A DNA stretch of 64,000 bases, taken from positions 124,001-188,000 of the forward strand of contig JAHDOV010000002.1 in the NCBI GenBank assembly GCA_018434685.1, in the 5' to 3' direction. How positions within the stretch are numbered: the stretch's first letter is position 1; each line of letters opens with the position of its first letter. The position numbers were made by a program, and so were the translations under genes. Below the pieces are notes generated by a model, which had not been told where the DNA came from, did not search any database, and saw only the letters and a list, made by a program, of their open reading frames with translations. The DNA comes from Deltaproteobacteria bacterium. GTDB taxonomy: Bacteria; Desulfobacterota; Desulfomonilia; UBA1062. Shown piece after piece: positions 1-64,000 of the stretch.

Positions 1-2
1 AC

Positions 3-695
3 CTGGAAAACAGGAAACTCATCCCGCTGGTCAACCCCCATGACCTGGATACCCTCATCATGCAGATCGACCGCTGGCTCTTCTTCGGCCACGATCCCAC
101 CATACTCCTCGAGCGGGTGACCTTCCCGGTCATCTCCGAGGTGCTCCAGATCGCGTATGCCAGCTTCTACTTCCTCCCCCTGACCCTGTGCGTGCTCCTG
201 TACCGGAGGCGGTCCTTCCTTGATTTTCACATAAACACCTCCACCATCATCATGGGATTCTACCTCTCCTACCTCGGGTACTACTTCACCCCGGTCATCG
301 GCCCCCGCTTCACCATGGACCACCTTCAGAGTTTTCCCCTGAGCGGGATTCTCACCTTCGATCTCGTGAGACACACGCTGGCTGCTGCAGAAGGCATGAT
401 GCGGGACTGCTGTCCGAGCGGACACGCCCTCGTTTCCCTGCTGACAATCCTGCTCGCACGGAGATACTGCAGGACTTTCTACCGCGCCTCATGTCTCTGG
501 GCAGGACTCATCGTCATCTCCACGGTGTACCTGCGCTACCACTACGTGGCAGATATCCTCGCAGGGCTGCTTCTCGGGATCGCCGTATACCTCTTTGGAC
601 CGGCCGTGGCACGGCGGTTCATCCTGGGGGCACAGCCATACCCGCAGGACTCGGGCATGGGGGCAGGCACGGAGAAACAGGCACGGGACCGCTAG
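3..695 (+). CDS. PAP2-family membrane phosphatase (5' end outside window)
   Basis: An integral membrane phosphatase of the PAP2 superfamily, which hydrolyses or transfers phosphate from lipid phosphates (such as phosphatidate or undecaprenyl pyrophosphate) at the membrane. The reading frame is open to the window's left edge, so the ATG at 60 is probably internal and the N-terminus is missing. Several hydrophobic spans are visible. Two signature motifs occur in the C-terminal half: CPSGHA, then about 40 residues later RYHYVADILAG, which supplies the catalytic His and Asp. The C-terminal 25 residues are polar and likely cytoplasmic. The gene ends 4 bp inside the convergent acetyltransferase-like gene. 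The physiological substrate cannot be read from sequence; inositol-phosphoceramide-synthase-like relatives share this layout. Confidence 0.85.
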   Translation: MENRKLIPLVNPHDLDTLIMQIDRWLFFGHDPTILLERVTFPVISEVLQIAYASFYFLPLTLCVLLYRRRSFLDFHINTSTIIMGFYLSYLGYYFTPVIGPRFTMDHLQSFPLSGILTFDLVRHTLAAAEGMMRDCCPSGHALVSLLTILLARRYCRTFYRASCLWAGLIVISTVYLRYHYVADILAGLLLGIAVYLFGPAVARRFILGAQPYPQDSGMGAGTEKQARDR

Positions 696-1813
696 AGTAC
701 CGGCCGCTCGTAGATCCGGTAGGTCTTGTAATGATCTGCGAACAGGGGCTTCAGGGCGCCGATCATCTTCGTGTTCGTCTCCACGACGAGCGAGCAGTCC
801 GACTCGGTGTATCCCAGGGCGATCCCGTTCTCGATGGTCATGAGGTAGAAGATATCGTCTATCTTCCGGCCGCGGTATTCCGGCAGGACCCCCATGATGA
901 GCGTGCGGATCTTCCTGGTCTTTTTCGCCTCTGCCATGAACCTGAGCAGACGCCAGGGGTAGAGCCTGCCGTTGAGGATCCGCAGTGCAGGGTTCACGTC
1001 GGGGATCGATATGATGAAGCCGATCGTCGTGCCGTTGTGTTCTGCGAAGATGGAGAGCTCCGGTATGGCGATCATCTTGAGTTCCTGGTAAAACATCTCG
1101 ATCTGGGCATCCGTCAGGGGGAGATGGCCCCAGTTGCCCTCCCAGGCGACATTGAATATCTCCTGGATCTGCTTGACCCTCCTGGCCATGTCTCGCTCCT
1201 CGAGCAGTTTGAATTCCACATCGAGGTTCTTCATGATGTTGTCTTTGACATCCTTGAGATAGGGCCGGTAATCCTCGATCTTCCGGACAAGGTAGCAGTA
1301 CCAGTCGATGCACTTGGTGAACCCGCAGGCCTCGGCAAGGTCCTTGTAGTAGGGCGCGAAGTGGAAGAGGCCCGCCACGGGCATCACCTCGAGGCCCTCT
1401 GCCTCGAAACCGACGGAATCGTAGACCGAGAAGCTCTGAGGGCCGTTCATGACCTTCTTGCCTTTGACGCGCAGCCAGTCAGAGGCGGCATCGAAGAGAG
1501 CGCGCGCCACCTCCTCATCGTTGACTGCCTCGAAGAAGCCGAAAAACCCTGTTTCGTTGTCGTATTTCTTCTCGTAGAGGTGATTCACCTGGGCGGTGAT
1601 GCGGCCTGCCGGCACACCCTCCCGGTAGGCCAGGAAGAACTCTGCCTCGCCGATATCGAAGAAGTAGCCCGTGCCCGGCGTGAACAGCTTCTTCTGTTCG
1701 CTGATGATCGGGGGGATCCACAGGGGATCGTTCTCATAGATCCGGGCAGACCAGGGGAGCATGATGAACTCCCTGAGCATCTTTCTGCCTGCCACCCTCT
1801 TGATCTCGATCAT
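692..1813 (-). CDS. GNAT-superfamily N-acetyltransferase-like protein
   Basis: A 373-residue protein resembling the long, probably two-lobed GNAT-like family (YghO-like). The first lobe holds the sequence IYENDPLWIPP near residues 25-35, typical of this family. The C-terminal lobe has an acetyl-CoA-fold-like stretch, with IMGVLPEYRGRKID near residue 310 resembling the GNAT pyrophosphate loop. AAGGA lies 5 bases before the ATG and supports this start. It stands alone, convergent with the PAP2 gene. The substrate is unknown. A second 370-residue protein of similar general design occurs at 25.8-26.9 kb. Confidence 0.7.
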   Translation of the reverse strand: MIEIKRVAGRKMLREFIMLPWSARIYENDPLWIPPIISEQKKLFTPGTGYFFDIGEAEFFLAYREGVPAGRITAQVNHLYEKKYDNETGFFGFFEAVNDEEVARALFDAASDWLRVKGKKVMNGPQSFSVYDSVGFEAEGLEVMPVAGLFHFAPYYKDLAEACGFTKCIDWYCYLVRKIEDYRPYLKDVKDNIMKNLDVEFKLLEERDMARRVKQIQEIFNVAWEGNWGHLPLTDAQIEMFYQELKMIAIPELSIFAEHNGTTIGFIISIPDVNPALRILNGRLYPWRLLRFMAEAKKTRKIRTLIMGVLPEYRGRKIDDIFYLMTIENGIALGYTESDCSLVVETNTKMIGALKPLFADHYKTYRIYERPVL

Positions 1814-2013
1814 GACATTCCTTCTCCATTGCAGAAAACAACCACGAATATAATAATAGCAGACCAGTCCAGAAAAAAAAGATCGTCAGAAAATATGAAA
1901 TCTTACACCGGAAGTCCCCGGGGGGAAGACTCCCCGCTCATGCACCCCGCCCGGGAACGGGGCACCCCCCTCAGAAGCACCCTCCTATCGAGACCGCCCC
2001 TGATCCATTCATA

Positions 2014-2502
2014 TCAACTCTCAAAGAGTTCGCGGAGATAGGCAAACAGGGTCCGGTAGGATTTGGGCGGCCTGCCTGCTTCCTTTTCCTTGCGCGCATT
2101 CCTCACCAGCTGCATGAGCCGCTGGCGGTCGACTGTTGGAAACCGCTCCACGATTTCCTCCATGGCCGAGGGGCTGTCTGCCAGGAGATCATCGCGCAGG
2201 CGCTCGATCTCCTGAAAGTGTTCGGCCTGGGCCCGGTTATCCCCGTCTATTTCTCCCAGGGCAGCCAGGATGGGATCGGGATCGATCTCGCGCATGAGCA
2301 CGCCGATGTATTTGAGCTGCCGCTTCCTGGCCCCATGGCTCGTTATCGTCCGGGAAAACTCGATGGCCTCTGCGAGCGTGGCGGGCAGGTTCATGGCCTG
2401 GACCTGCTGCTGCGGAAGCTTCATGAGACGTTCGCCCAGTTTCTCGATGGCGTGCATCTCCCGTTTCACCTGTGATTTGCTCTTTCTCTCCTCTGATTCC
2501 AT
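2014..2502 (-). CDS. darP: Ribosome-associated protein DarP (YjgA/DUF615)
   Basis: A small, highly charged all-helical protein of 162 residues matching the YjgA/DUF615 family, which binds late 50S ribosomal precursors and helps their maturation. Family features seen are the Lys-rich N-terminus with KSKSQVKREM, the LPEAxxEAI-like segment (LPATLAEAIEF), the RKRQLKYIGVLMR segment, and a C-terminal YRTLFAYLREL. The frame is open further upstream, but that extension lies inside the ygiQ gene. GGAG 6 bases before the ATG at 2502 fixes the start. It begins 2 bases after the ygiQ stop, so the two are likely co-transcribed. Confidence 0.88.
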   Translation of the reverse strand: MESEERKSKSQVKREMHAIEKLGERLMKLPQQQVQAMNLPATLAEAIEFSRTITSHGARKRQLKYIGVLMREIDPDPILAALGEIDGDNRAQAEHFQEIERLRDDLLADSPSAMEEIVERFPTVDRQRLMQLVRNARKEKEAGRPPKSYRTLFAYLRELFES

Positions 2503-2504
2503 GA

Positions 2505-4211
2505 TTATCTCCGGCCTCCTCTTGTCCCGGCTGGTTTCTTGGCTACGACGATGTCCTTCTGCTGCTGTCTGGCGGCCCGGTCTTTCTCCACGAAGAGCGG
2601 CCTGCCCGTAAAGGGGTCTGTCCCGGTACAGTACATGACCCCCGAGACGGTCGAGGGCAGCGGGGTGAAGATCTGCACCTGCTCGGGATTGGTTTTCAGC
2701 TCTGTCGAGGCAAAGTCCTTGAGCCGCTTCATGTCTTCGAGCGTACAGCCCGGGTGGGCCGCGATGAGGTAGTAGGTCAGGAACTGTTTCTTGCCGCTCG
2801 CAGCGTTGAGCCGGTAGAAGAGGTTCTTGAATGCCACCAGGCACTCGCTGCCGGGTTTCCCCATGGCAGAGAGCACCCTGTCTTCGGTATGCTCCGGTGC
2901 GATCTTCATCTGCCCCGACACGTGGTGCGCAACGAGCTCCTGCATATAGCGCTGCCCGTTCTTCGTATCGGCCATCACCAGGTCATGGCGGATGCCCGAT
3001 GCCACGAAGACCCGCTTCACCCCCGGGAGTTGCCGCAGTCTCTTCAGGAGACGGATCTGGGCGCCGTGGTCCACCTGCAGGTGCCCACACGCGGCGGGAA
3101 AGAGGCAGCGCTTCTGCGTGCATGCCCGCTGGTGTTCGCACGCCATGCCGTACATGTTTGCCGTGGGGCCGCCAACGTCTGCAATGGTGCCCCTGAAGGC
3201 CCGGTGCCGGGTGAGTCGCCCGGCCTCCCTGACGATCGACTCCTCGGAACGGGAGACAACGCTGCGGCCCTGGTGCGGTGCGATCGAACAGAAGTTGCAC
3301 TGGCCGAAGCACCCCCGGTGGGTGGTGATGGAGAACCGGATGGTCTCCAGGGCGGTCACCCTTCCCTGTGCTTCATAGACCGGGTGTTGGTCCCGCTCGA
3401 AATCCATTTCATAGACCCTGTCCAGCTCCCGGGGCGTGAGCTCCGGCTGGGGCTGGTTCTGGACCAGGTAGCGGGTATCCTGGAGCTGGCACAGGCACGG
3501 CGCATCCGGGGAGTTGCTGTTCTCGTAGAAGCGCCGGAACATCCCGGCAAAGACCTGCGGGTCCCTGGCCACCACCTCGAAGGACGGCAGTTCCACGCAC
3601 TGGGCGGGTTTCTCCCGGGCAATGTGACAGATCCCCTTTATGCTCTTCACATCCCGTTTTTCCTTCAGGCCTTCTGCCAGTTCGAGCACGGCCCGCTCCC
3701 CCATGCCGTAAACGAGGATATCCGCCTTGGCATCGAACAGGACTGACCGGCGGATGCTGTTCGACCAGTAATCATAGTGGGCGATCCGGCGGAGGCTGGC
3801 CTCGATTCCGCCGAGCACGATGGGGCTCGTGTCCTTGAAGAACCGCCTGATCAGGTTTGCATAGATGATGAGCGCCCGGTCCGGACGGCGGTCGTTCATC
3901 CCCCCGGGGGTGTAGTCGTCGCTCTTGCGCCGCTTCCCGGCTGCCGTGTAGTTGGCCACCATGGAATCGATGCTCCCGCCCGTCACCCCCCAGAAGAGCA
4001 CGGGCTGGCCGAGCCTGCCGATATCCTTCTCCGAGTCGATATCCGGCTGGGCGATGATGCCCACCCGGTACCCTGCATCCATGAGCACATGCCCGATCAC
4101 CGACACGCCGATGTTGGGGTGGTCGATATAGCTGTCGCCGGTGATCAGGACTACATCGGCGCGGTCCCACCCGAGCGATGCCAGCTCTTCCTTTGTCGTG
4201 GGAATAAACAT
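2505..4211 (-). CDS. YgiQ-family radical SAM protein
   Basis: A 568-residue radical SAM protein of the YgiQ family (UPF0313). Function is not established. Order of parts: an N-terminal cobalamin-binding-like region with GDSYIDHPNIGVSVIG, a central radical SAM core whose [4Fe-4S]/SAM motif is CFGQCNFCS (CxxxCxxC), and a basic C-terminal tail. Family members begin close to FxPTTxEE, so the ATG at 4211 is preferred over an in-frame ATG 57 bases further upstream, although no strong Shine-Dalgarno stands directly before it. It is followed at 2 bases by darP and is divergent from the ABC importer, with about 155 bp between. Confidence 0.88.
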   Translation of the reverse strand: MFIPTTKEELASLGWDRADVVLITGDSYIDHPNIGVSVIGHVLMDAGYRVGIIAQPDIDSEKDIGRLGQPVLFWGVTGGSIDSMVANYTAAGKRRKSDDYTPGGMNDRRPDRALIIYANLIRRFFKDTSPIVLGGIEASLRRIAHYDYWSNSIRRSVLFDAKADILVYGMGERAVLELAEGLKEKRDVKSIKGICHIAREKPAQCVELPSFEVVARDPQVFAGMFRRFYENSNSPDAPCLCQLQDTRYLVQNQPQPELTPRELDRVYEMDFERDQHPVYEAQGRVTALETIRFSITTHRGCFGQCNFCSIAPHQGRSVVSRSEESIVREAGRLTRHRAFRGTIADVGGPTANMYGMACEHQRACTQKRCLFPAACGHLQVDHGAQIRLLKRLRQLPGVKRVFVASGIRHDLVMADTKNGQRYMQELVAHHVSGQMKIAPEHTEDRVLSAMGKPGSECLVAFKNLFYRLNAASGKKQFLTYYLIAAHPGCTLEDMKRLKDFASTELKTNPEQVQIFTPLPSTVSGVMYCTGTDPFTGRPLFVEKDRAARQQQKDIVVAKKPAGTRGGRR

Positions 4212-4298
4212 ATGCACCAAGCATAGAAGATATTTGTTCTCCTGGCAATGCTCCCGGGGGCAGTGCATTCATATTCTGCCTTTTTAAGATATCAGAGG

Positions 4299-4329
4299 TT
4301 GACACGCGCACCGGGTTTAAATATGTAAT
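4299..4329 (+). promoter_or_regulatory. Putative sigma-70 promoter of the ABC importer operon
   Basis: TTGACA at 4299-4304 is a perfect -35 box. A TGTAAT -10-like hexamer lies at 4324-4329 (19-base spacing), or a weaker TATGTA at 4322 with 17-base spacing. The -10 region falls inside the palindrome at 4322-4339, a layout expected for a repressor-controlled promoter. Inferred from sequence alone. Confidence 0.5.
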
Positions 4330-4339
4330 CCATTACATA
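4322..4339. promoter_or_regulatory. Perfect 18-bp palindromic operator candidate
   Basis: TATGTAAT-CC-ATTACATA is a perfect 8-2-8 inverted repeat, 27 bases before the substrate-binding protein start and overlapping the -10 region. Such sites are bound by dimeric repressors. It does not read as a standard Fur box, so the regulator is unknown. Confidence 0.6.
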
Positions 4340-4366
4340 ATACTACCCTGTCGAAGCGAGGTTGGC

Positions 4367-5488
4367 ATGGAATCAAAGAAAAAGGCCCTGGTAATTGCAA
4401 CGGTTCTGGCTGCCGCTGTGGTCCTGATGACCATGCTGCTGTCTGCCGGCCAATCCGGCCGGAATGCCGGTACTATAGGGAAAGGCAATCAGACCAGGAT
4501 ACTTCAGGACATGAAGGGAAATAAAATCCTAGTCGCCGACCCCCTAGGCCGGGTTGCCCTGCTGGGAGGACCGACCGGTCAAGTCGCCTATATCATGGGC
4601 GCCCAGGACCGGCTGTGCGCTGTCACGGAGAGCCTGCGGACCTCTTCGCTCGTACACATCATGGACCCCCGCATGGCAACGGTTCCCGGACCGAGGACCG
4701 TCTGCGGCAGCATCAACATCGAGGCCCTGATCCAGGCTGAACCGGATCTGGTCATCGCAGGCGACATCGATGGCGGCATCGTGGAGAGAAAGACCAGCAT
4801 CCCGGTTGTCTACCTGGAAGACAGCATGGGGCAGGGATTTTCCGAACTGAAGAAGGAGATACGCTTTTACGGCTACGTCTTCCAGACGCCGGATCGTGCC
4901 GAGCGGTACATCACCTATCTCGAGGACACGATCCGGTTTATCCGCTCGAGGACCGGGGACATCCCCGAAGAAGGCCGCAAGGTGGTGTATAACGGCTTCA
5001 GCCCGAATCACCTGGTGACCCTGGGCGGCGACACCTTCATGCAGGAGCGGATCGAGACCGCGGGGTGCATCAATGCGGCAAAGGCCATCACCACCACGGG
5101 TAAGCGCGAGGGCCTGCATTCCGGCCTGGACGAGGTTTCCATGGAGCAGGTCCTCGGGTGGAACCCCGATGTCATCGTCATCGACATGGGAACGCCCGAC
5201 GAGATCTATGCCGACCCCCGCTGGAGCGAGATCACCGCGGTGAAGAACAGGCGCGTCCACGTGCAGCCCTACGGTGTCTTCATCTGGAACCGGCCCACCG
5301 CGGAGTCGGCCGTGCTCAACCCCCTCTGGCTCGCCTGCATTGCCTATCCCGAGCGCTTCAAGGATATCGACATCGTCGCCGAGGTCCAGAGATTCTACCG
5401 GGAGATCTTCGACTTCGACCTGACGGAACAACAGGCTCGCGCGCTGATCGAAGGCGTTGACATCAGGACCATCGTCGTTTTTTCATGA
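4367..5488 (+). CDS. Periplasmic substrate-binding protein of Fe/B12-type ABC importer
   Basis: First gene of an importer operon, 373 residues, of the cluster-A-type periplasmic binding proteins (FecB/BtuF-like) that capture iron-siderophore, haem, cobalamin or related ligands. It has an N-terminal Lys-rich start followed by a hydrophobic segment (residues 7-26). No lipobox cysteine follows it, so the protein is either secreted with a cleaved signal or membrane-anchored. Two binding lobes are seen: PTGQVAYIMGAQDRLCAV near residue 70 and the second-lobe segment WNPDVIVIDMGTPDEIYADPRW near residue 265. GAGG lies 5 bases before the ATG. The ligand cannot be assigned from sequence. Confidence 0.87.
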   Translation: MESKKKALVIATVLAAAVVLMTMLLSAGQSGRNAGTIGKGNQTRILQDMKGNKILVADPLGRVALLGGPTGQVAYIMGAQDRLCAVTESLRTSSLVHIMDPRMATVPGPRTVCGSINIEALIQAEPDLVIAGDIDGGIVERKTSIPVVYLEDSMGQGFSELKKEIRFYGYVFQTPDRAERYITYLEDTIRFIRSRTGDIPEEGRKVVYNGFSPNHLVTLGGDTFMQERIETAGCINAAKAITTTGKREGLHSGLDEVSMEQVLGWNPDVIVIDMGTPDEIYADPRWSEITAVKNRRVHVQPYGVFIWNRPTAESAVLNPLWLACIAYPERFKDIDIVAEVQRFYREIFDFDLTEQQARALIEGVDIRTIVVFS

Positions 5489-5500
5489 GGTGCACTGTCC

Positions 5501-6568
5501 GTGGATAATGCCGCATCACGCAGGAATCCCGATCCCTCCGCCGCGGAGCCGGAACGGCGCACCACGCCATATCCGTTCATGCTGCACGGCATCCTGCTGT
5601 GTGTGCTCCTGTGCATATCGGTTGTATCCCTCATGCTGGGCCGCATCTCCATCCCGCCCGGTGAGGTGATCAGGATCTTCGTCTCCAGATTTGCCTCCAT
5701 CGATCAGACGTGGCCGTCCACCCTGACGAGCGTGATCTGGGATGTGCGGCTGCCGCGGCTCATCGCCGGAATCCTTGTGGGAAGCGGCCTGGCGGTTTCA
5801 GGCTCCGCGTTTCAGGGCATCTTCCGCAACCCCCTGGTCTCTCCGCACATCCTCGGGGTCGCTTCCGGCGCAGGCTTTGGTGCGGCTCTCGGCATCCTGC
5901 TCTCGGGCAACATCTTCGTCATCCAGACGCTGTCCTTCGTGTTCGGCATCATCACGGTCATGCTCACCTACACCCTGAGCCGCACGTACCGGTCTTCGCA
6001 GATGCTCGTGCTCGTGCTCTCCGGGATCATTGTGGGGGGGTTCTTCTCTGCCCTGCTCTCCATGGTCAAGTATATCGCCGACCCCATGAACAAGATGCCT
6101 GCCATCATATTCTGGCTGCTGGGCTCCCTCAACAATGTCTCCAACAGGGATCTTGTGGTGGCAACCCCGGTCTTTGCGTCCGGGATCATCGGCATCGTGC
6201 TGCTGCGCTGGCGGATAAACCTGCTGGCCATGGGCGACGATGAGGCACGCTCCCTGGGGGTGAACACAACCACCATCAGGCGGATCATCATCCTGTGCGC
6301 CACAATCATCACCGCCACGGCCGTATGCATTAGCGGCATCATCGGGTGGATCGGGCTCGTGATCCCCCACATGGGCAGGATCCTCGTAGGCCCTGACCAC
6401 AGGCTGCTCATCCCGGTATCGGCCCTCCTGGGCGCCTCGTTCCTGGTCCTGGTCGATCTCTTCTCACGCACGCTGCTTATCACGGAGATCCCCATAGGCA
6501 TCCTCACCGCGCTGGTGGGGGCCCCTATCTTCGCATATCTCCTCCATAAAAACAGGTCGGGGTGGTAG
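5501..6568 (+). CDS. FecCD-family ABC importer permease
   Basis: A polytopic permease of 355 residues with about 9-10 hydrophobic spans, of the FecCD/BtuC family. Typical motifs are DVRLPRLIAGILVGSGLAVSG near residue 80, FRNPLVSPHILGVASGAGFGA near residue 110, and the ATPase-contacting GxxFVGLVxPH-like loop (GIIGWIGLVIPHMGR) near residue 285. It starts with GTG at 5501, with GAGG about 10 bases upstream. Only 12 bases separate it from the binding protein, and 3 bases from the ATPase gene, indicating one transcript. Confidence 0.93.
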   Translation: MDNAASRRNPDPSAAEPERRTTPYPFMLHGILLCVLLCISVVSLMLGRISIPPGEVIRIFVSRFASIDQTWPSTLTSVIWDVRLPRLIAGILVGSGLAVSGSAFQGIFRNPLVSPHILGVASGAGFGAALGILLSGNIFVIQTLSFVFGIITVMLTYTLSRTYRSSQMLVLVLSGIIVGGFFSALLSMVKYIADPMNKMPAIIFWLLGSLNNVSNRDLVVATPVFASGIIGIVLLRWRINLLAMGDDEARSLGVNTTTIRRIIILCATIITATAVCISGIIGWIGLVIPHMGRILVGPDHRLLIPVSALLGASFLVLVDLFSRTLLITEIPIGILTALVGAPIFAYLLHKNRSGW

Positions 6569-6571
6569 GTC

Positions 6572-7381
6572 ATGACACCGCGCATCACTATCGACGATCT
6601 CTGTTTTTTCTACGCCTCTTCCGACGAAAAGCCCGTGTTTGAACATCTGAGCTTCCAGGTCTCTTCGGGTCAGGTGTTCTGCCTTCTCGGGCCGAACGGC
6701 ACGGGAAAGTCCACCCTCATCAAGTGCCTCAGCGGCCTGCTCCGGCCGCAGCAGGGCACGATCCTGCTCGACGGGGACGACCTGTCCAGCCTGAAGCCCT
6801 CATCCATCGCCAAAAAGGTCGGGTATGTGCCGCAGAGCCAGTTTTCCGTCTTTCCCTTCCTCGTGCGGGACGTGGTCGTCATGGGCCGGGCGGCCCATCT
6901 CAACAATATCTCCTCCCCGAAACAGAGGGACTACGACATTGCAGATGAGGCCATCAGGACCGTCGGCATCGCCCACATCGCCGAGAGACCCTGCAACAAC
7001 ATCAGCGGGGGCGAGTGGCAGCTCGTGCTCATCGCACGGGCCCTGACCCAGCAGCCCCAGATCCTCCTGCTGGACGAGCCCACCAGCCACCTGGACATGG
7101 GCAACCAGATGCGTATCCTCGAGGTCATCAGCGGCCTCTCCAGGGCGGGCCTCACGATCATCATGGCCTCACATTTCCCCGACCACGCCTTCCTGGCAGC
7201 TCACCAGGCGGCCATCCTCAAGGACCGGCAGTTCGTCGCCTGGGGAAACCCGGACGAGGTCATCAACCAGGCAAACCTGCAGGCAGCCTATGGCATCGAC
7301 GTGCGCATCCTGTTCGTGGCCGACGGCGTGGGGAGGAAGATCTGCGTTCCCCTGTCCCGGGCACCGGCCCTGCCGGGATAA
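6572..7381 (+). CDS. ABC importer ATPase (FecE/BtuD type)
   Basis: A 269-residue ABC ATPase powering the importer encoded by the two preceding genes. Walker A is GPNGTGKST near residue 38, the Q-loop lies in VGYVPQSQ, the signature is NISGGEWQ (an SGGE variant with W where R or Q is usual), Walker B is ILLLDEPTSHLD, and the switch His is in MASHFPDHAF. It ends the operon; about 170 bp without a gene follow before the pseudouridine synthase. Confidence 0.93.
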   Translation: MTPRITIDDLCFFYASSDEKPVFEHLSFQVSSGQVFCLLGPNGTGKSTLIKCLSGLLRPQQGTILLDGDDLSSLKPSSIAKKVGYVPQSQFSVFPFLVRDVVVMGRAAHLNNISSPKQRDYDIADEAIRTVGIAHIAERPCNNISGGEWQLVLIARALTQQPQILLLDEPTSHLDMGNQMRILEVISGLSRAGLTIIMASHFPDHAFLAAHQAAILKDRQFVAWGNPDEVINQANLQAAYGIDVRILFVADGVGRKICVPLSRAPALPG

Positions 7382-7551
7382 GGGGCAGATAGCAGCCTGC
7401 CATGCCCACTGGCCCCTGCCGGCACTCGGAGCCCGATCCCCTCAAGGACAACCTCATGGTTACCGCTTTATCTTTTTGGCTTACAAAAAAGAATCAGTCC
7501 TGCTAGAGAGCATAGCAAGTAAACTGCACTTTCTGATAAGAGGAACCAGTC

Positions 7552-8475
7552 ATGCATTCACCAAAGGATTTTGCGAAACAGGGAAGAGGACAGGCAAAGC
7601 AGGCTGTGCTGAGAGTGGACGAACGCACCGAGCTCATGAAGTTTCTCATGGAGAAGATGCCGGACAAGAGCCGCAGCACCATAAAGTCGCTCCTGGCGCA
7701 CCACCAGGTCTCGGTTGACTATGCCGTGACGACCCAATTCAACCATCCGCTCAAGGCAGGCCAGCAGGTCATGATCAACTGGACCAAGGTGCAGCAGAGC
7801 AGTCCGCGCAGGGGGCTGACCGTGGTGTTTGAAGACCCCCATATCCTGGTGATCGAAAAGCAGGCCGGTCTGCTCAGCATCGCCACGGACAAGGAAAAAC
7901 AGCGGACGGTCTACAGGATATTGAGCGATCAGGCAAAGAAGATGAACCCGGATAACCGGATCTTCGTGGTCCACCGTCTTGACCGGGAGGCATCGGGGCT
8001 CATGATCTTCGCCAAGAGCAGGGCCGTGCAGCAGTCGCTGCAGCACTCCGGGCAGAAGACAGCTGCGAAGAGAACCTATGTCGCTGTCGTGGAGGGTTCG
8101 GTCACCCCCGATGAGGGCGCCATCACCTCATGGCTCAAGGAAAACCAGGCCCATGTCGTCTACTCCAGCCAGATTCCCGGCGACGGACTGAGGGCCGAGA
8201 CCCGCTACCGGGTACTCAGGAAAAACAACGACTATACACTCCTGGAGATAAAGCCGGAGACCGAGCGGAAAAACCAGGTGAGGGTACACCTGAAGGACCT
8301 CGGCCACTGTATCACCGGGGACAGGAAATACGGGTCTGCCAAGAGGCCCATCGACCGCATGGCACTCCATGCCCGGGTCCTGACCTTCCGGCATCCGGTG
8401 ACCAACAAGGACCTGCGCTTCGAAACCCCCATTCCCGGCAGCTTCCTGCGCCTCTTCCCGGGGCCGAAGGGATAA
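7552..8475 (+). CDS. RluA-family RNA pseudouridine synthase
   Basis: A 307-residue pseudouridine synthase, converting specific uridines in rRNA or tRNA to pseudouridine. An N-terminal S4-like RNA-binding segment (residues about 25-85) precedes the catalytic domain. The catalytic motif is HRLDREASGLMIFAKS, with the nucleophilic Asp in HRLD (the usual RluA form is HRLDxxTSG). GAGG about 8 bases before the ATG supports the start. It is the last core gene before the low-GC cassette region, whose first attC-like site lies 85 bp downstream. Confidence 0.9.
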   Translation: MHSPKDFAKQGRGQAKQAVLRVDERTELMKFLMEKMPDKSRSTIKSLLAHHQVSVDYAVTTQFNHPLKAGQQVMINWTKVQQSSPRRGLTVVFEDPHILVIEKQAGLLSIATDKEKQRTVYRILSDQAKKMNPDNRIFVVHRLDREASGLMIFAKSRAVQQSLQHSGQKTAAKRTYVAVVEGSVTPDEGAITSWLKENQAHVVYSSQIPGDGLRAETRYRVLRKNNDYTLLEIKPETERKNQVRVHLKDLGHCITGDRKYGSAKRPIDRMALHARVLTFRHPVTNKDLRFETPIPGSFLRLFPGPKG

Positions 8476-8559
8476 GGCAGCACGCAGTGCCCGTGAACAG
8501 GGGTCTTTTCACAGAGGAATCATTTCTGCCCGGAAAGGCTTACGAAAATTTTGATCAAA

Positions 8560-8642
8560 TGCCAACTGTCCATATTTCACGGAAGTCCCCCTGTTTCCGT
8601 TTTACCCTTGTGTATAACGTCCGGTGCAGTGCTTTGTTGGGC
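8560..8642 (-). repeat. attC-like recombination site of the unknown-gene cassette
   Basis: Read on the minus strand: R'' GCCCAAC (8642-8636), L'' CACCGGA (8626-8620), L' TCCGTG (8583-8578), R' GTTGGCA (8566-8560). R'' and R' pair at 6 of 7 positions. L'' and L' pair with one unpaired base, the extrahelical base expected in attC. The stop codon of the cassette gene lies inside the site, as in many integron cassettes. Confidence 0.55.
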
Positions 8643-9350
8643 AAGAGTTAGCTCCCAACGATGGATTTGACCCTCCCAGTTCTTTTGAACTGTACTTACT
8701 ATAGCTTTATGGAATCTGTGATGTTTGGGTTGCAATGCCATTAGAAAGACTACATGAGGAGTAGAAAACGCCTCCACTAATGAACCCTGAGTTGAATCAT
8801 TCAGTGCCTTAAGCATTCGTTGAATGAAACCAAATCTCTTTTCTCTGATGAAGTGCTGATAAATCAAGAATGACTTTCCGGATGACCAAAGTAAGGCAAC
8901 CTCTCGCCAATATAAGAACTTTGATGAGTTCTTGCAGCCATAGGGCTTTGACTTTACCTCAAGACCATTATCAGGATCAAGAAACACAAAATCTCTATTC
9001 TGTGCTTGTGACATAAGTGAAGCGAACCAAGAATCTCGTTCAATGGCAGAATCAGGTACATGCCTGGAGTAATATGAAGTACCAGAAAGCAGATCTGAAT
9101 CTTCAATTAGGCTTACTTGTCTTTTGTTGTTATTCACCAAAAGCTCTTTGAGCTTCTGGAATAGGGTTTGATCATACCTTGACCACTTGTTTGCATGTTG
9201 TAGATAGAAGACGAATTTTCCATCAGTGGTCCCATCATCAGGCGTGAGCATCCAAGCTATCAATGGGTTAAACTTGCCGCTACTAATAATCGAACGCAGT
9301 AAACCATACTTTCTATAATCATTAATATCCCCAAAATATTGATCCTTCAT
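8577..9350 (-). CDS. Cassette-borne protein of unknown function
   Basis: A 257-residue protein I do not recognise. It opens with KDQYFGDINDYRKYGLLR and has a central FVFLDPDNGLEV that resembles an Asp-rich nucleotide or methyl-donor site; three-Cys-motif-partner proteins have a comparable element, but the link is weak. No signal peptide or membrane span is visible. Base composition is clearly more AT-rich than the flanking core genes. A TTG 21 bases upstream lies within the R' box (GTTGGGC), so the conserved-looking MKDQYFGD start is preferred; no good Shine-Dalgarno is visible. The last 15-20 codons run into the attC-like site, so the C-terminal tail is probably recombination-site sequence rather than domain. 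Confidence 0.65.
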   Translation of the reverse strand: MKDQYFGDINDYRKYGLLRSIISSGKFNPLIAWMLTPDDGTTDGKFVFYLQHANKWSRYDQTLFQKLKELLVNNNKRQVSLIEDSDLLSGTSYYSRHVPDSAIERDSWFASLMSQAQNRDFVFLDPDNGLEVKSKPYGCKNSSKFLYWREVALLWSSGKSFLIYQHFIREKRFGFIQRMLKALNDSTQGSLVEAFSTPHVVFLMALQPKHHRFHKAIVSTVQKNWEGQIHRWELTLAQQSTAPDVIHKGKTETGGLP

Positions 9351-9371
9351 AATGCTTTTTATTATGCCCAA

Positions 9372-9606
9372 CTCTGCGCATCAGCCGCGCGGGCGACAGT
9401 CTGCGTCGGTCTGAATGTGGTACATGGGGTCGAATCTTTATTCTTTAATATTGTACGCATCTTGCTCTTCTATACAATCCCATGAAATTCAATGATAAAG
9501 ATTTGATGCCAAGTCCTCTTTTTACAATCTTTCACCGGACGACCAAGCTCACCAGCAGCAATGGAACGCAGCGGAATTGCCGTCCGGTGCAGCGCCATGC
9601 TCTGTA
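9372..9606 (-). repeat. Tandem degenerate attC-like structures without an ORF
   Basis: No gene is seen here. Two hairpins are present. One has perfect 9-bp arms CACCGGACG and CGTCCGGTG (9533-9541 and 9581-9589), beside R''-like GCATGGC at 9594-9600. The other has CAGACCG against CGGCTG with one extrahelical A (9407-9413 and 9382-9387), and abuts the R' box GTTGGGC at 9366-9372. They look like the attC of the DUF3795 cassette followed by the remnant of a small ORF-less cassette. Confidence 0.45.
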
Positions 9607-10128
9607 TCATCTATTCTTCAAATACTCCTCGATTACCTGCTTGTGTTTGGCTACGTAATTACAACTGGGCTCTTCGCCGCACTTTCGACAGCTCAGGTCG
9701 TAGGCGGAATTGATGACATGGCACCGTGGGCAGGCATAGTGTTCCCTGATTTCCTCAAGCCATTGTTTATAACCAACAGACCTGATTCGATCAAGATTGA
9801 TCCAGAGCTCGATCCGATGAGGCATTGCAGATTGAAACCGTTTCAGGTCATCGCAGGGAAACTCTTCACATTCGCTGCAGAAGTCGATGCCTCGTTCAGC
9901 TGCGCAAGAGGACATCGTGCATTTCCCGCAATAGGGCAACCTCGTGTCCGACCGGCATCCATAGCACCTGCTCTCTTCCTCCGGAAAATGCAATTGTGCC
10001 GCAAGCCTTTTTAACCTTTGAGGATCTTCCGTGGTGGCAATAAACCATGAGCAGGCCTCACAATAAAGACCACAGACCGCGGCTGATTTATTGTCCAATT
10101 CTCTGAAGTGATTTTCTTCTTCTTGCAT
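9607..10128 (-). CDS. DUF3795 cysteine-rich protein
   Basis: A 173-residue protein of the DUF3795 family, with many paired cysteines: CGLYCEAC, CYGC, YCGKCTMSSC, CSECEEFPC, then a C-terminal zinc-ribbon-like CPRC ... CRKCG. These probably bind zinc or an iron-sulfur cluster. Function is unknown. An in-frame GTG lies 12 bases upstream, but GAGGGG 4 bases before the ATG favours 10128. It lies in the cassette cluster: the R' box GTTATGC at 10178-10172 marks its 5' boundary. Confidence 0.75.
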   Translation of the reverse strand: MQEEENHFRELDNKSAAVCGLYCEACSWFIATTEDPQRLKRLAAQLHFPEEESRCYGCRSDTRLPYCGKCTMSSCAAERGIDFCSECEEFPCDDLKRFQSAMPHRIELWINLDRIRSVGYKQWLEEIREHYACPRCHVINSAYDLSCRKCGEEPSCNYVAKHKQVIEEYLKNR

Positions 10129-10171
10129 GGCACCCCTCACCCTTATTAATGCATGCCTTTGTTCTTCCGCT

Positions 10172-10229
10172 GCATAACGGTTCGCATCAGTCGAGGCCGC
10201 AGGTCGTCGGCTGGAGTGGCTGGTTATCT
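10172..10229 (-). repeat. attC-like site after the toxin gene
   Basis: A 58-bp site on the minus strand: R'' AGATAAC (10229-10223) containing the TAA stop of the toxin gene, L'' CAGCCGA (10213-10207), L' TCGACTG (10194-10188), R' GTTATGC (10178-10172). The L arms pair at 6 of 7 positions. Length, box order and the stop codon inside R'' all fit a short attC. Confidence 0.6.
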
Positions 10230-10562
10230 TCCGATAATCTCTGTCAAGCCTTCGATTACTTGATCAAGTTCTTCAGGAGATAAACGCGTAATACTTTTCC
10301 CAATCCGATCAACTGACAGGGTACGGATCTGGCTTATTTTGACCCATGACCGTTTTGGTAGTTTATCTGACTCTAATTCAAGGGTAAGAGGAAACCCCGC
10401 GCGTTGTGGTTGGCTGGTAATTGCCACAGCGATTACTGTTCCGGAACGTTCATTAAAAATATCTTGGCTTAGTATCAAGACTGGACGGGTACCAGTTTGC
10501 TCACGTCCTCTTGTTGGATTCAAATCAGCCCACCTGATTTCACCCCTTAATATTCTGGCCAT
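10224..10562 (-). CDS. MazF/PemK-family toxin endoribonuclease
   Basis: A 112-residue toxin of the MazF/PemK family, a sequence-specific mRNA interferase. Typical elements are the N-terminal [27 protein letters not shown], the [11 protein letters not shown] segment, and [12 protein letters not shown], with the catalytic Arg and Thr or Ser expected in these stretches. Its start overlaps the antitoxin's 3' end by 16 bases, the usual coupled arrangement. Its TAA stop lies in the R'' box of the following attC-like site, so the toxin-antitoxin pair forms one cassette. Confidence 0.9.
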
Positions 10563-10789
10563 TCATTCAACTCCCCTGGAACACCTTCCTCAGCAAGCTC
10601 TTTTTCAAAGGATTGATCCAGTTTGGCGCATTCCTGTGCGAGCCTTTTTCTTTCCATTCGTTCGATCTTTTCACTGACAGCTTCCTGGACAGCTTTGCTG
10701 CGATTTGGAAAGATATGATCTTTTACCAAACGATCAAGTTTCTGTAATGTATTTTCATCAAGAGTTATAGCGACCTTTGCAGTTCCCAT
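10547..10789 (-). CDS. Ribbon-helix-helix antitoxin
   Basis: An 80-residue antitoxin. The N-terminal 45 residues ([18 protein letters not shown] ... [10 protein letters not shown]) form a ribbon-helix-helix DNA-binding fold; the acidic C-terminus ending in NEWPEY should wrap the MazF-type toxin. An in-frame GTG is immediately upstream, but GGAGGT lies 5 bases before the ATG at 10789, so that start is used. The protein is expected to repress its own promoter through the palindrome at 10802-10820. Confidence 0.88.
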
Positions 10790-10801
10790 CACCCACCTCC
10801 G

Positions 10802-10820
10802 GTATGATATCTAATCATAC
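10802..10820. promoter_or_regulatory. Toxin-antitoxin operator candidate
   Basis: GTATGAT-ATCTA-ATCATAC is a perfect 7-5-7 inverted repeat about 12 bases upstream of the antitoxin start. Ribbon-helix-helix antitoxins bind such sites to repress their own operon. Confidence 0.6.
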
Positions 10821-10870
10821 TAAAAACACCTCGAGAGGTCAAGCTTGGCTGTCAAAGAAGATGACGTGCC

Positions 10871-10935
10871 AAATAACCGGCGCATATTGAGCGCCACAGA
10901 AATATGCGTCTGAGAGTTGATGTGCCTTGTCAGGT
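10871..10935 (-). repeat. attC-like site after the acetyltransferase cassette
   Basis: On the minus strand: R'' ACCTGAC (10935-10929) includes the TGA stop of the acetyltransferase; a stem GACGCATATT (10910-10901) pairs with AATATGCGCC (10888-10879) apart from one wobble; R' GTTATTT lies at 10877-10871. The R' box is the reverse complement, at 6 of 7 positions, of the R'' box of the next cassette. Confidence 0.5.
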
Positions 10936-11424
10936 TTCTACAATTTGAAGTGATACCAATTTGGCGCCTTGTGCAACATGCTGCCTGCCAACCTCCTTGA
11001 ACCCAAACTTGTCATGGAAAGCCCTCGAAGCGAGATTGGGTGGTTCAATATTGTACTCGCAGGCAATGATTGGTATGGCGTGCGATCGGGCGTGCGCGAA
11101 CAGGTCCTTATACAACAGACTGCCAATGCCTAGTCCGGAAAAGGCAGACCCAACGACAACGCGATCTACATACAAAAACAGCTTGTAGCGTGAAGCGAAC
11201 CACTCATAGTTATCGTTTTGATAGGGTGCGCCCTCGCGCATGGCCAGAAGAAACGCGGCAACTTGTCCATCCTCGGTTGCGACCTTGTGATATGAAGCCA
11301 TGGCATGAAGCTGACGGAGCCTGTTGATGTCCATGGGGCTGGTTTGCATCACCTCATAGTCATTCAGCCCCAGGATGCTCTTGAAGTCATCTTCTACAGT
11401 ATTTCGAATTATCATATCTCTCAT
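10930..11424 (-). CDS. GNAT-family N-acetyltransferase (cassette-borne)
   Basis: A 164-residue single-domain GNAT acetyltransferase transferring acetyl from acetyl-CoA to an unknown amine. Strand 4 and the acetyl-CoA loop are seen as FLYVDRVVVGSAFSGLGIGSLLYKDL (Q/RxxGxG/A variant: SGLGIGS). The C-terminal ASRAFHDKFGFKEVGR is the family's N/S-x-x-F-Y/H-x-x-x-G-F element. AGG 7 bases before the ATG supports this start over an ATG three codons later. Its 5' cassette boundary (ATCAGGT, 11437-11431) is only 7 bases upstream, a typical short cassette leader. Confidence 0.82.
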   Translation of the reverse strand: MRDMIIRNTVEDDFKSILGLNDYEVMQTSPMDINRLRQLHAMASYHKVATEDGQVAAFLLAMREGAPYQNDNYEWFASRYKLFLYVDRVVVGSAFSGLGIGSLLYKDLFAHARSHAIPIIACEYNIEPPNLASRAFHDKFGFKEVGRQHVAQGAKLVSLQIVET

Positions 11425-11437
11425 GTTGAAACCTGAT

Positions 11438-11692
11438 AATTACTATACCTCATCCCTGCAGAAAAACAGGCTAACAGGCAGGCAATTGCACGTATATCAG
11501 AAACCTCTCCTATGTTTTTGTGTCTTTCTCTTCAGATTTGAACTTTTACATCATTATCACGCACCACTCAATGTTTTTGGTGGACATGGCCTGTGATGAT
11601 GAACGGTTAGAGGCGTATACGATCCGGAGGCAGGTTTTGATTCATGGTTTTATTCTCCTGCTTCAAGGTCGCTCTTTTTCCTGCACTGCCCC
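11438..11692. other. Gene-free stretch upstream of the cassette cluster
   Basis: No credible gene. CTCTAAC (minus strand, 11612-11606) and GTTAGCC (11475-11469) are 144 bp apart and could be the ends of a long degraded attC or of a further cassette, but no inner stem was found. Confidence 0.3.
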
Positions 11693-12913
11693 TCACGGCC
11701 TGGCAAACACCATGGAGGCATAGGTGACCGCGCTGCGGGTAGCCTGCTCGTCATAGGCCTTGTGGTCGATCACCTCTGCCCGGCACCCCTTAAGCAGGGC
11801 CGAGAAGACAAGCAGGGCCGGCAGGCCGCAGACATTGTACCGGTCCTGCGTCCGGGCGGTAAAGGCAAAGAGTTCTTCGGGCTCGCCCTTTTCCAGGTAC
11901 TTAAGGATGCTCTCGTCGTCTTCCTGTGCCCGGGAAAGCAGCCGCTCTGCCGGGGCATCGTGCCCGAACTTGGGGCCGATATGGGAGAAGTCCACCCCGG
12001 CCACGAGCAGGACCCTGGCCGGCCTCTCCTCTATCAGCGAGGCGAGCGCCTGCACCATGGACACGAAGCGATCGTCCTCAAACGGGGATCTTCCCTCGAG
12101 GATGAACTCGTGGATGCTGCCGCACAGGATGGGGACGATCCTGAAATCACCCTGCAGGTAGTGTCTCAGAAAGATCGTCTGGAACTCGATGGAGTGTTCT
12201 GTCTTGTGGTCGAAGTCGCCGGCTGTGAGGGTGCCGGGAGCGACTCGCCCTCTCAGCGTGGCGATAAATTCCCGCTCGGCACTCAGGTCCCCGAGCGGGG
12301 TGACATAGGTCTTCTCAGAGATGCAGTAGAGGCCTCCGGAACCGTTATGGTTGACCCCGAAGACGATCACGGTGTCGTAGTGCCGGTCCTCGAGCCTGCG
12401 GTACACGTCGACATATGTCTTTAGCGCAACGCCGATATCGATGTGGGGTGCCATGACGCCTGCGACATCCTCATCAGACTGCTCCTGCCCGAGCGGGGGC
12501 AACTCTCTTTCGGCATCCGCTATGAACGCTGTAAGCCTCGCCGGGTCTGCATCGTAGGATCTTCCGGCATGAGCGGCCTGCCTCATGGGGCTGCCCTCGA
12601 ACTCCTGCACGAGGTCTGTCTTCTTCAGGAGAAAGCTTTCGCTCTCGAGCATGAACGCCTGGTCGAGCATCCGGATAATTGCCTCGATGTTTTCCAGCGG
12701 AACCAGGGTGCCTCCCGAGGAACGCATCAGCTTCATCTGGATATCCCGCAGGTCGTGACTGCCGTCGAGCATCTCGAGCAGCGGGATCAGCCCGCGCTCC
12801 ACGGCAGGGATCTGCCGGGAGAGCTGCAGCGGGTCCACAAAGGTAATCATCTGCCTGCCTTCCACGGTTATGCCGACAGGCTGGATATCTCGCCTCAACT
12901 GGGGATTCTTCAT
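11693..12913 (-). CDS. amrB: AmmeMemoRadiSam system protein B (MEMO1 family)
   Basis: A 406-residue protein whose C-terminal 290 residues match the MEMO1/AmmeMemoRadiSam protein B family, a metal-binding relative of aromatic-ring-opening dioxygenases. Motifs include AAHAGRSYDADP, GVMAPHIDIG, VFGVNHNGSG, DHKTEHSIEFQTIFL and VAGVDFSHIGPKFG, whose His and Asp residues are likely metal ligands. The first 105 residues are an additional small domain (RRDIQPVGI, VDPLQLS, LLEMLDGSHDL) resembling PqqD-like or winged-helix modules. The usual partners, AMMECR1 and a radical SAM protein, are not adjacent; a related radical SAM gene lies at 15201-16298. Function of the system is unknown. Confidence 0.87.
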   Translation of the reverse strand: MKNPQLRRDIQPVGITVEGRQMITFVDPLQLSRQIPAVERGLIPLLEMLDGSHDLRDIQMKLMRSSGGTLVPLENIEAIIRMLDQAFMLESESFLLKKTDLVQEFEGSPMRQAAHAGRSYDADPARLTAFIADAERELPPLGQEQSDEDVAGVMAPHIDIGVALKTYVDVYRRLEDRHYDTVIVFGVNHNGSGGLYCISEKTYVTPLGDLSAEREFIATLRGRVAPGTLTAGDFDHKTEHSIEFQTIFLRHYLQGDFRIVPILCGSIHEFILEGRSPFEDDRFVSMVQALASLIEERPARVLLVAGVDFSHIGPKFGHDAPAERLLSRAQEDDESILKYLEKGEPEELFAFTARTQDRYNVCGLPALLVFSALLKGCRAEVIDHKAYDEQATRSAVTYASMVFARP

Positions 12914-13029
12914 GAGACTCTCATCTCCTTAGATACCGGCACGGCAACAGGGAAACCCACAGGATGTTTTTTCCCGCAGCAGGACGACCGCAAGGCATGA
13001 AGCCGCCTCACCTCCTAGCGGGAAAGGTC

Positions 13030-13078
13030 AGCCGGCAGGGCTCCCCCGGATACTGCTTCCCGGGGTTGTGTTCCGGCT
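13030..13078 (-). terminator. Nested hairpin after the bTHX gene
   Basis: Outer arms AGCCGG/CCGGCT (13030-13035, 13073-13078) enclose CCCCGG/CCGGGG (13044-13049, 13060-13065). The outer arm overlaps the stop codon. There is no U-tract, so termination is possible but not certain. Confidence 0.35.
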
Positions 13079-13184
13079 ACCCGGCGCTGTCTTTCCGGAC
13101 TTTCTTTCTCTTCGCCGGTCTTGTCCTGCCGTGGCTGCCCCGCCAGATCTTTCCCTTCCTGGAACGCTTGTCTCCTTTACCCAT
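13077..13184 (-). CDS. Small ribosomal subunit protein bTHX
   Basis: A 35-residue, extremely basic protein that begins [20 protein letters not shown] and ends in a Lys/Arg-rich tail. This matches the bTHX (Thx) family, which binds 16S rRNA in the head of the 30S subunit. AGGGGG lies 4-5 bases before the ATG. A good promoter stands upstream (TTGACC, 16 bases, TATAAT). The gene lies between CheR and the MEMO-like gene, is transcribed with the same orientation, and is short enough to be missed by standard gene calling. Confidence 0.85.
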
Positions 13185-13207
13185 ATGGCCCCCTGTATGG
13201 TAATGAA

Positions 13208-13228
13208 GCCATCCACAGGCCGGATGGC
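13208..13228 (-). terminator. Hairpin between cheR-like gene and bTHX
   Basis: GCCATCC and GGATGGC form a 7-bp stem with a 7-base loop. It could end the CheR-type transcript, or sit in the bTHX leader. No U-tract follows. Confidence 0.35.
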
Positions 13229-13238
13229 ATTATATGAT

Positions 13239-13266
13239 ATTATAATCCGCTCAGATCCCCGGTCAA
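13239..13266 (-). promoter_or_regulatory. Sigma-70-type promoter of bTHX
   Basis: On the minus strand, TTGACC (13266-13261), a 16-base spacer and a perfect TATAAT (13244-13239). A second TATAAT is at 13234-13229. The -35 box overlaps the end of the CheR-type gene. Confidence 0.6.
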
Positions 13267-14087
13267 CGCGGCGCCTTCATAAAGATACCCGTGTTCTTTC
13301 CGCAGGGAACGAGCCCTCCTAAGAATTCCGGAAGACTCTCCTTCTTTCCGATGACCAGATAACCGCCCGGTGCGAGCCGCTGTACGATCTTCCCGAGCAC
13401 GTCTCTCTGCAATCCATCATCGAAATAGGTGAGCACGAAGTTCCGGCAGAACACGAGGTGGAAAGGTCCTTGAGGCATGCCGAGCCGGATGTCCTGGCAG
13501 AGGAAGCTGACATCCTTGCGCAGCTGCTGCCTGATGCAGAACAGTTCACCCTGCCTCGTAAATGCCGCTGCGATAAGATCCCGGGGGAGTTCCCTCAGAG
13601 AACCTGCCTGGTAGCAGCCCTCACGGGCCTTTGCCAGGACCGCTTCATCGTGATCCGTGGCGAGGGTCCTGAGCACCACGGGCGAATCGGCGCCTAGGGT
13701 CACGGCAAGATGCCAGATGATCTGCAGGGTATAGGCCTCTTCTCCGCAGCAGCAGCCGGCAGACCAGCTCGTGATCTCAGGGGTCCCTTCTGCCAGAACC
13801 TTGTTCGCCAGTTCCGGCAGAACGCAGTCTCTTACCGCATCGAAAACAACCCTGTCCCGGTAGAATCGCGATATGGTTATCCGGCAGAGAAAATCCAGGT
13901 GTTTCCACTCTGACTCGTGCGTGTCCAGGTATGTGCGGTATTGTTCAATATCAGCAAGGCCAAGGGCTGAAATCCTGCAGGCAAGGCGTTTGTACACCTG
14001 GTCACGCACCCTGCGGAACCCTGCCCAGCGCAGGTGCAGCACGGGCATGATGTTTTGCAGAAAATCCCTGTAGCGTGCATTGTCCAT
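13263..14087 (-). CDS. CheR-type SAM-dependent protein methyltransferase
   Basis: A 274-residue CheR-family methyltransferase, expected to methylate glutamates of a receptor protein with S-adenosylmethionine. An N-terminal helical domain (ISRFYRDRVVFD near residue 72) precedes the SAM-binding motif SAGCCCGEEAYTL near residue 109; the CheR consensus has SAGCxTGEE. The later VFCRNFVLTYFDD and APGGYLVIGKKE segments complete the fold. No chemotaxis operon surrounds it, so it may serve a non-chemotaxis sensory system. No Shine-Dalgarno is visible before the ATG, so the start is provisional. Confidence 0.87.
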   Translation of the reverse strand: MDNARYRDFLQNIMPVLHLRWAGFRRVRDQVYKRLACRISALGLADIEQYRTYLDTHESEWKHLDFLCRITISRFYRDRVVFDAVRDCVLPELANKVLAEGTPEITSWSAGCCCGEEAYTLQIIWHLAVTLGADSPVVLRTLATDHDEAVLAKAREGCYQAGSLRELPRDLIAAAFTRQGELFCIRQQLRKDVSFLCQDIRLGMPQGPFHLVFCRNFVLTYFDDGLQRDVLGKIVQRLAPGGYLVIGKKESLPEFLGGLVPCGKNTGIFMKAPR

Positions 14088-14178
14088 ACACCATCGGTCT
14101 CAGCGCCACATCGTGGATTCCGGAGATGCCCCGACACTGCAGGCTTATTTTTTCAGGCGTGCCTTCAGGCACACCTCA

Positions 14179-15054
14179 TCAGTGCATCTCGTGCAGGAGG
14201 CGCTCGAGCTCGGTCTTCCTGAACATGTACTGCTCCCGGCAGAACTGGCAGGTGATATCCACCTCATCCTCCTCGTGGATGATCTTGTTTATCTCGTCAG
14301 CCCCAAGGGTGATCAGGGCCTGCTCGATCCTGCTCCTGCTGCAGGTGCATCCGAAACTCAACGGCCGCTTGTCCAGTATGGTAAAGGGGATATCCCCGAA
14401 GATAGCAGAGAGCACGTCCTCCGGGGTCTTGCCGTCGCGGAGCTGCCGGGTTACCGGGTCCATGCCGCCGATGTGCGCCACCAGGGCATCGATCAGCTCG
14501 TCATCTGCCGGCGGCAGCGACTGTATCATGAACCCGCCCGCCGCAGAGACCTTCCAGTCCGGTTCCACAAACACGCCCAGACCGACCGCAGACGGGATCT
14601 GTTCGGATTCGGCAAGGTAAAAGGCAAGATCCGAGGCGATCTCTCCGCTGTGGAGCCTCACCACCCCCATGTAGGGGTCTTTGAGCTGCAGGTCTTTGGT
14701 AACGGTGAGAAACCCCTGGGTACCGAGCGCTCCGGAGACATCGAATTTGCCGTTCTTCGGGGGCAGCTCCACGCCTGGCTCCGCCACGTATCCCCGGACT
14801 TTCCCATTGCTCTGGGCCTCGACGATGATCTTTTTCAGCGGCCCGTTTCCCTCGAACTTGAGGGCAACCCGCTGGTCGTCGTCCAGCAGGGCACCCATGA
14901 GCTCGCCGCCGGTAAGCGCCCTGCCCAGGGCTGCCGTTGCAGTGGGGAATGTCCCGTGACGCCGGTGCGCCTCGTTCACCAAGTTGGTGGTGATGCACGC
15001 AAGCCCCAGGATATTCTTCTGTTGAGTAATGACACGTACGATATAATCTTCCAT
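14179..15054 (-). CDS. hslO: Redox-regulated chaperone Hsp33
   Basis: A 291-residue Hsp33, a cytoplasmic holdase chaperone that is activated when oxidation releases its zinc. The four zinc-binding cysteines are present: CTCSR near residue 237 (CxC) and CQFC near residue 269 (CxxC). Family motifs in the N-terminal domain include [27 protein letters not shown] and [16 protein letters not shown] lies about 11 bases before the ATG. It lies alone between the CheR-type gene and the radical SAM gene. Confidence 0.95.
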
Positions 15055-15200
15055 GTATTCGCTTTCCTTATCTCTCCTGGTTAATCCTTGATCGTTCTCT
15101 TTAGATAGAGCTTCGCCCCTACATATTCAAGTCAATTCCGGGCACATCGTAGCGCAACGTGGATCGGCGTACTCCCGCATGGCAACGCCGCGGCACCGGC

Positions 15201-16298
15201 CTACACCAGGAGATGGATATTCCCGATGGTCACGTTCACCAGGCCCTCTTCCTGGGCAGCCTCCTGGCATCTGTAGGCGAGTTCCTTGGGCGTGAACGGC
15301 AGATCGGAGAGATAGAAATTCGGGTAAAAGGCGATGAGGCAGTAGGGTGTAGCCGGATTGCAGCGTGCAATGAAGGATGCGATCTGCCGCACCTCCCCCT
15401 CATCGATATAGCCCGGCACTATTAGCGTGCTCGCCACGGCAAGGGGGGGAGAAGGCCTTTCCCGGCTGCGGGCCAGGAGGCTGCGGAAATTTGCCAGGGT
15501 TCTCCTGTTTGAAACACCGCAGAGCACCCGGTGGAGGTTCTCGTCGAAGGCCTTGAGGTCGAACTTGATACAGCCACCGGAAACGAGCGCGAGGTCGATC
15601 ATCTCGTCGAGGAGTCCGGGGTTCATGGAGCCGTTGGTCTCCCAGCAGATGCGCAGGATCTTCCCCGGGTTCTGCTCACGGGCCAGCCGTGATGCCGCAA
15701 TGGAATAGGAAAGCTGTGTGGACGGGTCCCCGCCGAAGAAACAGATGCACGAGGTCCGCTCGTCGATGTTTTCGGCAAGGGTTTCCACCGTACAGCTCTT
15801 CAGGTGCATGTTGTTGCGCTTGAACTGCCAGTTCTGGCAGAACAGGCAGTTGAACGAACAGGACCGGAAGAAGACCGCAAGGTTCTTATACCCCAGCTCG
15901 GCCCCTTCCCGGTGGGAATAGGTGGGAAAGCCGACCCTGGCCCCGCCAGGGCAGACCCAGTCGGCAACGCAGTTTGTGGGCAGCGGATCGTGATACCACG
16001 ACAGGGTCGCCTCCTCGGAGGAATCTCCCACAAGCACACCCCCAGAGTTTGTCCGCAGCCCGCAGTAACCGGTTGCACCCTCGGGGATGATGCACTCGTT
16101 CACGCAGAGCATGCAGGGCACCCCGCCGGGTGCATCGGGCGGTTTCTCCGGCAGGCCGAAGGCAGCCCTGCTGCGGCCGTGGACCTTGGCGGCAATGGCC
16201 ACGGCTTGCCCGGGACTGCTGCGGATACACGCCAGGCAGAGCTGAAGTTCCTGGGATATGTAGGGAGATGCGCTCCCGCATAGGATGCACGAACCCAT
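15201..16298 (-). CDS. Radical SAM protein (PflA-like) with N-terminal zinc-ribbon
   Basis: A 365-residue radical SAM protein of the pyruvate-formate-lyase-activating-enzyme-like group, related to the AmmeMemoRadiSam radical SAM proteins. It opens with a treble-clef-like pair CILCG ... CLACIR (residues 4-30), then CMLCVNECIIPEGATGYCGLR, and the cluster motif CSFNCLFCQNW (CxxxCxxC). CWETNG and FDLKAF follow as core strands. The open frame extends 86 codons further upstream and overlaps the nucleoside phosphorylase gene; that part is low-complexity and is rejected. The start at 16298 lacks a clear Shine-Dalgarno; a TTATAA -10-like box about 40 bases upstream suggests a short leader. The target is unknown. 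Confidence 0.85.
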   Translation of the reverse strand: MGSCILCGSASPYISQELQLCLACIRSSPGQAVAIAAKVHGRSRAAFGLPEKPPDAPGGVPCMLCVNECIIPEGATGYCGLRTNSGGVLVGDSSEEATLSWYHDPLPTNCVADWVCPGGARVGFPTYSHREGAELGYKNLAVFFRSCSFNCLFCQNWQFKRNNMHLKSCTVETLAENIDERTSCICFFGGDPSTQLSYSIAASRLAREQNPGKILRICWETNGSMNPGLLDEMIDLALVSGGCIKFDLKAFDENLHRVLCGVSNRRTLANFRSLLARSRERPSPPLAVASTLIVPGYIDEGEVRQIASFIARCNPATPYCLIAFYPNFYLSDLPFTPKELAYRCQEAAQEEGLVNVTIGNIHLLV

Positions 16299-16482
16299 AC
16301 CGTAATAATAGAAGGCAGCACCCGGTGCACAAGACAGGAACTTATAAAAATCCACCGCAGGCGGGAACGCATCCCGGACTCCGGGTTGCGAGCCGGAATT
16401 TTGCAATTCATCAGGATCACAGGGGATATTTACGCTCCCTGCCCTGTACTGCAGAGACGCATCTCCCGGACGGCAAGGGGAC

Positions 16483-17295
16483 CTAGCGCCAGTAGCGCGG
16501 GGTAAGGTATTCGGGATCGAGGGTTTCCACGCAGCGGATCGCACAGCGGATGGCATCGTGTTCCGCCTGCCCCTTGAGATCGCTCCTGATCTCCTCGGAC
16601 GAGCTGCGCTCGGCGATCACGGCCAGCACGCTCGCAGCGGCAAAACCGTAGACGCCTGCCATCTTGAAGAGTGTGCCGGTTTCCATCTCGTAGCTCAGGA
16701 TGTTCAGTCTCCGGTATTCCTCGGTGATGCCCCGGAGATGACCGAGCAGGTGTTTGTTTGCCGAGGTTGCGGTCCGTTCCTGTCCCTCGTAGAACGTATC
16801 GACCGATGCGGTGATGCCCAGGTGCCAGTCCACCCCGAGTTCTCGCGCTGCCTCCACGAGCCCGGCGGTGAGGAACACACTGGCGGCGGCGGGATACTCG
16901 GGCGGCGCGATATCACTGCCCGCACCCTGCCTGCACAGGGCAGCACTGGCTATGATGACGCTGCCCGCCCTGACATCGTCCTGGATCGACCCGGTGGTGC
17001 CGATCCTGATCACCTGCCGTATCCCCGCGGAGAAGAGCTCGTTGATTACGATGCTCATCGACGGTGCGCCCATGCCGCTCGTGGCGCATACGAGACGCTT
17101 CCCGTCTGCAAGGGACACGAGGTAGCTGCTGAGCGCCCGGTTATCGGAAAGCTGTTTCACCAGGTGCAGCCCAGGGGTGCTGCACGCCACCTTCTCTGTC
17201 CTGGCGGGGTCTCCGCAGACGAGCGCCATGCTCGGCGGGTCTGCACCGAGATCCTCCCTGCCGAACCCTATGTGGTATCCTGTCCGCTCGCTCAT
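16483..17295 (-). CDS. udp: Uridine phosphorylase (nucleoside phosphorylase family)
   Basis: A 270-residue nucleoside phosphorylase, most like uridine phosphorylase, which splits uridine and phosphate into uracil and ribose-1-phosphate. Phosphate-site motifs are seen as VCGDPARTEKVA near residue 27 and RIGTTGSIQDDV near residue 96. The nucleoside site includes SYEMETGTLFKMAGVYG near residue 200. GGAG about 8 bases before the ATG supports the start. It is co-directional with the PHP-kinase gene, 40 bases downstream of that gene's stop. Confidence 0.88.
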   Translation of the reverse strand: MSERTGYHIGFGREDLGADPPSMALVCGDPARTEKVACSTPGLHLVKQLSDNRALSSYLVSLADGKRLVCATSGMGAPSMSIVINELFSAGIRQVIRIGTTGSIQDDVRAGSVIIASAALCRQGAGSDIAPPEYPAAASVFLTAGLVEAARELGVDWHLGITASVDTFYEGQERTATSANKHLLGHLRGITEEYRRLNILSYEMETGTLFKMAGVYGFAAASVLAVIAERSSSEEIRSDLKGQAEHDAIRCAIRCVETLDPEYLTPRYWR

Positions 17296-17335
17296 GGTCT
17301 TCTCCTCCCTGCCTTACTTGGGCTGCGACCCCTCT

Positions 17336-18847
17336 TCAGGTATCGCCCTCGAGCATGGCCAGCGAGAGCATCATGACCTGGCGCATATCCTCGCTCTCGC
17401 CCTTGCCCACCTTGATAAGGAAAGCCCCGATGCTCAGGTTCGCCCTGATCACGAACATGTTCACGGCCCTGCGGAACTCCATCGTCTCCTCCTGGGAATA
17501 TTCCTCGTCGTACGAGCGCATGAAGTCGGCCGGGGTGTGCCGCTCGATGATATGGGGGTAGTCACGGAACTGGTTCTTGAACTGGGCGATGAAATACCCC
17601 ACGTCGAAGGCCCGGTGAAAGAGCATGGCGCTGCCGAAGTCGATAACCGAGATAAAGAGCGTAGCAGGGTCGTGCATCCGGTCCTGGCCGATGATGATGT
17701 TTTTCGGGTGATAGTCGCCGTGGACGAGCACAAAGGTGTCTGACTTTGTTGACCAGAGTTCCTCCTCGAACGCCTCCACGGCCTCGATGAGCCGCTGTGC
17801 ATCGTCACTGTAGGGGCTGTTCGTGGAGGAGAAGGCATCGAGGTATGACCTGAACCTCCGCAGTTCCCGCCTGGGCACGCCGGCAATCCGACCGGGATGA
17901 ATCCTCCGCCGGTGGAGCTGAGCCAGCCACTTCGCTGCCAGCCGGAAATAGAGCTCTCCCATGGAGGGGCTCACCTGGATCATGAGATCGAAGAGATTCC
18001 TGCCCCGCTGCCCCTCTTCGATAATCACCTGTTCTTGTTCGTTGATCTCGAGCGTACGAGGCACCCTGAAGGCCCCGTCGGAAAATCCGTGGTCGTAGAC
18101 CTGCTGCGCTATGCGTGAAGAACCGGCGATGGCAGCCCACTTCCCGGGTTTCTCCGCGGTCTTGAGGATAATCCTGCTCCTGGACTCGTCATCTCCCTTT
18201 GTCCCGAAGATGATCTCCCGGACTTCCATGTTGCTGCCGGCCCTGGGTATCTCCTTGTAAAACGGCCGGCACCGCCCGGATCTCACCTCCAGGACCACCT
18301 CATCCATGGTCTGTACCGGGTGATCGAACTGGGTCGGCAGGATCGCGGCCGTATCCGGTGCATGGGTGTCACTGCCGCTGATGGCGACGAACTTGTGCTG
18401 GTGCCACAGGGAAAGCCCGTGCAGGTTTTCGAGCTGGGTGTGGTTGCTGCTGAAGATCTCGATGGCATCAAGGCTGGGGTCGAGGAGCCTGTCCTTTGAC
18501 GGAATCTTCCCGTTCCTCAACGGGTGGGCCCAGACGAGCGCTGCATCGGGATACCTGCTGCGCAGCTGCTGAAGGCCCATCTTCTCCCCGATTGTCCGGC
18601 TGGCGCCGTAGACGAGCACGTGCCCATGGTCGGTATCCACCTCCTGGGCGGCCAGGATCGTGAAATACCCTGCCACCTCGGCCTGCGCCCTGAGCTCCGC
18701 GAGCTCGTCTGCGCTCCACAGGTAGTGGTGCTCGGTCAGGATAATCCCCTGGAGCCCCTTCCGGTGTGCCTGCCTGACGAGCACGACCGGGTCGATCCGG
18801 CTGCAGGACGAGTGCCTCGCCGTATGTGCGTGCATCTCCATGAGCAT
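17336..18847 (-). CDS. PHP-domain / aminoglycoside-phosphotransferase-like fusion protein
   Basis: A 503-residue two-domain protein. Residues 1-215 form a PHP metal-dependent phosphoesterase domain: EMHAHTARHS at the N-terminus, GIILTEHHYL, VWAHPL and ISGSDTHAPD provide the His and Asp metal ligands. Residues 230-500 resemble an APH/choline-kinase domain, with the kinase-like VHGDYHPKNIII (catalytic Asp) and VIDFGSA (metal-binding Asp of DFG type). Such a fusion of phosphatase-like and kinase-like halves is unusual. Substrate is unknown. An in-frame ATG two codons later is an alternative start; GGAG and AGGGG are upstream. Confidence 0.8.
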   Translation of the reverse strand: MLMEMHAHTARHSSCSRIDPVVLVRQAHRKGLQGIILTEHHYLWSADELAELRAQAEVAGYFTILAAQEVDTDHGHVLVYGASRTIGEKMGLQQLRSRYPDAALVWAHPLRNGKIPSKDRLLDPSLDAIEIFSSNHTQLENLHGLSLWHQHKFVAISGSDTHAPDTAAILPTQFDHPVQTMDEVVLEVRSGRCRPFYKEIPRAGSNMEVREIIFGTKGDDESRSRIILKTAEKPGKWAAIAGSSRIAQQVYDHGFSDGAFRVPRTLEINEQEQVIIEEGQRGRNLFDLMIQVSPSMGELYFRLAAKWLAQLHRRRIHPGRIAGVPRRELRRFRSYLDAFSSTNSPYSDDAQRLIEAVEAFEEELWSTKSDTFVLVHGDYHPKNIIIGQDRMHDPATLFISVIDFGSAMLFHRAFDVGYFIAQFKNQFRDYPHIIERHTPADFMRSYDEEYSQEETMEFRRAVNMFVIRANLSIGAFLIKVGKGESEDMRQVMMLSLAMLEGDT

Positions 18848-18935
18848 AGGCCGGTTCCCCTTCTCCGGTTCACCGCCACGGACGTGCTACCGTACGGATC
18901 GCCGAATGCGCCGTGCTCACAAAAACCCGCCCCGG

Positions 18936-20861
18936 TCAGTACATCTGCTCGATAGCATCCTGGTAATCCTCGAGGATCACCTTCTTCTTGGTCTTCTGGG
19001 TCGGCGTGAGCTGGCCGTTATTCTCGGTAAAGCGCTGCCTCAAAACAGTGTACTTGCGGATCTGTTCGAAGTCCTCGAGCTGGGCGTTTGCCGCCTCGAC
19101 GTCGCGGGCAATGAGCTCCTGCAGCAGGGGCTGCGCTATGAAGTCATCCCCCACGCCGGTGCAGATCTTCATGCCGCCGATATCCTCGTAGACGAGGCGG
19201 TCTTTGGCAAACGGGATCTGCTCCTTGCCGAACAGCGCGAGGAAATAATTGAAGTTCGGAACAAGAAGCGCTGAGATGTAATTCCGCTCGTCGCCGACAA
19301 AGAAGGCCTGTTCCACCACGGTGCTCAGGGAAAAGAGATTCTCCAGCTTTGCAGGGGCGATATTCTTGCCAACTGCCGTGCAGATGATGGCCTTCTTCCT
19401 GTCAACGATCTTGTAGTATCCGTATCTGTCAACCTGCACCACGTCGCCGGTCTTGAACCAGCCGTCGGGCGTGAACGAATCGCTGGTGTCCTCGGGCATG
19501 TTGAGATATTCGCTGAAGATACCGGCGCCCGATATCTCGAGCTCGCCGTCCGGGGCGATCCGTGCACGCGACCTGTTGGCCTCCATCCCCATATAGCCGG
19601 GCTTACACGCCATGATGGGGTTGAGGATACAGGCGCTCCCGCTCTCCGTGGAACCGTACCCCTCCACCACGGCGAGCCCCAGGGTATAGTAGAACTTCAG
19701 GAGGTCCGGGGCGATCCCGGCGCTGGCTGAAAACGCATAGCGGAAACGGCTGCCGAACAGGCTCCTGACCTTCGCAAAGAGCTTGTCCGCAAGCCTGTAC
19801 TGGATCTTGAGGTACAGGGGCAGCCTCGCTTCCAGATCATACCCGTATGACATGTTGTACGTGTCGCCGTTGTCCCTGCGATATTCCAGGGCCTTCCTGC
19901 CCACGGACAGGGCCAGGTCGAAAAGCTTCTTCTTCAGCGGGGTCGCGGACATCTTTTCCTGGAAGGTGATGAAGATCTTCTCGTAGAGCCTCGGCACACA
20001 GTTGATCCAGGTGGGGTTGTACCTCTGCATGTCTTCCAGCAGCGTACCGGGCTTGTCTGCATAGGCGATGCACGACCCCTGGAACAGGGCCAGCATCTGG
20101 CAGGAGCCGCGCTCGAAGATGTGGGACAGCGGGAGGTAGCACAGGGTGACGTCGTCTTCGGTTATGGCCATGCCGTTGTTTGCGAAGAACTCCTTCACGC
20201 CTTCCAGACGCGAGGCCACACACCAGTGGGTGAGGATGACCCCCTTGCCCTTGCCCGTTGTACCGGAGGTGTAGAGGATGGTAAGCCGGTCGTCCAGGGT
20301 GATGACCTGCCAGCGGGCCTCATAGTCCCCGTAGTGATCCCGCTTCCAGGTCCTGCCCGCCTCCATGAGCTCGGACAACCCGAGGGTGCGCTCACCGTCG
20401 CCCTTGTAGGCGAGATCCAGGACAATGACCTTCTCCAGCCTCGGCAGCTTGTCGAAACCGTCAAGCACCCTCGAGAGGTTGTGCTCACCGTCGACAAACA
20501 GGTAGCGGCATCCCGAGTCGTTGAGAATGTAGGAGACCTCCCCGAACGACAGCGTCGGGTAGATGGTCACGATCACCCCCGCGCAGTGGGCGATGGCAAG
20601 GTCTGCCTGGGTCCAGTAGGGGCTGCTGCGGGACATGATCCCTGCCATCTCCTGCCGTTCGAACCCGAGGCTCAACAGGCCGCAGGCAATGTCCTCCATG
20701 CGTGCACGCAGCTGGGCATAGGTGAAGATGCCACCACTGTCCCCGTGATACAGACCTGGGTTGAACTGCTGGGCCGGATGCGCAGGAAACCGTTCACAGG
20801 TCGCCTGGAAGTACCTGCAGACACTCTGCAGATCGTAGTCTTCTCGATGCTGTTCTCTCAT
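18936..20861 (-). CDS. Long-chain fatty-acid-CoA ligase (AMP-forming)
   Basis: A 641-residue member of the ANL superfamily, of the FadD15/ACSL-like group, activating fatty acids with ATP to acyl-AMP and then acyl-CoA at the membrane face. The AMP-binding P-loop is LYTSGTTGKGKGVILTH near residue 208; VEGYGSTESG and the hinge GWFKTGDVVQVDRYGYYKIVDRKK are present, followed by a C-terminal lysine region (VGKNIAPAKLEN). GGAGG 7 bases before the ATG fixes the start. It begins a run of co-directional genes towards the PHP fusion. Confidence 0.92.
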   Translation of the reverse strand: MREQHREDYDLQSVCRYFQATCERFPAHPAQQFNPGLYHGDSGGIFTYAQLRARMEDIACGLLSLGFERQEMAGIMSRSSPYWTQADLAIAHCAGVIVTIYPTLSFGEVSYILNDSGCRYLFVDGEHNLSRVLDGFDKLPRLEKVIVLDLAYKGDGERTLGLSELMEAGRTWKRDHYGDYEARWQVITLDDRLTILYTSGTTGKGKGVILTHWCVASRLEGVKEFFANNGMAITEDDVTLCYLPLSHIFERGSCQMLALFQGSCIAYADKPGTLLEDMQRYNPTWINCVPRLYEKIFITFQEKMSATPLKKKLFDLALSVGRKALEYRRDNGDTYNMSYGYDLEARLPLYLKIQYRLADKLFAKVRSLFGSRFRYAFSASAGIAPDLLKFYYTLGLAVVEGYGSTESGSACILNPIMACKPGYMGMEANRSRARIAPDGELEISGAGIFSEYLNMPEDTSDSFTPDGWFKTGDVVQVDRYGYYKIVDRKKAIICTAVGKNIAPAKLENLFSLSTVVEQAFFVGDERNYISALLVPNFNYFLALFGKEQIPFAKDRLVYEDIGGMKICTGVGDDFIAQPLLQELIARDVEAANAQLEDFEQIRKYTVLRQRFTENNGQLTPTQKTKKKVILEDYQDAIEQMY

Positions 20862-20996
20862 GATGTGCCCTCCTTAACCTATGATGTACATCAAGAGATC
20901 ATCCCATATCAATCGCAAACAAACAGCCGGTCCGTTTCCTCAAATTACGCCTTCGGGTACGAGATTCCATCCCCGGCTTCAACGACGCCTGCCCTG

Positions 20997-21653
20997 TCAG
21001 TGCTCCATGAAGGCCAGGACCTTCTCTGCAAGGAGCCGTTTCTTCACCGGCGGCGGGTAGAGCGGGGATATTCTCCCGGTGTTCAGGTCAAAGGTGTTGA
21101 CATGATCCCTGCCGGTGAGCTTCTGGCCGTACACGCTCAGCTGTATGGCGGCATTGTCGCCCGGATTGCCGGTCCGGTGTATGCCTGCATCCAGGGGAAG
21201 CACGGAGAACGTCCCGCCTGGCTGAATGATTTTCCTTGAGCTCTCGACGAGGCGGATATGATCCTGCACCATCCCCTCATCCTCCCTCCGGTAATTGATG
21301 ACCTCCAGGGTTCCCAGGGCAGGGCCTATGACCCCCCATGAGTTATGGTCGTGGACCGGATCGTACTCGCCCCGGTCCCAGAGATACATCCTGAGGGAAA
21401 ACTGCCGGCCCGGGTCCCGGTAGAGGATGATCTCGCTGTCGAACATGGTGGCATAGTAGATATCCGGGTAGTCGGCGCAGGCAGTTATATTGCGCAGGAT
21501 GCCCCTGAGCAGCGCCAGATCCGACAGGATTCCCGGGAAGACCCGCTCCATGTGTGCAATGCGCGCTGACTGGTCCGGGAGCCGCTCCAGCTCCTTCGAC
21601 CACGCGGCGCACCGGGAGACAAGCTCTGCGGGAATGTGCAGGGACTCTGTCAT
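20997..21653 (-). CDS. Cupin-fold cysteine-dioxygenase-like protein
   Basis: A 218-residue double-stranded beta-helix protein related to cysteine dioxygenase. The metal-site motif is VHDHNSWGVIGPALGTLEVINY near residue 115, and the second His is in LDAGIHRTGN near residue 165. The reading frame is open a further 91 codons into the oxidoreductase gene, but GGAGG about 7 bases before the ATG at 21653 sets the start. It follows the molybdopterin oxidoreductase by 14 bases in one operon. The substrate is unknown; it may be a thiol or another small acid. Confidence 0.8.
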   Translation of the reverse strand: MTESLHIPAELVSRCAAWSKELERLPDQSARIAHMERVFPGILSDLALLRGILRNITACADYPDIYYATMFDSEIILYRDPGRQFSLRMYLWDRGEYDPVHDHNSWGVIGPALGTLEVINYRREDEGMVQDHIRLVESSRKIIQPGGTFSVLPLDAGIHRTGNPGDNAAIQLSVYGQKLTGRDHVNTFDLNTGRISPLYPPPVKKRLLAEKVLAFMEH

Positions 21654-21667
21654 GGGCTCCCTCCTGT

Positions 21668-23608
21668 TTATGGCACCTCGTTTTGAAGCGTGACATATTG
21701 ATCGTAATACGCCGAGCCGCTTCCCATGTCGGTCAGGACCGCAGCGATAAGCCGGTTGGCCCCGCCCCCGAGCTTCATCCAGTCTCCCCGGCGGTAGACC
21801 ACCGTGTTTGCATGCAGGCCCGGTACCGTCTCCACCCTCACACGGAGACGCCCGAGAGGAGAAACCAGGGAGACCTCCTTCGTGACGTCGAGTCCCGAGA
21901 GCACCGGGCAGTCCGGGGACACCCACACCTTCGGCGGCTGCACCTGATCCGCAGGGAGCATCTGGGAATGGAGGGCCTCTCTCCTCACCAGGGTCAGGAG
22001 CCTCAGAGGAAATCCCTCAGGAGGAGCAGGCTCTTTGTGGAGCTTGGAGGGGAACGAGTATTTCCCGTCGGCATGGTCGAAGCGCATCCCCTCGTAGGCA
22101 ATCGCTCCCCGGTCTGCCCTGACGAAACCCCTTTCTTGGAGCTCTTCCAGCGAGATGTCGAGATAATCGGAGGCCAGCGACATCTTCATGCATTGTGTCG
22201 GTTCCGGCAGCTCGATCTTAGGGTCCAGGCGTCTGCCCAGGGCCGAGAGGATCCAGTGATCGCTGCGCGCCGCTCCCGGGGCCTTGTGCACAGCCCGTGC
22301 ATACTGGACATAGTCATGGAGGTAGGAGGCCACGATATCATCCGTTTCCAGGATGAGCGAAGGGGGGAGAACGAGATCGGCCCGTTGCGCCGTGTCGGTC
22401 ATGAATGCGTCCACCACCACCTTGAACTCGATGGAGTCGAAGGCGCGTACCGCGAGCTTAGAATCGGGCACCTGGTTGATGAGGTTTGCCCCTTCGACCC
22501 AGATCATCCGTATGGGAGGGTCTGCGGCATCCAGGATATCCCGGGCGATCAGGGGCATCCGGAGGAACCTTGGCCGGCCCCCGGTTCCCGGGTTCATCCA
22601 CCCCAGGTTGAGATTCCTCAGCGAATTGAGGTGATAATACGTCCCTGCACCTCCGCGCCCGATGTTGCCCGAGACCATGGCAAGCGCATTGATAAGGCGG
22701 ACATTTTCTCCGCCGAAGCTGTACCGCTGGAGACCGGCACCGATGATGCTCGCAACCGGCTGCTTCTGCGAATAGACCTCATAGAGCACCTCGAGGTCGC
22801 CCGGGGCTACCTCGCACGCATCCAGGAGCTCGTCAGCGGGGTGGCTCAGGATCATCGCGCTGAAGGCATCCCAGTTCCGGCTATGCCGGACAACGTCTCC
22901 ACCCACCCTGGAGCGCTCGATGAAGAGGCGGACGAGGGCGGCAGCGAGAAACCTGTCCGTGCCCGGCCGGATCTGCACGAGCCGGTCGCTAAAGGCCCGG
23001 TTTCCGTCGCCCCCCGGTGATACGGTGACGACCCGCGAGCCGTTCTTTCTCGCCTGATTCACGAAATAGGCCGTGTGCACGGAACTCCGCGAAAGGTCCT
23101 TTCCCCAGTTGACCACGGCCCGCGCATTGAGAAGGTCGGCAATGTCGTTCTGATCCCTGCTGCCGAAGTCCCGCATGCACGCGCCGTAGCCTGCCGAGTC
23201 GCACAGAGATCCCCTCACGAGACTTGCCCCGAGCCTGCTGAAGAACAGGTTGCCCGCCTGTTTCACGGCGCCCTTGGCACCCTCGCCGTGAAAATACAGG
23301 ATCGAAGACGGCTCATCCCGGTAGTGCCGGATGCGCCCGGCGCAGAGATCCAGCGCACGCTCCCAGTCGATGGCCTCCCAGGTATCCCCAACCCTCTCGA
23401 GGGGTTCGGTGATCCTCTCCGGGCTGTCCAGCCGCTCCAGGCACCTGTTGATCTTGGAACAGACGAATCCCCTGGTTACGGGATGATCGGGATTGCCCCT
23501 GGCGCGCAGCTTTCCTTTTGAATCCTGCGTAATGACGAGCGAGCACGCATCCGGACAGTCCAGGGTGCATGCAGTGATAGGATCATCTTGTACCATACGG
23601 GTATACAT
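21668..23608 (-). CDS. Molybdopterin-dependent oxidoreductase with [4Fe-4S] cluster
   Basis: A 646-residue member of the DMSO-reductase superfamily. The N-terminal cluster motif is CTLDCPDACSL with a later GFVCSKI cysteine. The cofactor-binding core follows (ILYFHGEGAKGA, VNWGKDLSRSS, RVVTVSPGG), and a C-terminal Molydop-binding domain contains VSPDCPVLSGL. GSLCDSAGYG near residue 132 may supply the Mo or W ligand cysteine. No Tat signal is visible, so it is probably cytoplasmic. The start is ambiguous (ATG at 23608 or 23596); the former has weak GAAG upstream. It is divergent from a LysR regulator and followed by the cupin gene. Confidence 0.87.
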   Translation of the reverse strand: MYTRMVQDDPITACTLDCPDACSLVITQDSKGKLRARGNPDHPVTRGFVCSKINRCLERLDSPERITEPLERVGDTWEAIDWERALDLCAGRIRHYRDEPSSILYFHGEGAKGAVKQAGNLFFSRLGASLVRGSLCDSAGYGACMRDFGSRDQNDIADLLNARAVVNWGKDLSRSSVHTAYFVNQARKNGSRVVTVSPGGDGNRAFSDRLVQIRPGTDRFLAAALVRLFIERSRVGGDVVRHSRNWDAFSAMILSHPADELLDACEVAPGDLEVLYEVYSQKQPVASIIGAGLQRYSFGGENVRLINALAMVSGNIGRGGAGTYYHLNSLRNLNLGWMNPGTGGRPRFLRMPLIARDILDAADPPIRMIWVEGANLINQVPDSKLAVRAFDSIEFKVVVDAFMTDTAQRADLVLPPSLILETDDIVASYLHDYVQYARAVHKAPGAARSDHWILSALGRRLDPKIELPEPTQCMKMSLASDYLDISLEELQERGFVRADRGAIAYEGMRFDHADGKYSFPSKLHKEPAPPEGFPLRLLTLVRREALHSQMLPADQVQPPKVWVSPDCPVLSGLDVTKEVSLVSPLGRLRVRVETVPGLHANTVVYRRGDWMKLGGGANRLIAAVLTDMGSGSAYYDQYVTLQNEVP

Positions 23609-23667
23609 TCTTCATAATAATATACCCGGCACCAGAATATTTCAAGAATGGTACGCGGTTATGTTTA

Positions 23668-23696
23668 TTGACTTTTGGTTGTCATCAAAGTATAAA
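23668..23696 (+). promoter_or_regulatory. Sigma-70 promoter of the LysR-type gene
   Basis: TTGACT at 23668-23673, a 17-base spacer, and TATAAA at 23691-23696. It lies in the 185-bp divergent interval with the molybdopterin oxidoreductase, so a LysR site here could control both genes. Confidence 0.6.
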
Positions 23697-23793
23697 ATCT
23701 AAATTATAGGGATTTATCCTTGTTTATTTCTCAAAGTAGCAGTAGCAGGATTCGGGCAACTCAAAGCTGGGAAGACAGGATGATAAACGTTCT

Positions 23794-24678
23794 ATGAACC
23801 TCCATCAACTGAAGAGCTTTCATGTGCTGGCCCAAAAAGGAAGCTTTAGTCTGACGGCTGAGGCGCTCTATATTACACAACCCGCCGTAAGCATCCATAT
23901 CAAGGCTTTGGAAGAGTTCTTTGGCGTAGTTCTTTTTGAGAAAGTTGCAAAGAAATTCGTTCTGACTGAAGCAGGACATGCCCTCTATCAGTACGCTGAA
24001 AAGATCTTCAAACTCATCAACGAAACAGAAAGAACCCTCAAAGAATTCAATTTGCTTGAGCGAGGAAGCATACATCTGGGGGCCAGCAGCAATATCGGCG
24101 TCTATATGCTCCCCTCGATTCTGGGCGAATTCAAGACAAAATACCCCAAGATCCATGTTGACGTCTCCATCGGAACCACCAGAGTCATTGAACAGAAGAT
24201 ATTGAATTATGATATAGATATAGGTATTGTGGAAGCCCAGGTCATAAGCTCGGAGATGTTTCTGGAACACTGGAGAGATGAAAGGCTCGTTCTGATAACC
24301 TCGCCTAAACATCCCTGGGCAGCACGCAAAAAAGTTGCACCTGATCAAGTCAAACAGGGCCAGTTCATAGTTGGGGAAAGCGGGTCGGGCACGGGCTATG
24401 TAATTTCGAAGAAGCTCCCCTCATTAGCAGCTGACTTCAATGAATTCTTGCGGCTGGGAAGCACGGAAGCGGTAAAAAGGGCTGTGGAAGAAAATCTCGG
24501 AGTTTCCATTGTCGGAGAAAGTACGGTTTCTCGCGAAATTGAGGCGGGTTTCCTGTCCTGTATTGAGATAGAGGGCGTTGACCTTTTCAAGGAACTCAAT
24601 ATAGTTTTCCTAAAAGGAAAGCTCCTGACGAATGTTCACAAGGAATTTATTAAATTTCTTAGTGATCGGCAAGTATAG
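23794..24678 (+). CDS. LysR-family transcriptional regulator
   Basis: A 294-residue LysR regulator. An N-terminal winged helix-turn-helix (FHVLAQKGSFSLTAEALYITQPAVSIHIKAL is split here across two well-known family blocks) is followed by a linker helix and a two-lobed effector domain (GASSNIGVYMLPSIL, IDIGIVEAQ, FIVGESGSGTGY). It shares one base with the following dehydrogenase gene and is divergent from the molybdopterin oxidoreductase, so either could be its target. The effector is unknown. This gene begins a stretch of lower GC than the preceding core. Confidence 0.93.
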   Translation: MNLHQLKSFHVLAQKGSFSLTAEALYITQPAVSIHIKALEEFFGVVLFEKVAKKFVLTEAGHALYQYAEKIFKLINETERTLKEFNLLERGSIHLGASSNIGVYMLPSILGEFKTKYPKIHVDVSIGTTRVIEQKILNYDIDIGIVEAQVISSEMFLEHWRDERLVLITSPKHPWAARKKVAPDQVKQGQFIVGESGSGTGYVISKKLPSLAADFNEFLRLGSTEAVKRAVEENLGVSIVGESTVSREIEAGFLSCIEIEGVDLFKELNIVFLKGKLLTNVHKEFIKFLSDRQV

Positions 24679-25727
24679 TGAAAAGGCATCCTGATCACAT
24701 GGAAAGCAATAAACCGCTTGTATATTATACTTATGAGGCATCAGCCGAAGCAAAGGATTTGCTTTATCCTTTCTGTGAATTGATTGAACACGTTGAATCT
24801 CAAAGCATCTCAAAGAAGGATCTGATTCTTGGTGCTCAAAAGGCTGATGCCATCTGTTGCCGTGTACCGGATATCATAGATGAGGAGATACTTAATTCAT
24901 GCCCGGCGTTAAAGGTTATTTCATTGGCCGGCAGGGGACTCGATAACATCGACGTTTCTACAGCAACCCGAAGGAACATCTGGGTTACAACTGCAGTTGA
25001 ATGTGTAGAGCCTACTGCTGAACTGACCTGGGCGCTCCTCCTGGCCTTGACTCGAAAGATAAATCCAGCCGATTCCTTTGTGCGATCCGGCAGGTTTAAA
25101 GGATGGAATCAACCTCCCCCGTTTTATGGAAGTACCATCGCCGGGAAGACCCTGGGCATCATCGGGATGGGTCAATTAGGTATCGCCATTGCACGGCGTG
25201 CCCAAGGGTTTGATATGACGGTGCTGTATTATGATACTCATCGTTATGACGAAAACCTGGCAGAGAAATATGACATGACAGCGCTACCCCGTGACGAACT
25301 CCTTAAAAGATCCGATTATATTTGTCTTGCGACGCCCCTTACTGAGCAGACATTTCATCAGATATCTACGAGGGAACTCTCACTGATGAAGTCCACCGCC
25401 TACCTTATCAACCCCTCCCGCGGCTCAGAGGTAAACGAGGAAGCCATTGCCTCTGCTATTGACCGGGGACTATTGGCCGGGTATGCCGCTGATGTCTTTG
25501 AGATGGAGGATACCCGCTATCCTGAACGCCCCGGCTATATAAATCAAAGACTCATAGAACGTTCTGATTGCACTGTCTTTACTCCACATCTGGGTACGGC
25601 AGTTCCTGAAATTCGTATGGAGTTAATGAAGCTGCAGGCCCTTAATGTCCTACAGGCGTTGCGGGGGGGGAAACCCGCAGGAGCCATAAACCATGTACAC
25701 CCCCAAAAGCCGGTACTAGTTGCATAG
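24678..25727 (+). CDS. D-isomer-specific 2-hydroxyacid dehydrogenase
   Basis: A 349-residue NAD-dependent D-2-hydroxyacid dehydrogenase. The Rossmann motif is GMGQLGIAIARRAQGFDMTVLYYD near residue 163. Catalytic residues are seen as SRGSEV (Arg), VFEMED (Glu) and TPHLGT (His). It overlaps the LysR stop by one base, using GTG at 24678; an ATG 21 bases later, with AAGG about 13 bases before it, is an alternative start. The substrate is unknown. The direct coupling to the regulator suggests a catabolic switch in which the regulator senses a hydroxy- or keto-acid. Confidence 0.88.
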   Translation: MKRHPDHMESNKPLVYYTYEASAEAKDLLYPFCELIEHVESQSISKKDLILGAQKADAICCRVPDIIDEEILNSCPALKVISLAGRGLDNIDVSTATRRNIWVTTAVECVEPTAELTWALLLALTRKINPADSFVRSGRFKGWNQPPPFYGSTIAGKTLGIIGMGQLGIAIARRAQGFDMTVLYYDTHRYDENLAEKYDMTALPRDELLKRSDYICLATPLTEQTFHQISTRELSLMKSTAYLINPSRGSEVNEEAIASAIDRGLLAGYAADVFEMEDTRYPERPGYINQRLIERSDCTVFTPHLGTAVPEIRMELMKLQALNVLQALRGGKPAGAINHVHPQKPVLVA

Positions 25728-25798
25728 CCGTTTTTCATCTATTTCAGGAACCATCAATTGTATAGACTGTCCGTATCGAAACTTCTCAAAAGACGATG

Positions 25799-26890
25799 CT
25801 ATCTACCCCACGGGAAGAGCGCCTTGCGCATCAGGGAAACATCATGAACGAGCTGTCCACCCTGACCGGTAATATGAGACGTTAGTTGTGTTCTTTCATG
25901 GGGAATATTCCCGATTTGACATTTCCTGATACCAAACTTTTCCTTCATGATTTCAACGGCTTTACAGATCAAGACCTTCTCGATAACGTCTCGGTCTTTT
26001 TTCGCCTTTCTGTTTACCGCAATCTTGAAGATCTTCGCTTCGTCGATCTGCTCGAGCTTTTGTTGCACCTCTTCCCTGCTCAAGTAGAGAGCCTTTCGGC
26101 CTCCCTTTACCAGTAACGGATAAATATTTGGCCACCAATGGATGAATCCCAGGGCTTCCCCGTTCTTTTCAGCAAAAAGGATATAATCATCCTTATTGAG
26201 TAAATGGGGATATTCTGAATACCAGACCCTGGGCCATCCAAAGACATTTTGATACCAAAAGCCGGTATGACCAAAATCATACGGGCAGTTGTCGCTTGAG
26301 GACCACAGCTTATAGTAGCGTTGCCGATCTTCTTCATCTTCAGATCTATATTTGCGTATCCTGATCTCCTCAAAGAGATGTTCATTGACAAGATCATCCA
26401 CTTCCATCTCGTAACACTGCGTAGCCTTATGAAGAGTGTATCCTTTATTTTCAAGTATCTGCTGCCACTCAAGGGTATTATAGGTGTTGACCGCACAAGA
26501 GGTTGATGGGAAAAATATTCTCGAATTGATCTGCGTGTACACCTCCACTTCGATGGCGTTCACCCTTGCTCTTCTACCAAGGTCCTCTAACTCTTTGATC
26601 ATGTGAAAAATGAGTTTTTCATCCTCTCTTTTTTTATCAGGAAGCAGAAGAAGCCTGGTTACCCGGAGAAGCTTCATCTTTCGCCACCCACTTGCCGAGG
26701 CATAGGGAAAACAGTAAAAACTTGCAGCAGGAGTCCTTGTTTCTGCATCACATATGCAAAAACCCTGAATGCTCGATGGAAGAGGCAAGTCCAAGGGCAG
26801 ATAATAAGGATCTCTTTTGTAAACCCGATCGAATATGTGAAGGCAATCGGCGTCGATCCCGAATATCCGGTATTGTGGCGCGCTATACAA
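25799..26890 (-). CDS. GNAT-like acyltransferase paired with radical SAM enzyme
   Basis: A 363-residue protein of no certain family that has the layout of the two-lobed GNAT-like proteins: an N-terminal half beginning ...FDRVYKRDPYYLPLDLP and a C-terminal half containing GFIHWWPNIYPLLV and a Lys/Arg-rich KIAVNRKAKKDRDVIEK stretch. A longer frame begins 30 bases upstream with GTG, but GAGAGG lies 6 bases before the TTG at 26890, making that start more likely. It then overlaps the radical SAM stop by 8 bases, which suggests coupled translation and a joint pathway. Function not recognised. Confidence 0.6.
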   Translation of the reverse strand: MYSAPQYRIFGIDADCLHIFDRVYKRDPYYLPLDLPLPSSIQGFCICDAETRTPAASFYCFPYASASGWRKMKLLRVTRLLLLPDKKREDEKLIFHMIKELEDLGRRARVNAIEVEVYTQINSRIFFPSTSCAVNTYNTLEWQQILENKGYTLHKATQCYEMEVDDLVNEHLFEEIRIRKYRSEDEEDRQRYYKLWSSSDNCPYDFGHTGFWYQNVFGWPRVWYSEYPHLLNKDDYILFAEKNGEALGFIHWWPNIYPLLVKGGRKALYLSREEVQQKLEQIDEAKIFKIAVNRKAKKDRDVIEKVLICKAVEIMKEKFGIRKCQIGNIPHERTQLTSHITGQGGQLVHDVSLMRKALFPWGR

Positions 26891-28262
26891 ATTCCACCTC
26901 TCCCAAAATTCGGCTGGCACCTTTCAGGTAAAGAGCTTTCATTTCCTCAAACCCCTGGGTGTCGTTTCTGAAAATCCAATTGTCAGGAATGAGAGCGCCG
27001 TATTTCTTCATGAGAGGAGCATAGGCATCGCGCTGGACTGAGGAAAATATATCAAACTGCCTCAATTCCCGCCACCTGTCTCTTCTTTCCAGAAAATCCT
27101 TGTAGAGCAGAACTGCATCCGTATCAGGATACGGGGTCATGATCCACAGCTGTGTCTTTGCACCCAGTCTCCTGAGTTCACTCATCAGATCAAAGGTCGA
27201 ATCCACCTCTTCCTTGGTCTCCGTGGGGATGCCGATCATCGCTGATACGGTGGGAACCAGGCCCAAACCAACCTCCTGCGTGATAAGATCCTTGATGTAC
27301 TGGTTATCAACCCATGGGGGAAAGCCCTTGCGCAGAAGCTTGAGCAGACGCGGAGAGGCGCTTTCAATGCCATGGTATATCCCCTGACATCCTGCATCAC
27401 ACATGGCTTTCAAAAGCTCATGGTCAACCCGGTCAATCCGGGTCAGGCAGTCAAAGGGGATGGCCTCTTCTTTTAATAAGCCAAAAAGTTCCAGGGCCCA
27501 TTCACGATTCGCTGTTAGGTCATCATCTTCAAACCGTATGAAACCAACATCAAAGGTGTTCGTAATCCACTTGATCTCTTCAAGGATATTCCCTGGTGAT
27601 CGTCTTCGCTGATACCTCCACAGCTTATTAGCGGAACAGAAAATGCATTTGTAGGGACAGCCTCTGCTGGCAACGATGGAAAACACATACCTCCTGTTCA
27701 AGGGCTGATATCTCTGAATTGGCCCAAGGAGATGGTAGGCAGGGAATGGAATGTCGTCCAGATCTCTAATCATGGGTCTATCCGGCGTGTGATGGACGAT
27801 CCCATCTTTTCGGTAGGAAATGCCTTGGACATCGTCCAGGGATCTGTTGTTATCAAGGGCGCCAATAAGCTCGACGAGGGTTTCTTCTCCCTCTCCTCTG
27901 ACCACGATGTCTGCCGGGCATAACTTCATCATCTCTTCCGGTTGAAAGGATACGTGGACACCGCCCAATACAATCTTTACATCCGGATGTCTCTTCTTAT
28001 ACAGCCTCACGAATTCCAAACAGAAAAGCAGATGGACCGTCCAGCAGGTTATGCCCAGCACTTGAGGCTCTGTTTTCTCTACAAGCTCAACGGATCGTTT
28101 GAAGATACCGGTTGGTTCGATCAATTCGAGGTTGAGATCAACAATCCGGACATCATCAAAACCATTCTGAATCAGATTCGAAGCAAGGTAGGAAACACCC
28201 AAGGGGAAGAGTTTGCTGGGCGTGTAGAATTGCCAAGGCGGGTTAATGAGGGTTACGTTCAT
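26883..28262 (-). CDS. B12-binding-domain radical SAM protein
   Basis: A 459-residue radical SAM enzyme with an N-terminal cobalamin-binding domain (MNVTLINPPWQ start, VLGITCWTVH, VLGGVHVSFQP) and a C-terminal radical SAM domain with the cluster motif CPYKCIFCS (CxxxCxxC) near residue 217. Enzymes of this class catalyse methylation or other carbon-centred radical chemistry, often in natural-product or lipid pathways. An in-frame ATG 54 bases upstream is an alternative start; the chosen one matches the family's usual N-terminus. It overlaps the acyltransferase-like gene by 8 bases. Confidence 0.9.
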   Translation of the reverse strand: MNVTLINPPWQFYTPSKLFPLGVSYLASNLIQNGFDDVRIVDLNLELIEPTGIFKRSVELVEKTEPQVLGITCWTVHLLFCLEFVRLYKKRHPDVKIVLGGVHVSFQPEEMMKLCPADIVVRGEGEETLVELIGALDNNRSLDDVQGISYRKDGIVHHTPDRPMIRDLDDIPFPAYHLLGPIQRYQPLNRRYVFSIVASRGCPYKCIFCSANKLWRYQRRRSPGNILEEIKWITNTFDVGFIRFEDDDLTANREWALELFGLLKEEAIPFDCLTRIDRVDHELLKAMCDAGCQGIYHGIESASPRLLKLLRKGFPPWVDNQYIKDLITQEVGLGLVPTVSAMIGIPTETKEEVDSTFDLMSELRRLGAKTQLWIMTPYPDTDAVLLYKDFLERRDRWRELRQFDIFSSVQRDAYAPLMKKYGALIPDNWIFRNDTQGFEEMKALYLKGASRILGEVEFV

Positions 28263-28477
28263 ATAAGCATATATCCATTGATCTGGGTTTTCAGCATCTA
28301 TTAGTGTGAGATCCATAGTATAATAATCCCATGCACACGCTAATCAATATGATCCTGACCAGGGCCATTGCCTTCAATGAGATGGATCCAACAGTACTAC
28401 CCCCCTCATCTCGCGAGGAAAGGAAATCGTCCCGGAGTGTCTTTATCTGGGATTTTTTCTTGATAGCCTTTATTTAG

Positions 28478-28512
28478 AATGAGGACCTCAATACCTCGAT
28501 GAGGTCCTCATT
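28478..28512. terminator. Perfect 13-bp inverted repeat
   Basis: AATGAGGACCTCA and TGAGGTCCTCATT flank a 9-base loop in the 320-bp interval between the MFS transporter and the radical SAM gene. It is the likely end of the MFS transcript, though no U-tract follows in either direction. Confidence 0.5.
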
Positions 28513-28582
28513 CAAGGGGGATATTCTTTGGTAAAAAAAGCGGACAGAGGTTCGGCGCACAGAAAACGGCCCGCAAATTTCC

Positions 28583-29905
28583 CTATTCCCTTACGATGTT
28601 GACCAGCACAATCCCCAGAATCGTGCACCCGGCCAGCAACCCGAATACCAGGGGCCAGCTTTTTGTTGCTGTCAGAATGCCGCCGATAATCACCCCTTGA
28701 GCTCCTGCTCCCATGTAGTTAAAGAAGTTCAAGGTTCCGACACAGGTTCCCGCCATTTTTCTGCCCCCGAAGTCACAGGCCGTAGTAAAAAGAAGGCCGA
28801 CGGCACCAAGGACAAAGAACCCTCCCAGGACGAGCAGGCCGAACGCGAGCGGCAGACCCAATGTCTTCAAGCCGAAGGTTGCCAGGGTTACCATGATCAG
28901 GGTAAAGAGTACCATATAGATAGTGAGGGCCTGATATCTCTTGGCCTTGAAAAACTTGTCTGATATCCATCCCGCGATGATCGGGCCAAACATCATTCCC
29001 AGAGGCAATGCTATGGTGGCAATGGGGATCTTTTTCAGGTTGATGCCTGCAGTCTCGGCATAGAACAGAGGGATCCATGTCAGGAGACCGTATCTGCCCA
29101 TATACAGCATGAAGGATGCGACTGCCACGGCGACAAATTTCCAGTTACAAAGGAGCATTTTCCATGCTTTTACGCCAGCTATGTCACAGTCCTCTATGCA
29201 TTCAGCCTTGCCTGAAATCGAATCTGTCATTGTTTCGTTGTATCGCGGAAAGCCTGCATCTTCAGGTTTGTGCCGTGCCAGTACAAAGAAGGCAATGGTC
29301 AGCGGGAGCGTACAGAAAATAAGCGGATAGATAAACGCGGCCCTCCATCCGAACTTGGCCACTACCGTACCGGTAATCAGCCATACAAACACCGAGGCAA
29401 TCCCCATGGATGTTGCGAAGATACCTGTTGCAAGTCCTCTCTTGGCTTTCGGGTACCACTGAGTTATCATCATGTTCGTAGGGGCATATGCCTGGCCCTG
29501 TACGAACCCGTTGAGTGCCCATGGGAACAGCATCGCTCCAATATTTGAAAGACTTGCCACAATGATGTTCAGGATTGTTGTCCCGACACCGCCAATGGTG
29601 TTCATGACTCTGGCTCCGAAAACATCGCCAAACCGTCCGCTCATCAGTGTTCCAACCGCATAGGACCAGAACAGCACAGTTGCGCCTAATCCTGCCTGCA
29701 GCTTTGTGATACCGAGGTCTTTAATCATCCAGGGCATGCACATGCCCCAGTTCAGGCGGCCAAGGTAATAAAAACTGTACCAGAAAGCTACCAGAATGAC
29801 GACTCTCCACAATCTGTATCTGTCATACCTTAGCTGTTCGCTCTCTGACAGCCCGAGTCCTACAAATTCCGGAAATCTTTCTGCCATTTTTGGATTTATA
29901 TTCAT
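28583..29905 (-). CDS. MFS transporter, OPA/hexuronate-like
   Basis: A 440-residue transporter with about 12 transmembrane helices. Its N-terminal WYSFYYLGRLNWGMCMPWMIKDLGI and the helix 2-3 loop SGRFGDVFGARVM resemble the organophosphate/hexuronate-type MFS groups that import sugar phosphates or small organic acids. GAGG 8 bases before the ATG at 29905 sets the start; an in-frame GTG 9 bases further upstream overlaps that Shine-Dalgarno and is rejected. It is followed by the hairpin at 28478. The substrate is unknown. Confidence 0.88.
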   Translation of the reverse strand: MNINPKMAERFPEFVGLGLSESEQLRYDRYRLWRVVILVAFWYSFYYLGRLNWGMCMPWMIKDLGITKLQAGLGATVLFWSYAVGTLMSGRFGDVFGARVMNTIGGVGTTILNIIVASLSNIGAMLFPWALNGFVQGQAYAPTNMMITQWYPKAKRGLATGIFATSMGIASVFVWLITGTVVAKFGWRAAFIYPLIFCTLPLTIAFFVLARHKPEDAGFPRYNETMTDSISGKAECIEDCDIAGVKAWKMLLCNWKFVAVAVASFMLYMGRYGLLTWIPLFYAETAGINLKKIPIATIALPLGMMFGPIIAGWISDKFFKAKRYQALTIYMVLFTLIMVTLATFGLKTLGLPLAFGLLVLGGFFVLGAVGLLFTTACDFGGRKMAGTCVGTLNFFNYMGAGAQGVIIGGILTATKSWPLVFGLLAGCTILGIVLVNIVRE

Positions 29906-30042
29906 TCGTCTCACCTCTGCATTTTTAAAAGGAGGAAGTTCACAAAGAACGTTTTGTAGCGGCCCCCTATGAAAAGATAGATCCGAGGGGCAGCCTTATG
30001 GGCTACCCCATTTGAGATATAACCTGCCAAGGTTTTACCTCA

Positions 30043-30996
30043 TCAGACCGGAGACGGAACGCCCAGGCGTTTCGCGTAGTAGGGAATGGTCCGTTTCAAT
30101 CCCTCCACCAGGTCATATTTCGGCTCCCAATCCAGGGCCTCTTTTATCCTTGTGAGGTCCGCCTTGGTCTCCACCTTGGCCTCTCCTGTCCTCAGGGGCA
30201 CATATTTGATCTCGGATTTGCTGCCTGTGAGTTCTATAATGAGTTCCGCGACCTTCTTGACCTGTGTGGATACACCTGTCCCGACATCCATGATCTCGCC
30301 TATGGCTTTGTCGCAGGGAGCCTTCATGCACGCATCCACGATATCATCGATAAAGACGAAGTCTGAAGCCTGTTCACCGTCACCCATTACCGGCAGAGGT
30401 TCGTTCATAAGGGCGGCCTCGATAAATGTCGCCATCATCTTTCTCCCTTCGCCGGGCTTATATGAATTCGCCTCCAGAATAGCCCGCTCTCTTGGCCCGT
30501 AGCAATTCTGAATATTAAGGCCGATAGTGGGGAGTCCGTAGATCTGGTTGTGCATCCGGGTGAATTGAGTCCCGGCTGTTTTGGTAATGATGTACGGCGT
30601 CATCCAGACCGAAAGGGCCGGTCTCGGTGGATAAATATAATACTTTACGCCTGCATCCAGGGCAGCCTGACAGGCGTTGATCGTACCGATGACGTTGACC
30701 TCCGTAGTTATGACCTCCTGCTTGAAGCGGGAACTCGTCCCCATGAGGGCGGCAAAATGATAGAATACTTCTGCACCCGTGGCGACCTCCGCCATTGCCT
30801 TTGGATCCCGGATATCACCTTCAACAAACCTGACGTTCTCCTTCTCCTCAATGAGTTTTTGGGTTTCTTCGTACATGGCGTGTTGCTGCTGGTTGTCGAA
30901 TATAACAACCTCGTTGCCTATCTCCGCGTATCTCTCGGCTACATTAGACATAATGAGGCCTGTTCCACCGGTAAGCACAACTTTTCCCTGTATCAT
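30043..30996 (-). CDS. NAD-dependent epimerase/dehydratase (extended SDR), variant glycine motif
   Basis: A 317-residue extended short-chain dehydrogenase related to UDP-glucose 4-epimerase. The nucleotide-binding motif is GGTGLIM near residue 9; the usual third glycine of GxxGxxG is a Met. The catalytic YxxxK is present as YIITK near residue 135. FYHFAALMG and NIQNCYGPRERAI are typical family blocks. AAGGGG lies 8 bases before the ATG. Upstream lies a sequence block that is duplicated before the sulfite-reductase-like gene. The substrate is unknown; a sugar nucleotide is only one possibility. Confidence 0.85.
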   Translation of the reverse strand: MIQGKVVLTGGTGLIMSNVAERYAEIGNEVVIFDNQQQHAMYEETQKLIEEKENVRFVEGDIRDPKAMAEVATGAEVFYHFAALMGTSSRFKQEVITTEVNVIGTINACQAALDAGVKYYIYPPRPALSVWMTPYIITKTAGTQFTRMHNQIYGLPTIGLNIQNCYGPRERAILEANSYKPGEGRKMMATFIEAALMNEPLPVMGDGEQASDFVFIDDIVDACMKAPCDKAIGEIMDVGTGVSTQVKKVAELIIELTGSKSEIKYVPLRTGEAKVETKADLTRIKEALDWEPKYDLVEGLKRTIPYYAKRLGVPSPV

Positions 30997-31353
30997 AACG
31001 ATAACCCCTTTCTAGATTCTCTATTTTTGAGTTGGAAGTCTTCCACTCCTTAAAGTGTAACGACGACATAAAACAAAGGCAAAGCAATAATATTTTAAAA
31101 ACTATAATAAATTTTTATAGCAGTTGGTCTCTTCAGAAAAAAAGCTCCTGTTGTATAAGGATCTTTCTCCCGGTGTATTCGCTACAAAGACCTGTGGGAT
31201 TTCAGGCACCGAAGGACATAGGTTAAAGCATGTACTTAATTCGACATTAGTTGAGCTTAAAAGAAGTTTCAGTTCAAACCCATTGTCATGATCGTCTCCT
31301 CATTGCAGGTATATAATCATGACGTTATATTGCTTTTGTTTTAAACAACCCTT
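30997..31353. other. Gene-free low-GC stretch with a regulatory block
   Basis: No gene found. It holds the first copy of the duplicated element at about 31060-31120 and AT-rich sequence beyond. Confidence 0.4.
31060..31120. repeat. Copy 1 of a duplicated regulatory element
   Basis: Contains CAAAGGCAAAGCAAT (31074-31088) followed by an AT-rich tail with ACTATAAT. It matches, with substitutions, the block at 32845-32905. Both precede minus-strand genes, so they may be a shared promoter or operator. Confidence 0.5.
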
Positions 31354-31485
31354 TTAGACAAGACCCATGTGGAACGCTTCCCAATAACGCTCAAAACGGC
31401 GACAGTCATATTTTAGCTGTGATAATCCATGAACACCTTGCCTGACTAATGACTCGAGAATTTCTCTTCTGTCTAATCTAATCAT
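31354..31485 (-). CDS. Small hypothetical protein, 43 residues
   Basis: An uninterrupted 43-codon frame, MIRLDRREILESLVRQ then a charged helical stretch ending in WEAFHMGLV. It begins about 30 bases after the 82-residue gene and runs the same way. The Shine-Dalgarno is weak. Composition looks like a small helical protein; it may be translated with the neighbouring gene. No family recognised. Confidence 0.4.
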   Translation of the reverse strand: MIRLDRREILESLVRQGVHGLSQLKYDCRRFERYWEAFHMGLV

Positions 31486-31513
31486 CTCTTTATCCGTTGA
31501 TGCATTTATATAA

Positions 31514-31762
31514 TCATGTGATCATGGTCTGCCAGAAAATCTTGTTCTTGATCCCACGGCTCAATTTGATGTATTTCCTGCGCGCCATGTCTGTGGAGGC
31601 ATAAAGCTCTCCCGGCCTGAGCACGACATGACGAGCGCAACGTGGATTCGGACATGTTCCCTTAAAGTTGTCTTCGTCCAGCCTGTGCAACTGTACAAAA
31701 TATTTGGCGTTACACGCTGTATGCTCATAGAAGGCACCATCTATTCCTTTCATCACAGCCAT
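31514..31762 (-). CDS. Small cysteine-containing protein
   Basis: An 82-residue protein with a strong AGGAGG 5-6 bases before the ATG. Cysteines and histidines (HTAC, CPNPRCARH) suggest a small metal site. It lies 85 bases downstream of the sulfite-reductase-like gene in the same direction and is probably co-transcribed with it. Function unknown. Confidence 0.7.
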   Translation of the reverse strand: MAVMKGIDGAFYEHTACNAKYFVQLHRLDEDNFKGTCPNPRCARHVVLRPGELYASTDMARRKYIKLSRGIKNKIFWQTMIT

Positions 31763-31847
31763 GATTCCTCCTCCTTTTAAAAATCCCTATCGATTCGTGT
31801 ATCAGCGTGACCATGTTTGCAACTGCCTGCCCAAAAACAGAATGGGT

Positions 31848-32720
31848 TCATGTAGTTCTTTGGCTGTACAGATTCATCAAGGCAGCTTCTGCGCTTTCGA
31901 TGCCAATCCTATTGATGGTCTCTCCGAATCTTTCACCGGGTTTCGCATTATTTTCGTAAAAGGCTATAATTATATTGGTAACTACCATAGCTTCTCCTAT
32001 GGATAGTATCTCCCCTACACGTTCTCCAATTCTGTATTTTTTGCCGAACTTGCCGCCTATGAACAGGATAACACCTTGCTTTTTTTTTGTGATAGCTTTT
32101 ACCGGACAGTTGTTTATACATTTACCGCAATGAATGCACTTGGCATCATTGATACGAATCTTAGCGTCTACTTTTTCAATCGCTACGGAGGGACAGATAT
32201 CTATACATGCAAAACATCCCTCACACAGACTTTCTTCAAGCTGCGGCATGCATTGTCCCATAAAACCAAGGTCATTTAACTGTACTTTCGCACAATTATT
32301 GGGACAACCGGCAATCCCCATTTTAAACTTAGACGGGAGCTTCTTTCCAAAATAATCTGCATCCAGCATACTGCAAAGTCTTTGGGTATTTATCAGACCA
32401 TGGGTACATATTGTGCCTTTACACGCCACAATTGCTCGAACAGTAGGGCCGGTCCCGCCAGGTTTAAGATCAATTTTTTCCACCGCATCCTTTACTTTTT
32501 CAAGGTCTTCCATTTTTACCCAGGGAATTTCGATGCCCAAACGTGTGGTAAGGCCGACATAGCCTCGTGCATATTTATTTGCGACATCAGATAATCCAAG
32601 CATCTGCTCAGCGGTAATATTTCCTGCCAGAATTTTAAGACGGATGGTAAAATATTCTCCTTCCTGCTGTTTTATAAACCCTTGCTTTTTTAATTGGTCC
32701 AGATCGACTTTAGGCATCAT
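31848..32720 (-). CDS. Sulfite/nitrite-reductase-like ferredoxin protein
   Basis: A 290-residue protein of the nitrite/sulfite-reductase-like family, closest in layout to AsrC or the small siroheme reductases. An N-terminal ferredoxin-like half domain (residues 1-70) leads into CKGTIC and GCPNNC, the region that binds siroheme-linked [4Fe-4S]. The first pair is C-x4-C, one residue shorter than the usual C-x5-C. Two 4Fe-4S ferredoxin motifs follow: CEGCFACIDICP and CIHCGKCINNCP. AAGGAG 6 bases before the ATG supports the start. No partner subunits AsrA/B are nearby, so it may act with an unlinked electron donor. Confidence 0.83.
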   Translation of the reverse strand: MMPKVDLDQLKKQGFIKQQEGEYFTIRLKILAGNITAEQMLGLSDVANKYARGYVGLTTRLGIEIPWVKMEDLEKVKDAVEKIDLKPGGTGPTVRAIVACKGTICTHGLINTQRLCSMLDADYFGKKLPSKFKMGIAGCPNNCAKVQLNDLGFMGQCMPQLEESLCEGCFACIDICPSVAIEKVDAKIRINDAKCIHCGKCINNCPVKAITKKKQGVILFIGGKFGKKYRIGERVGEILSIGEAMVVTNIIIAFYENNAKPGERFGETINRIGIESAEAALMNLYSQRTT

Positions 32721-32844
32721 GCTATTCTCCTTGCTATAAATAATGATTCTCTACACAAGTTCCCTTATGATATCGTCTCGTATCTTAGGTAAGCGCCACG
32801 ATTGTATTGCTGAGCCCAGTATCGATACGTCCAGTTTGAACGTA

Positions 32845-32905
32845 AAGGAGATATAACGCATAGGCAAAACAATAAATTTTTATTAAGTATAATGATATTT
32901 TATAA
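32845..32905. repeat. Copy 2 of a duplicated regulatory element
   Basis: Contains CATAGGCAAAACAAT (32859-32873), then an AT-rich tail with GTATAATG. Similar to 31060-31120. It lies upstream of the sulfite-reductase-like gene. Confidence 0.5.
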
Positions 32906-33057
32906 TTTCAGGGTCTTTAAGACACTCCAGGTGCTTTTGAATCTCCTTTGGATAGCTGCCCCTTTTGAACAATTCTTCCTGCTCGGCAACAATACGCTTA
33001 CATAGAGTGCTTGTATTTAGGGCATATCAAGGTTTTGTATCGCACGTAATCTGTCAC
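32883..33057 (-). pseudogene. Frameshifted small zinc-ribbon-like gene
   Basis: Two overlapping frames together look like one small protein. The first begins with GTG at 33057 and contains TLICPKYKHSM before a stop at 32998. The second, in the -1 frame, has LCKRIVAEQEELFKRGSYP and ends KDPEIIKYHYT at 32883. A single frameshift would join them as a CPKYKHS-C-type small protein of about 57 residues. It could be a decayed gene, a sequencing error, or a recoding event; no slippery heptamer is evident. Confidence 0.45.
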
Positions 33058-33329
33058 GATCTCTTTTCTGCAGAAAAATCGACAGCCGTTCACTGCATGC
33101 ATTATCTCCGGGATCATCAACGGGCATTGTATAAACAGATTCAACTATCTGCATGAGATCCGCTTTTGATTTTCATCAAAGACCGTCCTTGTGCTCGTGC
33201 TATTTTCAATCGCGGTGGATAAATTATGTTTTCGAAACATATTCTATAAAAACAGACCTTACGGCGGACCATCCCGAAAATATATTTGTCTGGAAATATT
33301 AAAAAAGAGTCAAAAAGAAATGTGGTGCC

Positions 33330-34457
33330 CTAAGTATTCTTTCCCCCGTAGATGAACCACGTAATGGGCATCCTGAGACTCACCGGCAATGGATATGAAT
33401 CCACATACCCCACCTTCAGGATAAACTGGACTGGCATCTTCATACCGAGTTCCTGAGATATCTGGAATCTCCAGGGTTCTTCCTCCAAGGCCTGGGTCAT
33501 GGGATACAGGGCGATCATCCTTTCCCTCACCCCGAGAAACATCTTTTCAAAGCGTCTCCCGGTCTCGATCAGGGATGCCGTCTGCGAGTCGTCACTGGAG
33601 ATGGCAATCCATCCTGCCCCTCCCGTTACCCGTTGTGCGATCATATCCAGGGTCGTTTGGCGAAAGCTCTCCTTCATTACGGTCTGCACGCTGTAAAAGT
33701 GACGCACATACCAGTTGGCAAGACCGTGTATCTCCATGCCCGCAGGGGTCAGCCCGGTGCGGAATTTCCGTGCATCACGGTCGGACCACCTGATCCAGTC
33801 TGCCAGTTCCTCCTGCGCAGCATCCCGATATGCCTGCTTGCGATTGGCTTCCATCGTAGCCCCGGCAATCAGGTCCGCTTCGCGAGAGCCGACAGGGAAA
33901 TAACGAACATATTTCGTAAATGCTTTGAGATAGTTACGGTCTTCAGGACTGAGTTCCTCAGTGAGATACGAACTTCTCACGGTTCTTCTCGACGTTATCC
34001 TCTCCAGGGGATACTCCTGCCTCTGTGACTTTTCAAGCCTGACATCGAGCAGTCTGGTATCTTTCGGGTCTCTTGCAATGACCTTGTATGACACCCTGTA
34101 TCCATAATACCCGGCTGCGGTAATGAGATTTTCGAGGAAGGCTCCTATGGACAGGAGAAGTTCCCGGTTGTCAGGGTCCACTGCCGGCAGCCACCTGTCC
34201 CTGTCGGATCCAATGATAAACCGGTGGGGTTCATGGACCGTGATTGTCCAAGGCTGGGCGTTGTGCCCGCTGGGTGCAAGCGATGCCAGGTGAAGGATCA
34301 GAATCTCATCATCACTGAGAGAATCTCCAAGAAATTGACGCTCTGAGGGCAGGGAGAACTGCCTTCTCACTTCGCCGGAACAGCCTGTCATCAGGGGCAT
34401 AAGAGATGCCCCGGCCAGACAAGTACCGGTTCTTACCAGAAATTCCCGCCTGTTCAT
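33330..34457 (-). CDS. Acg-family FMN-binding nitroreductase-like protein, exported
   Basis: A 375-residue protein with a Tat-type signal: NRREFLVRTGTCLAGASL, followed by a Cys at residue 25 (LMTGC) that also forms a possible lipobox. The rest resembles the Acg family of FMN-binding nitroreductase relatives: LHLASLAPSGHNAQPW near residue 55, the family's key conserved block, then PAVDPDNRELLLSIGAFLENL. It is probably exported folded, with flavin, and anchored at the periplasmic face. GAGG and AGGTGG lie 8-12 bases before the ATG. Physiological role unknown. Confidence 0.85.
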   Translation of the reverse strand: MNRREFLVRTGTCLAGASLMPLMTGCSGEVRRQFSLPSERQFLGDSLSDDEILILHLASLAPSGHNAQPWTITVHEPHRFIIGSDRDRWLPAVDPDNRELLLSIGAFLENLITAAGYYGYRVSYKVIARDPKDTRLLDVRLEKSQRQEYPLERITSRRTVRSSYLTEELSPEDRNYLKAFTKYVRYFPVGSREADLIAGATMEANRKQAYRDAAQEELADWIRWSDRDARKFRTGLTPAGMEIHGLANWYVRHFYSVQTVMKESFRQTTLDMIAQRVTGGAGWIAISSDDSQTASLIETGRRFEKMFLGVRERMIALYPMTQALEEEPWRFQISQELGMKMPVQFILKVGYVDSYPLPVSLRMPITWFIYGGKNT

Positions 34458-34625
34458 GGCTTTTTTCCACCTCTTCCCCGTCGATTCGTATGATAGTGCA
34501 CACAGTCGACATCGTCCTTACCAACGGTGACGCCTTAAAGGAGAGTCTACCACGCTTGTGCAGGAAAATTAAGGGGGTTGAAGAGAAAGTAAAGGCCGGA
34601 TCGCTCACAGCTGCATCCCGGTGCC

Positions 34626-35840
34626 TCAGGCGATCAGCCGGTTCCGCCCTTCCTTCTTTGCCCGGTACAGGGCCTTGTCCGCTGCCTTGAGCACGTCCTG
34701 GGGCTTCGTATGAGTCTCATCCCTGGTGGCCATGCCGATGCTCACGGTTACCGACACCTGTTTGGGGGACTTTCTCCTGGCCCTGGGTTTCCTGGGTTTC
34801 CGTATGGGCCTGAGCCTCCCGCGCAGCGTAAATCCCGTGGAGGCCACACCCTTTCTCAGTTCCTCGAGGTGATGGGCCGCGTCATCCGCATGTCTCCCGG
34901 GAAAGATCACGGTGAATTCCTCTCCTCCATACCGGTAGGCCCTGCCCCCGCCCGATACCTCCGAGAGTTTTGCTGCCACCATGCGCAGGACCTGGTCTCC
35001 CACATCATGTCCGTGGCGGTCATTGAACTTCTTGAAATGGTCGATGTCGAGCATGGCCAGGGTGTAGCGGCTGCCCAGCTTCAGCAAGTCCTCCTTCAAT
35101 GCCCTGCGCGCAGGCAACCCGGTGAGTTCGTCCCTGAATGCCATGGCATACGAGGCCTCGATCATGGAAACGAGCAGGATCAGCCCTGCCGTGGCGAAGT
35201 AGAAATCCCACCGCAGCCACGATCCGCCGGACAGGAGGCCGGCAAGACAGCTTGCCAGCGCCCAGAAGAAGCCGCTCTCCTTCGCCCCCTGGTTCCTGAT
35301 GAACCGGAACCCCACGATGACAAATGCAAGGCAGAAGGAAGCCATGGCCGGCTGCGAGAGGGCACCGGCAGACAGAACCTTCCAGCCGGTAAAGGGCTGA
35401 CCGAGGTACACAGGCAGGTACCCCGGTTTCATGGTCAGGAAAAAGGCCACGACCGCAGGCTGCAGGGCTATGAGCAGGATACGGATGATCCCGTGGATGG
35501 TGAGAAGGCCCCGTTCCTTCATGAGACACAAGGCGGCAAGGTTGAGCGGCAGGAGGACGGCAACGGCGTCGAAGATCCCCCTATAGAGGGTTGCACCAGC
35601 GGGCGGCGTGCTCCCGATATACATGAGGGCCCTGTCCGAAACTGCCAGGACAACGGCTGCAAACACCAGCGAACTCCGGTTGAAGCGCCACCCGATCAGT
35701 ACTGCACAGGCCAGGACGATGTATGGATAGACACCGAGGATCTCGGGAAGCGATGCGGCAATCCCCTCGCGGTGAACGACAAAGAGGGCTGCCAGAAAGA
35801 GTATGCCCCCGGGCATGAAAAAAGAAAGGAATCTCTTCAC
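34626..35840 (-). CDS. Membrane-bound diguanylate cyclase (GGDEF)
   Basis: A 404-residue protein with 7-8 hydrophobic helices in residues 1-235, then a GGDEF domain that makes cyclic di-GMP. The active-site loop reads GGEEF, and DELTGLPARRAL and LDIDHFKKFND are typical of the family. No RxxD inhibitory site immediately precedes the GGEEF (KLSEVSGGGRAY is seen). A basic, Arg/Lys-rich insert occurs late in the domain (RPIRKPRKPRARRK). GGAGG lies 8 bases before the GTG at 35840, which is preferred over a longer ATG-initiated frame. Confidence 0.9.
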   Translation of the reverse strand: MKRFLSFFMPGGILFLAALFVVHREGIAASLPEILGVYPYIVLACAVLIGWRFNRSSLVFAAVVLAVSDRALMYIGSTPPAGATLYRGIFDAVAVLLPLNLAALCLMKERGLLTIHGIIRILLIALQPAVVAFFLTMKPGYLPVYLGQPFTGWKVLSAGALSQPAMASFCLAFVIVGFRFIRNQGAKESGFFWALASCLAGLLSGGSWLRWDFYFATAGLILLVSMIEASYAMAFRDELTGLPARRALKEDLLKLGSRYTLAMLDIDHFKKFNDRHGHDVGDQVLRMVAAKLSEVSGGGRAYRYGGEEFTVIFPGRHADDAAHHLEELRKGVASTGFTLRGRLRPIRKPRKPRARRKSPKQVSVTVSIGMATRDETHTKPQDVLKAADKALYRAKKEGRNRLIA

Positions 35841-36144
35841 CCCACAAACCTCCCCAGCACCTGTATTCTGAATAATTTTCCGTTCCTTGCCTCTCTTACG
35901 GTAATCTATCCGCAAGACTTTACACCCTTGAAGAGGTATGCCGCCTGAGCGCTGCGAACTCTCACCAATGCTTCCTCCACAGCCGGTGAGACAACCAGGT
36001 CCCTGCCGGATGCACCTCGCTCCGGCAAGCCGCGGGGCATGACATCCCCCGGCAGAACACTATCTTGTTGAACACACCTGCACTTCTCCTGTACATTCAA
36101 TAAAATCTGCACCGAATCCAAGAGCAGGCAAGGAGAACGGTTGG
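35841..36144. other. Divergent intergenic region
   Basis: About 300 bp between the GGDEF gene and a hydroxyacid dehydrogenase. A 44-codon minus frame (36040-35906) begins MPRGLPERGASG, but lacks a strong Shine-Dalgarno; not called as a gene. Confidence 0.4.
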
Positions 36145-37125
36145 GTGGATGTCTATTTTTACGAGGCCTTTGCCGAAGAGGTCGAGGCACTTATGAGATA
36201 TCTTCCGCCGCAGGTACGTGCGGGGTTTTGCCCTGACACGATCCAGGAAAGCCGCCACGACAGACCCCCTGCCCGGCTCATCAGCATAAGGACCCAGTCC
36301 GTCATCCCTAAGGACTGGGGGGCAGAGGTCACCGGGATTCTCACGCGCAGCACGGGATTCGATCACCTCAAGACGTTCCTCGGCGCATGCACCAATCCCG
36401 TTGCCTGCGGGTATCTGCCGCTGTACTGCAGCCGGTCGGTGGCAGAGCAGGCCATGCTCCTGTGGATGAGCCTGCTGCGAAGGCTCCCCCGGCAGGTACA
36501 CAACTTCAGGACCTTCAACCGGGACGGCCTGACCGGGCACGAATGCTTAGGCAAGGTGCTCCTTGTCGTGGGAGTCGGGAACATCGGAAGCGAAATCTGC
36601 CGGATCGGCCGGGCGCTGGGCATGGAGGTGCTCGGCGTGGATATCGTTCAGCGCCATCTTGATATCCCCTACGTGTCCATCGAAGAGGGTCTGCGCAGGG
36701 CATCTGTCGTCGTGTGCGCCATGAATCTCACCGAAGACAACCGCGGCTACTTCCACACCGGCCTCCTGAAGAAGGCACAACCAGGGCTGATCTTCGTGAA
36801 TATCGCCCGGGGGGAGCTCTCTCCGTCGCAGGACCTCCTGCAGCTCCTTGACGAGAACCACCTCCTTGGCGTGGGTCTTGACGTGTATGCTAACGAGAGT
36901 GAACTGGCGGTCTGCCTGCGTACCGGCAGAAAGAGCGAGGACCGCGAGGTTCAGGCAACGCTTCAGCTCTCCACACGGAGCGCGGTCATCCTCACCCCGC
37001 ACAACGCCTTCAATACCGCCGAGGCCCTGGAGAGAAAGGCCGGTCAGAGCATCGAGCAGATCGAACACTTTCTTGCCAACAAGAGCTTCATCTGGCCGGT
37101 GCCGTCTGCGATGAATGGCGAATAG
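36145..37125 (+). CDS. NAD-dependent 2-hydroxyacid dehydrogenase
   Basis: A 326-residue D-2-hydroxyacid dehydrogenase. Rossmann motif: VGVGNIGSEICRIGRALGMEVLGVD near residue 142. Catalytic Arg, Glu and His are expected in NIARGELSPSQ, DVYANESELA and LTPHNAFNT, all seen. The start is GTG at 36145 with GGAG 9 bases upstream. It is followed by a U-tract hairpin terminator. Closest function may be a glycerate, phosphoglycerate or lactate dehydrogenase; the exact substrate is unknown. Confidence 0.88.
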   Translation: MDVYFYEAFAEEVEALMRYLPPQVRAGFCPDTIQESRHDRPPARLISIRTQSVIPKDWGAEVTGILTRSTGFDHLKTFLGACTNPVACGYLPLYCSRSVAEQAMLLWMSLLRRLPRQVHNFRTFNRDGLTGHECLGKVLLVVGVGNIGSEICRIGRALGMEVLGVDIVQRHLDIPYVSIEEGLRRASVVVCAMNLTEDNRGYFHTGLLKKAQPGLIFVNIARGELSPSQDLLQLLDENHLLGVGLDVYANESELAVCLRTGRKSEDREVQATLQLSTRSAVILTPHNAFNTAEALERKAGQSIEQIEHFLANKSFIWPVPSAMNGE

Positions 37126-37150
37126 GCCTTTGCCGGGGAGCCGACTTCGT

Positions 37151-37179
37151 CACAACCCCAGAGGTGGGTGTCTTTTTTT
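37151..37179 (+). terminator. Rho-independent terminator
   Basis: ACA(A)CCC and GGGTGT form a stem around AGAGGT, followed by a T-tract (TCTTTTTTT). It lies 26 bases after the dehydrogenase stop. Confidence 0.55.
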
Positions 37180-37182
37180 CCT

Positions 37183-37234
37183 TCTGCCTTCTGCCTGAGA
37201 TCCTGCTCTATCGGGCTCGATCTGCCTTCTGCCT
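37183..37234. repeat. Two identical 14-bp direct repeats
   Basis: TCTGCCTTCTGCCT occurs at 37183-37196 and again at 37221-37234, within the interval between the hydroxyacid dehydrogenase and Nudix genes. Each copy is itself a repeat of TCTGCCT. Confidence 0.6.
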
Positions 37235-37253
37235 CGGTTCTCGAGCATCGTGA

Positions 37254-38267
37254 CTATGACTGACTCATATACCCGGCTGCCAGGTAATAGTTGATCCTGT
37301 CGTAGTAGAAGATGATCCTGTTGTTGAGCTCGACGGTCGAGTAGATCTCGAGCGGGGAGGAGAGAAATTTCTTTTTGACCACATGCATCCAGATATGCTT
37401 CCTGCTCAGCGCCATGACATTGAGGATATCCGGCAGCGGGATGCCCAGACGCCTGAAGTCTTTGCCCGTATCCGTAAACCTGATGAAATCCAGCGAGTTC
37501 TTCCTGCCGCGCAGGGCGTTTCTGACTCCCTTGAGGACCGCCTTGTTGAACCTGACAAAAAAGTCCAGGTGCTGCACTATGCCCGGTATCCCGTTTCTCA
37601 CCTCGCGGGACCACTCCCGGGTTATCTCCGCAGAGTCCTTCTCAATGATCTTGACGAGCATGTTCGACAGCAATGTTTTCTGTCCGTGGGTTTCACCCGG
37701 GAAATCTTCCACGGATTCGATCTCCGGGAAGAGCTGCCTGAACGAATCGATCATGGCCCAGGAGTCCCGGTAGTAGTCGATATAGATCTGCACGGCCTTC
37801 TGGTTTGATGACCACGCAAGCGGCGGAAGATCGAATATGGGGAAGAACCGTGCCTCATCCGCATCGTCACCCGCCCGCAGCGTGCCTCCTGTGTGTCTCA
37901 CCTCATAGGTGATGATGGCGAGGCTGCCGTAAAAGTAATTATCCACCGTATCCACATCGACAAGCCTGACAATCTCGCCGTGAAGGCCGGTCTCCTCCTC
38001 GAGCTCCCGCAGGGCTGCCTCCCTGACCTCTTCGTCCGCCTCGGCGAATCCGATAGGCAGGCACCACATGTCTCGGTACGGATCTCTCTTTCGTTTTACG
38101 AGCAGGACCTCCCTGTCTTCGTTCACCACGATGCTGCTCGCGATGGGCAGGGGATTTTCATAAAAGATAGTGCTGCAGTGCATGCAGAAATCCCGGACCT
38201 TCCCCTCCATCTCCCTTTGCACGATCTGGCTTGCACAGTATGGACAGTAGATTCTGGGCTTCTTCAT
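37254..38267 (-). CDS. Nudix hydrolase with zinc-ribbon and C-terminal helical domain
   Basis: A 337-residue protein. Residues 1-30 contain a zinc-ribbon (CPYC ... CMHC). The Nudix box is GFAEADEEVREAALRELEEETGL near residue 77, with the catalytic RELxEExGL, so it should hydrolyse a nucleoside diphosphate derivative. The last 180 residues are helical and resemble the RsbRD N-terminal sensor domain (ITREWSREVR, DILNVMALSRKHIW), which is unusual in this family. An upstream extension is rejected because the ATG at 38267 overlaps the methyltransferase stop as ATGA. The two genes are therefore coupled. Confidence 0.82.
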   Translation of the reverse strand: MKKPRIYCPYCASQIVQREMEGKVRDFCMHCSTIFYENPLPIASSIVVNEDREVLLVKRKRDPYRDMWCLPIGFAEADEEVREAALRELEEETGLHGEIVRLVDVDTVDNYFYGSLAIITYEVRHTGGTLRAGDDADEARFFPIFDLPPLAWSSNQKAVQIYIDYYRDSWAMIDSFRQLFPEIESVEDFPGETHGQKTLLSNMLVKIIEKDSAEITREWSREVRNGIPGIVQHLDFFVRFNKAVLKGVRNALRGRKNSLDFIRFTDTGKDFRRLGIPLPDILNVMALSRKHIWMHVVKKKFLSSPLEIYSTVELNNRIIFYYDRINYYLAAGYMSQS

Positions 38268-39136
38268 GTGATTGCATCCCGGCCATATGGCCTGAAACAC
38301 CTGAATATGGCATCGTCCTTCGTGATGATTATCTCCCCGTTTACCCGTGCATGGTCTGTCAGAACCCGGTGAAGACACAACAGCATATCATCGACTCTAT
38401 GAGCATACTTCTCTGAAACGTCTTTTAAAATCAAGTGTTTTTTCTTGTCCAGATAATCGACGCAGTCGTTGAGGTGATCCAGGGGGAACACGAGGGTGTT
38501 CGGGTAGACGATCTTCTCCACCTGCGCAAAATGAGGCCTGAGCATCTCCTGCCCGTTCTCAAGGGAGAAGGCCTTGAGCAGCTGAGTTATCATGACCTCG
38601 TCAGGTGGCGAAAGCCCTATCATCTCCATGCATCCGGGGATGAAGGCAGTGACCTCCTGGAGGGAGCGCCTGCTGTGGGTAATGGCGATACAGACTCCGC
38701 CGGGCGAGAGGATCCGGGCGATGTGTGGTATGAGGTGCGGGAAAAAATACAGGCTGTAGCAGGCAATGACGAGGTCATAGCTGCCATCGGCCATCCCGGT
38801 TATACTGCCGGCGTCTGCCTGCATGAACCGCCCCGAGTAGCCGATAGACCTGGCAATATCCTCGAAGGCCTGCTTATTGTCCCCGTTGACGATATCCATG
38901 CCCTGGATGTACGCATCTTCAGGGAGTCTGCCCATGAGCTTTTCGGTGAAGAACCCGTACCCGCACCCGAGATCAAGGACGCGCCGCGCACAGCCGAGAT
39001 CCAGGCCGCTCAGTGCCAGGTCCCTGATATCTAGACGATTGAGGGCATACTCCCGGATGATATGCCTGGTGCGCCGCTGGTTCTCTATACGTTCGTACGT
39101 GTTTCGGATATCCTTAGGCGAATAGAGCACTGTCAT
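38264..39136 (-). CDS. Class I SAM-dependent methyltransferase
   Basis: A 290-residue methyltransferase with motif I VLDLGCGYGFF near residue 52, the acidic residue in IQGMDIVNGD, and motif IV-like YDLVIACYSLYFF near residue 128. It transfers methyl from SAM to an unknown small molecule or protein. AAGG stands about 7 bases before the ATG. It overlaps the following Nudix gene by 4 bases (ATGA) and is divergent from the ferredoxin gene. Confidence 0.88.
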   Translation of the reverse strand: MTVLYSPKDIRNTYERIENQRRTRHIIREYALNRLDIRDLALSGLDLGCARRVLDLGCGYGFFTEKLMGRLPEDAYIQGMDIVNGDNKQAFEDIARSIGYSGRFMQADAGSITGMADGSYDLVIACYSLYFFPHLIPHIARILSPGGVCIAITHSRRSLQEVTAFIPGCMEMIGLSPPDEVMITQLLKAFSLENGQEMLRPHFAQVEKIVYPNTLVFPLDHLNDCVDYLDKKKHLILKDVSEKYAHRVDDMLLCLHRVLTDHARVNGEIIITKDDAIFRCFRPYGRDAIT

Positions 39137-39262
39137 GCCGGTACCTTTACCATGAACATCCGGGGTCCTTTCTCAAACCAGCCATTAATGACTTGCCTGC
39201 CGTATGGAGTGACGGGTACAATATAAATATCTCGAATATGCTATATTAATAAGGAGGGTTCT

Positions 39263-40258
39263 ATGTCACCACAAGATGTCTACCGGGAATTGTCGAAAAA
39301 GCTCCTCATGGAACATTCCACGGTGTTGCCCAGGATATGGAAGACCGTCTGCACCGAGGAAGAAGCCCTGATCGTACATTCTCTGCCGTCAAACGTCCAC
39401 GATCTCGCCGAGAAATTCGGCATGCCGGAAGATGAGATGCTCTCGATCCTTGGCGAACTCTATCACCGGGGAGCAGTGTTCGAGGCCGAGCGCAACGGCC
39501 AGACCATCTATCGGATGCCCCGTCATATCGTCCAGTTCCATGATTCAACGATCCTCTGGGAGGAGGCGCCCGGGGAAATGATGGATCTCTGGCTGGAGTT
39601 CGAGGAAACAGACTACCCGGCGCTGCTCGAACTCGTCACCCAGATCAAGATGCCGTCATTCATGCGGGTCATCCCCATCAACGAACCCATTGCGTCCAAG
39701 AGCCAGGTCCTCACGTATGAGGATGCCGCTCATATGCTGGAGTCGGCACGGAGCATCGCGGTCACCACCTGCGTATGCCGCAAGCTCATGAAGAGATGCG
39801 ACAAACCCCTGGATGTCTGTCTCCAGATCAACAAGGGGGCCGATTATACCCTCAAGCGGGGAACCGGGAGGATGGTCGACCTCGAAGAGGCCATGGATAT
39901 CCTCAAGAGGTCGGAAGAAGCGGGTCTTGTCCACATGACGGAAAACACCCAGGGGAGAACCAATGTCATCTGCAACTGCTGCAACTGCTGCTGCGAGATG
40001 CTCCGGTTCGCAACCGATACGAAGACCAAGGGGGTTCTCGCCCCGAGCCGCTACCAGGCCGAGGTCGATGAGGCCACATGCACGGCCTGCGGCCTGTGTG
40101 TGGACATATGCCCGGTTCAGGCCGTTACGCAGGATGACGACGAGATCGCCCGGGTGGATGCAGGCGGCTGTATCGGCTGCGGATTGTGCGCCACGGTCTG
40201 CCCTGTCGATGCGATCGTGCTCACCAATGTCAGGCCGGAGGACTTCATACCTGCATAG
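39263..40258 (+). CDS. 4Fe-4S dicluster ferredoxin with N-terminal winged-helix domain
   Basis: A 331-residue protein. The first 100 residues look like a winged helix (VHDLAEKFGMPEDEMLSILGELYHRGAVF). A central segment has CVCRKLMKRC and the cysteine-dense CNCCNCCCEM. Two 4Fe-4S ferredoxin motifs end it: CTACGLCVDICP and CIGCGLCATVCP. Such proteins may sense or deliver electrons; the partner is unknown. AAGGAGG lies 6 bases before the ATG, and the AT-rich upstream region carries a TATATT -10-like hexamer. Confidence 0.85.
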   Translation: MSPQDVYRELSKKLLMEHSTVLPRIWKTVCTEEEALIVHSLPSNVHDLAEKFGMPEDEMLSILGELYHRGAVFEAERNGQTIYRMPRHIVQFHDSTILWEEAPGEMMDLWLEFEETDYPALLELVTQIKMPSFMRVIPINEPIASKSQVLTYEDAAHMLESARSIAVTTCVCRKLMKRCDKPLDVCLQINKGADYTLKRGTGRMVDLEEAMDILKRSEEAGLVHMTENTQGRTNVICNCCNCCCEMLRFATDTKTKGVLAPSRYQAEVDEATCTACGLCVDICPVQAVTQDDDEIARVDAGGCIGCGLCATVCPVDAIVLTNVRPEDFIPA

Positions 40259-40267
40259 CCCTGAATT

Positions 40268-41215
40268 TCAGGGGGCAAGGAGCCTGATGAACGTGTTGAG
40301 CAGATTGTTGTCGAAATCGAAGATAGTCTCTTTCTGCATGAGCTTCAGGGCCTCGTAGGGGGTAAGGGCATCCTTGTAAGGACGGACGCTCGTGAGGGCA
40401 TCAAAGGTGTCTGCTATGGCGCAGATCCGGGCACAGGGATGTATGCTGGTGCCCTTCATCCCGAAGGGATAGCCCGTGCCGTCTATCTGCTCATGGTGCT
40501 GCAGCGCGATATAGGCCGCTTCGTCCGTGAGATGCCCGGCCTCCATGAGAATCGAGTAGCCCCATTCGGGATGCATCTTCATGATGCCCCATTCTTCTTC
40601 CGTGAGCCTGCCCGGCTTGTTCAGGACATCCAGGGGGATGCGCGACTTTCCGATATCGTGGAGAAAGTAGCCGTAGCTCAGCTTTTCCATGCTCAGGTCG
40701 AGCCTGTTCCCATTGTTGTTATAATACCGCACGGCAAGTGCGGTGGCGAAGATCCCCACATTCACGCTGTGCGTATACGTGTAGTAGTCATGCTCCGTGA
40801 TGGAAAACAGGTCCTTGAGGATATTCTCGTTCTTCATGATATTCTTCAGCATCGGCTCTGCCGACTTCCTGATCTGCCCGATATTCTCTGCCCGGGGATC
40901 TTCGAAGGCCTGCTTCATGGTATGCGCCGATGCCTGGTAGAAGGTGCTCGCCTTCACCTTTGACGGGATATTCGGATTCGTCAGGATCCTGTCGACGAAG
41001 TGCGTCGTGTAGGTCTCGAGCTTTTTTTTGTCTTTTCCCCGGATATAGAACCGGGTGATTCCCCGCTGACCCAGGTCCATGGCGTTATCTTCGGTATAGA
41101 GTGAATCCTCTTCGAGATAGGCGACCAGTTTGTCCTGGTGCTTGACATAGAGGTCGACCGGTGTCTTCTCGTTCACCTGTATGATGTCTACTGGGACCGG
41201 TCGAAAAAACAACAT
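40268..41215 (-). CDS. HD-GYP domain cyclic di-GMP phosphodiesterase
   Basis: A 315-residue protein whose C-terminal half is an HD-GYP domain that hydrolyses cyclic di-GMP. Seen are the metal motif HDIGK (FLHDIGKSRI), HPEWGYSIL, HHEQIDGTGYPFG with the GYP signature, and the later ADTFDALTSVRPY. The N-terminal 130 residues resemble the DUF3391-like sensor region of HD-GYP proteins. With the GGDEF protein at 34.6 kb it could tune the same second messenger. No clear Shine-Dalgarno precedes the ATG. Confidence 0.9.
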   Translation of the reverse strand: MLFFRPVPVDIIQVNEKTPVDLYVKHQDKLVAYLEEDSLYTEDNAMDLGQRGITRFYIRGKDKKKLETYTTHFVDRILTNPNIPSKVKASTFYQASAHTMKQAFEDPRAENIGQIRKSAEPMLKNIMKNENILKDLFSITEHDYYTYTHSVNVGIFATALAVRYYNNNGNRLDLSMEKLSYGYFLHDIGKSRIPLDVLNKPGRLTEEEWGIMKMHPEWGYSILMEAGHLTDEAAYIALQHHEQIDGTGYPFGMKGTSIHPCARICAIADTFDALTSVRPYKDALTPYEALKLMQKETIFDFDNNLLNTFIRLLAP

Positions 41216-41316
41216 ACCGTGTTGTATCGGTATGCGCAGGCCGGAAAATAAATATGCCCTTTAGAGTCTAGAAGTATTCCCGCGGTCTTTACGGGACGTC
41301 CTGCCGCAGACCCTCC

Positions 41317-42480
41317 CTACCGGTAGAGCCACTCGTTGATGTGCGAGAGTTTGGCGGGCCAGGTACCACCAATGCGCTCCTTGAGAAAGGCAGCATAGAG
41401 CGAGTTGAACAGCTGAAGCCCGGTTCCCATGAGGTACATGCGCTCGAAGAAAACCGCCTCGAGCTCGGATGCTGGGTCGGTGATCTCGTCCTTCTCGATC
41501 TTCACCGGCGGACAGGTATACGAGCCAAAGGCAAAGATATCCCCCTTGAGGTTCATCTTCCACTTGAGGTCGTCCTTCTCGATGTAGATGAGTGCCTCGG
41601 TGATGTTCTTTTCGCTCTGTATGGCCCTGCGTGCCTCGGTGAAATCCTTCTGAGGGCCCACGATGGAGCTCTTCCTGATGCCGTCTTCATGGTCCTCCAC
41701 CAGGACGAACCGGTCGTAGAGGTAGGCGATGAAGTGATCCTCCAGCGGGGCTGGACCCTCCTGACTCACCCGGTATTCCGAAGAGCCCTCGGCGGTCTGG
41801 TACATGAGCCAGAGGAGAAAATCCCACCCGAGCCACTTGTTCCTCTTGATCTGCAGGAGCACGTCATCCGAGGACGCCTGGTTCACCCGGTCCATGGCCT
41901 CGTGCAGGTCTTCTTCCAGCACCATCTTTGCCCTGGCTACGGGGTGAATGGGGGTCAGGGAAAGCCCCTCGAAGGTCTTGGCGAATTCCTCCTCCACCAG
42001 GTCGAGCACCTTGGTGCTGATGGTCGACACGGAAACGGTCTTCGTGGCTATATTCCACAATACATCGTACACAGAGGGAACCGGAAGGGTACGGGACAGG
42101 AGCGCAGCCTGGATGTCATCCCGCATCTCCGCCTTTTTCCGGAACGGTACCCGGTGGAGCTGGGGGCGTTCGCCCAGCCACTGTGCGCACTCCTGCTCGA
42201 GGAGGTTCTTCAGGACGGCAGGCGGGACCTTGCGCTGGTCTCGCCTCAGGGTGAAGATGCAGTAGTCCTCGAACTTGAAGTCACCCTCGGTGGCGAAGTC
42301 GGAATTCATGTGGTCGTTGAACCTCACCCACCCGACAGATTCGGAATCCGGCGTGATATCGATGGGCTTGAACTGGCTCTTCTCCAGGCACTGCCGTATC
42401 CATTCCCCGGTCTCGTTTGCCGGCAGATCCCCTTTGACCGTGTACTGGTAGATGCTCACCGTATTCGCCATGAATCCCAT
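41317..42480 (-). CDS. RdgC-like recombination-associated protein
   Basis: A 387-residue protein whose overall pattern resembles RdgC, a non-specific DNA-binding protein that influences RecA recombination. Supporting blocks are YCIFTLRRDQRKVPPAVLKNLLEQ, EMRDDIQAALLSRTLP and VLWNIATKTVSVSTISTKVLDL, where canonical RdgC has the corresponding lysine-rich region, P-turn and final strand. GGAG 7 bases before the ATG at 42480 supports this start. The C-terminal 150 residues differ from standard RdgC and may be a different module. Confidence 0.7.
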   Translation of the reverse strand: MGFMANTVSIYQYTVKGDLPANETGEWIRQCLEKSQFKPIDITPDSESVGWVRFNDHMNSDFATEGDFKFEDYCIFTLRRDQRKVPPAVLKNLLEQECAQWLGERPQLHRVPFRKKAEMRDDIQAALLSRTLPVPSVYDVLWNIATKTVSVSTISTKVLDLVEEEFAKTFEGLSLTPIHPVARAKMVLEEDLHEAMDRVNQASSDDVLLQIKRNKWLGWDFLLWLMYQTAEGSSEYRVSQEGPAPLEDHFIAYLYDRFVLVEDHEDGIRKSSIVGPQKDFTEARRAIQSEKNITEALIYIEKDDLKWKMNLKGDIFAFGSYTCPPVKIEKDEITDPASELEAVFFERMYLMGTGLQLFNSLYAAFLKERIGGTWPAKLSHINEWLYR

Positions 42481-42777
42481 AGGCTGTCTCCTCTCGAACT
42501 TACAAAGCGTAGTGGAAATACACCAACGGGCGCGTCAGGGCAACTCAAAAAACCCCCTTCGCCGCCGGATGCCCGTGCCCGGACACGGCAGCCGGCTCTG
42601 CAGGAGGGTTCGGGCAGCAGGAGAGAACAACAGGGAATCAAAAGCCTTTTTGACACGCACCGCCCGGCGTGGTACCATGGATGCTCCTGCGCGGCAGGCT
42701 CGGAGGATTGACACCCCTGGCGCCCGTCCCCCTGGACCGACGCGGTGACGGATTCAATGATATCGAAGGAGGAGGCC
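42481..42777. other. Gene-free interval
   Basis: About 300 bp between two divergently arranged genes; no ORF, repeat or clear promoter found by eye. Confidence 0.4.
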
Positions 42778-43695
42778 ATGATTATCGACACACCAGGGAT
42801 CGTTACCCCGCACATCACCTTTTTAGGGAGAAGGGAATCGTGCATCTATCTGCTTGGAGATGGCGACGAGTATGCCCTGCTCGGGGGAGGCCTGACCTAT
42901 GTCGTGCCTGATGTCCTCAGGCAGCTCGATGAGTCGGGCATCGACGAACGCCGGATCACCCGCATCATCATCCTCCATGCCCACTTCGACCACGTGGGGA
43001 TCGTCCCCTCTGTGAGGAAGCGCTTCCCCTGGATACGGGTCTGCGCCTCCGAGAAGGCACGGCAGCGTCTTGACGACGCAGGCACCCTCGAGACGATCAT
43101 CGGCTTCAACACCGTGCTCCTGCCGCAGCAGCCCCGCGACGGCACTGAAGCGTTCTGCCTGGAGCACAGCGGGTTTAAGGTGGACGAGGTGCTCGTCGAG
43201 GGAGACGTGCTGAGATGCGGCAGCATGAGCCTCGAGGTCATGGAAGTGCCCGGTCACTCCACCTGTTCCATTGCGGTCTGGGTGCCGGAGGAAAAGGCCC
43301 TGTTCGCCTCGGATGCCGGGGGAATCCTGTTTCAGGATACAGTCTTCACCGCAGCGAACTCCAACTTCGACCACTACCAGCAGAGCCTGGAAAAGATGGC
43401 CCGCCTCGACGTGGAGGTCTTTCTCGCCGAGCACTACGGTGCGCTCACCGGCGGAGACGCGAGAGGGTACCTGCCCCGGTCCATCGAGTCTGCCCGGCAG
43501 ACCAGGAAACTCATCGAAGAGACCTACCGCGCAACCGGCAATGTTGTCCGGACCGTCGAGAAGATCACGGACCAGTTCACGCAGGCGAGCTCGGGCTATT
43601 TTCTGCCCCGGGAGATCATGGAGATGGTGATCGGCCAGATGACGAGATATCTTGCCCGGAGGCTCGACGCGGCCGAGACGGAATCAACCCTCTGA
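42778..43695 (+). CDS. MBL-fold metallo-hydrolase
   Basis: A 305-residue metallo-beta-lactamase-fold hydrolase, using two metal ions to hydrolyse a phospho- or thioester-type bond. Metal motifs are HAHFDH (HxHxDH) near residue 72, GHSTCSIAV with a His near residue 157, and a downstream Asp (SDAGG) and His (AEHYG). GGAGGAGG precedes the ATG at 42778, which is preferred over a GTG 33 bases upstream. The substrate is unknown. Confidence 0.88.
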   Translation: MIIDTPGIVTPHITFLGRRESCIYLLGDGDEYALLGGGLTYVVPDVLRQLDESGIDERRITRIIILHAHFDHVGIVPSVRKRFPWIRVCASEKARQRLDDAGTLETIIGFNTVLLPQQPRDGTEAFCLEHSGFKVDEVLVEGDVLRCGSMSLEVMEVPGHSTCSIAVWVPEEKALFASDAGGILFQDTVFTAANSNFDHYQQSLEKMARLDVEVFLAEHYGALTGGDARGYLPRSIESARQTRKLIEETYRATGNVVRTVEKITDQFTQASSGYFLPREIMEMVIGQMTRYLARRLDAAETESTL

Positions 43696-43751
43696 TTCTT
43701 TGCCGTTGGCCGCTGCTGCCCGCGCCTGTACCCCCTCCGGCTGACCTTTCT

Positions 43752-45125
43752 CTAGAAGAGCCATTTCACGAGTCTGAGCTTGAAACGGTAGGGAACGTAC
43801 CGCAGCGGGATATCGAACAGCAGGGTGTTCTTCACCACGCTCTTGGTGTGAGAGAAGGTGTCGAATCCGGCCTTGCCGTGGTAGGAGCCCATGCCGCTGT
43901 CACCCACACCGCCGAAGGGGAGCAGGTGGGAGGCGACCTGGACCACTGCGTCGTTGATGCAGTATCCGCCCGAGGAGGTCTCGAGGCGCACCTGTTCCTG
44001 CTTGCGGGTGTCCCTGCTGAACAGGTACAGAGACAGCGGTTTCGGCCGGGCATTCACAAACGAGATGGCCTCCTCGAGATGCGTATACCCGAGTATTGGC
44101 AGTATGGGCCCGAAGATCTCGTCCTGCATGAGGGGGTCTTGCGGGGAGACGTCTTCGATCAGCGTCGGGGCAATATAGCGCGTCTCGGGCGAGGTCTGCC
44201 CCCCGATGAGTATCTTCCCCTGGCTGAGATAGGAACAGAGCCGGTCGTAATGTAGCCTGTTGATGATCCGGGCATAATCCGGGCTCCCGGACGGGTCGGT
44301 GCCGAAAAAGGCGATGATCTGCTTGCTGAGCACCTCGACGAACTCGTCTTTGATGGCCGAGTCCACCAGGAGGTAGTCCGGTGCGACGCAGGTCTGCCCC
44401 GCGTTGAAGAACTTTGCCCAGACAATGCGCCTGGCCGCGTATCGCAGGTGAACATCCGAGTCCACGATGCAGGGACTCTTTCCCCCGAGTTCCAGGGTAA
44501 CCGGGGTGAGGTGGCGCGAGGCCGCTTCCATGACGATCCTGCCCACCCGAGTGCTTCCGGTAAAAAAGATGGAGTCGAACCGCTCCTCGAGGAGTTCCCG
44601 GGCGACATCAGCACCTCCGGTTGCCACGTGGATGTAGTGCGGGTCGAAATGATCCTCAAAAAGCCTCTGCAGGACATCGCTCATAGCCGGGGCAAGCTCC
44701 GAGGGTTTGAGCACGGCGCAGTTTCCGGCGGCCATGGCACCTACAAGCGGGGAGACGGCGAGCTGGAACGGGTAGTTCCACGGCGCGAGGATGAGGACCA
44801 GGCCGTAGGGCTCAGCGAGTGTATAGCACACAGACGGCAGCAGCGGCCGTGCGGTCATCACCCAGGCAGGCTTTGTCCAGCATGACAGCTTCCGTATGGC
44901 GTACCTGATCTCGTTGAGCACGAGGGCGATCTCGCCCGCATAGGCCTCGAGCCTGGGTTTTGCCATATCCGCATGCAGGCTGTCCATGATCAGGGCGTCA
45001 TTTTCCCGGATGACACGGTACAATCTCCTGAGCTGCTCGACCCTGAAGCCGGTATCCCTCGTGGCGCACGACCCGAAAAAGGCCCGCTGTCCGTCCATGA
45101 CATCCCGGATACTTGCTTTGACCAT
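43752..45125 (-). CDS. Aldehyde dehydrogenase family protein
   Basis: A 457-residue NAD(P)-dependent aldehyde dehydrogenase of the class-3/fatty-aldehyde type. Cofactor and catalytic motifs are visible: ILAPWNYPFQL, FFTGSTRVGR, LELGGKSP (Glu) and FNAGQTCVAPDY (Cys nucleophile). A C-terminal basic-hydrophobic tail (RYVPYRFKLRLVKWLF) suits membrane association. GGAGG lies 6 bases before the ATG. The substrate is probably a medium or long chain aldehyde. Confidence 0.92.
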   Translation of the reverse strand: MVKASIRDVMDGQRAFFGSCATRDTGFRVEQLRRLYRVIRENDALIMDSLHADMAKPRLEAYAGEIALVLNEIRYAIRKLSCWTKPAWVMTARPLLPSVCYTLAEPYGLVLILAPWNYPFQLAVSPLVGAMAAGNCAVLKPSELAPAMSDVLQRLFEDHFDPHYIHVATGGADVARELLEERFDSIFFTGSTRVGRIVMEAASRHLTPVTLELGGKSPCIVDSDVHLRYAARRIVWAKFFNAGQTCVAPDYLLVDSAIKDEFVEVLSKQIIAFFGTDPSGSPDYARIINRLHYDRLCSYLSQGKILIGGQTSPETRYIAPTLIEDVSPQDPLMQDEIFGPILPILGYTHLEEAISFVNARPKPLSLYLFSRDTRKQEQVRLETSSGGYCINDAVVQVASHLLPFGGVGDSGMGSYHGKAGFDTFSHTKSVVKNTLLFDIPLRYVPYRFKLRLVKWLF

Positions 45126-45237
45126 GACCCCCTCCTACTGTATAGGCTATACCCTGTAAGGTAATCACAACCCTGTCGCAATCAACATGCATGAGGTATC
45201 CCGGCACCGGCGGGCGGGGAAAAGGAGGAAGGAACTC

Positions 45238-45348
45238 ATGGCACTGTTTCTCGTTCAGCACGGCAGGAGCCTGCCCAGGGAGATCGATCCGGACACGGGA
45301 CACACAAGATGGGTTATCAAATGGGCACTCATGCCCGAGATCGGCTGA
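45238..45348 (+). pseudogene. Truncated SixA-like phosphohistidine phosphatase start
   Basis: A 36-codon frame with strong AAAGGAGGAAGG upstream begins MALFLVQHGRSLPREIDPD, the start of a SixA-like histidine-phosphatase family (catalytic His in VQHG), then stops. The rest of the gene is missing. It overlaps the DUF72 start region and looks like a remnant; it may still be translated as a short peptide. Confidence 0.5.
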
Positions 45349-46115
45349 GACAGACCGGCGGTCTTCCTCCCCCGGCGATACCCCGCATATGCATCGGCAC
45401 ATCGGGCTGGAATTACGATCACTGGAAGGGGGTATTCTACCCGGAAACGTGCAAGAAAAACAAATGGCTGGAATTCTATGCCAACGCCTTTTCCACTCTC
45501 GAGGTCAATGCCACCTTCTACCGCCACATGAAGCAGAGCACCTTCGAGAAATGGCGGCGCACCACCCCGGATGGTTTCCTCTGGTCGGTCAAGGCAAACC
45601 GGTTCATCACCCATATCAGGAGATTACAGGACGTGGCCGATGCACTCGAGAGGTTCTTCGGGTCTGTTCGCGCACTGGAGGAAAAACTCGGCGTGGTCCT
45701 CTTCCAGCTGCCTCCGTCCCTCGTCTTTGACCGGGCCGTCTTCGACTCGTTCTGCGCGCTCCTGCCCGAAGGACACCGCTGCAGCCTGGAGGCCAGGCAT
45801 GAGAGCTGGACCAGCGACGAAGCCCTTTCCTTGATGGAGAAGAACAACATCGCCTGGTGCATATCGGACACTGCCGGAAAATACCCCTACCGGGAGGCAG
45901 TCACGGCGGATTTCACCTACATCAGGCTCCACGGCTCCAGGAAGCTCTATGCCTCCGACTACACCCCGGACGAGCTTGCCTCGTGGGCTGCAAAGATCAG
46001 GGCATTTGGCAGGGACACCTACGTATATTTCGACAACGATTTCATGGGATACGCCCCGAAAAACGCCTCCGAACTCCGGGATCTGCTGGGCATGGAGGCC
46101 CGGGCGGGCAGGTGA
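45309..46115 (+). CDS. DUF72 family protein
   Basis: A 268-residue member of DUF72, a TIM-barrel-like family of unknown function. The signature N-terminus is IGTSGWNYDHWKGVFYP, with EVNATFYRH following and KANRFITHIRRL a little later. Its start overlaps the truncated SixA-like frame by 40 bases; the start is therefore uncertain, and a later one at the conserved ICIGTSGWNY would also serve. Confidence 0.88.
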   Translation: MGYQMGTHARDRLRQTGGLPPPAIPRICIGTSGWNYDHWKGVFYPETCKKNKWLEFYANAFSTLEVNATFYRHMKQSTFEKWRRTTPDGFLWSVKANRFITHIRRLQDVADALERFFGSVRALEEKLGVVLFQLPPSLVFDRAVFDSFCALLPEGHRCSLEARHESWTSDEALSLMEKNNIAWCISDTAGKYPYREAVTADFTYIRLHGSRKLYASDYTPDELASWAAKIRAFGRDTYVYFDNDFMGYAPKNASELRDLLGMEARAGR

Positions 46116-46184
46116 TAAAAACATGATTGTCATTCCTTCACAGCCCATTATTATGGTGAATAGTACTTGTATCAGGAGGTCGTC

Positions 46185-46736
46185 ATGAACAAAGGCCTCG
46201 TTGCCTCTGCCGTGCTCGCTGTACTGTTTTCCTCAGGGTTCCTTCAGCCGGCAGATGCACACGCTCAAGGAGGTGCGGTCATGGAATTGAAGTCTCCCGC
46301 ATTCACCCGGGACGTGATGATCCCTGCGAAGTATACCTGCGACGGAGAGAATGTGTCACCCCCCCTGGAGTGGTCAGGCATCCCGAAGGGCACCAGGAGC
46401 ATCGCCCTGATCGCCGACGATCCGGATGCCCCGATCGGCACGTGGGTTCACTGGGTATACTACGACCTGCCCCCGGGGGCCAACACCCTGCCGGAGCATG
46501 TCGAACCTGCCGAACATCCGGCCATTGGGGGCACTCAGGGGACAAATGATTTCAGGGAGACCGGCTATGGCGGACCATGCCCTCCGTCCGGCACCCACCG
46601 GTACTTCTTCAAGCTCTATGCCCTCGACACAGAGCTGAACCTGCCGCCGGGGACCAAGAAGAAGGCCCTCCTCAAGGCCATGGAGGGGCACATCATCGGC
46701 CAGGCGGAACTGGTGGGGAAGTATATCAGGAAATAG
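46185..46736 (+). CDS. YbhB/YbcL-family Raf kinase inhibitor-like protein, exported
   Basis: A 183-residue protein with an N-terminal signal peptide (KGLVASAVLAVLFSSGFLQPADAHA, cleavage likely after AHA), then a phosphatidylethanolamine-binding fold. Family motifs: CDGENVSPPLEWSGIP, DDPDAPIGTWVHWVYYDLP and GPCPPSGTHRYFFKLYALD. GGAGG lies about 6 bases before the ATG at 46185. Such proteins bind small anionic ligands; the role here is unknown. Confidence 0.9.
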   Translation: MNKGLVASAVLAVLFSSGFLQPADAHAQGGAVMELKSPAFTRDVMIPAKYTCDGENVSPPLEWSGIPKGTRSIALIADDPDAPIGTWVHWVYYDLPPGANTLPEHVEPAEHPAIGGTQGTNDFRETGYGGPCPPSGTHRYFFKLYALDTELNLPPGTKKKALLKAMEGHIIGQAELVGKYIRK

Positions 46737-46843
46737 GCGCTGGGTACTGGGCAAGGATGATGAAAAACCAGGAATGAGGTGTAAGGATTAGGTTCTGAGG
46801 TGCACGATATGATCCGCGACGACGATCCGAACCCTTCTTTCCC

Positions 46844-46871
46844 CAGTGCCTAGTGCCTGACGCCTAATGCC
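46844..46871. repeat. Four tandem 7-bp degenerate repeats
   Basis: CAGTGCC, TAGTGCC, TGACGCC and TAATGCC lie in direct tandem. An imperfect inverted copy occurs about 110 bp upstream (near 46734-46753; about 15 of 20 bases match). Together they frame the interval between the YbhB and radical SAM genes. Confidence 0.6.
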
Positions 46872-46888
46872 TTATCTCGCGGTGCTCC

Positions 46889-47821
46889 ATGTTTGAACCG
46901 GCATACAGGAAGCTTTACCGGCAGGGACTTCTTACAGAAAGGATCGAGACTGCGCTTGCCCTCCTGCAGGACTGTCACCTCTGCCCGCGGGCCTGCGGCG
47001 TTGACCGCACCAGGGGAGAACTCGGGGTGTGCAGGACAGGACGCTACGCCCGGGTGGCGAGCTACGGCGCCCACTTCGGTGAAGAGGCACCCCTGGTCGG
47101 CCGTTGCGGCTCCGGCACCATATTCTTCAGTTCCTGCAACCTGCTGTGCTCCTTCTGCCAGAACTATGACATCAGCCACCGCAGCACAGGCCCCGAGGAA
47201 GGCCCCGGAGAGCTTGCCTCCCTGATGCTGGACCTGGCTCTGAGCGGCTGCCACAACATCAACTTCGTCACCCCGACGCACGTTGTTCCCCAGATACTCG
47301 AGGCCCTTGCCCCTGCCATCGAAGGGGGTCTCGATGTCCCCCTCGTATACAATACCGGGGCCTATGATTCGGTGGATACTTTGAGGCTCCTCGACGGGAT
47401 CTTCGACATCTACATGCCGGACTTCAAGTTCTGGGAGGGCAGCCATGCAGGGAAATACTGTTCGGCACCAGACTACCCACAGATTGCCCGCACTGCCATC
47501 AAAGAGATGCACTCCCAGGTGGGGGATCTCCTCATCGACAGCGACGGCATCGCACGCAGGGGCCTGCTCGTCCGCCACCTCGTGATGCCCGGAGACGTCG
47601 CAGGCACCGGAGGGGTCATGCAGTTCCTCGCGCAGACGATCTCGACGAACACCTATGTGAACATCATGGACCAGTACCACCCCTGCTTTCACGCCGAGCA
47701 CGACGAAACGATCAACCGCAGGGTAACCCGTGATGAGTATGTCCGCGCCCTCAAGGCAGCCGAAAAGGCAGGCATCTCCAGGCTGGACTCGAGGCGCCCG
47801 CCGTCATTCATGAGATCCTGA
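46889..47821 (+). CDS. Radical SAM protein, PflA-like
   Basis: A 310-residue radical SAM protein of the PflA/PflX-like group. An upstream cysteine region CHLCPRACGV is followed by the cluster motif CNLLCSFCQNYDISH (CxxxCxxC). VTPTHVV and VYNTGAYDS provide core strands. No Shine-Dalgarno is evident. It is separated from the upstream gene by the 7-bp repeats; no formate lyase or glycyl-radical partner is next to it. Confidence 0.85.
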   Translation: MFEPAYRKLYRQGLLTERIETALALLQDCHLCPRACGVDRTRGELGVCRTGRYARVASYGAHFGEEAPLVGRCGSGTIFFSSCNLLCSFCQNYDISHRSTGPEEGPGELASLMLDLALSGCHNINFVTPTHVVPQILEALAPAIEGGLDVPLVYNTGAYDSVDTLRLLDGIFDIYMPDFKFWEGSHAGKYCSAPDYPQIARTAIKEMHSQVGDLLIDSDGIARRGLLVRHLVMPGDVAGTGGVMQFLAQTISTNTYVNIMDQYHPCFHAEHDETINRRVTRDEYVRALKAAEKAGISRLDSRRPPSFMRS

Positions 47822-48001
47822 CCCATGTGGCACGCTGCCGCCTCCCAGGAAAAATGCCCTCGAACCATGGAGTGTTCCGGCTGCAAGCTTGATTTCCCGG
47901 TTTCATATCTCTATGTTATCTGGAGGAAACCTGGAGTGTTTTGAGGAAAACAGGAACAGAAACGGCAAGATCCGTGGATCTGCCAAAAGAAGGGAGAGGT
48001 C

Positions 48002-48934
48002 ATGCACAAGCAGGTGAGCTATTTCCCCGTCCTGGTCTTTTTCATCATCTTTGTTCCCGGGGCGTGGTGGGCCTATCGCATAGGGTCGGGCACCGGGGCC
48101 GATCAGAATACCGCCGCCGTCGTGGGCATCGTCTTCTTCACCATCGCTCTGGCCATTGCAGCGTCCATCAAGATCGCCGACCAGTGGAAGCGTGCCGTGG
48201 TGCTCAGGCTGGGGAAATTCAGGACCCTCAGGGGCCCCGGCATCTTCTTCATCATCCCGGTCGTTGACACGGTGCCGTACTGGATCGACCTGCGGGTCAT
48301 CACGACCGCCTTCAGCGCCGAAAAGACCCTGACCCGGGACACCGTGCCCGTGGATGTCGATGCCGTCCTGTTCTGGCAGGTGGTAGACCCGGAAAAGGCA
48401 GCCCTCGAGGTGGAGGACTACCACATGGCAATCACCTGGGCGTGCCAGACCGCCCTGCGGGACGTTATCGGCAAGAGTGATCTCTCGGAGATGCTCGTCG
48501 GCAGGGAGTCCATCGATCACGAGCTCGAGAGGATCATATACGAACGGACCATACCCTGGGGCATCAAGGTCATCTCCGTGGAGATGCGCGATGTCAATAT
48601 TCCCCCGGCCCTCCAGGATGCCATGTCCATGCAGGCACAGGCAGAGCGGGAACGCCAGGCACGGGTCATCCTCGGAGACTCCGAACGGCAGATTGCAGTG
48701 AAATTCGAAGAAGCCGCCAAAACCTACCAGAACAATCCCACGGCACTGCACCTGCGGGCCATGAACATGCTCTACGAAGGGTTGAAAGAGCGGGGAACCA
48801 TTGTCATCGTACCGAGCTCTGCAGTGGACAGCATGCAGCTCGGAAGCATGGCAGGCATTACCGCACTGGCGCAGAACCTCGCTGCGGAGATGGAGAAGAA
48901 CCCGAAGAAGAGAACCCCGGGAGAGGAGTCGTAA
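48002..48934 (+). CDS. Slipin (SPFH/Band 7 membrane protein)
   Basis: A 310-residue stomatin-like protein with two N-terminal membrane spans (residues 7-27 and 38-58) followed by an SPFH domain (WKRAVVLRLGKFRTLRGPGIFFIIPVVDTVPYWIDLRV). A coiled-coil-like QAQAERERQARVILGDSE follows. Such scaffolds organise membrane microdomains or proteases. GGGAG and AGAGG are just upstream of the ATG. Confidence 0.9.
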   Translation: MHKQVSYFPVLVFFIIFVPGAWWAYRIGSGTGADQNTAAVVGIVFFTIALAIAASIKIADQWKRAVVLRLGKFRTLRGPGIFFIIPVVDTVPYWIDLRVITTAFSAEKTLTRDTVPVDVDAVLFWQVVDPEKAALEVEDYHMAITWACQTALRDVIGKSDLSEMLVGRESIDHELERIIYERTIPWGIKVISVEMRDVNIPPALQDAMSMQAQAERERQARVILGDSERQIAVKFEEAAKTYQNNPTALHLRAMNMLYEGLKERGTIVIVPSSAVDSMQLGSMAGITALAQNLAAEMEKNPKKRTPGEES

Positions 48935-48976
48935 CTGCAGGCAAGACCTGGTCTTGTGCAGGAGGTACCCACTGTC

Positions 48977-51052
48977 ATGACGGGAATCAACAGACTCGCC
49001 GCTGAGATAAGCCCCTACCTGCAGCAGCATGCAGGCAACCCGGTTGCCTGGTTCCCCTGGAACGACGAGGCCTTCGAGACGGCCAGGAGTCAGGACAAGC
49101 CCATCTTCCTTTCCATCGGGTATTCCACCTGCCACTGGTGCCACGTCATGGCGCACGAGTGTTTCGAGGATGAAGAGGTTGCCCGTCTCATGAATGAAGC
49201 CTTCATCCCGGTCAAGGTGGACAGGGAAGAGCTCCCCCATATCGATGCCGTCTACATGAACGTCTGCCAGCTGCTCACGGGCAGCGGCGGGTGGCCGCTG
49301 ACCATCATCATGACCCCGGATAAAAAACCGTTCTTCGCCGCGACCTATCTGCCCAAGCACTCCCGCCAGGGCCTCATCGGGCTCATGGAACTGATCCCCC
49401 TGATCGGCCGGGCGTGGCAGACAACAAGGGCCGACCTCCTGAGATCTGCCGAGGAGATCTCCCGGGCCGTTGCACATGCCCGCTCAGAGACCTGCGGTGA
49501 CGACCCTGGAGAACACGCCCTGCACCAGGCCTTCCAGTGGCTTTCCGGGACATTCAGCAGTGCATACGGCGGGTTCGGAGACGCACCGAAGTTTCCCGTC
49601 CCCCACAACATCATGTTCCTCCTTCGGTATGCCGAGCGCACCGGGGAGGGCCAGGCGCTGTTCATGGCCGAGAGGACCCTCGATGCCATGCGCATGGGCG
49701 GCATCTACGACCACATCGGATTCGGGTTCCATCGCTATGCGACCGACAGGAAGTGGCTCGTCCCGCACTTCGAGAAGATGCTCTATGACCAGGCACTCCT
49801 TGCCATCGCCTACACCGAGGCCTTCCTTGCCACCGCCAGGACTGGCTACAAGAAGACCGCAGAGGAGATCATCGAGTATGTCCTGCGCGACCTGGCCGGT
49901 GAGGGCGGCCTGTTCTTCTCGGCCGAGGATGCGGACAGTGAAGGCCGCGAGGGGAAGTTCTACCTGTGGACGGACAGCGAGCTGAGGTCTCTCCTGGGCA
50001 AAGAAGACTATGCCATCGCCCGGAAGGCCTACTGCTGTGCCGAGGCGGGGAATTTCCCCGAAGGCCGCGCGCAGCAGGAAAACATCCTCCATCTCGAGGA
50101 TACCGCGGGCGGGATCGCAAAGAACCTCGGCATGGAAGAGGAGACCCTCGTGCGGAGGCTCGAACAGATCAGGGCGATCCTCCTTGCCCACCGCAGCAGG
50201 AGAGTGCGTCCGTTCCGGGACAACAAGGCACTGACGGACTGGAACGGCCTCATGATAGCCGCCCTCGCAAAGGCCTACCAGGCCTTCGGCAACGAGAACC
50301 ATGTCCGCGCAGCTCAGCGTGCCGCCACATTCATCCTCGAGCGCATGGTGAGCACAGAGGGCAGACTCTCTCACGTATTCCGCGCCGGAGAGGTCCGCAC
50401 AGACGCCCTGGCCGACGACTACGCCTTTTTCATCTGGGGCCTCATCGAACTCTACGAGGCCACGTTCGACCCTGCGTATCTCGATGCGGCCCTCGGGCTT
50501 GCACGGACCTGCATCGAACACTACTGGGACCACGAACAGGGGGGCTTCTTTCTCACTGCCGACGATGCCGGTGTGGTCCTCAGCAGGACCAAGGATGCCC
50601 ATGACGGCGCGCTTCCTTCGGCAAACTCTGTCCTCGTCTACGACCTCGCGCGGCTTGCCCGGATGACCGGCGACGATGAACTCGGACACACTGCACACCA
50701 GACCGCCCGGGCCTTCTCCGGTTCCATAAACAGCAGTCCGGCTGCCTACACCTTCATGCTGGCAGGTCTTGATTTTCTCCTGGGCCCGGCGCAGGAGATC
50801 GTGATAGCGGGCAGCCCTGAAAGCCCCGATACCCACGAGATGCTCCGGGCGCTACAGAGACGGTTCCTTCCGCGGACCGTTGTCATGATGCCTCCCCGGG
50901 ACAAGACGCGCAGCGTCCTGGATCATGCCCGGGACAAGGTTCCCCTCGGCAACAGGGCAACCGCCTATGTGTGCTCGGAGAAGACCTGCAGGCCTCCCAC
51001 GACGGTCCCGGCAGAGATGATCGCCCTGGTGACGGGAAGACCCGGGGACTGA
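48977..51052 (+). CDS. Thioredoxin-domain protein (YyaL/SPATA20-like)
   Basis: A 691-residue protein. An N-terminal thioredoxin fold contains CHWC ([11 protein letters not shown]) and the family's [24 protein letters not shown] beginning. The remaining 500 residues form an (alpha/alpha)6-barrel-like glycoside-hydrolase-related domain. GGAGG lies 11 bases before the ATG at 48977, so an upstream GTG is rejected. It is followed at 9 bases by the AEC transporter. Function unknown. Confidence 0.9.
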
Positions 51053-51061
51053 GGGGAGAAG

Positions 51062-52003
51062 ATGGACATCTTTTTTACCACGTTTACCGCGGTGAGCACC
51101 CTGCTCATCATCGGAATCCTGGGATTCTGGCTCCTGAGCAGACGCATCATCGTCGGTGATGTGCTCGGCCCGCTTGGCGTGCTTGCCATCGATATTGCGC
51201 TGCCCTGTCTGATCTTCACGAACATACTCTCGAACTTCCATCCCGAGGTATATCCCCTGTGGTGGACCCTGCCGCTGTGGTGGGTGTTCATCACCCTGTT
51301 CTTCGGGATCATGGCGCTGGCCTCCTCCCTGATCTCCCGGAAAACGAGCAGGAGAGAGTTCCGGTTTTCGCTGTTCTTCCACAACGGGATCTTCTTCCCC
51401 CTGGCGATCATTGCCTCGCTGTTCGGCACGGAATCCCCCTATCTGGCAGACCTGTTTCTCTTCACCCTGTTCTATCCGGCATTCTTCTTCAACACTGCGC
51501 CCCTGTTCTTCGGGAAGAGGGTGGAGGTCTCGAACCTGACGAGATTGTTCAACCCGGTGCTCGTAGCAACCGTCGTTGCCCTTGCCTTCCGCCTCACCGG
51601 GGCACACCTGTACGTGCCCGAGTTTGTCACCTCAGGTCTCAAGATGGTGGGGAACATGTCCATCCCCCTGCTCATGATCATCCTCGGGGGCAACATCTTT
51701 TTGGATATGCAGAAACAGGGCAACCCCGCAGTTCTTGAAACCCTGAAATTCATCGGCATGAAGAACATCGTCTTCCCCCTGATCACCCTCGGGGTTCTCA
51801 TCCTCCTGCACCCGCCCTTTCACATCGCCCTGATCATCATGATCCAGAGCGCAGTGCCTCCCATCACGGCAGTGCCCATCCTCGCTGAGCGCGAAGGAGG
51901 AGACCGGGCTATCGTGAACCAGTTCATGGTGGCGAGCTTCGGGTTGTCCCTGATAACCCTGCCCCTCATGATCCTGCTCTTCAGCACGTATGTTCCGAAG
52001 TAG
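51062..52003 (+). CDS. AEC-family transporter
   Basis: A 313-residue membrane protein with about 8-10 helices, of the auxin efflux carrier (AEC) family. The characteristic N-terminal FWLLSRRIIVGDVLGPLGVLAIDIALPCLIFTNIL is split between the first helices. The substrate is unknown, perhaps an organic acid. GGGGAG precedes the ATG, 9 bases after the thioredoxin-domain gene. Confidence 0.87.
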   Translation: MDIFFTTFTAVSTLLIIGILGFWLLSRRIIVGDVLGPLGVLAIDIALPCLIFTNILSNFHPEVYPLWWTLPLWWVFITLFFGIMALASSLISRKTSRREFRFSLFFHNGIFFPLAIIASLFGTESPYLADLFLFTLFYPAFFFNTAPLFFGKRVEVSNLTRLFNPVLVATVVALAFRLTGAHLYVPEFVTSGLKMVGNMSIPLLMIILGGNIFLDMQKQGNPAVLETLKFIGMKNIVFPLITLGVLILLHPPFHIALIIMIQSAVPPITAVPILAEREGGDRAIVNQFMVASFGLSLITLPLMILLFSTYVPK

Positions 52004-52285
52004 GCACTGCACAAGACAGGGTTTTAAGCTAAGCGTCCGATACCGGGATGCAGTGTCCACAATCCGGCCGGGTGAATCATGACGTGATGAGGCAGCAGGT
52101 TCATAAAAAAGGGGAATCTCACTGCCTGCACAGTCAAAGAGCCCGTCAGAACGTCTGTTCCAAGGAGCTCTTCGAAACCTCTATATGGAATAGTGTGGCT
52201 TGTTTGTTATGTAATGTACTGCATATATAATGTCAAGGTCTTTCCTTCCCCCGGGCCCAATCCCCAAAAAAAGTTGAACCCCGGG

Positions 52286-52582
52286 TCACACGCCCTGCTT
52301 CTTCCTGAATCCGGCAATGATCCACAGGGCACCCCACCCCAGGATCACCGGAACGAGACCGACCAGCGTAAAGGAGAGCATCTCTCCGTTCCATGGTCGG
52401 AGATATGCCGCCCACCCGATAAGCCATATCACGGTAACGACAATGGCCAGCCTCAGCCAGCCCGAGATTGTCAGCAGGGCTTTGCGGGAGGAAGTTCCGG
52501 AGCCTCTGCCGCTGATTCGAGGCAGAAAGATTATGGCCATTACTATCAGCACGATGATCAGGATTTCCTGTAGTCCGGACAC
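52286..52582 (-). CDS. Small two-helix membrane protein
   Basis: A 98-residue protein with hydrophobic spans ILIIVLIVMAIIFLP and LAIVVTVIWLIGWAAYL and LVPVILGWGALWIIAG. GGAGG lies 5 bases before the GTG at 52582; the longer frame upstream is rejected. Function not recognised. Confidence 0.65.
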   Translation of the reverse strand: MSGLQEILIIVLIVMAIIFLPRISGRGSGTSSRKALLTISGWLRLAIVVTVIWLIGWAAYLRPWNGEMLSFTLVGLVPVILGWGALWIIAGFRKKQGV

Positions 52583-52772
52583 TCGGTACCTCCACGCAAA
52601 CGTATATACCATATGATTTTCAGGGTCAAACCAAACAGGCCCACCCGGAGAGAGATGCCTCATAAGGAACAGTGCTTCGGGAGACAGGCCTGGGGACAAC
52701 GGTTTTGATCACAGAGTCGCCCGTGAAATAAAATCTGGACATTCCCGGCTCCTTCGCTTATTCTTTTTCCAT

Positions 52773-54278
52773 ATGATTGCCAGCGTACACTCAGCTTCCC
52801 TGTGGGGAACTGATGCGCTTGGGGTTGTGGTTGAGGCACATGTTCAGGGAGGTCTGCCGACATTCGGCATCGTAGGGCTGCCCGACAGCTCGGTAAAGGA
52901 AAGCAAGGAACGGGTTCGCTCCGCGATCATCAATTCCGGTCTCGAGTTCCCCCCAAAACGCATCACGGTGAACCTCGCCCCTGCGGACGTGAAAAAGGAA
53001 GGCGGCATCTTCGACCTGCCCATCTGCGTTGCCGTCCTTGCGGCGCTCGGCGTGGTATCAAGGGATTGTGTATCCGACTACCTCTTTGTGGGAGAACTCG
53101 GGCTCGACGGCCGGGTGAGGCCGGTCCGCGGGGTCATATCGTCCGCCTCGCTCGCGAAACAGGCAGGACTCAAGGGCATCGTCTGTCCGGTGCAGAACGT
53201 TACCGAGGCGTGCCTTGCCGGGAGCGCGGTCTGGCCGGTCAGGGACCTGCTGGAGGTGGTGAAAATCCTTAAGGATGGCATGCCGGAGCCCGTGAAGACG
53301 GTCGATACAGCCGGCAGGAACGAGGCCCCGCTGCCGGATCTCGCCGAGATAACCGGGCAGGCCATGCCCAAGAGGGCCCTCGAGATAGCAGCAGCCGGAA
53401 CTCACAACATACTCATGGTCGGCCCTCCGGGTGCAGGAAAATCCATGCTTGCAAAGAGGCTTCCCTCGATCCTGCCAACCCTTTCTCCCGGGGAGATCCT
53501 GGAATGCACCAGGATCTACTCGGCAGCAGGGCGGCTGAAGAGAAATTCCATAATAAGCAGCAGGCCCTTTCGATCACCCCATCACACCATCTCGGATGCG
53601 GGTCTCATCGGCGGAGGAACCCTGCCGTCTCCGGGCGAGGTCACCCTGTCACACAACGGGGTGCTGTTTCTGGACGAACTGCCCGAATTCAAGAGGAGTG
53701 CCCTGGAAGCCCTGAGACAACCCCTCGAAGACGGCGCAGTGACCGTATCCCGGGCGAATTCGGCCCTGACCTTCCCTGCCCGCTTCCAGTTCATTGCGGC
53801 CATGAACCCCTGCCCGTGCGGATACCTGGGTCACCCGAGAAAGGAGTGCAGGTGCACGCCGGCCCAGATCGCAAAATACCGGACCAGGGTATCGGGCCCG
53901 CTCCTGGACAGGATCGATCTCCACGTGTGGGTGGATCCGGTCGATGCATCCAGTGTACTCAACCCTGGTTCCGCCCCATCGTCCGGCGTGGTGAGGGCTC
54001 GGGTGGCAAGTGCGCGGCAGCCCCAGGACCGGCGAGGCTTTCCCAACGCCCAGGTTCCAGACAGTGCGCTCGATGCCCTCTGCAGACTGGATTCCGCATC
54101 CAAAAGCCTGCTCATTGCCGCGATGGAGAAATACTCCCTGAGCATGCGGGGGTATAAACGCGTGATCAAGGTCGCCCGGACCATAGCCGACCTCGAGGGA
54201 TCCGAAGCCATACTCCCAGCCCATATAGCCGAGGCCTTGCAGTACCGCCCGGAACTGTCTGTTTCCAGGGCAATCTGA
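52773..54278 (+). CDS. comM: YifB-family Mg-chelatase-like AAA ATPase (ComM)
   Basis: A 501-residue hexameric AAA+ helicase related to ComM, involved in branch migration during transformation or recombination. N-terminal Lon-protease-like domain (VEAHVQGGLPTFGIVGLPDSSVKESKERV), Walker A GPPGAGKSM near residue 215, Walker B VLFLDELPEF, and a C-terminal zinc-finger region with CPCGYLGHPRKECRC. No Shine-Dalgarno is visible. Divergent from the small membrane gene. Confidence 0.92.
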   Translation: MIASVHSASLWGTDALGVVVEAHVQGGLPTFGIVGLPDSSVKESKERVRSAIINSGLEFPPKRITVNLAPADVKKEGGIFDLPICVAVLAALGVVSRDCVSDYLFVGELGLDGRVRPVRGVISSASLAKQAGLKGIVCPVQNVTEACLAGSAVWPVRDLLEVVKILKDGMPEPVKTVDTAGRNEAPLPDLAEITGQAMPKRALEIAAAGTHNILMVGPPGAGKSMLAKRLPSILPTLSPGEILECTRIYSAAGRLKRNSIISSRPFRSPHHTISDAGLIGGGTLPSPGEVTLSHNGVLFLDELPEFKRSALEALRQPLEDGAVTVSRANSALTFPARFQFIAAMNPCPCGYLGHPRKECRCTPAQIAKYRTRVSGPLLDRIDLHVWVDPVDASSVLNPGSAPSSGVVRARVASARQPQDRRGFPNAQVPDSALDALCRLDSASKSLLIAAMEKYSLSMRGYKRVIKVARTIADLEGSEAILPAHIAEALQYRPELSVSRAI

Positions 54279-54381
54279 ACTTCTCCCATCTCACATAATT
54301 CTAAACATTTATGAGCAGATAGACGATACTTTCCAGTATTGAACAGTGTACTGACACGGGTCTTATCGCAAGGAGAGAATA

Positions 54382-56889
54382 TTGAACAACAAACCCGAGA
54401 GATTCAAGATCACCGATCATATGGTGGCATTCGCCATCTTCCTCGGTGTCCTCATCTGGATCGGCAAGTCCATAATCAACAGCACTCTTTCCCGTGATTG
54501 GGACCTTCTGCACGAAATCTTCACCCCCGAGATTCATGATCTGTGGATGCGCCTGGTCTTTATATCCATCCTCATTCTGTTCGGGGTGCTCACCCAGACA
54601 CTGATCTCGAGGAGCACCAGGGCCGAAGCTGCACTACAGGTGAGTGAACGGAAATACCGCAGTTTCATCGAAACGTTGACCGATTTTGTGTTCACCCTGG
54701 ACCTCGACGGGAGGCTCACCTATATCAACCCCCGCGCCGAGGCCATTACCGGGTTCCCCACGGAAAAGATACTTGGCAGAACGATCACCGAGGTCCTTGC
54801 CCCCGAATATCATGAATTTGCCCTGGATGCCTTCAATCGCGGTCTCGCCGGGGAGATCACCCCCATATACGAGGCCGAGGTCCTCGACAGGACAGGGAGA
54901 CGCATCCCCATAGAGGTCAATGTCAACACCCTGTGGGACGACCAGGGCAAAGCCATCGGGAGAATCGGCGTTGCCCGGAATATCACCGACCGGAAACGGA
55001 TTGAGGCAGCGCTGAGAGAAAGCGAAGAGAAATTCAGGGTGCTTGCCGAATCGACGCCGACCGCAATCCTGCTCTACCAGGACAACAACTGGGTGTATGC
55101 AAACCCGGCGGCAGAGAGGATCAGCGGCTATACGAAAGAAGAGTTCATAAAAATGAACTTCTGGGACATCGTACACCCGGATTATCAGGACATGATCAGG
55201 CAGCGGGCCGAGGACCGCAGGCGAGGGCTTCCTGTCGAGCCACGCCAGGAATTCATCATCTGCTCAAAAGACGGCAGAGAGATCTGGGTGGACTTTACCG
55301 GGGATAGAACCATGTTTGGCGGCAGTCCTGCGGTTATCGTCTCGGTCAACGATATAACGGAGCGAAAACGTGCTGAGCAGGTTGTGAAGGAGAATGAGGA
55401 GAAGTACCGAACCATCCTGCAAAGCATCGAGGACGGCTACTTCGAGCTCGATCTGGCAGGAAACATGATCTTTCACAACGACCAGCTCTGTACGATTTCA
55501 GGCTTCACCCGCGAAGAACTCATTGGCCTGAATTACCGGGACTACACGACCCCGCAGTGGCGCCAGCGTCTCTTCAAGATCTTCCACGAAGTCTACGCCA
55601 CCGGGATCACGCTCAAACAGCTGGACTGGGAGGCTATCAACAAGGACGGGGCAACGATATACCTGGAGATCTCGGTCTCACTCATCAAGGATGCTGCCGG
55701 ATCTGCAAAGGGGTTCCGGGGAATTGTCCGGGACGTCACCGAGCGCAAGCAGCTCGAGGTCCAGCTTCATCATGCCCAGAAGATGGAGGCCATCGGAACC
55801 CTTGCAGGGGGAATCGCGCACGACTTCAACAACCTCCTCATGTCCATCCAGGGAAACGCATCCCTCATGAGTATGGATCTGATTCCCGATCATCCTCACC
55901 AGCTCAAGATCAGGCATATCGAACAATGCGTTTCAAGCGGATCGGAATTGACCAGACAACTCCTTGGATTTGCCCGGAAGGGAAAGTATGAGGTCAAAGC
56001 CACCGACCTCAACGAGATCATCTTGAAGACCTCCGACATGTTCGCCCATACCAGGAAGGAGATCACGATCCGCCGGAAATTCCAGGGCGGAATCTGGTGC
56101 GTCGAGGTCGATCAGGGGCAGATGGAACAGGTGCTCCTGAACCTCTACCTGAATGCCTGGCAGGCCATGCCTGGAGGCGGTGAACTCTTTCTCGATACGG
56201 CCAATGTCATCATCGACGTACATAGTGCCCGCACGTACCAGGTAAAACCCGGCAGGTATGTCCAGGTCTCCGTAAGGGATACCGGTGAAGGAATGGACAA
56301 GGCCGTCATGGCACGGATCTTCGACCCCTTCTTCACGACAAAAGATATGTCCAGGAGCTCCGGGCTGGGACTCGCCTCCGCCTATGGGATCATCCGCAAC
56401 CACGAGGGCGTGCTTACCGTAGCAAGTGAAAAGGCCAAGGGAAGCACGTTCACCATCTATCTGCCGGCCTCGAACAAGGACATAGCCCGCAGGGAGGAAC
56501 CCTTGGACAACCGGATTCTCAAGGGAGACGAGACCGTACTCCTCGTCGATGACGAGGACATGATCCTCGAGATCGGGTCGGATATTCTCCGCAAACTGGG
56601 GTATGAGGTCCTGCCTGCCCAAAGCGGGGAGCAGGCACTCGACATCTTCTCAAAGGATGCGCACAGCATAGATCTCGTGGTTCTCGATATGATCATGCCC
56701 GGCATGGGTGGTTCTCAGACCTACGACGAACTCAGGAAGCTCAAAGACGATGTCAGGGTCATCCTCTCGAGCGGATACAGCCTGAACGGCCAGGCTGAAG
56801 ATATCCTGAAGAGGGGCTGCAACGGATTTATCCAGAAGCCCTTCAGTATCAGCACCTTCTCCCGGAAGATCCGCGAGGTTCTCGAATAG
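54382..56889 (+). CDS. Hybrid PAS-sensor histidine kinase with receiver domain
   Basis: An 835-residue sensor. It has two membrane spans in the first 80 residues, three PAS/PAC repeats (residues about 88-480), a HisKA domain with HDFNNLL (phospho-His), an HATPase domain (NAWQAMPGGG and GxGxG-like GEGMDKAV), and a C-terminal receiver with Asp in LVVLDMIMPGMGG. The start is TTG at 54382 with GGAG 6 bases upstream. No regulator gene is adjacent, so signal output probably passes through an unlinked phosphotransfer protein. Confidence 0.92.
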   Translation: MNNKPERFKITDHMVAFAIFLGVLIWIGKSIINSTLSRDWDLLHEIFTPEIHDLWMRLVFISILILFGVLTQTLISRSTRAEAALQVSERKYRSFIETLTDFVFTLDLDGRLTYINPRAEAITGFPTEKILGRTITEVLAPEYHEFALDAFNRGLAGEITPIYEAEVLDRTGRRIPIEVNVNTLWDDQGKAIGRIGVARNITDRKRIEAALRESEEKFRVLAESTPTAILLYQDNNWVYANPAAERISGYTKEEFIKMNFWDIVHPDYQDMIRQRAEDRRRGLPVEPRQEFIICSKDGREIWVDFTGDRTMFGGSPAVIVSVNDITERKRAEQVVKENEEKYRTILQSIEDGYFELDLAGNMIFHNDQLCTISGFTREELIGLNYRDYTTPQWRQRLFKIFHEVYATGITLKQLDWEAINKDGATIYLEISVSLIKDAAGSAKGFRGIVRDVTERKQLEVQLHHAQKMEAIGTLAGGIAHDFNNLLMSIQGNASLMSMDLIPDHPHQLKIRHIEQCVSSGSELTRQLLGFARKGKYEVKATDLNEIILKTSDMFAHTRKEITIRRKFQGGIWCVEVDQGQMEQVLLNLYLNAWQAMPGGGELFLDTANVIIDVHSARTYQVKPGRYVQVSVRDTGEGMDKAVMARIFDPFFTTKDMSRSSGLGLASAYGIIRNHEGVLTVASEKAKGSTFTIYLPASNKDIARREEPLDNRILKGDETVLLVDDEDMILEIGSDILRKLGYEVLPAQSGEQALDIFSKDAHSIDLVVLDMIMPGMGGSQTYDELRKLKDDVRVILSSGYSLNGQAEDILKRGCNGFIQKPFSISTFSRKIREVLE

Positions 56890-56932
56890 GCCTGCCTTGG
56901 GCCGGCATTGAAGCAACGTCTGTACACTTCCT

Positions 56933-56951
56933 CCGGGCGCCTGGCGCCCGG
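56933..56951. terminator. GC hairpin between convergent genes
   Basis: CCGGGCGCC and GGCGCCCGG form a near-perfect palindrome between the histidine kinase and prs, both ending here. A bidirectional terminator is likely although the U-tract is poor. Confidence 0.5.
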
Positions 56952-56960
56952 GGACTTTCC

Positions 56961-57902
56961 TCACATGAACAACTCGCTTACCGATGCCTCTTCGTATATG
57001 CGCTTGATGGCCTCTGCGAGCAGCGGTGCCACACTCAGCACGGTTATCTTCTTGCACATGGTCGCATCCCCCTTGAGCGGGATGGTGTCCGTGACCACAA
57101 CCTCCTCGATGGGAGAGGAGTTTATCCGGCTGATGGCAGGGCCTGAGAGGACGGCATGGGAGCAGCATGCAACCACCTTCGTCGCCCCTGCTTCTTTCAG
57201 GGCAACGGCGCCGTTGGACATGGTACCGGCAGTATCCACCATATCATCCACGATCAGGCATATCTTTCCCTTCACGTCGCCGATGATATGCATGACGTCG
57301 GATTCGTTGGCCCGCTCTCGTTTCTTGTCGATGATGGCAAGATCAGCCTTGAGCGGCTTTGCATAGGCCCGTGCCCGCTCCACCCCGCCTGCATCCGGAG
57401 ACACGATGCACAGGTGGTTGACGAATTTGTCCCTGATGTAGTTGAGCATGACCGGTTTTGCATAGAGGTTGTCCACGGGTATGTCGAAGAATCCCTGTAT
57501 CTGTCCGGCATGGAGGTCCATGGTGAGGACCCTGTCGGCACCTGCTACGGTCAGGAGGTTCGCCACGAGCTTTGCCGTTATCGGCGTGCGCGGCGACGCC
57601 TTGCGGTCCTGCCTGGCATAGCCGAAATAGGGGATGACCGCGGTGATCCTCTTTGCAGATGCACGCTTCATGGCATCGAGCATGATCAGGAGTTCCATGA
57701 GGTGTTCGTTCGTGGGAGAGCACGTGGACTGGACGATAAAGATGTCCTTGCCCCGGATGCTCTGGTAGATGTCGACGGAAGTCTCTCCATCAGAGAACTT
57801 CTTTACCTCTCCATTCCCCACCTTGATACCTAAAATGCCGCATATACTCGCAGCTAATGTCCTGTTGGAATTGCCGGTAAACACACAGATGCTCGACTCC
57901 AT
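56961..57902 (-). CDS. prs: Ribose-phosphate pyrophosphokinase
   Basis: A 313-residue PRPP synthase, making phosphoribosyl pyrophosphate from ribose-5-phosphate and ATP for nucleotide, His and Trp synthesis. The ATP-binding region YFGYARQDRKASPRTPITAK and the DLHAGQIQGFFDIPVDNLYA site are present. The PRPP loop reads VDDMVDTAGTM. GGAG 9 bases before the ATG supports the start. It is transcribed after the tRNA-Gln gene in the same orientation. Confidence 0.97.
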   Translation of the reverse strand: MESSICVFTGNSNRTLAASICGILGIKVGNGEVKKFSDGETSVDIYQSIRGKDIFIVQSTCSPTNEHLMELLIMLDAMKRASAKRITAVIPYFGYARQDRKASPRTPITAKLVANLLTVAGADRVLTMDLHAGQIQGFFDIPVDNLYAKPVMLNYIRDKFVNHLCIVSPDAGGVERARAYAKPLKADLAIIDKKRERANESDVMHIIGDVKGKICLIVDDMVDTAGTMSNGAVALKEAGATKVVACCSHAVLSGPAISRINSSPIEEVVVTDTIPLKGDATMCKKITVLSVAPLLAEAIKRIYEEASVSELFM

Positions 57903-57927
57903 ATATGCCTTCTCCTAGTAAGATTGT

Positions 57928-58001
57928 TGGCTGGGACGGGTGGACTCGAACCACCATAACGAGATCCAAAATCTCGTGTCCTGCCATTAGACGACATCCC
58001 A
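57928..58001 (-). tRNA. tRNA-Gln (anticodon TTG)
   Basis: A complete cloverleaf on the minus strand with encoded CCA. Acceptor arm TGGGATG pairs with CGTCCCA; the anticodon arm CGAGA-TTTTGGA-TCTCG carries TTG; the T arm is GGTGG-TTCGAGT-CCACC. It lies between the spoVG and prs genes in the same direction. Confidence 0.93.
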
Positions 58002-58044
58002 GTGAATGAGTGAACTCATTTGTTGGGACCGAAGTATAGTGAAA

Positions 58045-58311
58045 TTATACTTCGTTGGCAATCTTTTGTTGGTACAGATCCAGAATAGACTTTTCTATCT
58101 TGTCTCTTGTCTCCATATTGAGGGGATGCGCAGTGTCCCTGAATGTCCCGTCCTTCCTCTTGCGCGAAGGCATGGCAACGAACAAGCCAGTGGTCCCACT
58201 GATTACCCTGAGATCCCGGATAACAAAACAGTCGTCAAATACCACGGATGCATACGCCTTGAGTTTGTCGTTATCCTTGACCGGAAACACCTTAACTTCT
58301 GTTATCTCCAT
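58045..58311 (-). CDS. spoVG: SpoVG-family RNA/DNA-binding regulator
   Basis: An 88-residue SpoVG protein (MEITEVKVFPVKD start, YASVVFDDCFVIRDLRVI, GLFVAMPSRKRKDGTFRDTAHP), a small nucleic-acid-binding regulator known in spore-formers and many other bacteria. AAAGG lies close to the ATG. It overlaps the ispE stop by 20 bases, then the tRNA-Gln gene follows, so it is probably in the ispE transcript. Confidence 0.95.
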   Translation of the reverse strand: MEITEVKVFPVKDNDKLKAYASVVFDDCFVIRDLRVISGTTGLFVAMPSRKRKDGTFRDTAHPLNMETRDKIEKSILDLYQQKIANEV

Positions 58312-59155
58312 ACCTTTCCCCCGTCAATCTTGCTGTGGGTATGTAACTGTACCCGTCACGCCGCCTCAGGCGGCTTATTCCATTACATAAGTGATCTCTA
58401 TCTTTAAATACGCCAAAGACCGATGAACCACTTCCCGTCATTAATGCTCCCAATGCCCCTGCTTCAAGCAACTCCGCCTTAACAAGCTTGAGTTCAGGGC
58501 ATATACCAAACGCCGCGGCCTCGAGATCGTTGACCAACCACTGCTCAGGCGCAATTGTAAACCTTCCTACACTGTCTATTTTAAGTCTATCTGTCACAGT
58601 AGTCAATGGGGACTTTAATTCCGCATACACTTGTGCCGTGGAGAGTGCAATGGGCGGTATTACCAAGAGATATTCACGGTCTTCAAGGCGGATATCCCGC
58701 AGCACCTCATCGCCCCTGGCGCCCATGAGCGAGGGCCGCCCGAGGATGAAGAAAGGGCAATCGGCGCCCAGATTGCCGGCCATGGCCATAAGGTCCCGGG
58801 GGCCCAGACCGGTCCGGAAGAGATCGTTGAGGCCGGCGAGCACACTGGCCGCATCGCTGCTGCCGCCGCCGAGGCCCGCTCCCACCGGGATTTGTTTTCT
58901 TACCCTGATGGAGACACCCGACCTCACCCCGGTACTCGCCAGGAACAGCCGGGCGGCCTTGTGGACGAGGTTATTCTCCGAAGCGCAGTTACAGCCGGGG
59001 GCATCGAGCATAATACCCTGCCCCGCAGGCTCGATGGAGATCTCGTCAAACAGACCCAGCGGCACCATGATGGTTCTCAGTTCATGGTACCCGTCAGCCC
59101 TTCGTCCCAGGACCTTGAGGTAGATGTTTATCTTTGCAGGCGCCTGTATCTTCAC
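58292..59155 (-). CDS. ispE: 4-diphosphocytidyl-2-C-methyl-D-erythritol kinase
   Basis: A 287-residue GHMP kinase of the MEP isoprenoid pathway. It phosphorylates 4-diphosphocytidyl-methylerythritol. The GHMP motif KQIPVGAGLGGGSSDAAS near residue 85 and the N-terminal PAKINIYLKVLGRRADGYHE are clear; GALMTGSGSSVFG closes the fold. It begins with GTG overlapping the degQ stop, so it is translationally coupled to the protease gene. Confidence 0.96.
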   Translation of the reverse strand: MKIQAPAKINIYLKVLGRRADGYHELRTIMVPLGLFDEISIEPAGQGIMLDAPGCNCASENNLVHKAARLFLASTGVRSGVSIRVRKQIPVGAGLGGGSSDAASVLAGLNDLFRTGLGPRDLMAMAGNLGADCPFFILGRPSLMGARGDEVLRDIRLEDREYLLVIPPIALSTAQVYAELKSPLTTVTDRLKIDSVGRFTIAPEQWLVNDLEAAAFGICPELKLVKAELLEAGALGALMTGSGSSVFGVFKDRDHLCNGISRLRRRDGYSYIPTARLTGERYGDNRS

Positions 59156-60639
59156 TCTATATCAATTGCAACATATAACGGCCTCGATTCCCGCTCGATC
59201 AGGAACAACACCGTCTGGCCCTTTTTCAGGCCTTGTATGGCCGCGAGATATTCCTCCACACTGTTCACCTCCCGGCCTCCGACCTCTTTGACTATGTCCA
59301 TCTTCTCGATCTTGCTTTTCGCCGCACTCGCGCCCGGATCGATATCCACGACAAGCACACCCTTTGCATCACCGAGACTGAATTGTCTCTGCATATCGGG
59401 GGTGATGTCCTTGAGCACGAGGCCGAGCCGGTCTTTGATCTCTTCGGTTTGGGCAGGCCCCTGTTCGAGGGTTGCAATGTGCTCATCGAGGCGCTTCTCG
59501 AGCGTTGTCTCCAGTACGACTTCCCGGGAATCCCTCCACACGACGATGCCCACCTTTGCATCGGGCTTCAGGTTCCCGACGTAACGGGTAAGCCCCCTGG
59601 GGTCCTCGATGTCGTGGGAATTGATCCTGAGGATGATATCGCCCTTCCTGATGCCGGCCCGGTCTGCAGGGTCACCGGCATACACGGCGGAGACCATGGC
59701 ACCCCTGGGTTCGTCGAGACCCACGGCCCGGGCGATTTCCGGCGTCACCTCCTGGATGGCCACCCCGAGCCACCCCCTGGCGACCTCGCCCGTATCCTTG
59801 AGCTCCGGCAATATCTCCTTTGCCATATTGATAGGGATGGCAAACCCGATCCCCTGGCCTGAAGATACGACCGCGGTATTGATGCCGACCACCTGGCCGT
59901 CCATATTGATGAGCGGTCCGCCCGAATTGCCGGGATTGATGGCAGCATCCGTCTGGATAAAGTTATCGTATGCGCCGGCGCCGATCACCCGGGCCTTTGC
60001 CGATACGATCCCCTGGGTCAGGGTATGGCCGAAGCCGAAGGGGTTGCCGATGGCAATGACCCAATCGCCGATCTCCAGGGCGTCCGAGTCGCCGAGCACG
60101 GCCACGGGAAAGTCCTTCCTCGCGGAGTCGATCTTGATCAGGGCAATATCGGTATTGTCGTCCTTGCCCACGATCGTTGCCTTGTACTCCTCGTTATCGG
60201 ACAGCGATACGAAGATCTCCTCGGCCTCCGAGATGACATGGTTGTTCGTCAGGACATATCCGTCGCGGGATATGATGAACCCGGACCCCAGGCTCTTCTG
60301 TTTCAGCTCCTGTTCAGGGATCTTGTCAAAGAATTTGCGGAAGAATTCATCGAACCAGTCGTTCTCTCCTCCCGGGGTTTCGAACCGCTTGTAGAGCTCC
60401 TTGCTGCTGAGGATATTCTTGGTGGTCCTGACGTTTACCACGGTGGGGCTCGCGGTCTTGGCCAGCGAACTCAGCGAAGGCATCACCACGTGCGTGGCAG
60501 GGGTGCCCGCACCCTCGCGCCAGAAGGGAAGCGCCTCGCTGCGCGTCGAGAGATCGAGAGAGGATGCGATGAACATCCCGATGAGGGCGGAACACACGGC
60601 AACCATGAGGAGAATGCCCAGGGAAGTAATCTTCTTCAT
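59152..60639 (-). CDS. DegP/DegQ-family periplasmic serine protease
   Basis: A 495-residue HtrA protease. An N-terminal hydrophobic signal or anchor (residues 5-27) is followed by the trypsin-like domain with His in TNNHVI, Asp in DNTDIAL and Ser in GNSGGPL, then two PDZ domains (GWLGVAIQ ... and a second near residue 390). It degrades or refolds damaged envelope proteins. It overlaps the DUF1844 stop by 4 bases and the ispE start by 4. Confidence 0.93.
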   Translation of the reverse strand: MKKITSLGILLMVAVCSALIGMFIASSLDLSTRSEALPFWREGAGTPATHVVMPSLSSLAKTASPTVVNVRTTKNILSSKELYKRFETPGGENDWFDEFFRKFFDKIPEQELKQKSLGSGFIISRDGYVLTNNHVISEAEEIFVSLSDNEEYKATIVGKDDNTDIALIKIDSARKDFPVAVLGDSDALEIGDWVIAIGNPFGFGHTLTQGIVSAKARVIGAGAYDNFIQTDAAINPGNSGGPLINMDGQVVGINTAVVSSGQGIGFAIPINMAKEILPELKDTGEVARGWLGVAIQEVTPEIARAVGLDEPRGAMVSAVYAGDPADRAGIRKGDIILRINSHDIEDPRGLTRYVGNLKPDAKVGIVVWRDSREVVLETTLEKRLDEHIATLEQGPAQTEEIKDRLGLVLKDITPDMQRQFSLGDAKGVLVVDIDPGASAAKSKIEKMDIVKEVGGREVNSVEEYLAAIQGLKKGQTVLFLIERESRPLYVAIDIE

Positions 60640-61016
60640 TGCTCAGCCTTCCTTGCCTCGATATAGCTTACCCTCAATTCATAGAGAACATGCTCGAGCA
60701 TGTTCTCCTCTTCAGGGTTCAGATTCCCCCTCGTCTTCTCCTGGAGCATGGTGATGATGTCGATATTCTGCCTGGCCACCGGCAGATTCTTGTTGACCTG
60801 GCCGGTATTGGGATCCGGCACCTTCCCGATGCTGATCATGGCCGCGGATGCAAAACCCAGGATCAGGGTCGAAAACTCAATTGCCGGTGATCCTTCCCGG
60901 GCAGAGTCTTTTCCTCTGTTGACGTGCCTGTCCGGTTGTGCCTGGCCTGAGGAAGTGTCTCCCCTGCCTGCACCTTCGTCATTGGCATCCATGCAGCCCT
61001 TTTTATCGTCTTCCAT
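60636..61016 (-). CDS. DUF1844 protein
   Basis: A 126-residue protein. The first 45 residues are acidic and low-complexity; the rest is the DUF1844 domain (SPAIEFSTLILGFASAAMISIGKVP, LPVARQNIDIITMLQEKTRGNL). GGAGG about 5 bases before the ATG at 61016 sets the start; a longer frame is rejected. First gene of the DUF1844 - degQ - ispE - spoVG cluster. Function unknown. Confidence 0.85.
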   Translation of the reverse strand: MEDDKKGCMDANDEGAGRGDTSSGQAQPDRHVNRGKDSAREGSPAIEFSTLILGFASAAMISIGKVPDPNTGQVNKNLPVARQNIDIITMLQEKTRGNLNPEEENMLEHVLYELRVSYIEARKAEQ

Positions 61017-61158
61017 AATGCCTCCCTGTGTGTTCGTATGCCCTGCATGATCACTGGCGCGTACCGGCGAAGGGCCAGTTGAACCGTGCACTCCGTCGTC
61101 TTCCCTCCATGACCCCGCACCCTGGAATCGTATGACGACCCACAGCCGGTGCCTTCCT

Positions 61159-61180
61159 GGCTCCTGTTTCTTCAGGAGCC
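61159..61180 (-). terminator. Hairpin after the AcuC-like gene
   Basis: GGCTCCTG and CAGGAGCC form a perfect 8-bp stem with a 6-base loop, just downstream of the deacetylase stop. No U-tract is visible. Confidence 0.45.
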
Positions 61181-61211
61181 GGAATGTTAAACTATAGCCT
61201 ACGTATTGCCA

Positions 61212-62345
61212 CTAGGCAATATGATGTACGGGAAATATCTTCTCCCTGATGAAGGAGATCTTGGAATCGAGATACCGGTCCACGTCTTTTTTCAATGCCG
61301 GGGCAATCCTGTACGGCGTGTCACGGAGTTCGTCCACACTGTTGCCGTATCCCACCAGCGCACCGCCGATGAGCCCCTGGTAGGGATCGTGGGGCTTCAG
61401 GTCGTTGAGTGTCGCCCATGCAAGCGTCCATCCGCGCACCACGTCGGGAACGCTGTACCCCCCACCCCCGAGTGCGAGCACCTTGGGACAGCTCCGGCGT
61501 ATCTCGGATATGACCTCGCAGTAGCCGTTATTGGTCAGCCGCATATTGGTCAGGGGATCTTTCTTCAGGGTATCGAGCCCGATCTGTGCCACGACACACC
61601 CCGGGTTGAATGCCTTGACCAGGGGTGGATAGATCTCCCTGAAGGCCCGCACGTACGCCTCGTCATCCGTGTATTCTGACAGCGGCAGATTCACCGTGTA
61701 TCCGATCCCTTTTCCCTCCCCCATCTCATTCTCGAACCCGCTCCACGGGTACAGCGTTTCTCCGCTCTGGTGGAACGATATGACCAGCACATCGTCCCTG
61801 TCGTAGAAGGCATCCTGGACCCCATTGCCATGATGGGCATCTATGTCCACATAGAGGACCTTGCCAACGCCGTCTTTCAAGAGGCGCTCAATGGCTATGA
61901 CGATGTCGTTCACATAGCAGAATCCCTCGGCAAAGCCCTTGCCGGCATGGTGGAGACCACCCACCGGACTGAAGACCACATCGGCCTGGTTCGACGAGAT
62001 GAGATGCGCGCCCTGCAGCGTAGCCCCCAGGACGAGCAGAGAAAATTCAAAGACACCCTTGAAGACAGGGTTGTCCGATGTTCCGAGCCCGTATTCCAGA
62101 AGGGTGAAGTCAAAGGATCCGCCGTTGGCATCTTTCAGGGCATCGACATACTCCCTTGAATGATATTCGAGCATAGCCTCCTGGCCGACCGGCTCCGGTT
62201 CCACAATGCTGATCCACGGCTCATCGAAGAGGCCATACTGGTAACAGAGCTCATACACCATGGTGGCCTTGTAGGGTTTAAACGGATGCTCATCACCCAG
62301 GCTATACTTGTCGAACTTTGAAGTATACATAAAGACTGAGTTCAC
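61212..62345 (-). CDS. acuC: AcuC-like histone deacetylase family protein
   Basis: A 377-residue member of the arginase/deacetylase superfamily, zinc-dependent. AcuC deacetylates acetyl-CoA synthetase in acetate users. Motifs: GLHHAGKGFAEGFCYVND, VDIDAHHGNGVQ (zinc ligands), and ALGGGGYSVPDVVR with the catalytic Tyr. GGAG 7 bases before the GTG at 62345 fits better than the long upstream ATG frame. Divergent from the small unknown gene. Confidence 0.9.
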   Translation of the reverse strand: MNSVFMYTSKFDKYSLGDEHPFKPYKATMVYELCYQYGLFDEPWISIVEPEPVGQEAMLEYHSREYVDALKDANGGSFDFTLLEYGLGTSDNPVFKGVFEFSLLVLGATLQGAHLISSNQADVVFSPVGGLHHAGKGFAEGFCYVNDIVIAIERLLKDGVGKVLYVDIDAHHGNGVQDAFYDRDDVLVISFHQSGETLYPWSGFENEMGEGKGIGYTVNLPLSEYTDDEAYVRAFREIYPPLVKAFNPGCVVAQIGLDTLKKDPLTNMRLTNNGYCEVISEIRRSCPKVLALGGGGYSVPDVVRGWTLAWATLNDLKPHDPYQGLIGGALVGYGNSVDELRDTPYRIAPALKKDVDRYLDSKISFIREKIFPVHHIA

Positions 62346-62625
62346 CCTGCGGCTCCTTATGCTGTTGAAGTCAGTATCCCCAAAGAACACATATAGCAAA
62401 AGATTCATGGTCAAAAAAGGTAAAAAAATTATAACCATCCTGTTCACCGGGCGATAATTTCCCACGGATGAGCATATCCCTCTGCCATCATCGCACTCAC
62501 AGGTGCCGTCACGAACAGCACCTGCGGACAAAGGCCAAGCCCCGTGCACAAGTTTATGGACGGGAGAGTTTCAAATATGCTACATGCTTTCCCAACGATG
62601 TGACATCCATGAAAGGAGATCCTCC

Positions 62626-62868
62626 ATGCGTCATGGCTTTGACATTCTGGACAACCTCATCGTCCTGGAAAACGGGAAGGTCAGGGTCCTGAGGACACTC
62701 GAGGATATTGAAACACTGCTTGAAAAACTCACCAAACTGCAGGACTCCTTCCGGACAAAACGTACGCCGAAGGGAAAAAAGGTGAAGGCTGACATCGATT
62801 ACCTGATCCGCCTCATCAACAACATGGCATCCTTTGTGTACGAAAAAGAACTGCAAAAGGCCCGATAA
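62626..62868 (+). CDS. Small conserved-looking protein, unknown
   Basis: An 80-residue, helical, Lys-rich protein (RHGFDILDNLIVLENGKVR, then LEDIETLLEKLTKLQDSF). GGAG 7 bases before the ATG at 62626; the frame opens further upstream but without that signal. No family recognised. It could be a small regulatory or structural protein. Confidence 0.65.
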   Translation: MRHGFDILDNLIVLENGKVRVLRTLEDIETLLEKLTKLQDSFRTKRTPKGKKVKADIDYLIRLINNMASFVYEKELQKAR

Positions 62869-63044
62869 GCACGCTGATGTCTGTATCCATTCTAAAGAGA
62901 ATATCCTTTCGGCATGCGCCCGGTGTAGTGACAGCGTGTCCACCCGGAGGAAGTGAGCCGTCACCGTCTGCAGCTACGTCCCAAGCGGTGTTTTTTTGTG
63001 TGTATCACGCCAATGATCTATTGATGAACAGGAGGTAACCTCAC

Positions 63045-63443
63045 ATGAGCTCGAAAGGTGTTTCCCCAATCAGGACAGACAAGGCTCCAGCGGCCATTGG
63101 ACCCTATTCGCAGGCCCTCAGGGCCGGTGATTTCCTCTTCGTATCAGGGCAGATCCCGCTCAATCCCAGGAGCGCTTCCATCGTTGCAGGGGGGATACGG
63201 GAACAGACCCGTCAGACCCTGGAGAACCTCGGTGCAGTCCTCAAAGAAGCAGGGATCGGGTTTGAACGCGTGATCAGGGTGGATATATTCCTCAAGGACC
63301 TGACCGACTTCAGCACCCTCAACGAGATCTACGCATCCTTCTTCCCTCAGGACGCAAAACCGGCACGGCAGGTTGTCGAAGTATCCCGGCTCCCCCGGGA
63401 TGTCCTCATCGAGATTTCCTGCATTGCGTATCTGGGCCTGTAG
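63045..63443 (+). CDS. ridA: RidA-family enamine/imine deaminase
   Basis: A 132-residue RidA (YjgF) protein, which hydrolyses reactive 2-aminoacrylate and related imines. IRTDKAPAAIGPYSQALRAGDFLFVSGQIP and the catalytic-site Arg in KPARQVVEVSRLP are seen. GGAGG lies about 9 bases before the ATG. It stands alone. Confidence 0.94.
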   Translation: MSSKGVSPIRTDKAPAAIGPYSQALRAGDFLFVSGQIPLNPRSASIVAGGIREQTRQTLENLGAVLKEAGIGFERVIRVDIFLKDLTDFSTLNEIYASFFPQDAKPARQVVEVSRLPRDVLIEISCIAYLGL

Positions 63444-63757
63444 CTGCGGCACGGTGTCAGGGCGATCTTGACCTTGACCACTTCGGGGATGGTGCCTGTC
63501 TTACGTTATACCGGAACCTCCCAGGTTCTTCCCACCCTGCCGCGCCCTGAGTTCCCTCCTGCCCGTCCCGGAGGATTCCCGGATGAGCGCAACCAGAGAC
63601 AAAAAGGGTGGTCATCCTGAAATAATCATGATACTGAGATGTTAGACACCCTGATCCCCACAGAGAACGACTGGTCATCGAATGAAGACAGGAGCACCCG
63701 GACATGGTCGCCGGGTGGATCATGAATGATTGAATATTACAAAACAGACGGTGTGTC
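63444..63757. other. Gene-free interval
   Basis: About 310 bp with no gene supported. On the minus strand a stretch beginning GACAGGCACCATCCCC resembles common intergenic repeats of deltaproteobacteria; this was noticed by memory and not verified. Confidence 0.35.
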
Positions 63758-64000
63758 ATGATCGAACATGAGGAGGGCAAGGGCCTCGGCTCTGCGTTTG
63801 CACATTACGCCCCGGAGATTCTCTGGACTGTGTTCCTCATGTCCGTGGGCAGTATTATCTGTGCCGTCGCGGTAAACGGGATCCTCGTCCCACAGCACTT
63901 CCTGAGCTCCGGGTTCACCGGTGTGGCCCTCTTCATTCATTACCTCTTCCCGGTATTCCCCGTGGGCTCGATCTATCTCATCCTGAACATCCCCCTGTTC
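63758..64000 (+). CDS. YitT-family membrane protein (3' end outside window)
   Basis: The start of a membrane protein with the YitT/DUF161 pattern: helix (ILWTVFLMSVGSIICAVAVNGILVPQ), then SSGFTGVALFIHYLF and a SIYLILNIPLF segment. Eighty-one codons are present before the window ends. No clear Shine-Dalgarno; function unknown. Confidence 0.75.
   Translation, partial: MIEHEEGKGLGSAFAHYAPEILWTVFLMSVGSIICAVAVNGILVPQHFLSSGFTGVALFIHYLFPVFPVGSIYLILNIPLF

Follow-up and report, generated by a model that had tools for sequence, protein, structure and literature searches.

A gene joining a PHP half to an APH-type kinase half

The window, by which we mean the whole 64,000-nucleotide stretch of deltaproteobacterial DNA analysed here, carries on its minus strand an open reading frame of 503 residues that begins with ATG and whose coordinates, 17336–18847, are exact with the stop codon counted in. 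The encoded protein consists of an N-terminal PHP half (about residues 1–196) and a C-terminal APH-type kinase half (about residues 197–503). The gene, its parts and its immediate neighbours, with the evidence for each, are:

17336..18847, minus strand: PHP–APH fusion gene (ORF, Pfam, NCBIfam, 26 full-length homologs, AlphaFold2 model)
18260..18847, minus strand: PHP half, residues 1–196 (residue counts in 40 fusions; fold matches 2anu, 7rty, 3e38)
18200..18271, minus strand: linkerless junction and start of the kinase N-lobe, residues 193–216 (model strands; column counts)
17339..18259, minus strand: APH-type kinase half, residues 197–503 (PF01636, 54.1 bits; residue counts in 40 fusions; fold matches)
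18936..20861, minus strand: upstream AMP-binding acyl-CoA synthetase-like gene (PF00501, E=3.5e-60)
16483..17295, minus strand: downstream nucleoside (uridine-type) phosphorylase gene (PF01048, E=7e-27)

Searching Pfam with the window protein, we found a match to APH (PF01636) over residues 221–427 (E=2.4e-14, 54.1 bits, cut-off 23.2) and one to PHP (PF02811) over residues 5–73 that lies under its cut-off (E=7.5e-4, 20.3 bits, cut-off 26.4). The NCBIfam model CehA/McbA (NF038032) also matches the PHP half below its cut-off (E=3.7e-11, 43 bits against 80). Together with 26 homologs, the window protein forms an alignment of 27 members, in which Pfam at E<=0.01 finds APH in 27/27, PHP_C in 22/27 and PHP in 21/27; CehA/McbA is the NCBIfam model matched by the most members (27/27 at E<=0.001, best E 4.3e-17). 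Membership of the N-terminal half in the PHP superfamily is decided by fold and residues, as described below.

The initial annotation had read this gene as a PHP–APH fusion, and the reading is upheld by the 503-residue frame and its recurrence in 26 further full-length proteins. Since these homologs share 44–55% identity with it, the fusion is neither a chance product, a frame error nor a chimeric contig, and an artefact of assembly or frame is ruled out. We also rejected an antibiotic resistance enzyme, the APH(3') model NF033068 scoring 17 bits against a cut-off of 205; the label of the kinase half brings a misleading association with aminoglycoside resistance. A phage or defence gene was rejected because neither PHROGs nor PADLOC gave a family at E<=0.01, and a plasmid gene with matches to two plasmid records only, by the PHP half alone and at 25–26% identity.

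The fusion had not been recognised in the initial annotation; likewise, we found no description of it in the open-licence literature, judged from titles and abstract openings. In the portions of PMC12419801 that we consulted, PHP and kinase terms stand in separate passages, on other gene neighbourhoods. The architecture, built from two known superfamilies, therefore seems undescribed.

Distribution of the fusion

Among the first 41 genomes, the window's own and 40 relatives, 24 contain a match, which is full-length in only five: the window's genome and four from a single genus of the same family. In the other 19 the match is limited to the PHP half or part of it. A contig scan with the alignment of those five full-length fusions returned 29 loci, and at 26 of them the fusion is full-length, with 44–55% identity. 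The records of these 26 homologs name Omnitrophota, Elusimicrobia, Theseobacter and Erginobacter (Auribacterota), the PVC group, Deltaproteobacteria, Geobacter/Geobacteraceae and uncultured bacterium. Three of the 29 loci lack the full fusion. L039 (8001-8606) encodes a PHP protein only, of 202 residues and 48% identity, and is followed by a DUF362 gene. L040 (4818-5123) is missing the middle of the gene, its 101-residue remnant running from the PHP start straight into the apparent kinase end, and looks like an internal deletion or an assembly collapse. L041 is a distant PHP protein (24% identity in the PHP half). No kinase-half match was found at E<=1e-8 in the genomes of L039 and L040.

Because the patterns of the contig scan sit in the PHP half, we took the kinase half by itself as the query against whole genomes. 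At E<=1e-10 it matched 12 of the 297 genomes sampled from the window's phylum, 8 of 237 of the Omnitrophota (the phylum of L016) and 8 of 119 of the Elusimicrobia (that of L028). All 26 loci fetched from these searches open with the PHP motif, in frame with the kinase half; 13 are new, and 13 are the window or earlier loci again. Two genomes matched by the kinase half were left out of the fusion count. In G154 (C69:26506-27383) the match is divided between two overlapping frames, with a 317-residue ORF of the fusion's cluster (L082), and the split is a frameshift either in the genome or in the assembly; in G178, weaker matches lie inside an 862-residue frame. We saw no clear stand-alone kinase half in the sampled genomes of the three phyla. 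This sparse and patchy spread would be in keeping with horizontal transfer or frequent loss of the fusion.

L039, L040 and L041 are excluded from the 27-row and 40-row counts, and the 53 remaining rows, less 13 repeats, give the 40 distinct fusions on which the residue counts and trees below are based. Rows from the kinase searches were fitted with insertions removed, so insertions there have no bearing on the 40-row trees and counts.

The PHP half

The metal-motif residues H6, H8, H40, E69, H108, E130, D160 and H162 are invariant in 40/40 distinct fusions, and the position of E39 of the window protein holds Glu in 30 and Asp in the other 10, so that the PHP superfamily motifs HxH, E/D-H, E, H and DxH are all present in every fusion. 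Cys15, beside the metal motif, is also invariant (40/40). In seven solo PHP proteins its column holds Cys in four and Asp in three, and may be that of a metal ligand. CehA/McbA-like proteins and the short solo PHP proteins (about 200 residues) resemble the fusion in the PHP core and in Cys or Asp at site 15, but are without a kinase half; eight solo proteins share 23–31% identity with the PHP half of the fusion.

Since kinases fill the best 50 fold matches of the full-length model, the PHP half was folded and searched by itself. The prediction for residues 1–198 (pLDDT 96.7) has the PHP barrel fold, and its best ten solved structures are all PHP proteins, with Z scores of 15.0–19.1: TM0559 (2anu; Z 19.1, rmsd 2.8, 184 aligned), PsfC (7rty; Z 19.0, rmsd 2.9, 188 aligned) and BVU_3505 (3e38; Z 18.2, rmsd 3.0, 186 aligned) are followed by RNase AM (9etk, 7ug9; Z 15.1–15.6) and the nucleotidase-type protein 2yb1 (Z 15.0). 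Foldseek placed RNase AM 7ug9 first by E-value. In the alignments of 3e38, 9etk, 7ug9 and 2yb1, the HxH, E/D-H, E, H and DxH positions are common with the fusion. The solved PHP proteins nonetheless share only 16–22% identity with its PHP half and have no kinase half, and RNase AM and 2yb1 align in two pieces, hence hold a stretch that is missing from the fusion. By sequence, a profile of the fused PHP halves alone matched no solved structure at E<=0.01, whereas profiles with the solo PHP proteins added did match solved structures; the match to PsfC is good over the C-terminal motifs and weak over the N-terminal stretch.

PsfC belongs to the Pseudomonas fosfomycin pathway and shares the fold over 188 residues, but a passage of a preprint calls it a dinuclear non-heme iron enzyme acting on phosphonate (PMC12871164). 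With such an enzyme among the closest solved folds, the PHP fold by itself is no proof of phosphate removal. The PHP half might accordingly be an iron-dependent oxidase or another PsfC-like metal enzyme, whose product the kinase modifies. The Z score of 7rty, level with the best solved fold, the invariant Cys15 and the iron and redox genes among some neighbours all speak for this; however, 2anu and 3e38 tie or nearly tie with 7rty, RNase AM and nucleotidase-type folds match too, and Cys15 is not special to the fusion, being shared with four of the seven solo proteins. The redox neighbours, moreover, are confined to single lineages, and the lineages hosting the fusion are, we assume, mostly anaerobic. 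We regard a PsfC-like role as improbable.

The kinase half

The catalytic loop of the window protein reads H376-G-D378-Y-H-P-K-N383 and is followed by D403, with K229 on strand β3. The loop motif HxDxxxxN and the metal-binding Asp of the APH superfamily are present in 40/40 fusions, in which H376, G377, D378, H380, P381, N383, D403, F404 and D415 are invariant, as are G204, G215, K217, E221 and R225 of the N-lobe. A β3 Lys paired with an αC Glu is typical of the APH phosphotransferase superfamily. At position 229, placed by the strands of the model and not by superposed coordinates, we observed Lys in 32/40 fusions and Arg in 8/40, and no conserved αC Glu occurs among residues 237–252 across the 40 fusions. 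The N-lobe is thus atypical.

The best 50 fold matches of the full-length model are all APH-fold kinases, for the most part small-molecule kinases (Z 19.7–22.3, at 12–16% identity to the fusion): Rv3168 (Z 22.3, rmsd 5.1, 301 aligned), PsiK (Z 22.1, rmsd 4.7, 304 aligned), the lanthipeptide-pathway kinase LxmK (Z 21.8), methylthioribose kinases (Z 20.9–21.6) and choline kinases (about 20), neighbouring rows of this ranking being ties. With the superfamily of APH, choline and methylthioribose kinases the fusion shares PF01636 above cut-off and the HGDxHxxN and DF motifs; it differs in the PHP half attached without a linker and in the Arg that replaces the β3 Lys in 8/40.

On alignment, then, neither half lacks its core active-site residues, and the motifs that the initial annotation had called intact-looking are intact in these residues of both halves (40/40), though not in the β3 and αC positions of the kinase. 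Its contrast of opposite chemistries, phosphate removal and phosphate transfer, is weakened by the atypical N-lobe and by the description of PsfC in the cited part of PMC12871164.

The departures in the N-lobe would also suit a kinase half that is regulatory, ATP-sensing or only weakly active and that gates the PHP hydrolase. A greater dN/dS in the kinase half than in the PHP half in eight of nine close pairs (in one by 0.001 only) is in keeping with this. Pseudokinases, however, usually lose the catalytic Asp, the Asn and the metal Asp, and Asp378, Asn383 and Asp403 are retained in 40/40 fusions. A gating role therefore appears doubtful to us.

The junction and the whole chain

The AlphaFold2 model of the whole fusion has a mean pLDDT of 91.7 and a pTM of 0.84, high enough to suggest that the two halves sit in a fixed arrangement. 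In the model the final PHP strand (193–195) adjoins the first kinase strand (197–203), which leaves no linker between the halves. Invariant positions over the 40 fusions number 60, 26 in residues 1–196 and 34 in residues 197–503; P195, E199, G204 and G215 at the junction are among those unchanged in 40/40.

The precedent of PFK-2/FBPase-2, an antagonistic kinase/phosphatase switch, raises the prospect that the kinase makes a phosphometabolite from which the PHP half removes the same phosphate, the level being set by a regulator. Both core sites are kept in 40/40 fusions, the halves are joined without a linker, and 26/26 kinase-search loci are fused, all as a switch would have it. Against this, a futile cycle requires control, and nothing that we found provides it: Pfam and NCBIfam matched no additional sensor or regulatory domain in the 503 residues. 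We consider such a switch unlikely.

Inheritance and selection

In the tree of PHP halves, the 40 fusions and L039 form a clade of 41 rows, apart from the eight solo PHP proteins, with support of 100/99. L039 nests inside this clade; a clade of the 40 fusions without it is not rejected (AU p 0.214), so that L039 may either have shed its kinase or stem from before the fusion. Quick trees, one for each half, have 13 branches apiece at SH-aLRT 95, 10 of them shared and none in conflict. Taking all 37 branches of the half-trees, 20 occur in both; with labels shuffled, the mean is 0.3 and the maximum 3. At SH-aLRT 80, 18 branches are shared (of 27 and 26) and 15 branch pairs are incompatible; in each of the six of these 15 that were listed, L063 or L064, both long rows, takes part. 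These observations fit one ancestral fusion inherited whole, with some exchange of halves possible among L063 and L064.

For nine close pairs, not all independent, dN/dS is 0.02–0.20 in the PHP half and 0.08–0.38 in the kinase half, which indicates purifying selection on both.

Gene neighbourhood

In the window, the acyl-CoA synthetase-like gene ends 88 bases before the fusion start and is not conserved as a neighbour, and the phosphorylase gene lies 40 bases past the fusion stop, with uridine phosphorylase models below cut-off. The fusion is possibly co-transcribed with the genes that run from 23608 downward; a promoter-like site at 23645–23617 is at chance level (2 found, against a mean of 2.9 in shuffles).

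Neighbour families vary from lineage to lineage. Beyond the fusion itself, no ORF cluster is common to more than 11 of 45 neighbourhoods, and we rejected the gene neighbours as a guide to the substrate. Redoxin, desulfoferrodoxin and pyruvate-ferredoxin oxidoreductase genes follow the fusion in one Omnitrophota group only (L015–L017, L019, L020, L023, L034 and L038), where they were named by Pfam in L016 and by clustering elsewhere, some being missing or past the contig end. NfeD and SPFH genes precede the fusion in three Geobacter-clade loci, with NfeD in L031, L032 and L036. Of the 26 loci L013–L038, several of which are too short to tell, seven have SPFH (Band_7) genes no more than 3.5 kb from the fusion; these seven (L013, L014, L021, L031, L032, L034 and L036) represent three or perhaps four lineages. 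With 1–11 SPFH genes per genome in the 30 genomes checked, well under one such case is expected by chance, but this is a rough post hoc estimate and not a test, and we treat the excess only as a lead.

A proposed single-chain enzyme with two active sites

We hypothesize, with about even confidence, that the fusion is a single-chain enzyme with two active sites working on one small-metabolite pool. The PHP half would bind two or three metal ions and hydrolyse a bond in a small metabolite, most likely a phosphoester, and the APH-fold kinase would move phosphate from ATP onto a hydroxyl group, either of this metabolite or of what the PHP half makes from it. The conserved cores (40/40), the 26/26 fused loci, the concordant trees, the purifying selection and the pTM of 0.84 lead us to infer that each half is catalytic and that the two share a metabolite pool. 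The absence of a linker and the joint inheritance of the halves hint at a coupling of the two steps. These might take a phosphate off and re-add it, so as to shift its place or to rescue a faulty phosphate ester, or they might be the two directions of one interconversion; the order of the steps is a guess.

Several observations count against such an enzyme. With the β3 Arg in 8/40 and no conserved αC Glu, the kinase might have little activity or do no more than bind ATP; the PHP half can persist without the kinase, as in the solo L039; and the iron chemistry of PsfC, the varying neighbours and the 15 incompatible branch pairs at SH-aLRT 80 weigh on the same side.

A more specific form of the single-chain enzyme would edit phosphates: a rigid chain would take the phosphate off one position of a metabolite and put one onto another, acting on that one metabolite in sequence, and its gene would have passed between distant phyla as a self-contained unit needing no conserved neighbours. 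We think this form rather unlikely.

A linkerless kinase and metal hydrolase under selection in several phyla, including a Geobacter, makes it possible to test whether phosphate chemistry can be coupled or opposed within one bacterial polypeptide. A family that the libraries we used label only by its two halves would gain a function as well.

Additional observations

The fusion is present twice (L033 and L037) in one Geobacteraceae MAG. In the window, a 309-residue ORF at 20997-21926 on the minus strand has no Pfam match at E<=1, and its start codon is perhaps placed too far upstream, since it overlaps the next gene. The ORF caller retains the longest ORF, with the result that some neighbours are wrong-strand artefacts: a 272-residue neighbour ORF of the window overlies the phosphorylase gene, and a minus-strand ORF in L032 overlies the SPFH gene. 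In the neighbourhood comparison no fusion was called for L071, although L051, at the same place, is a fusion.
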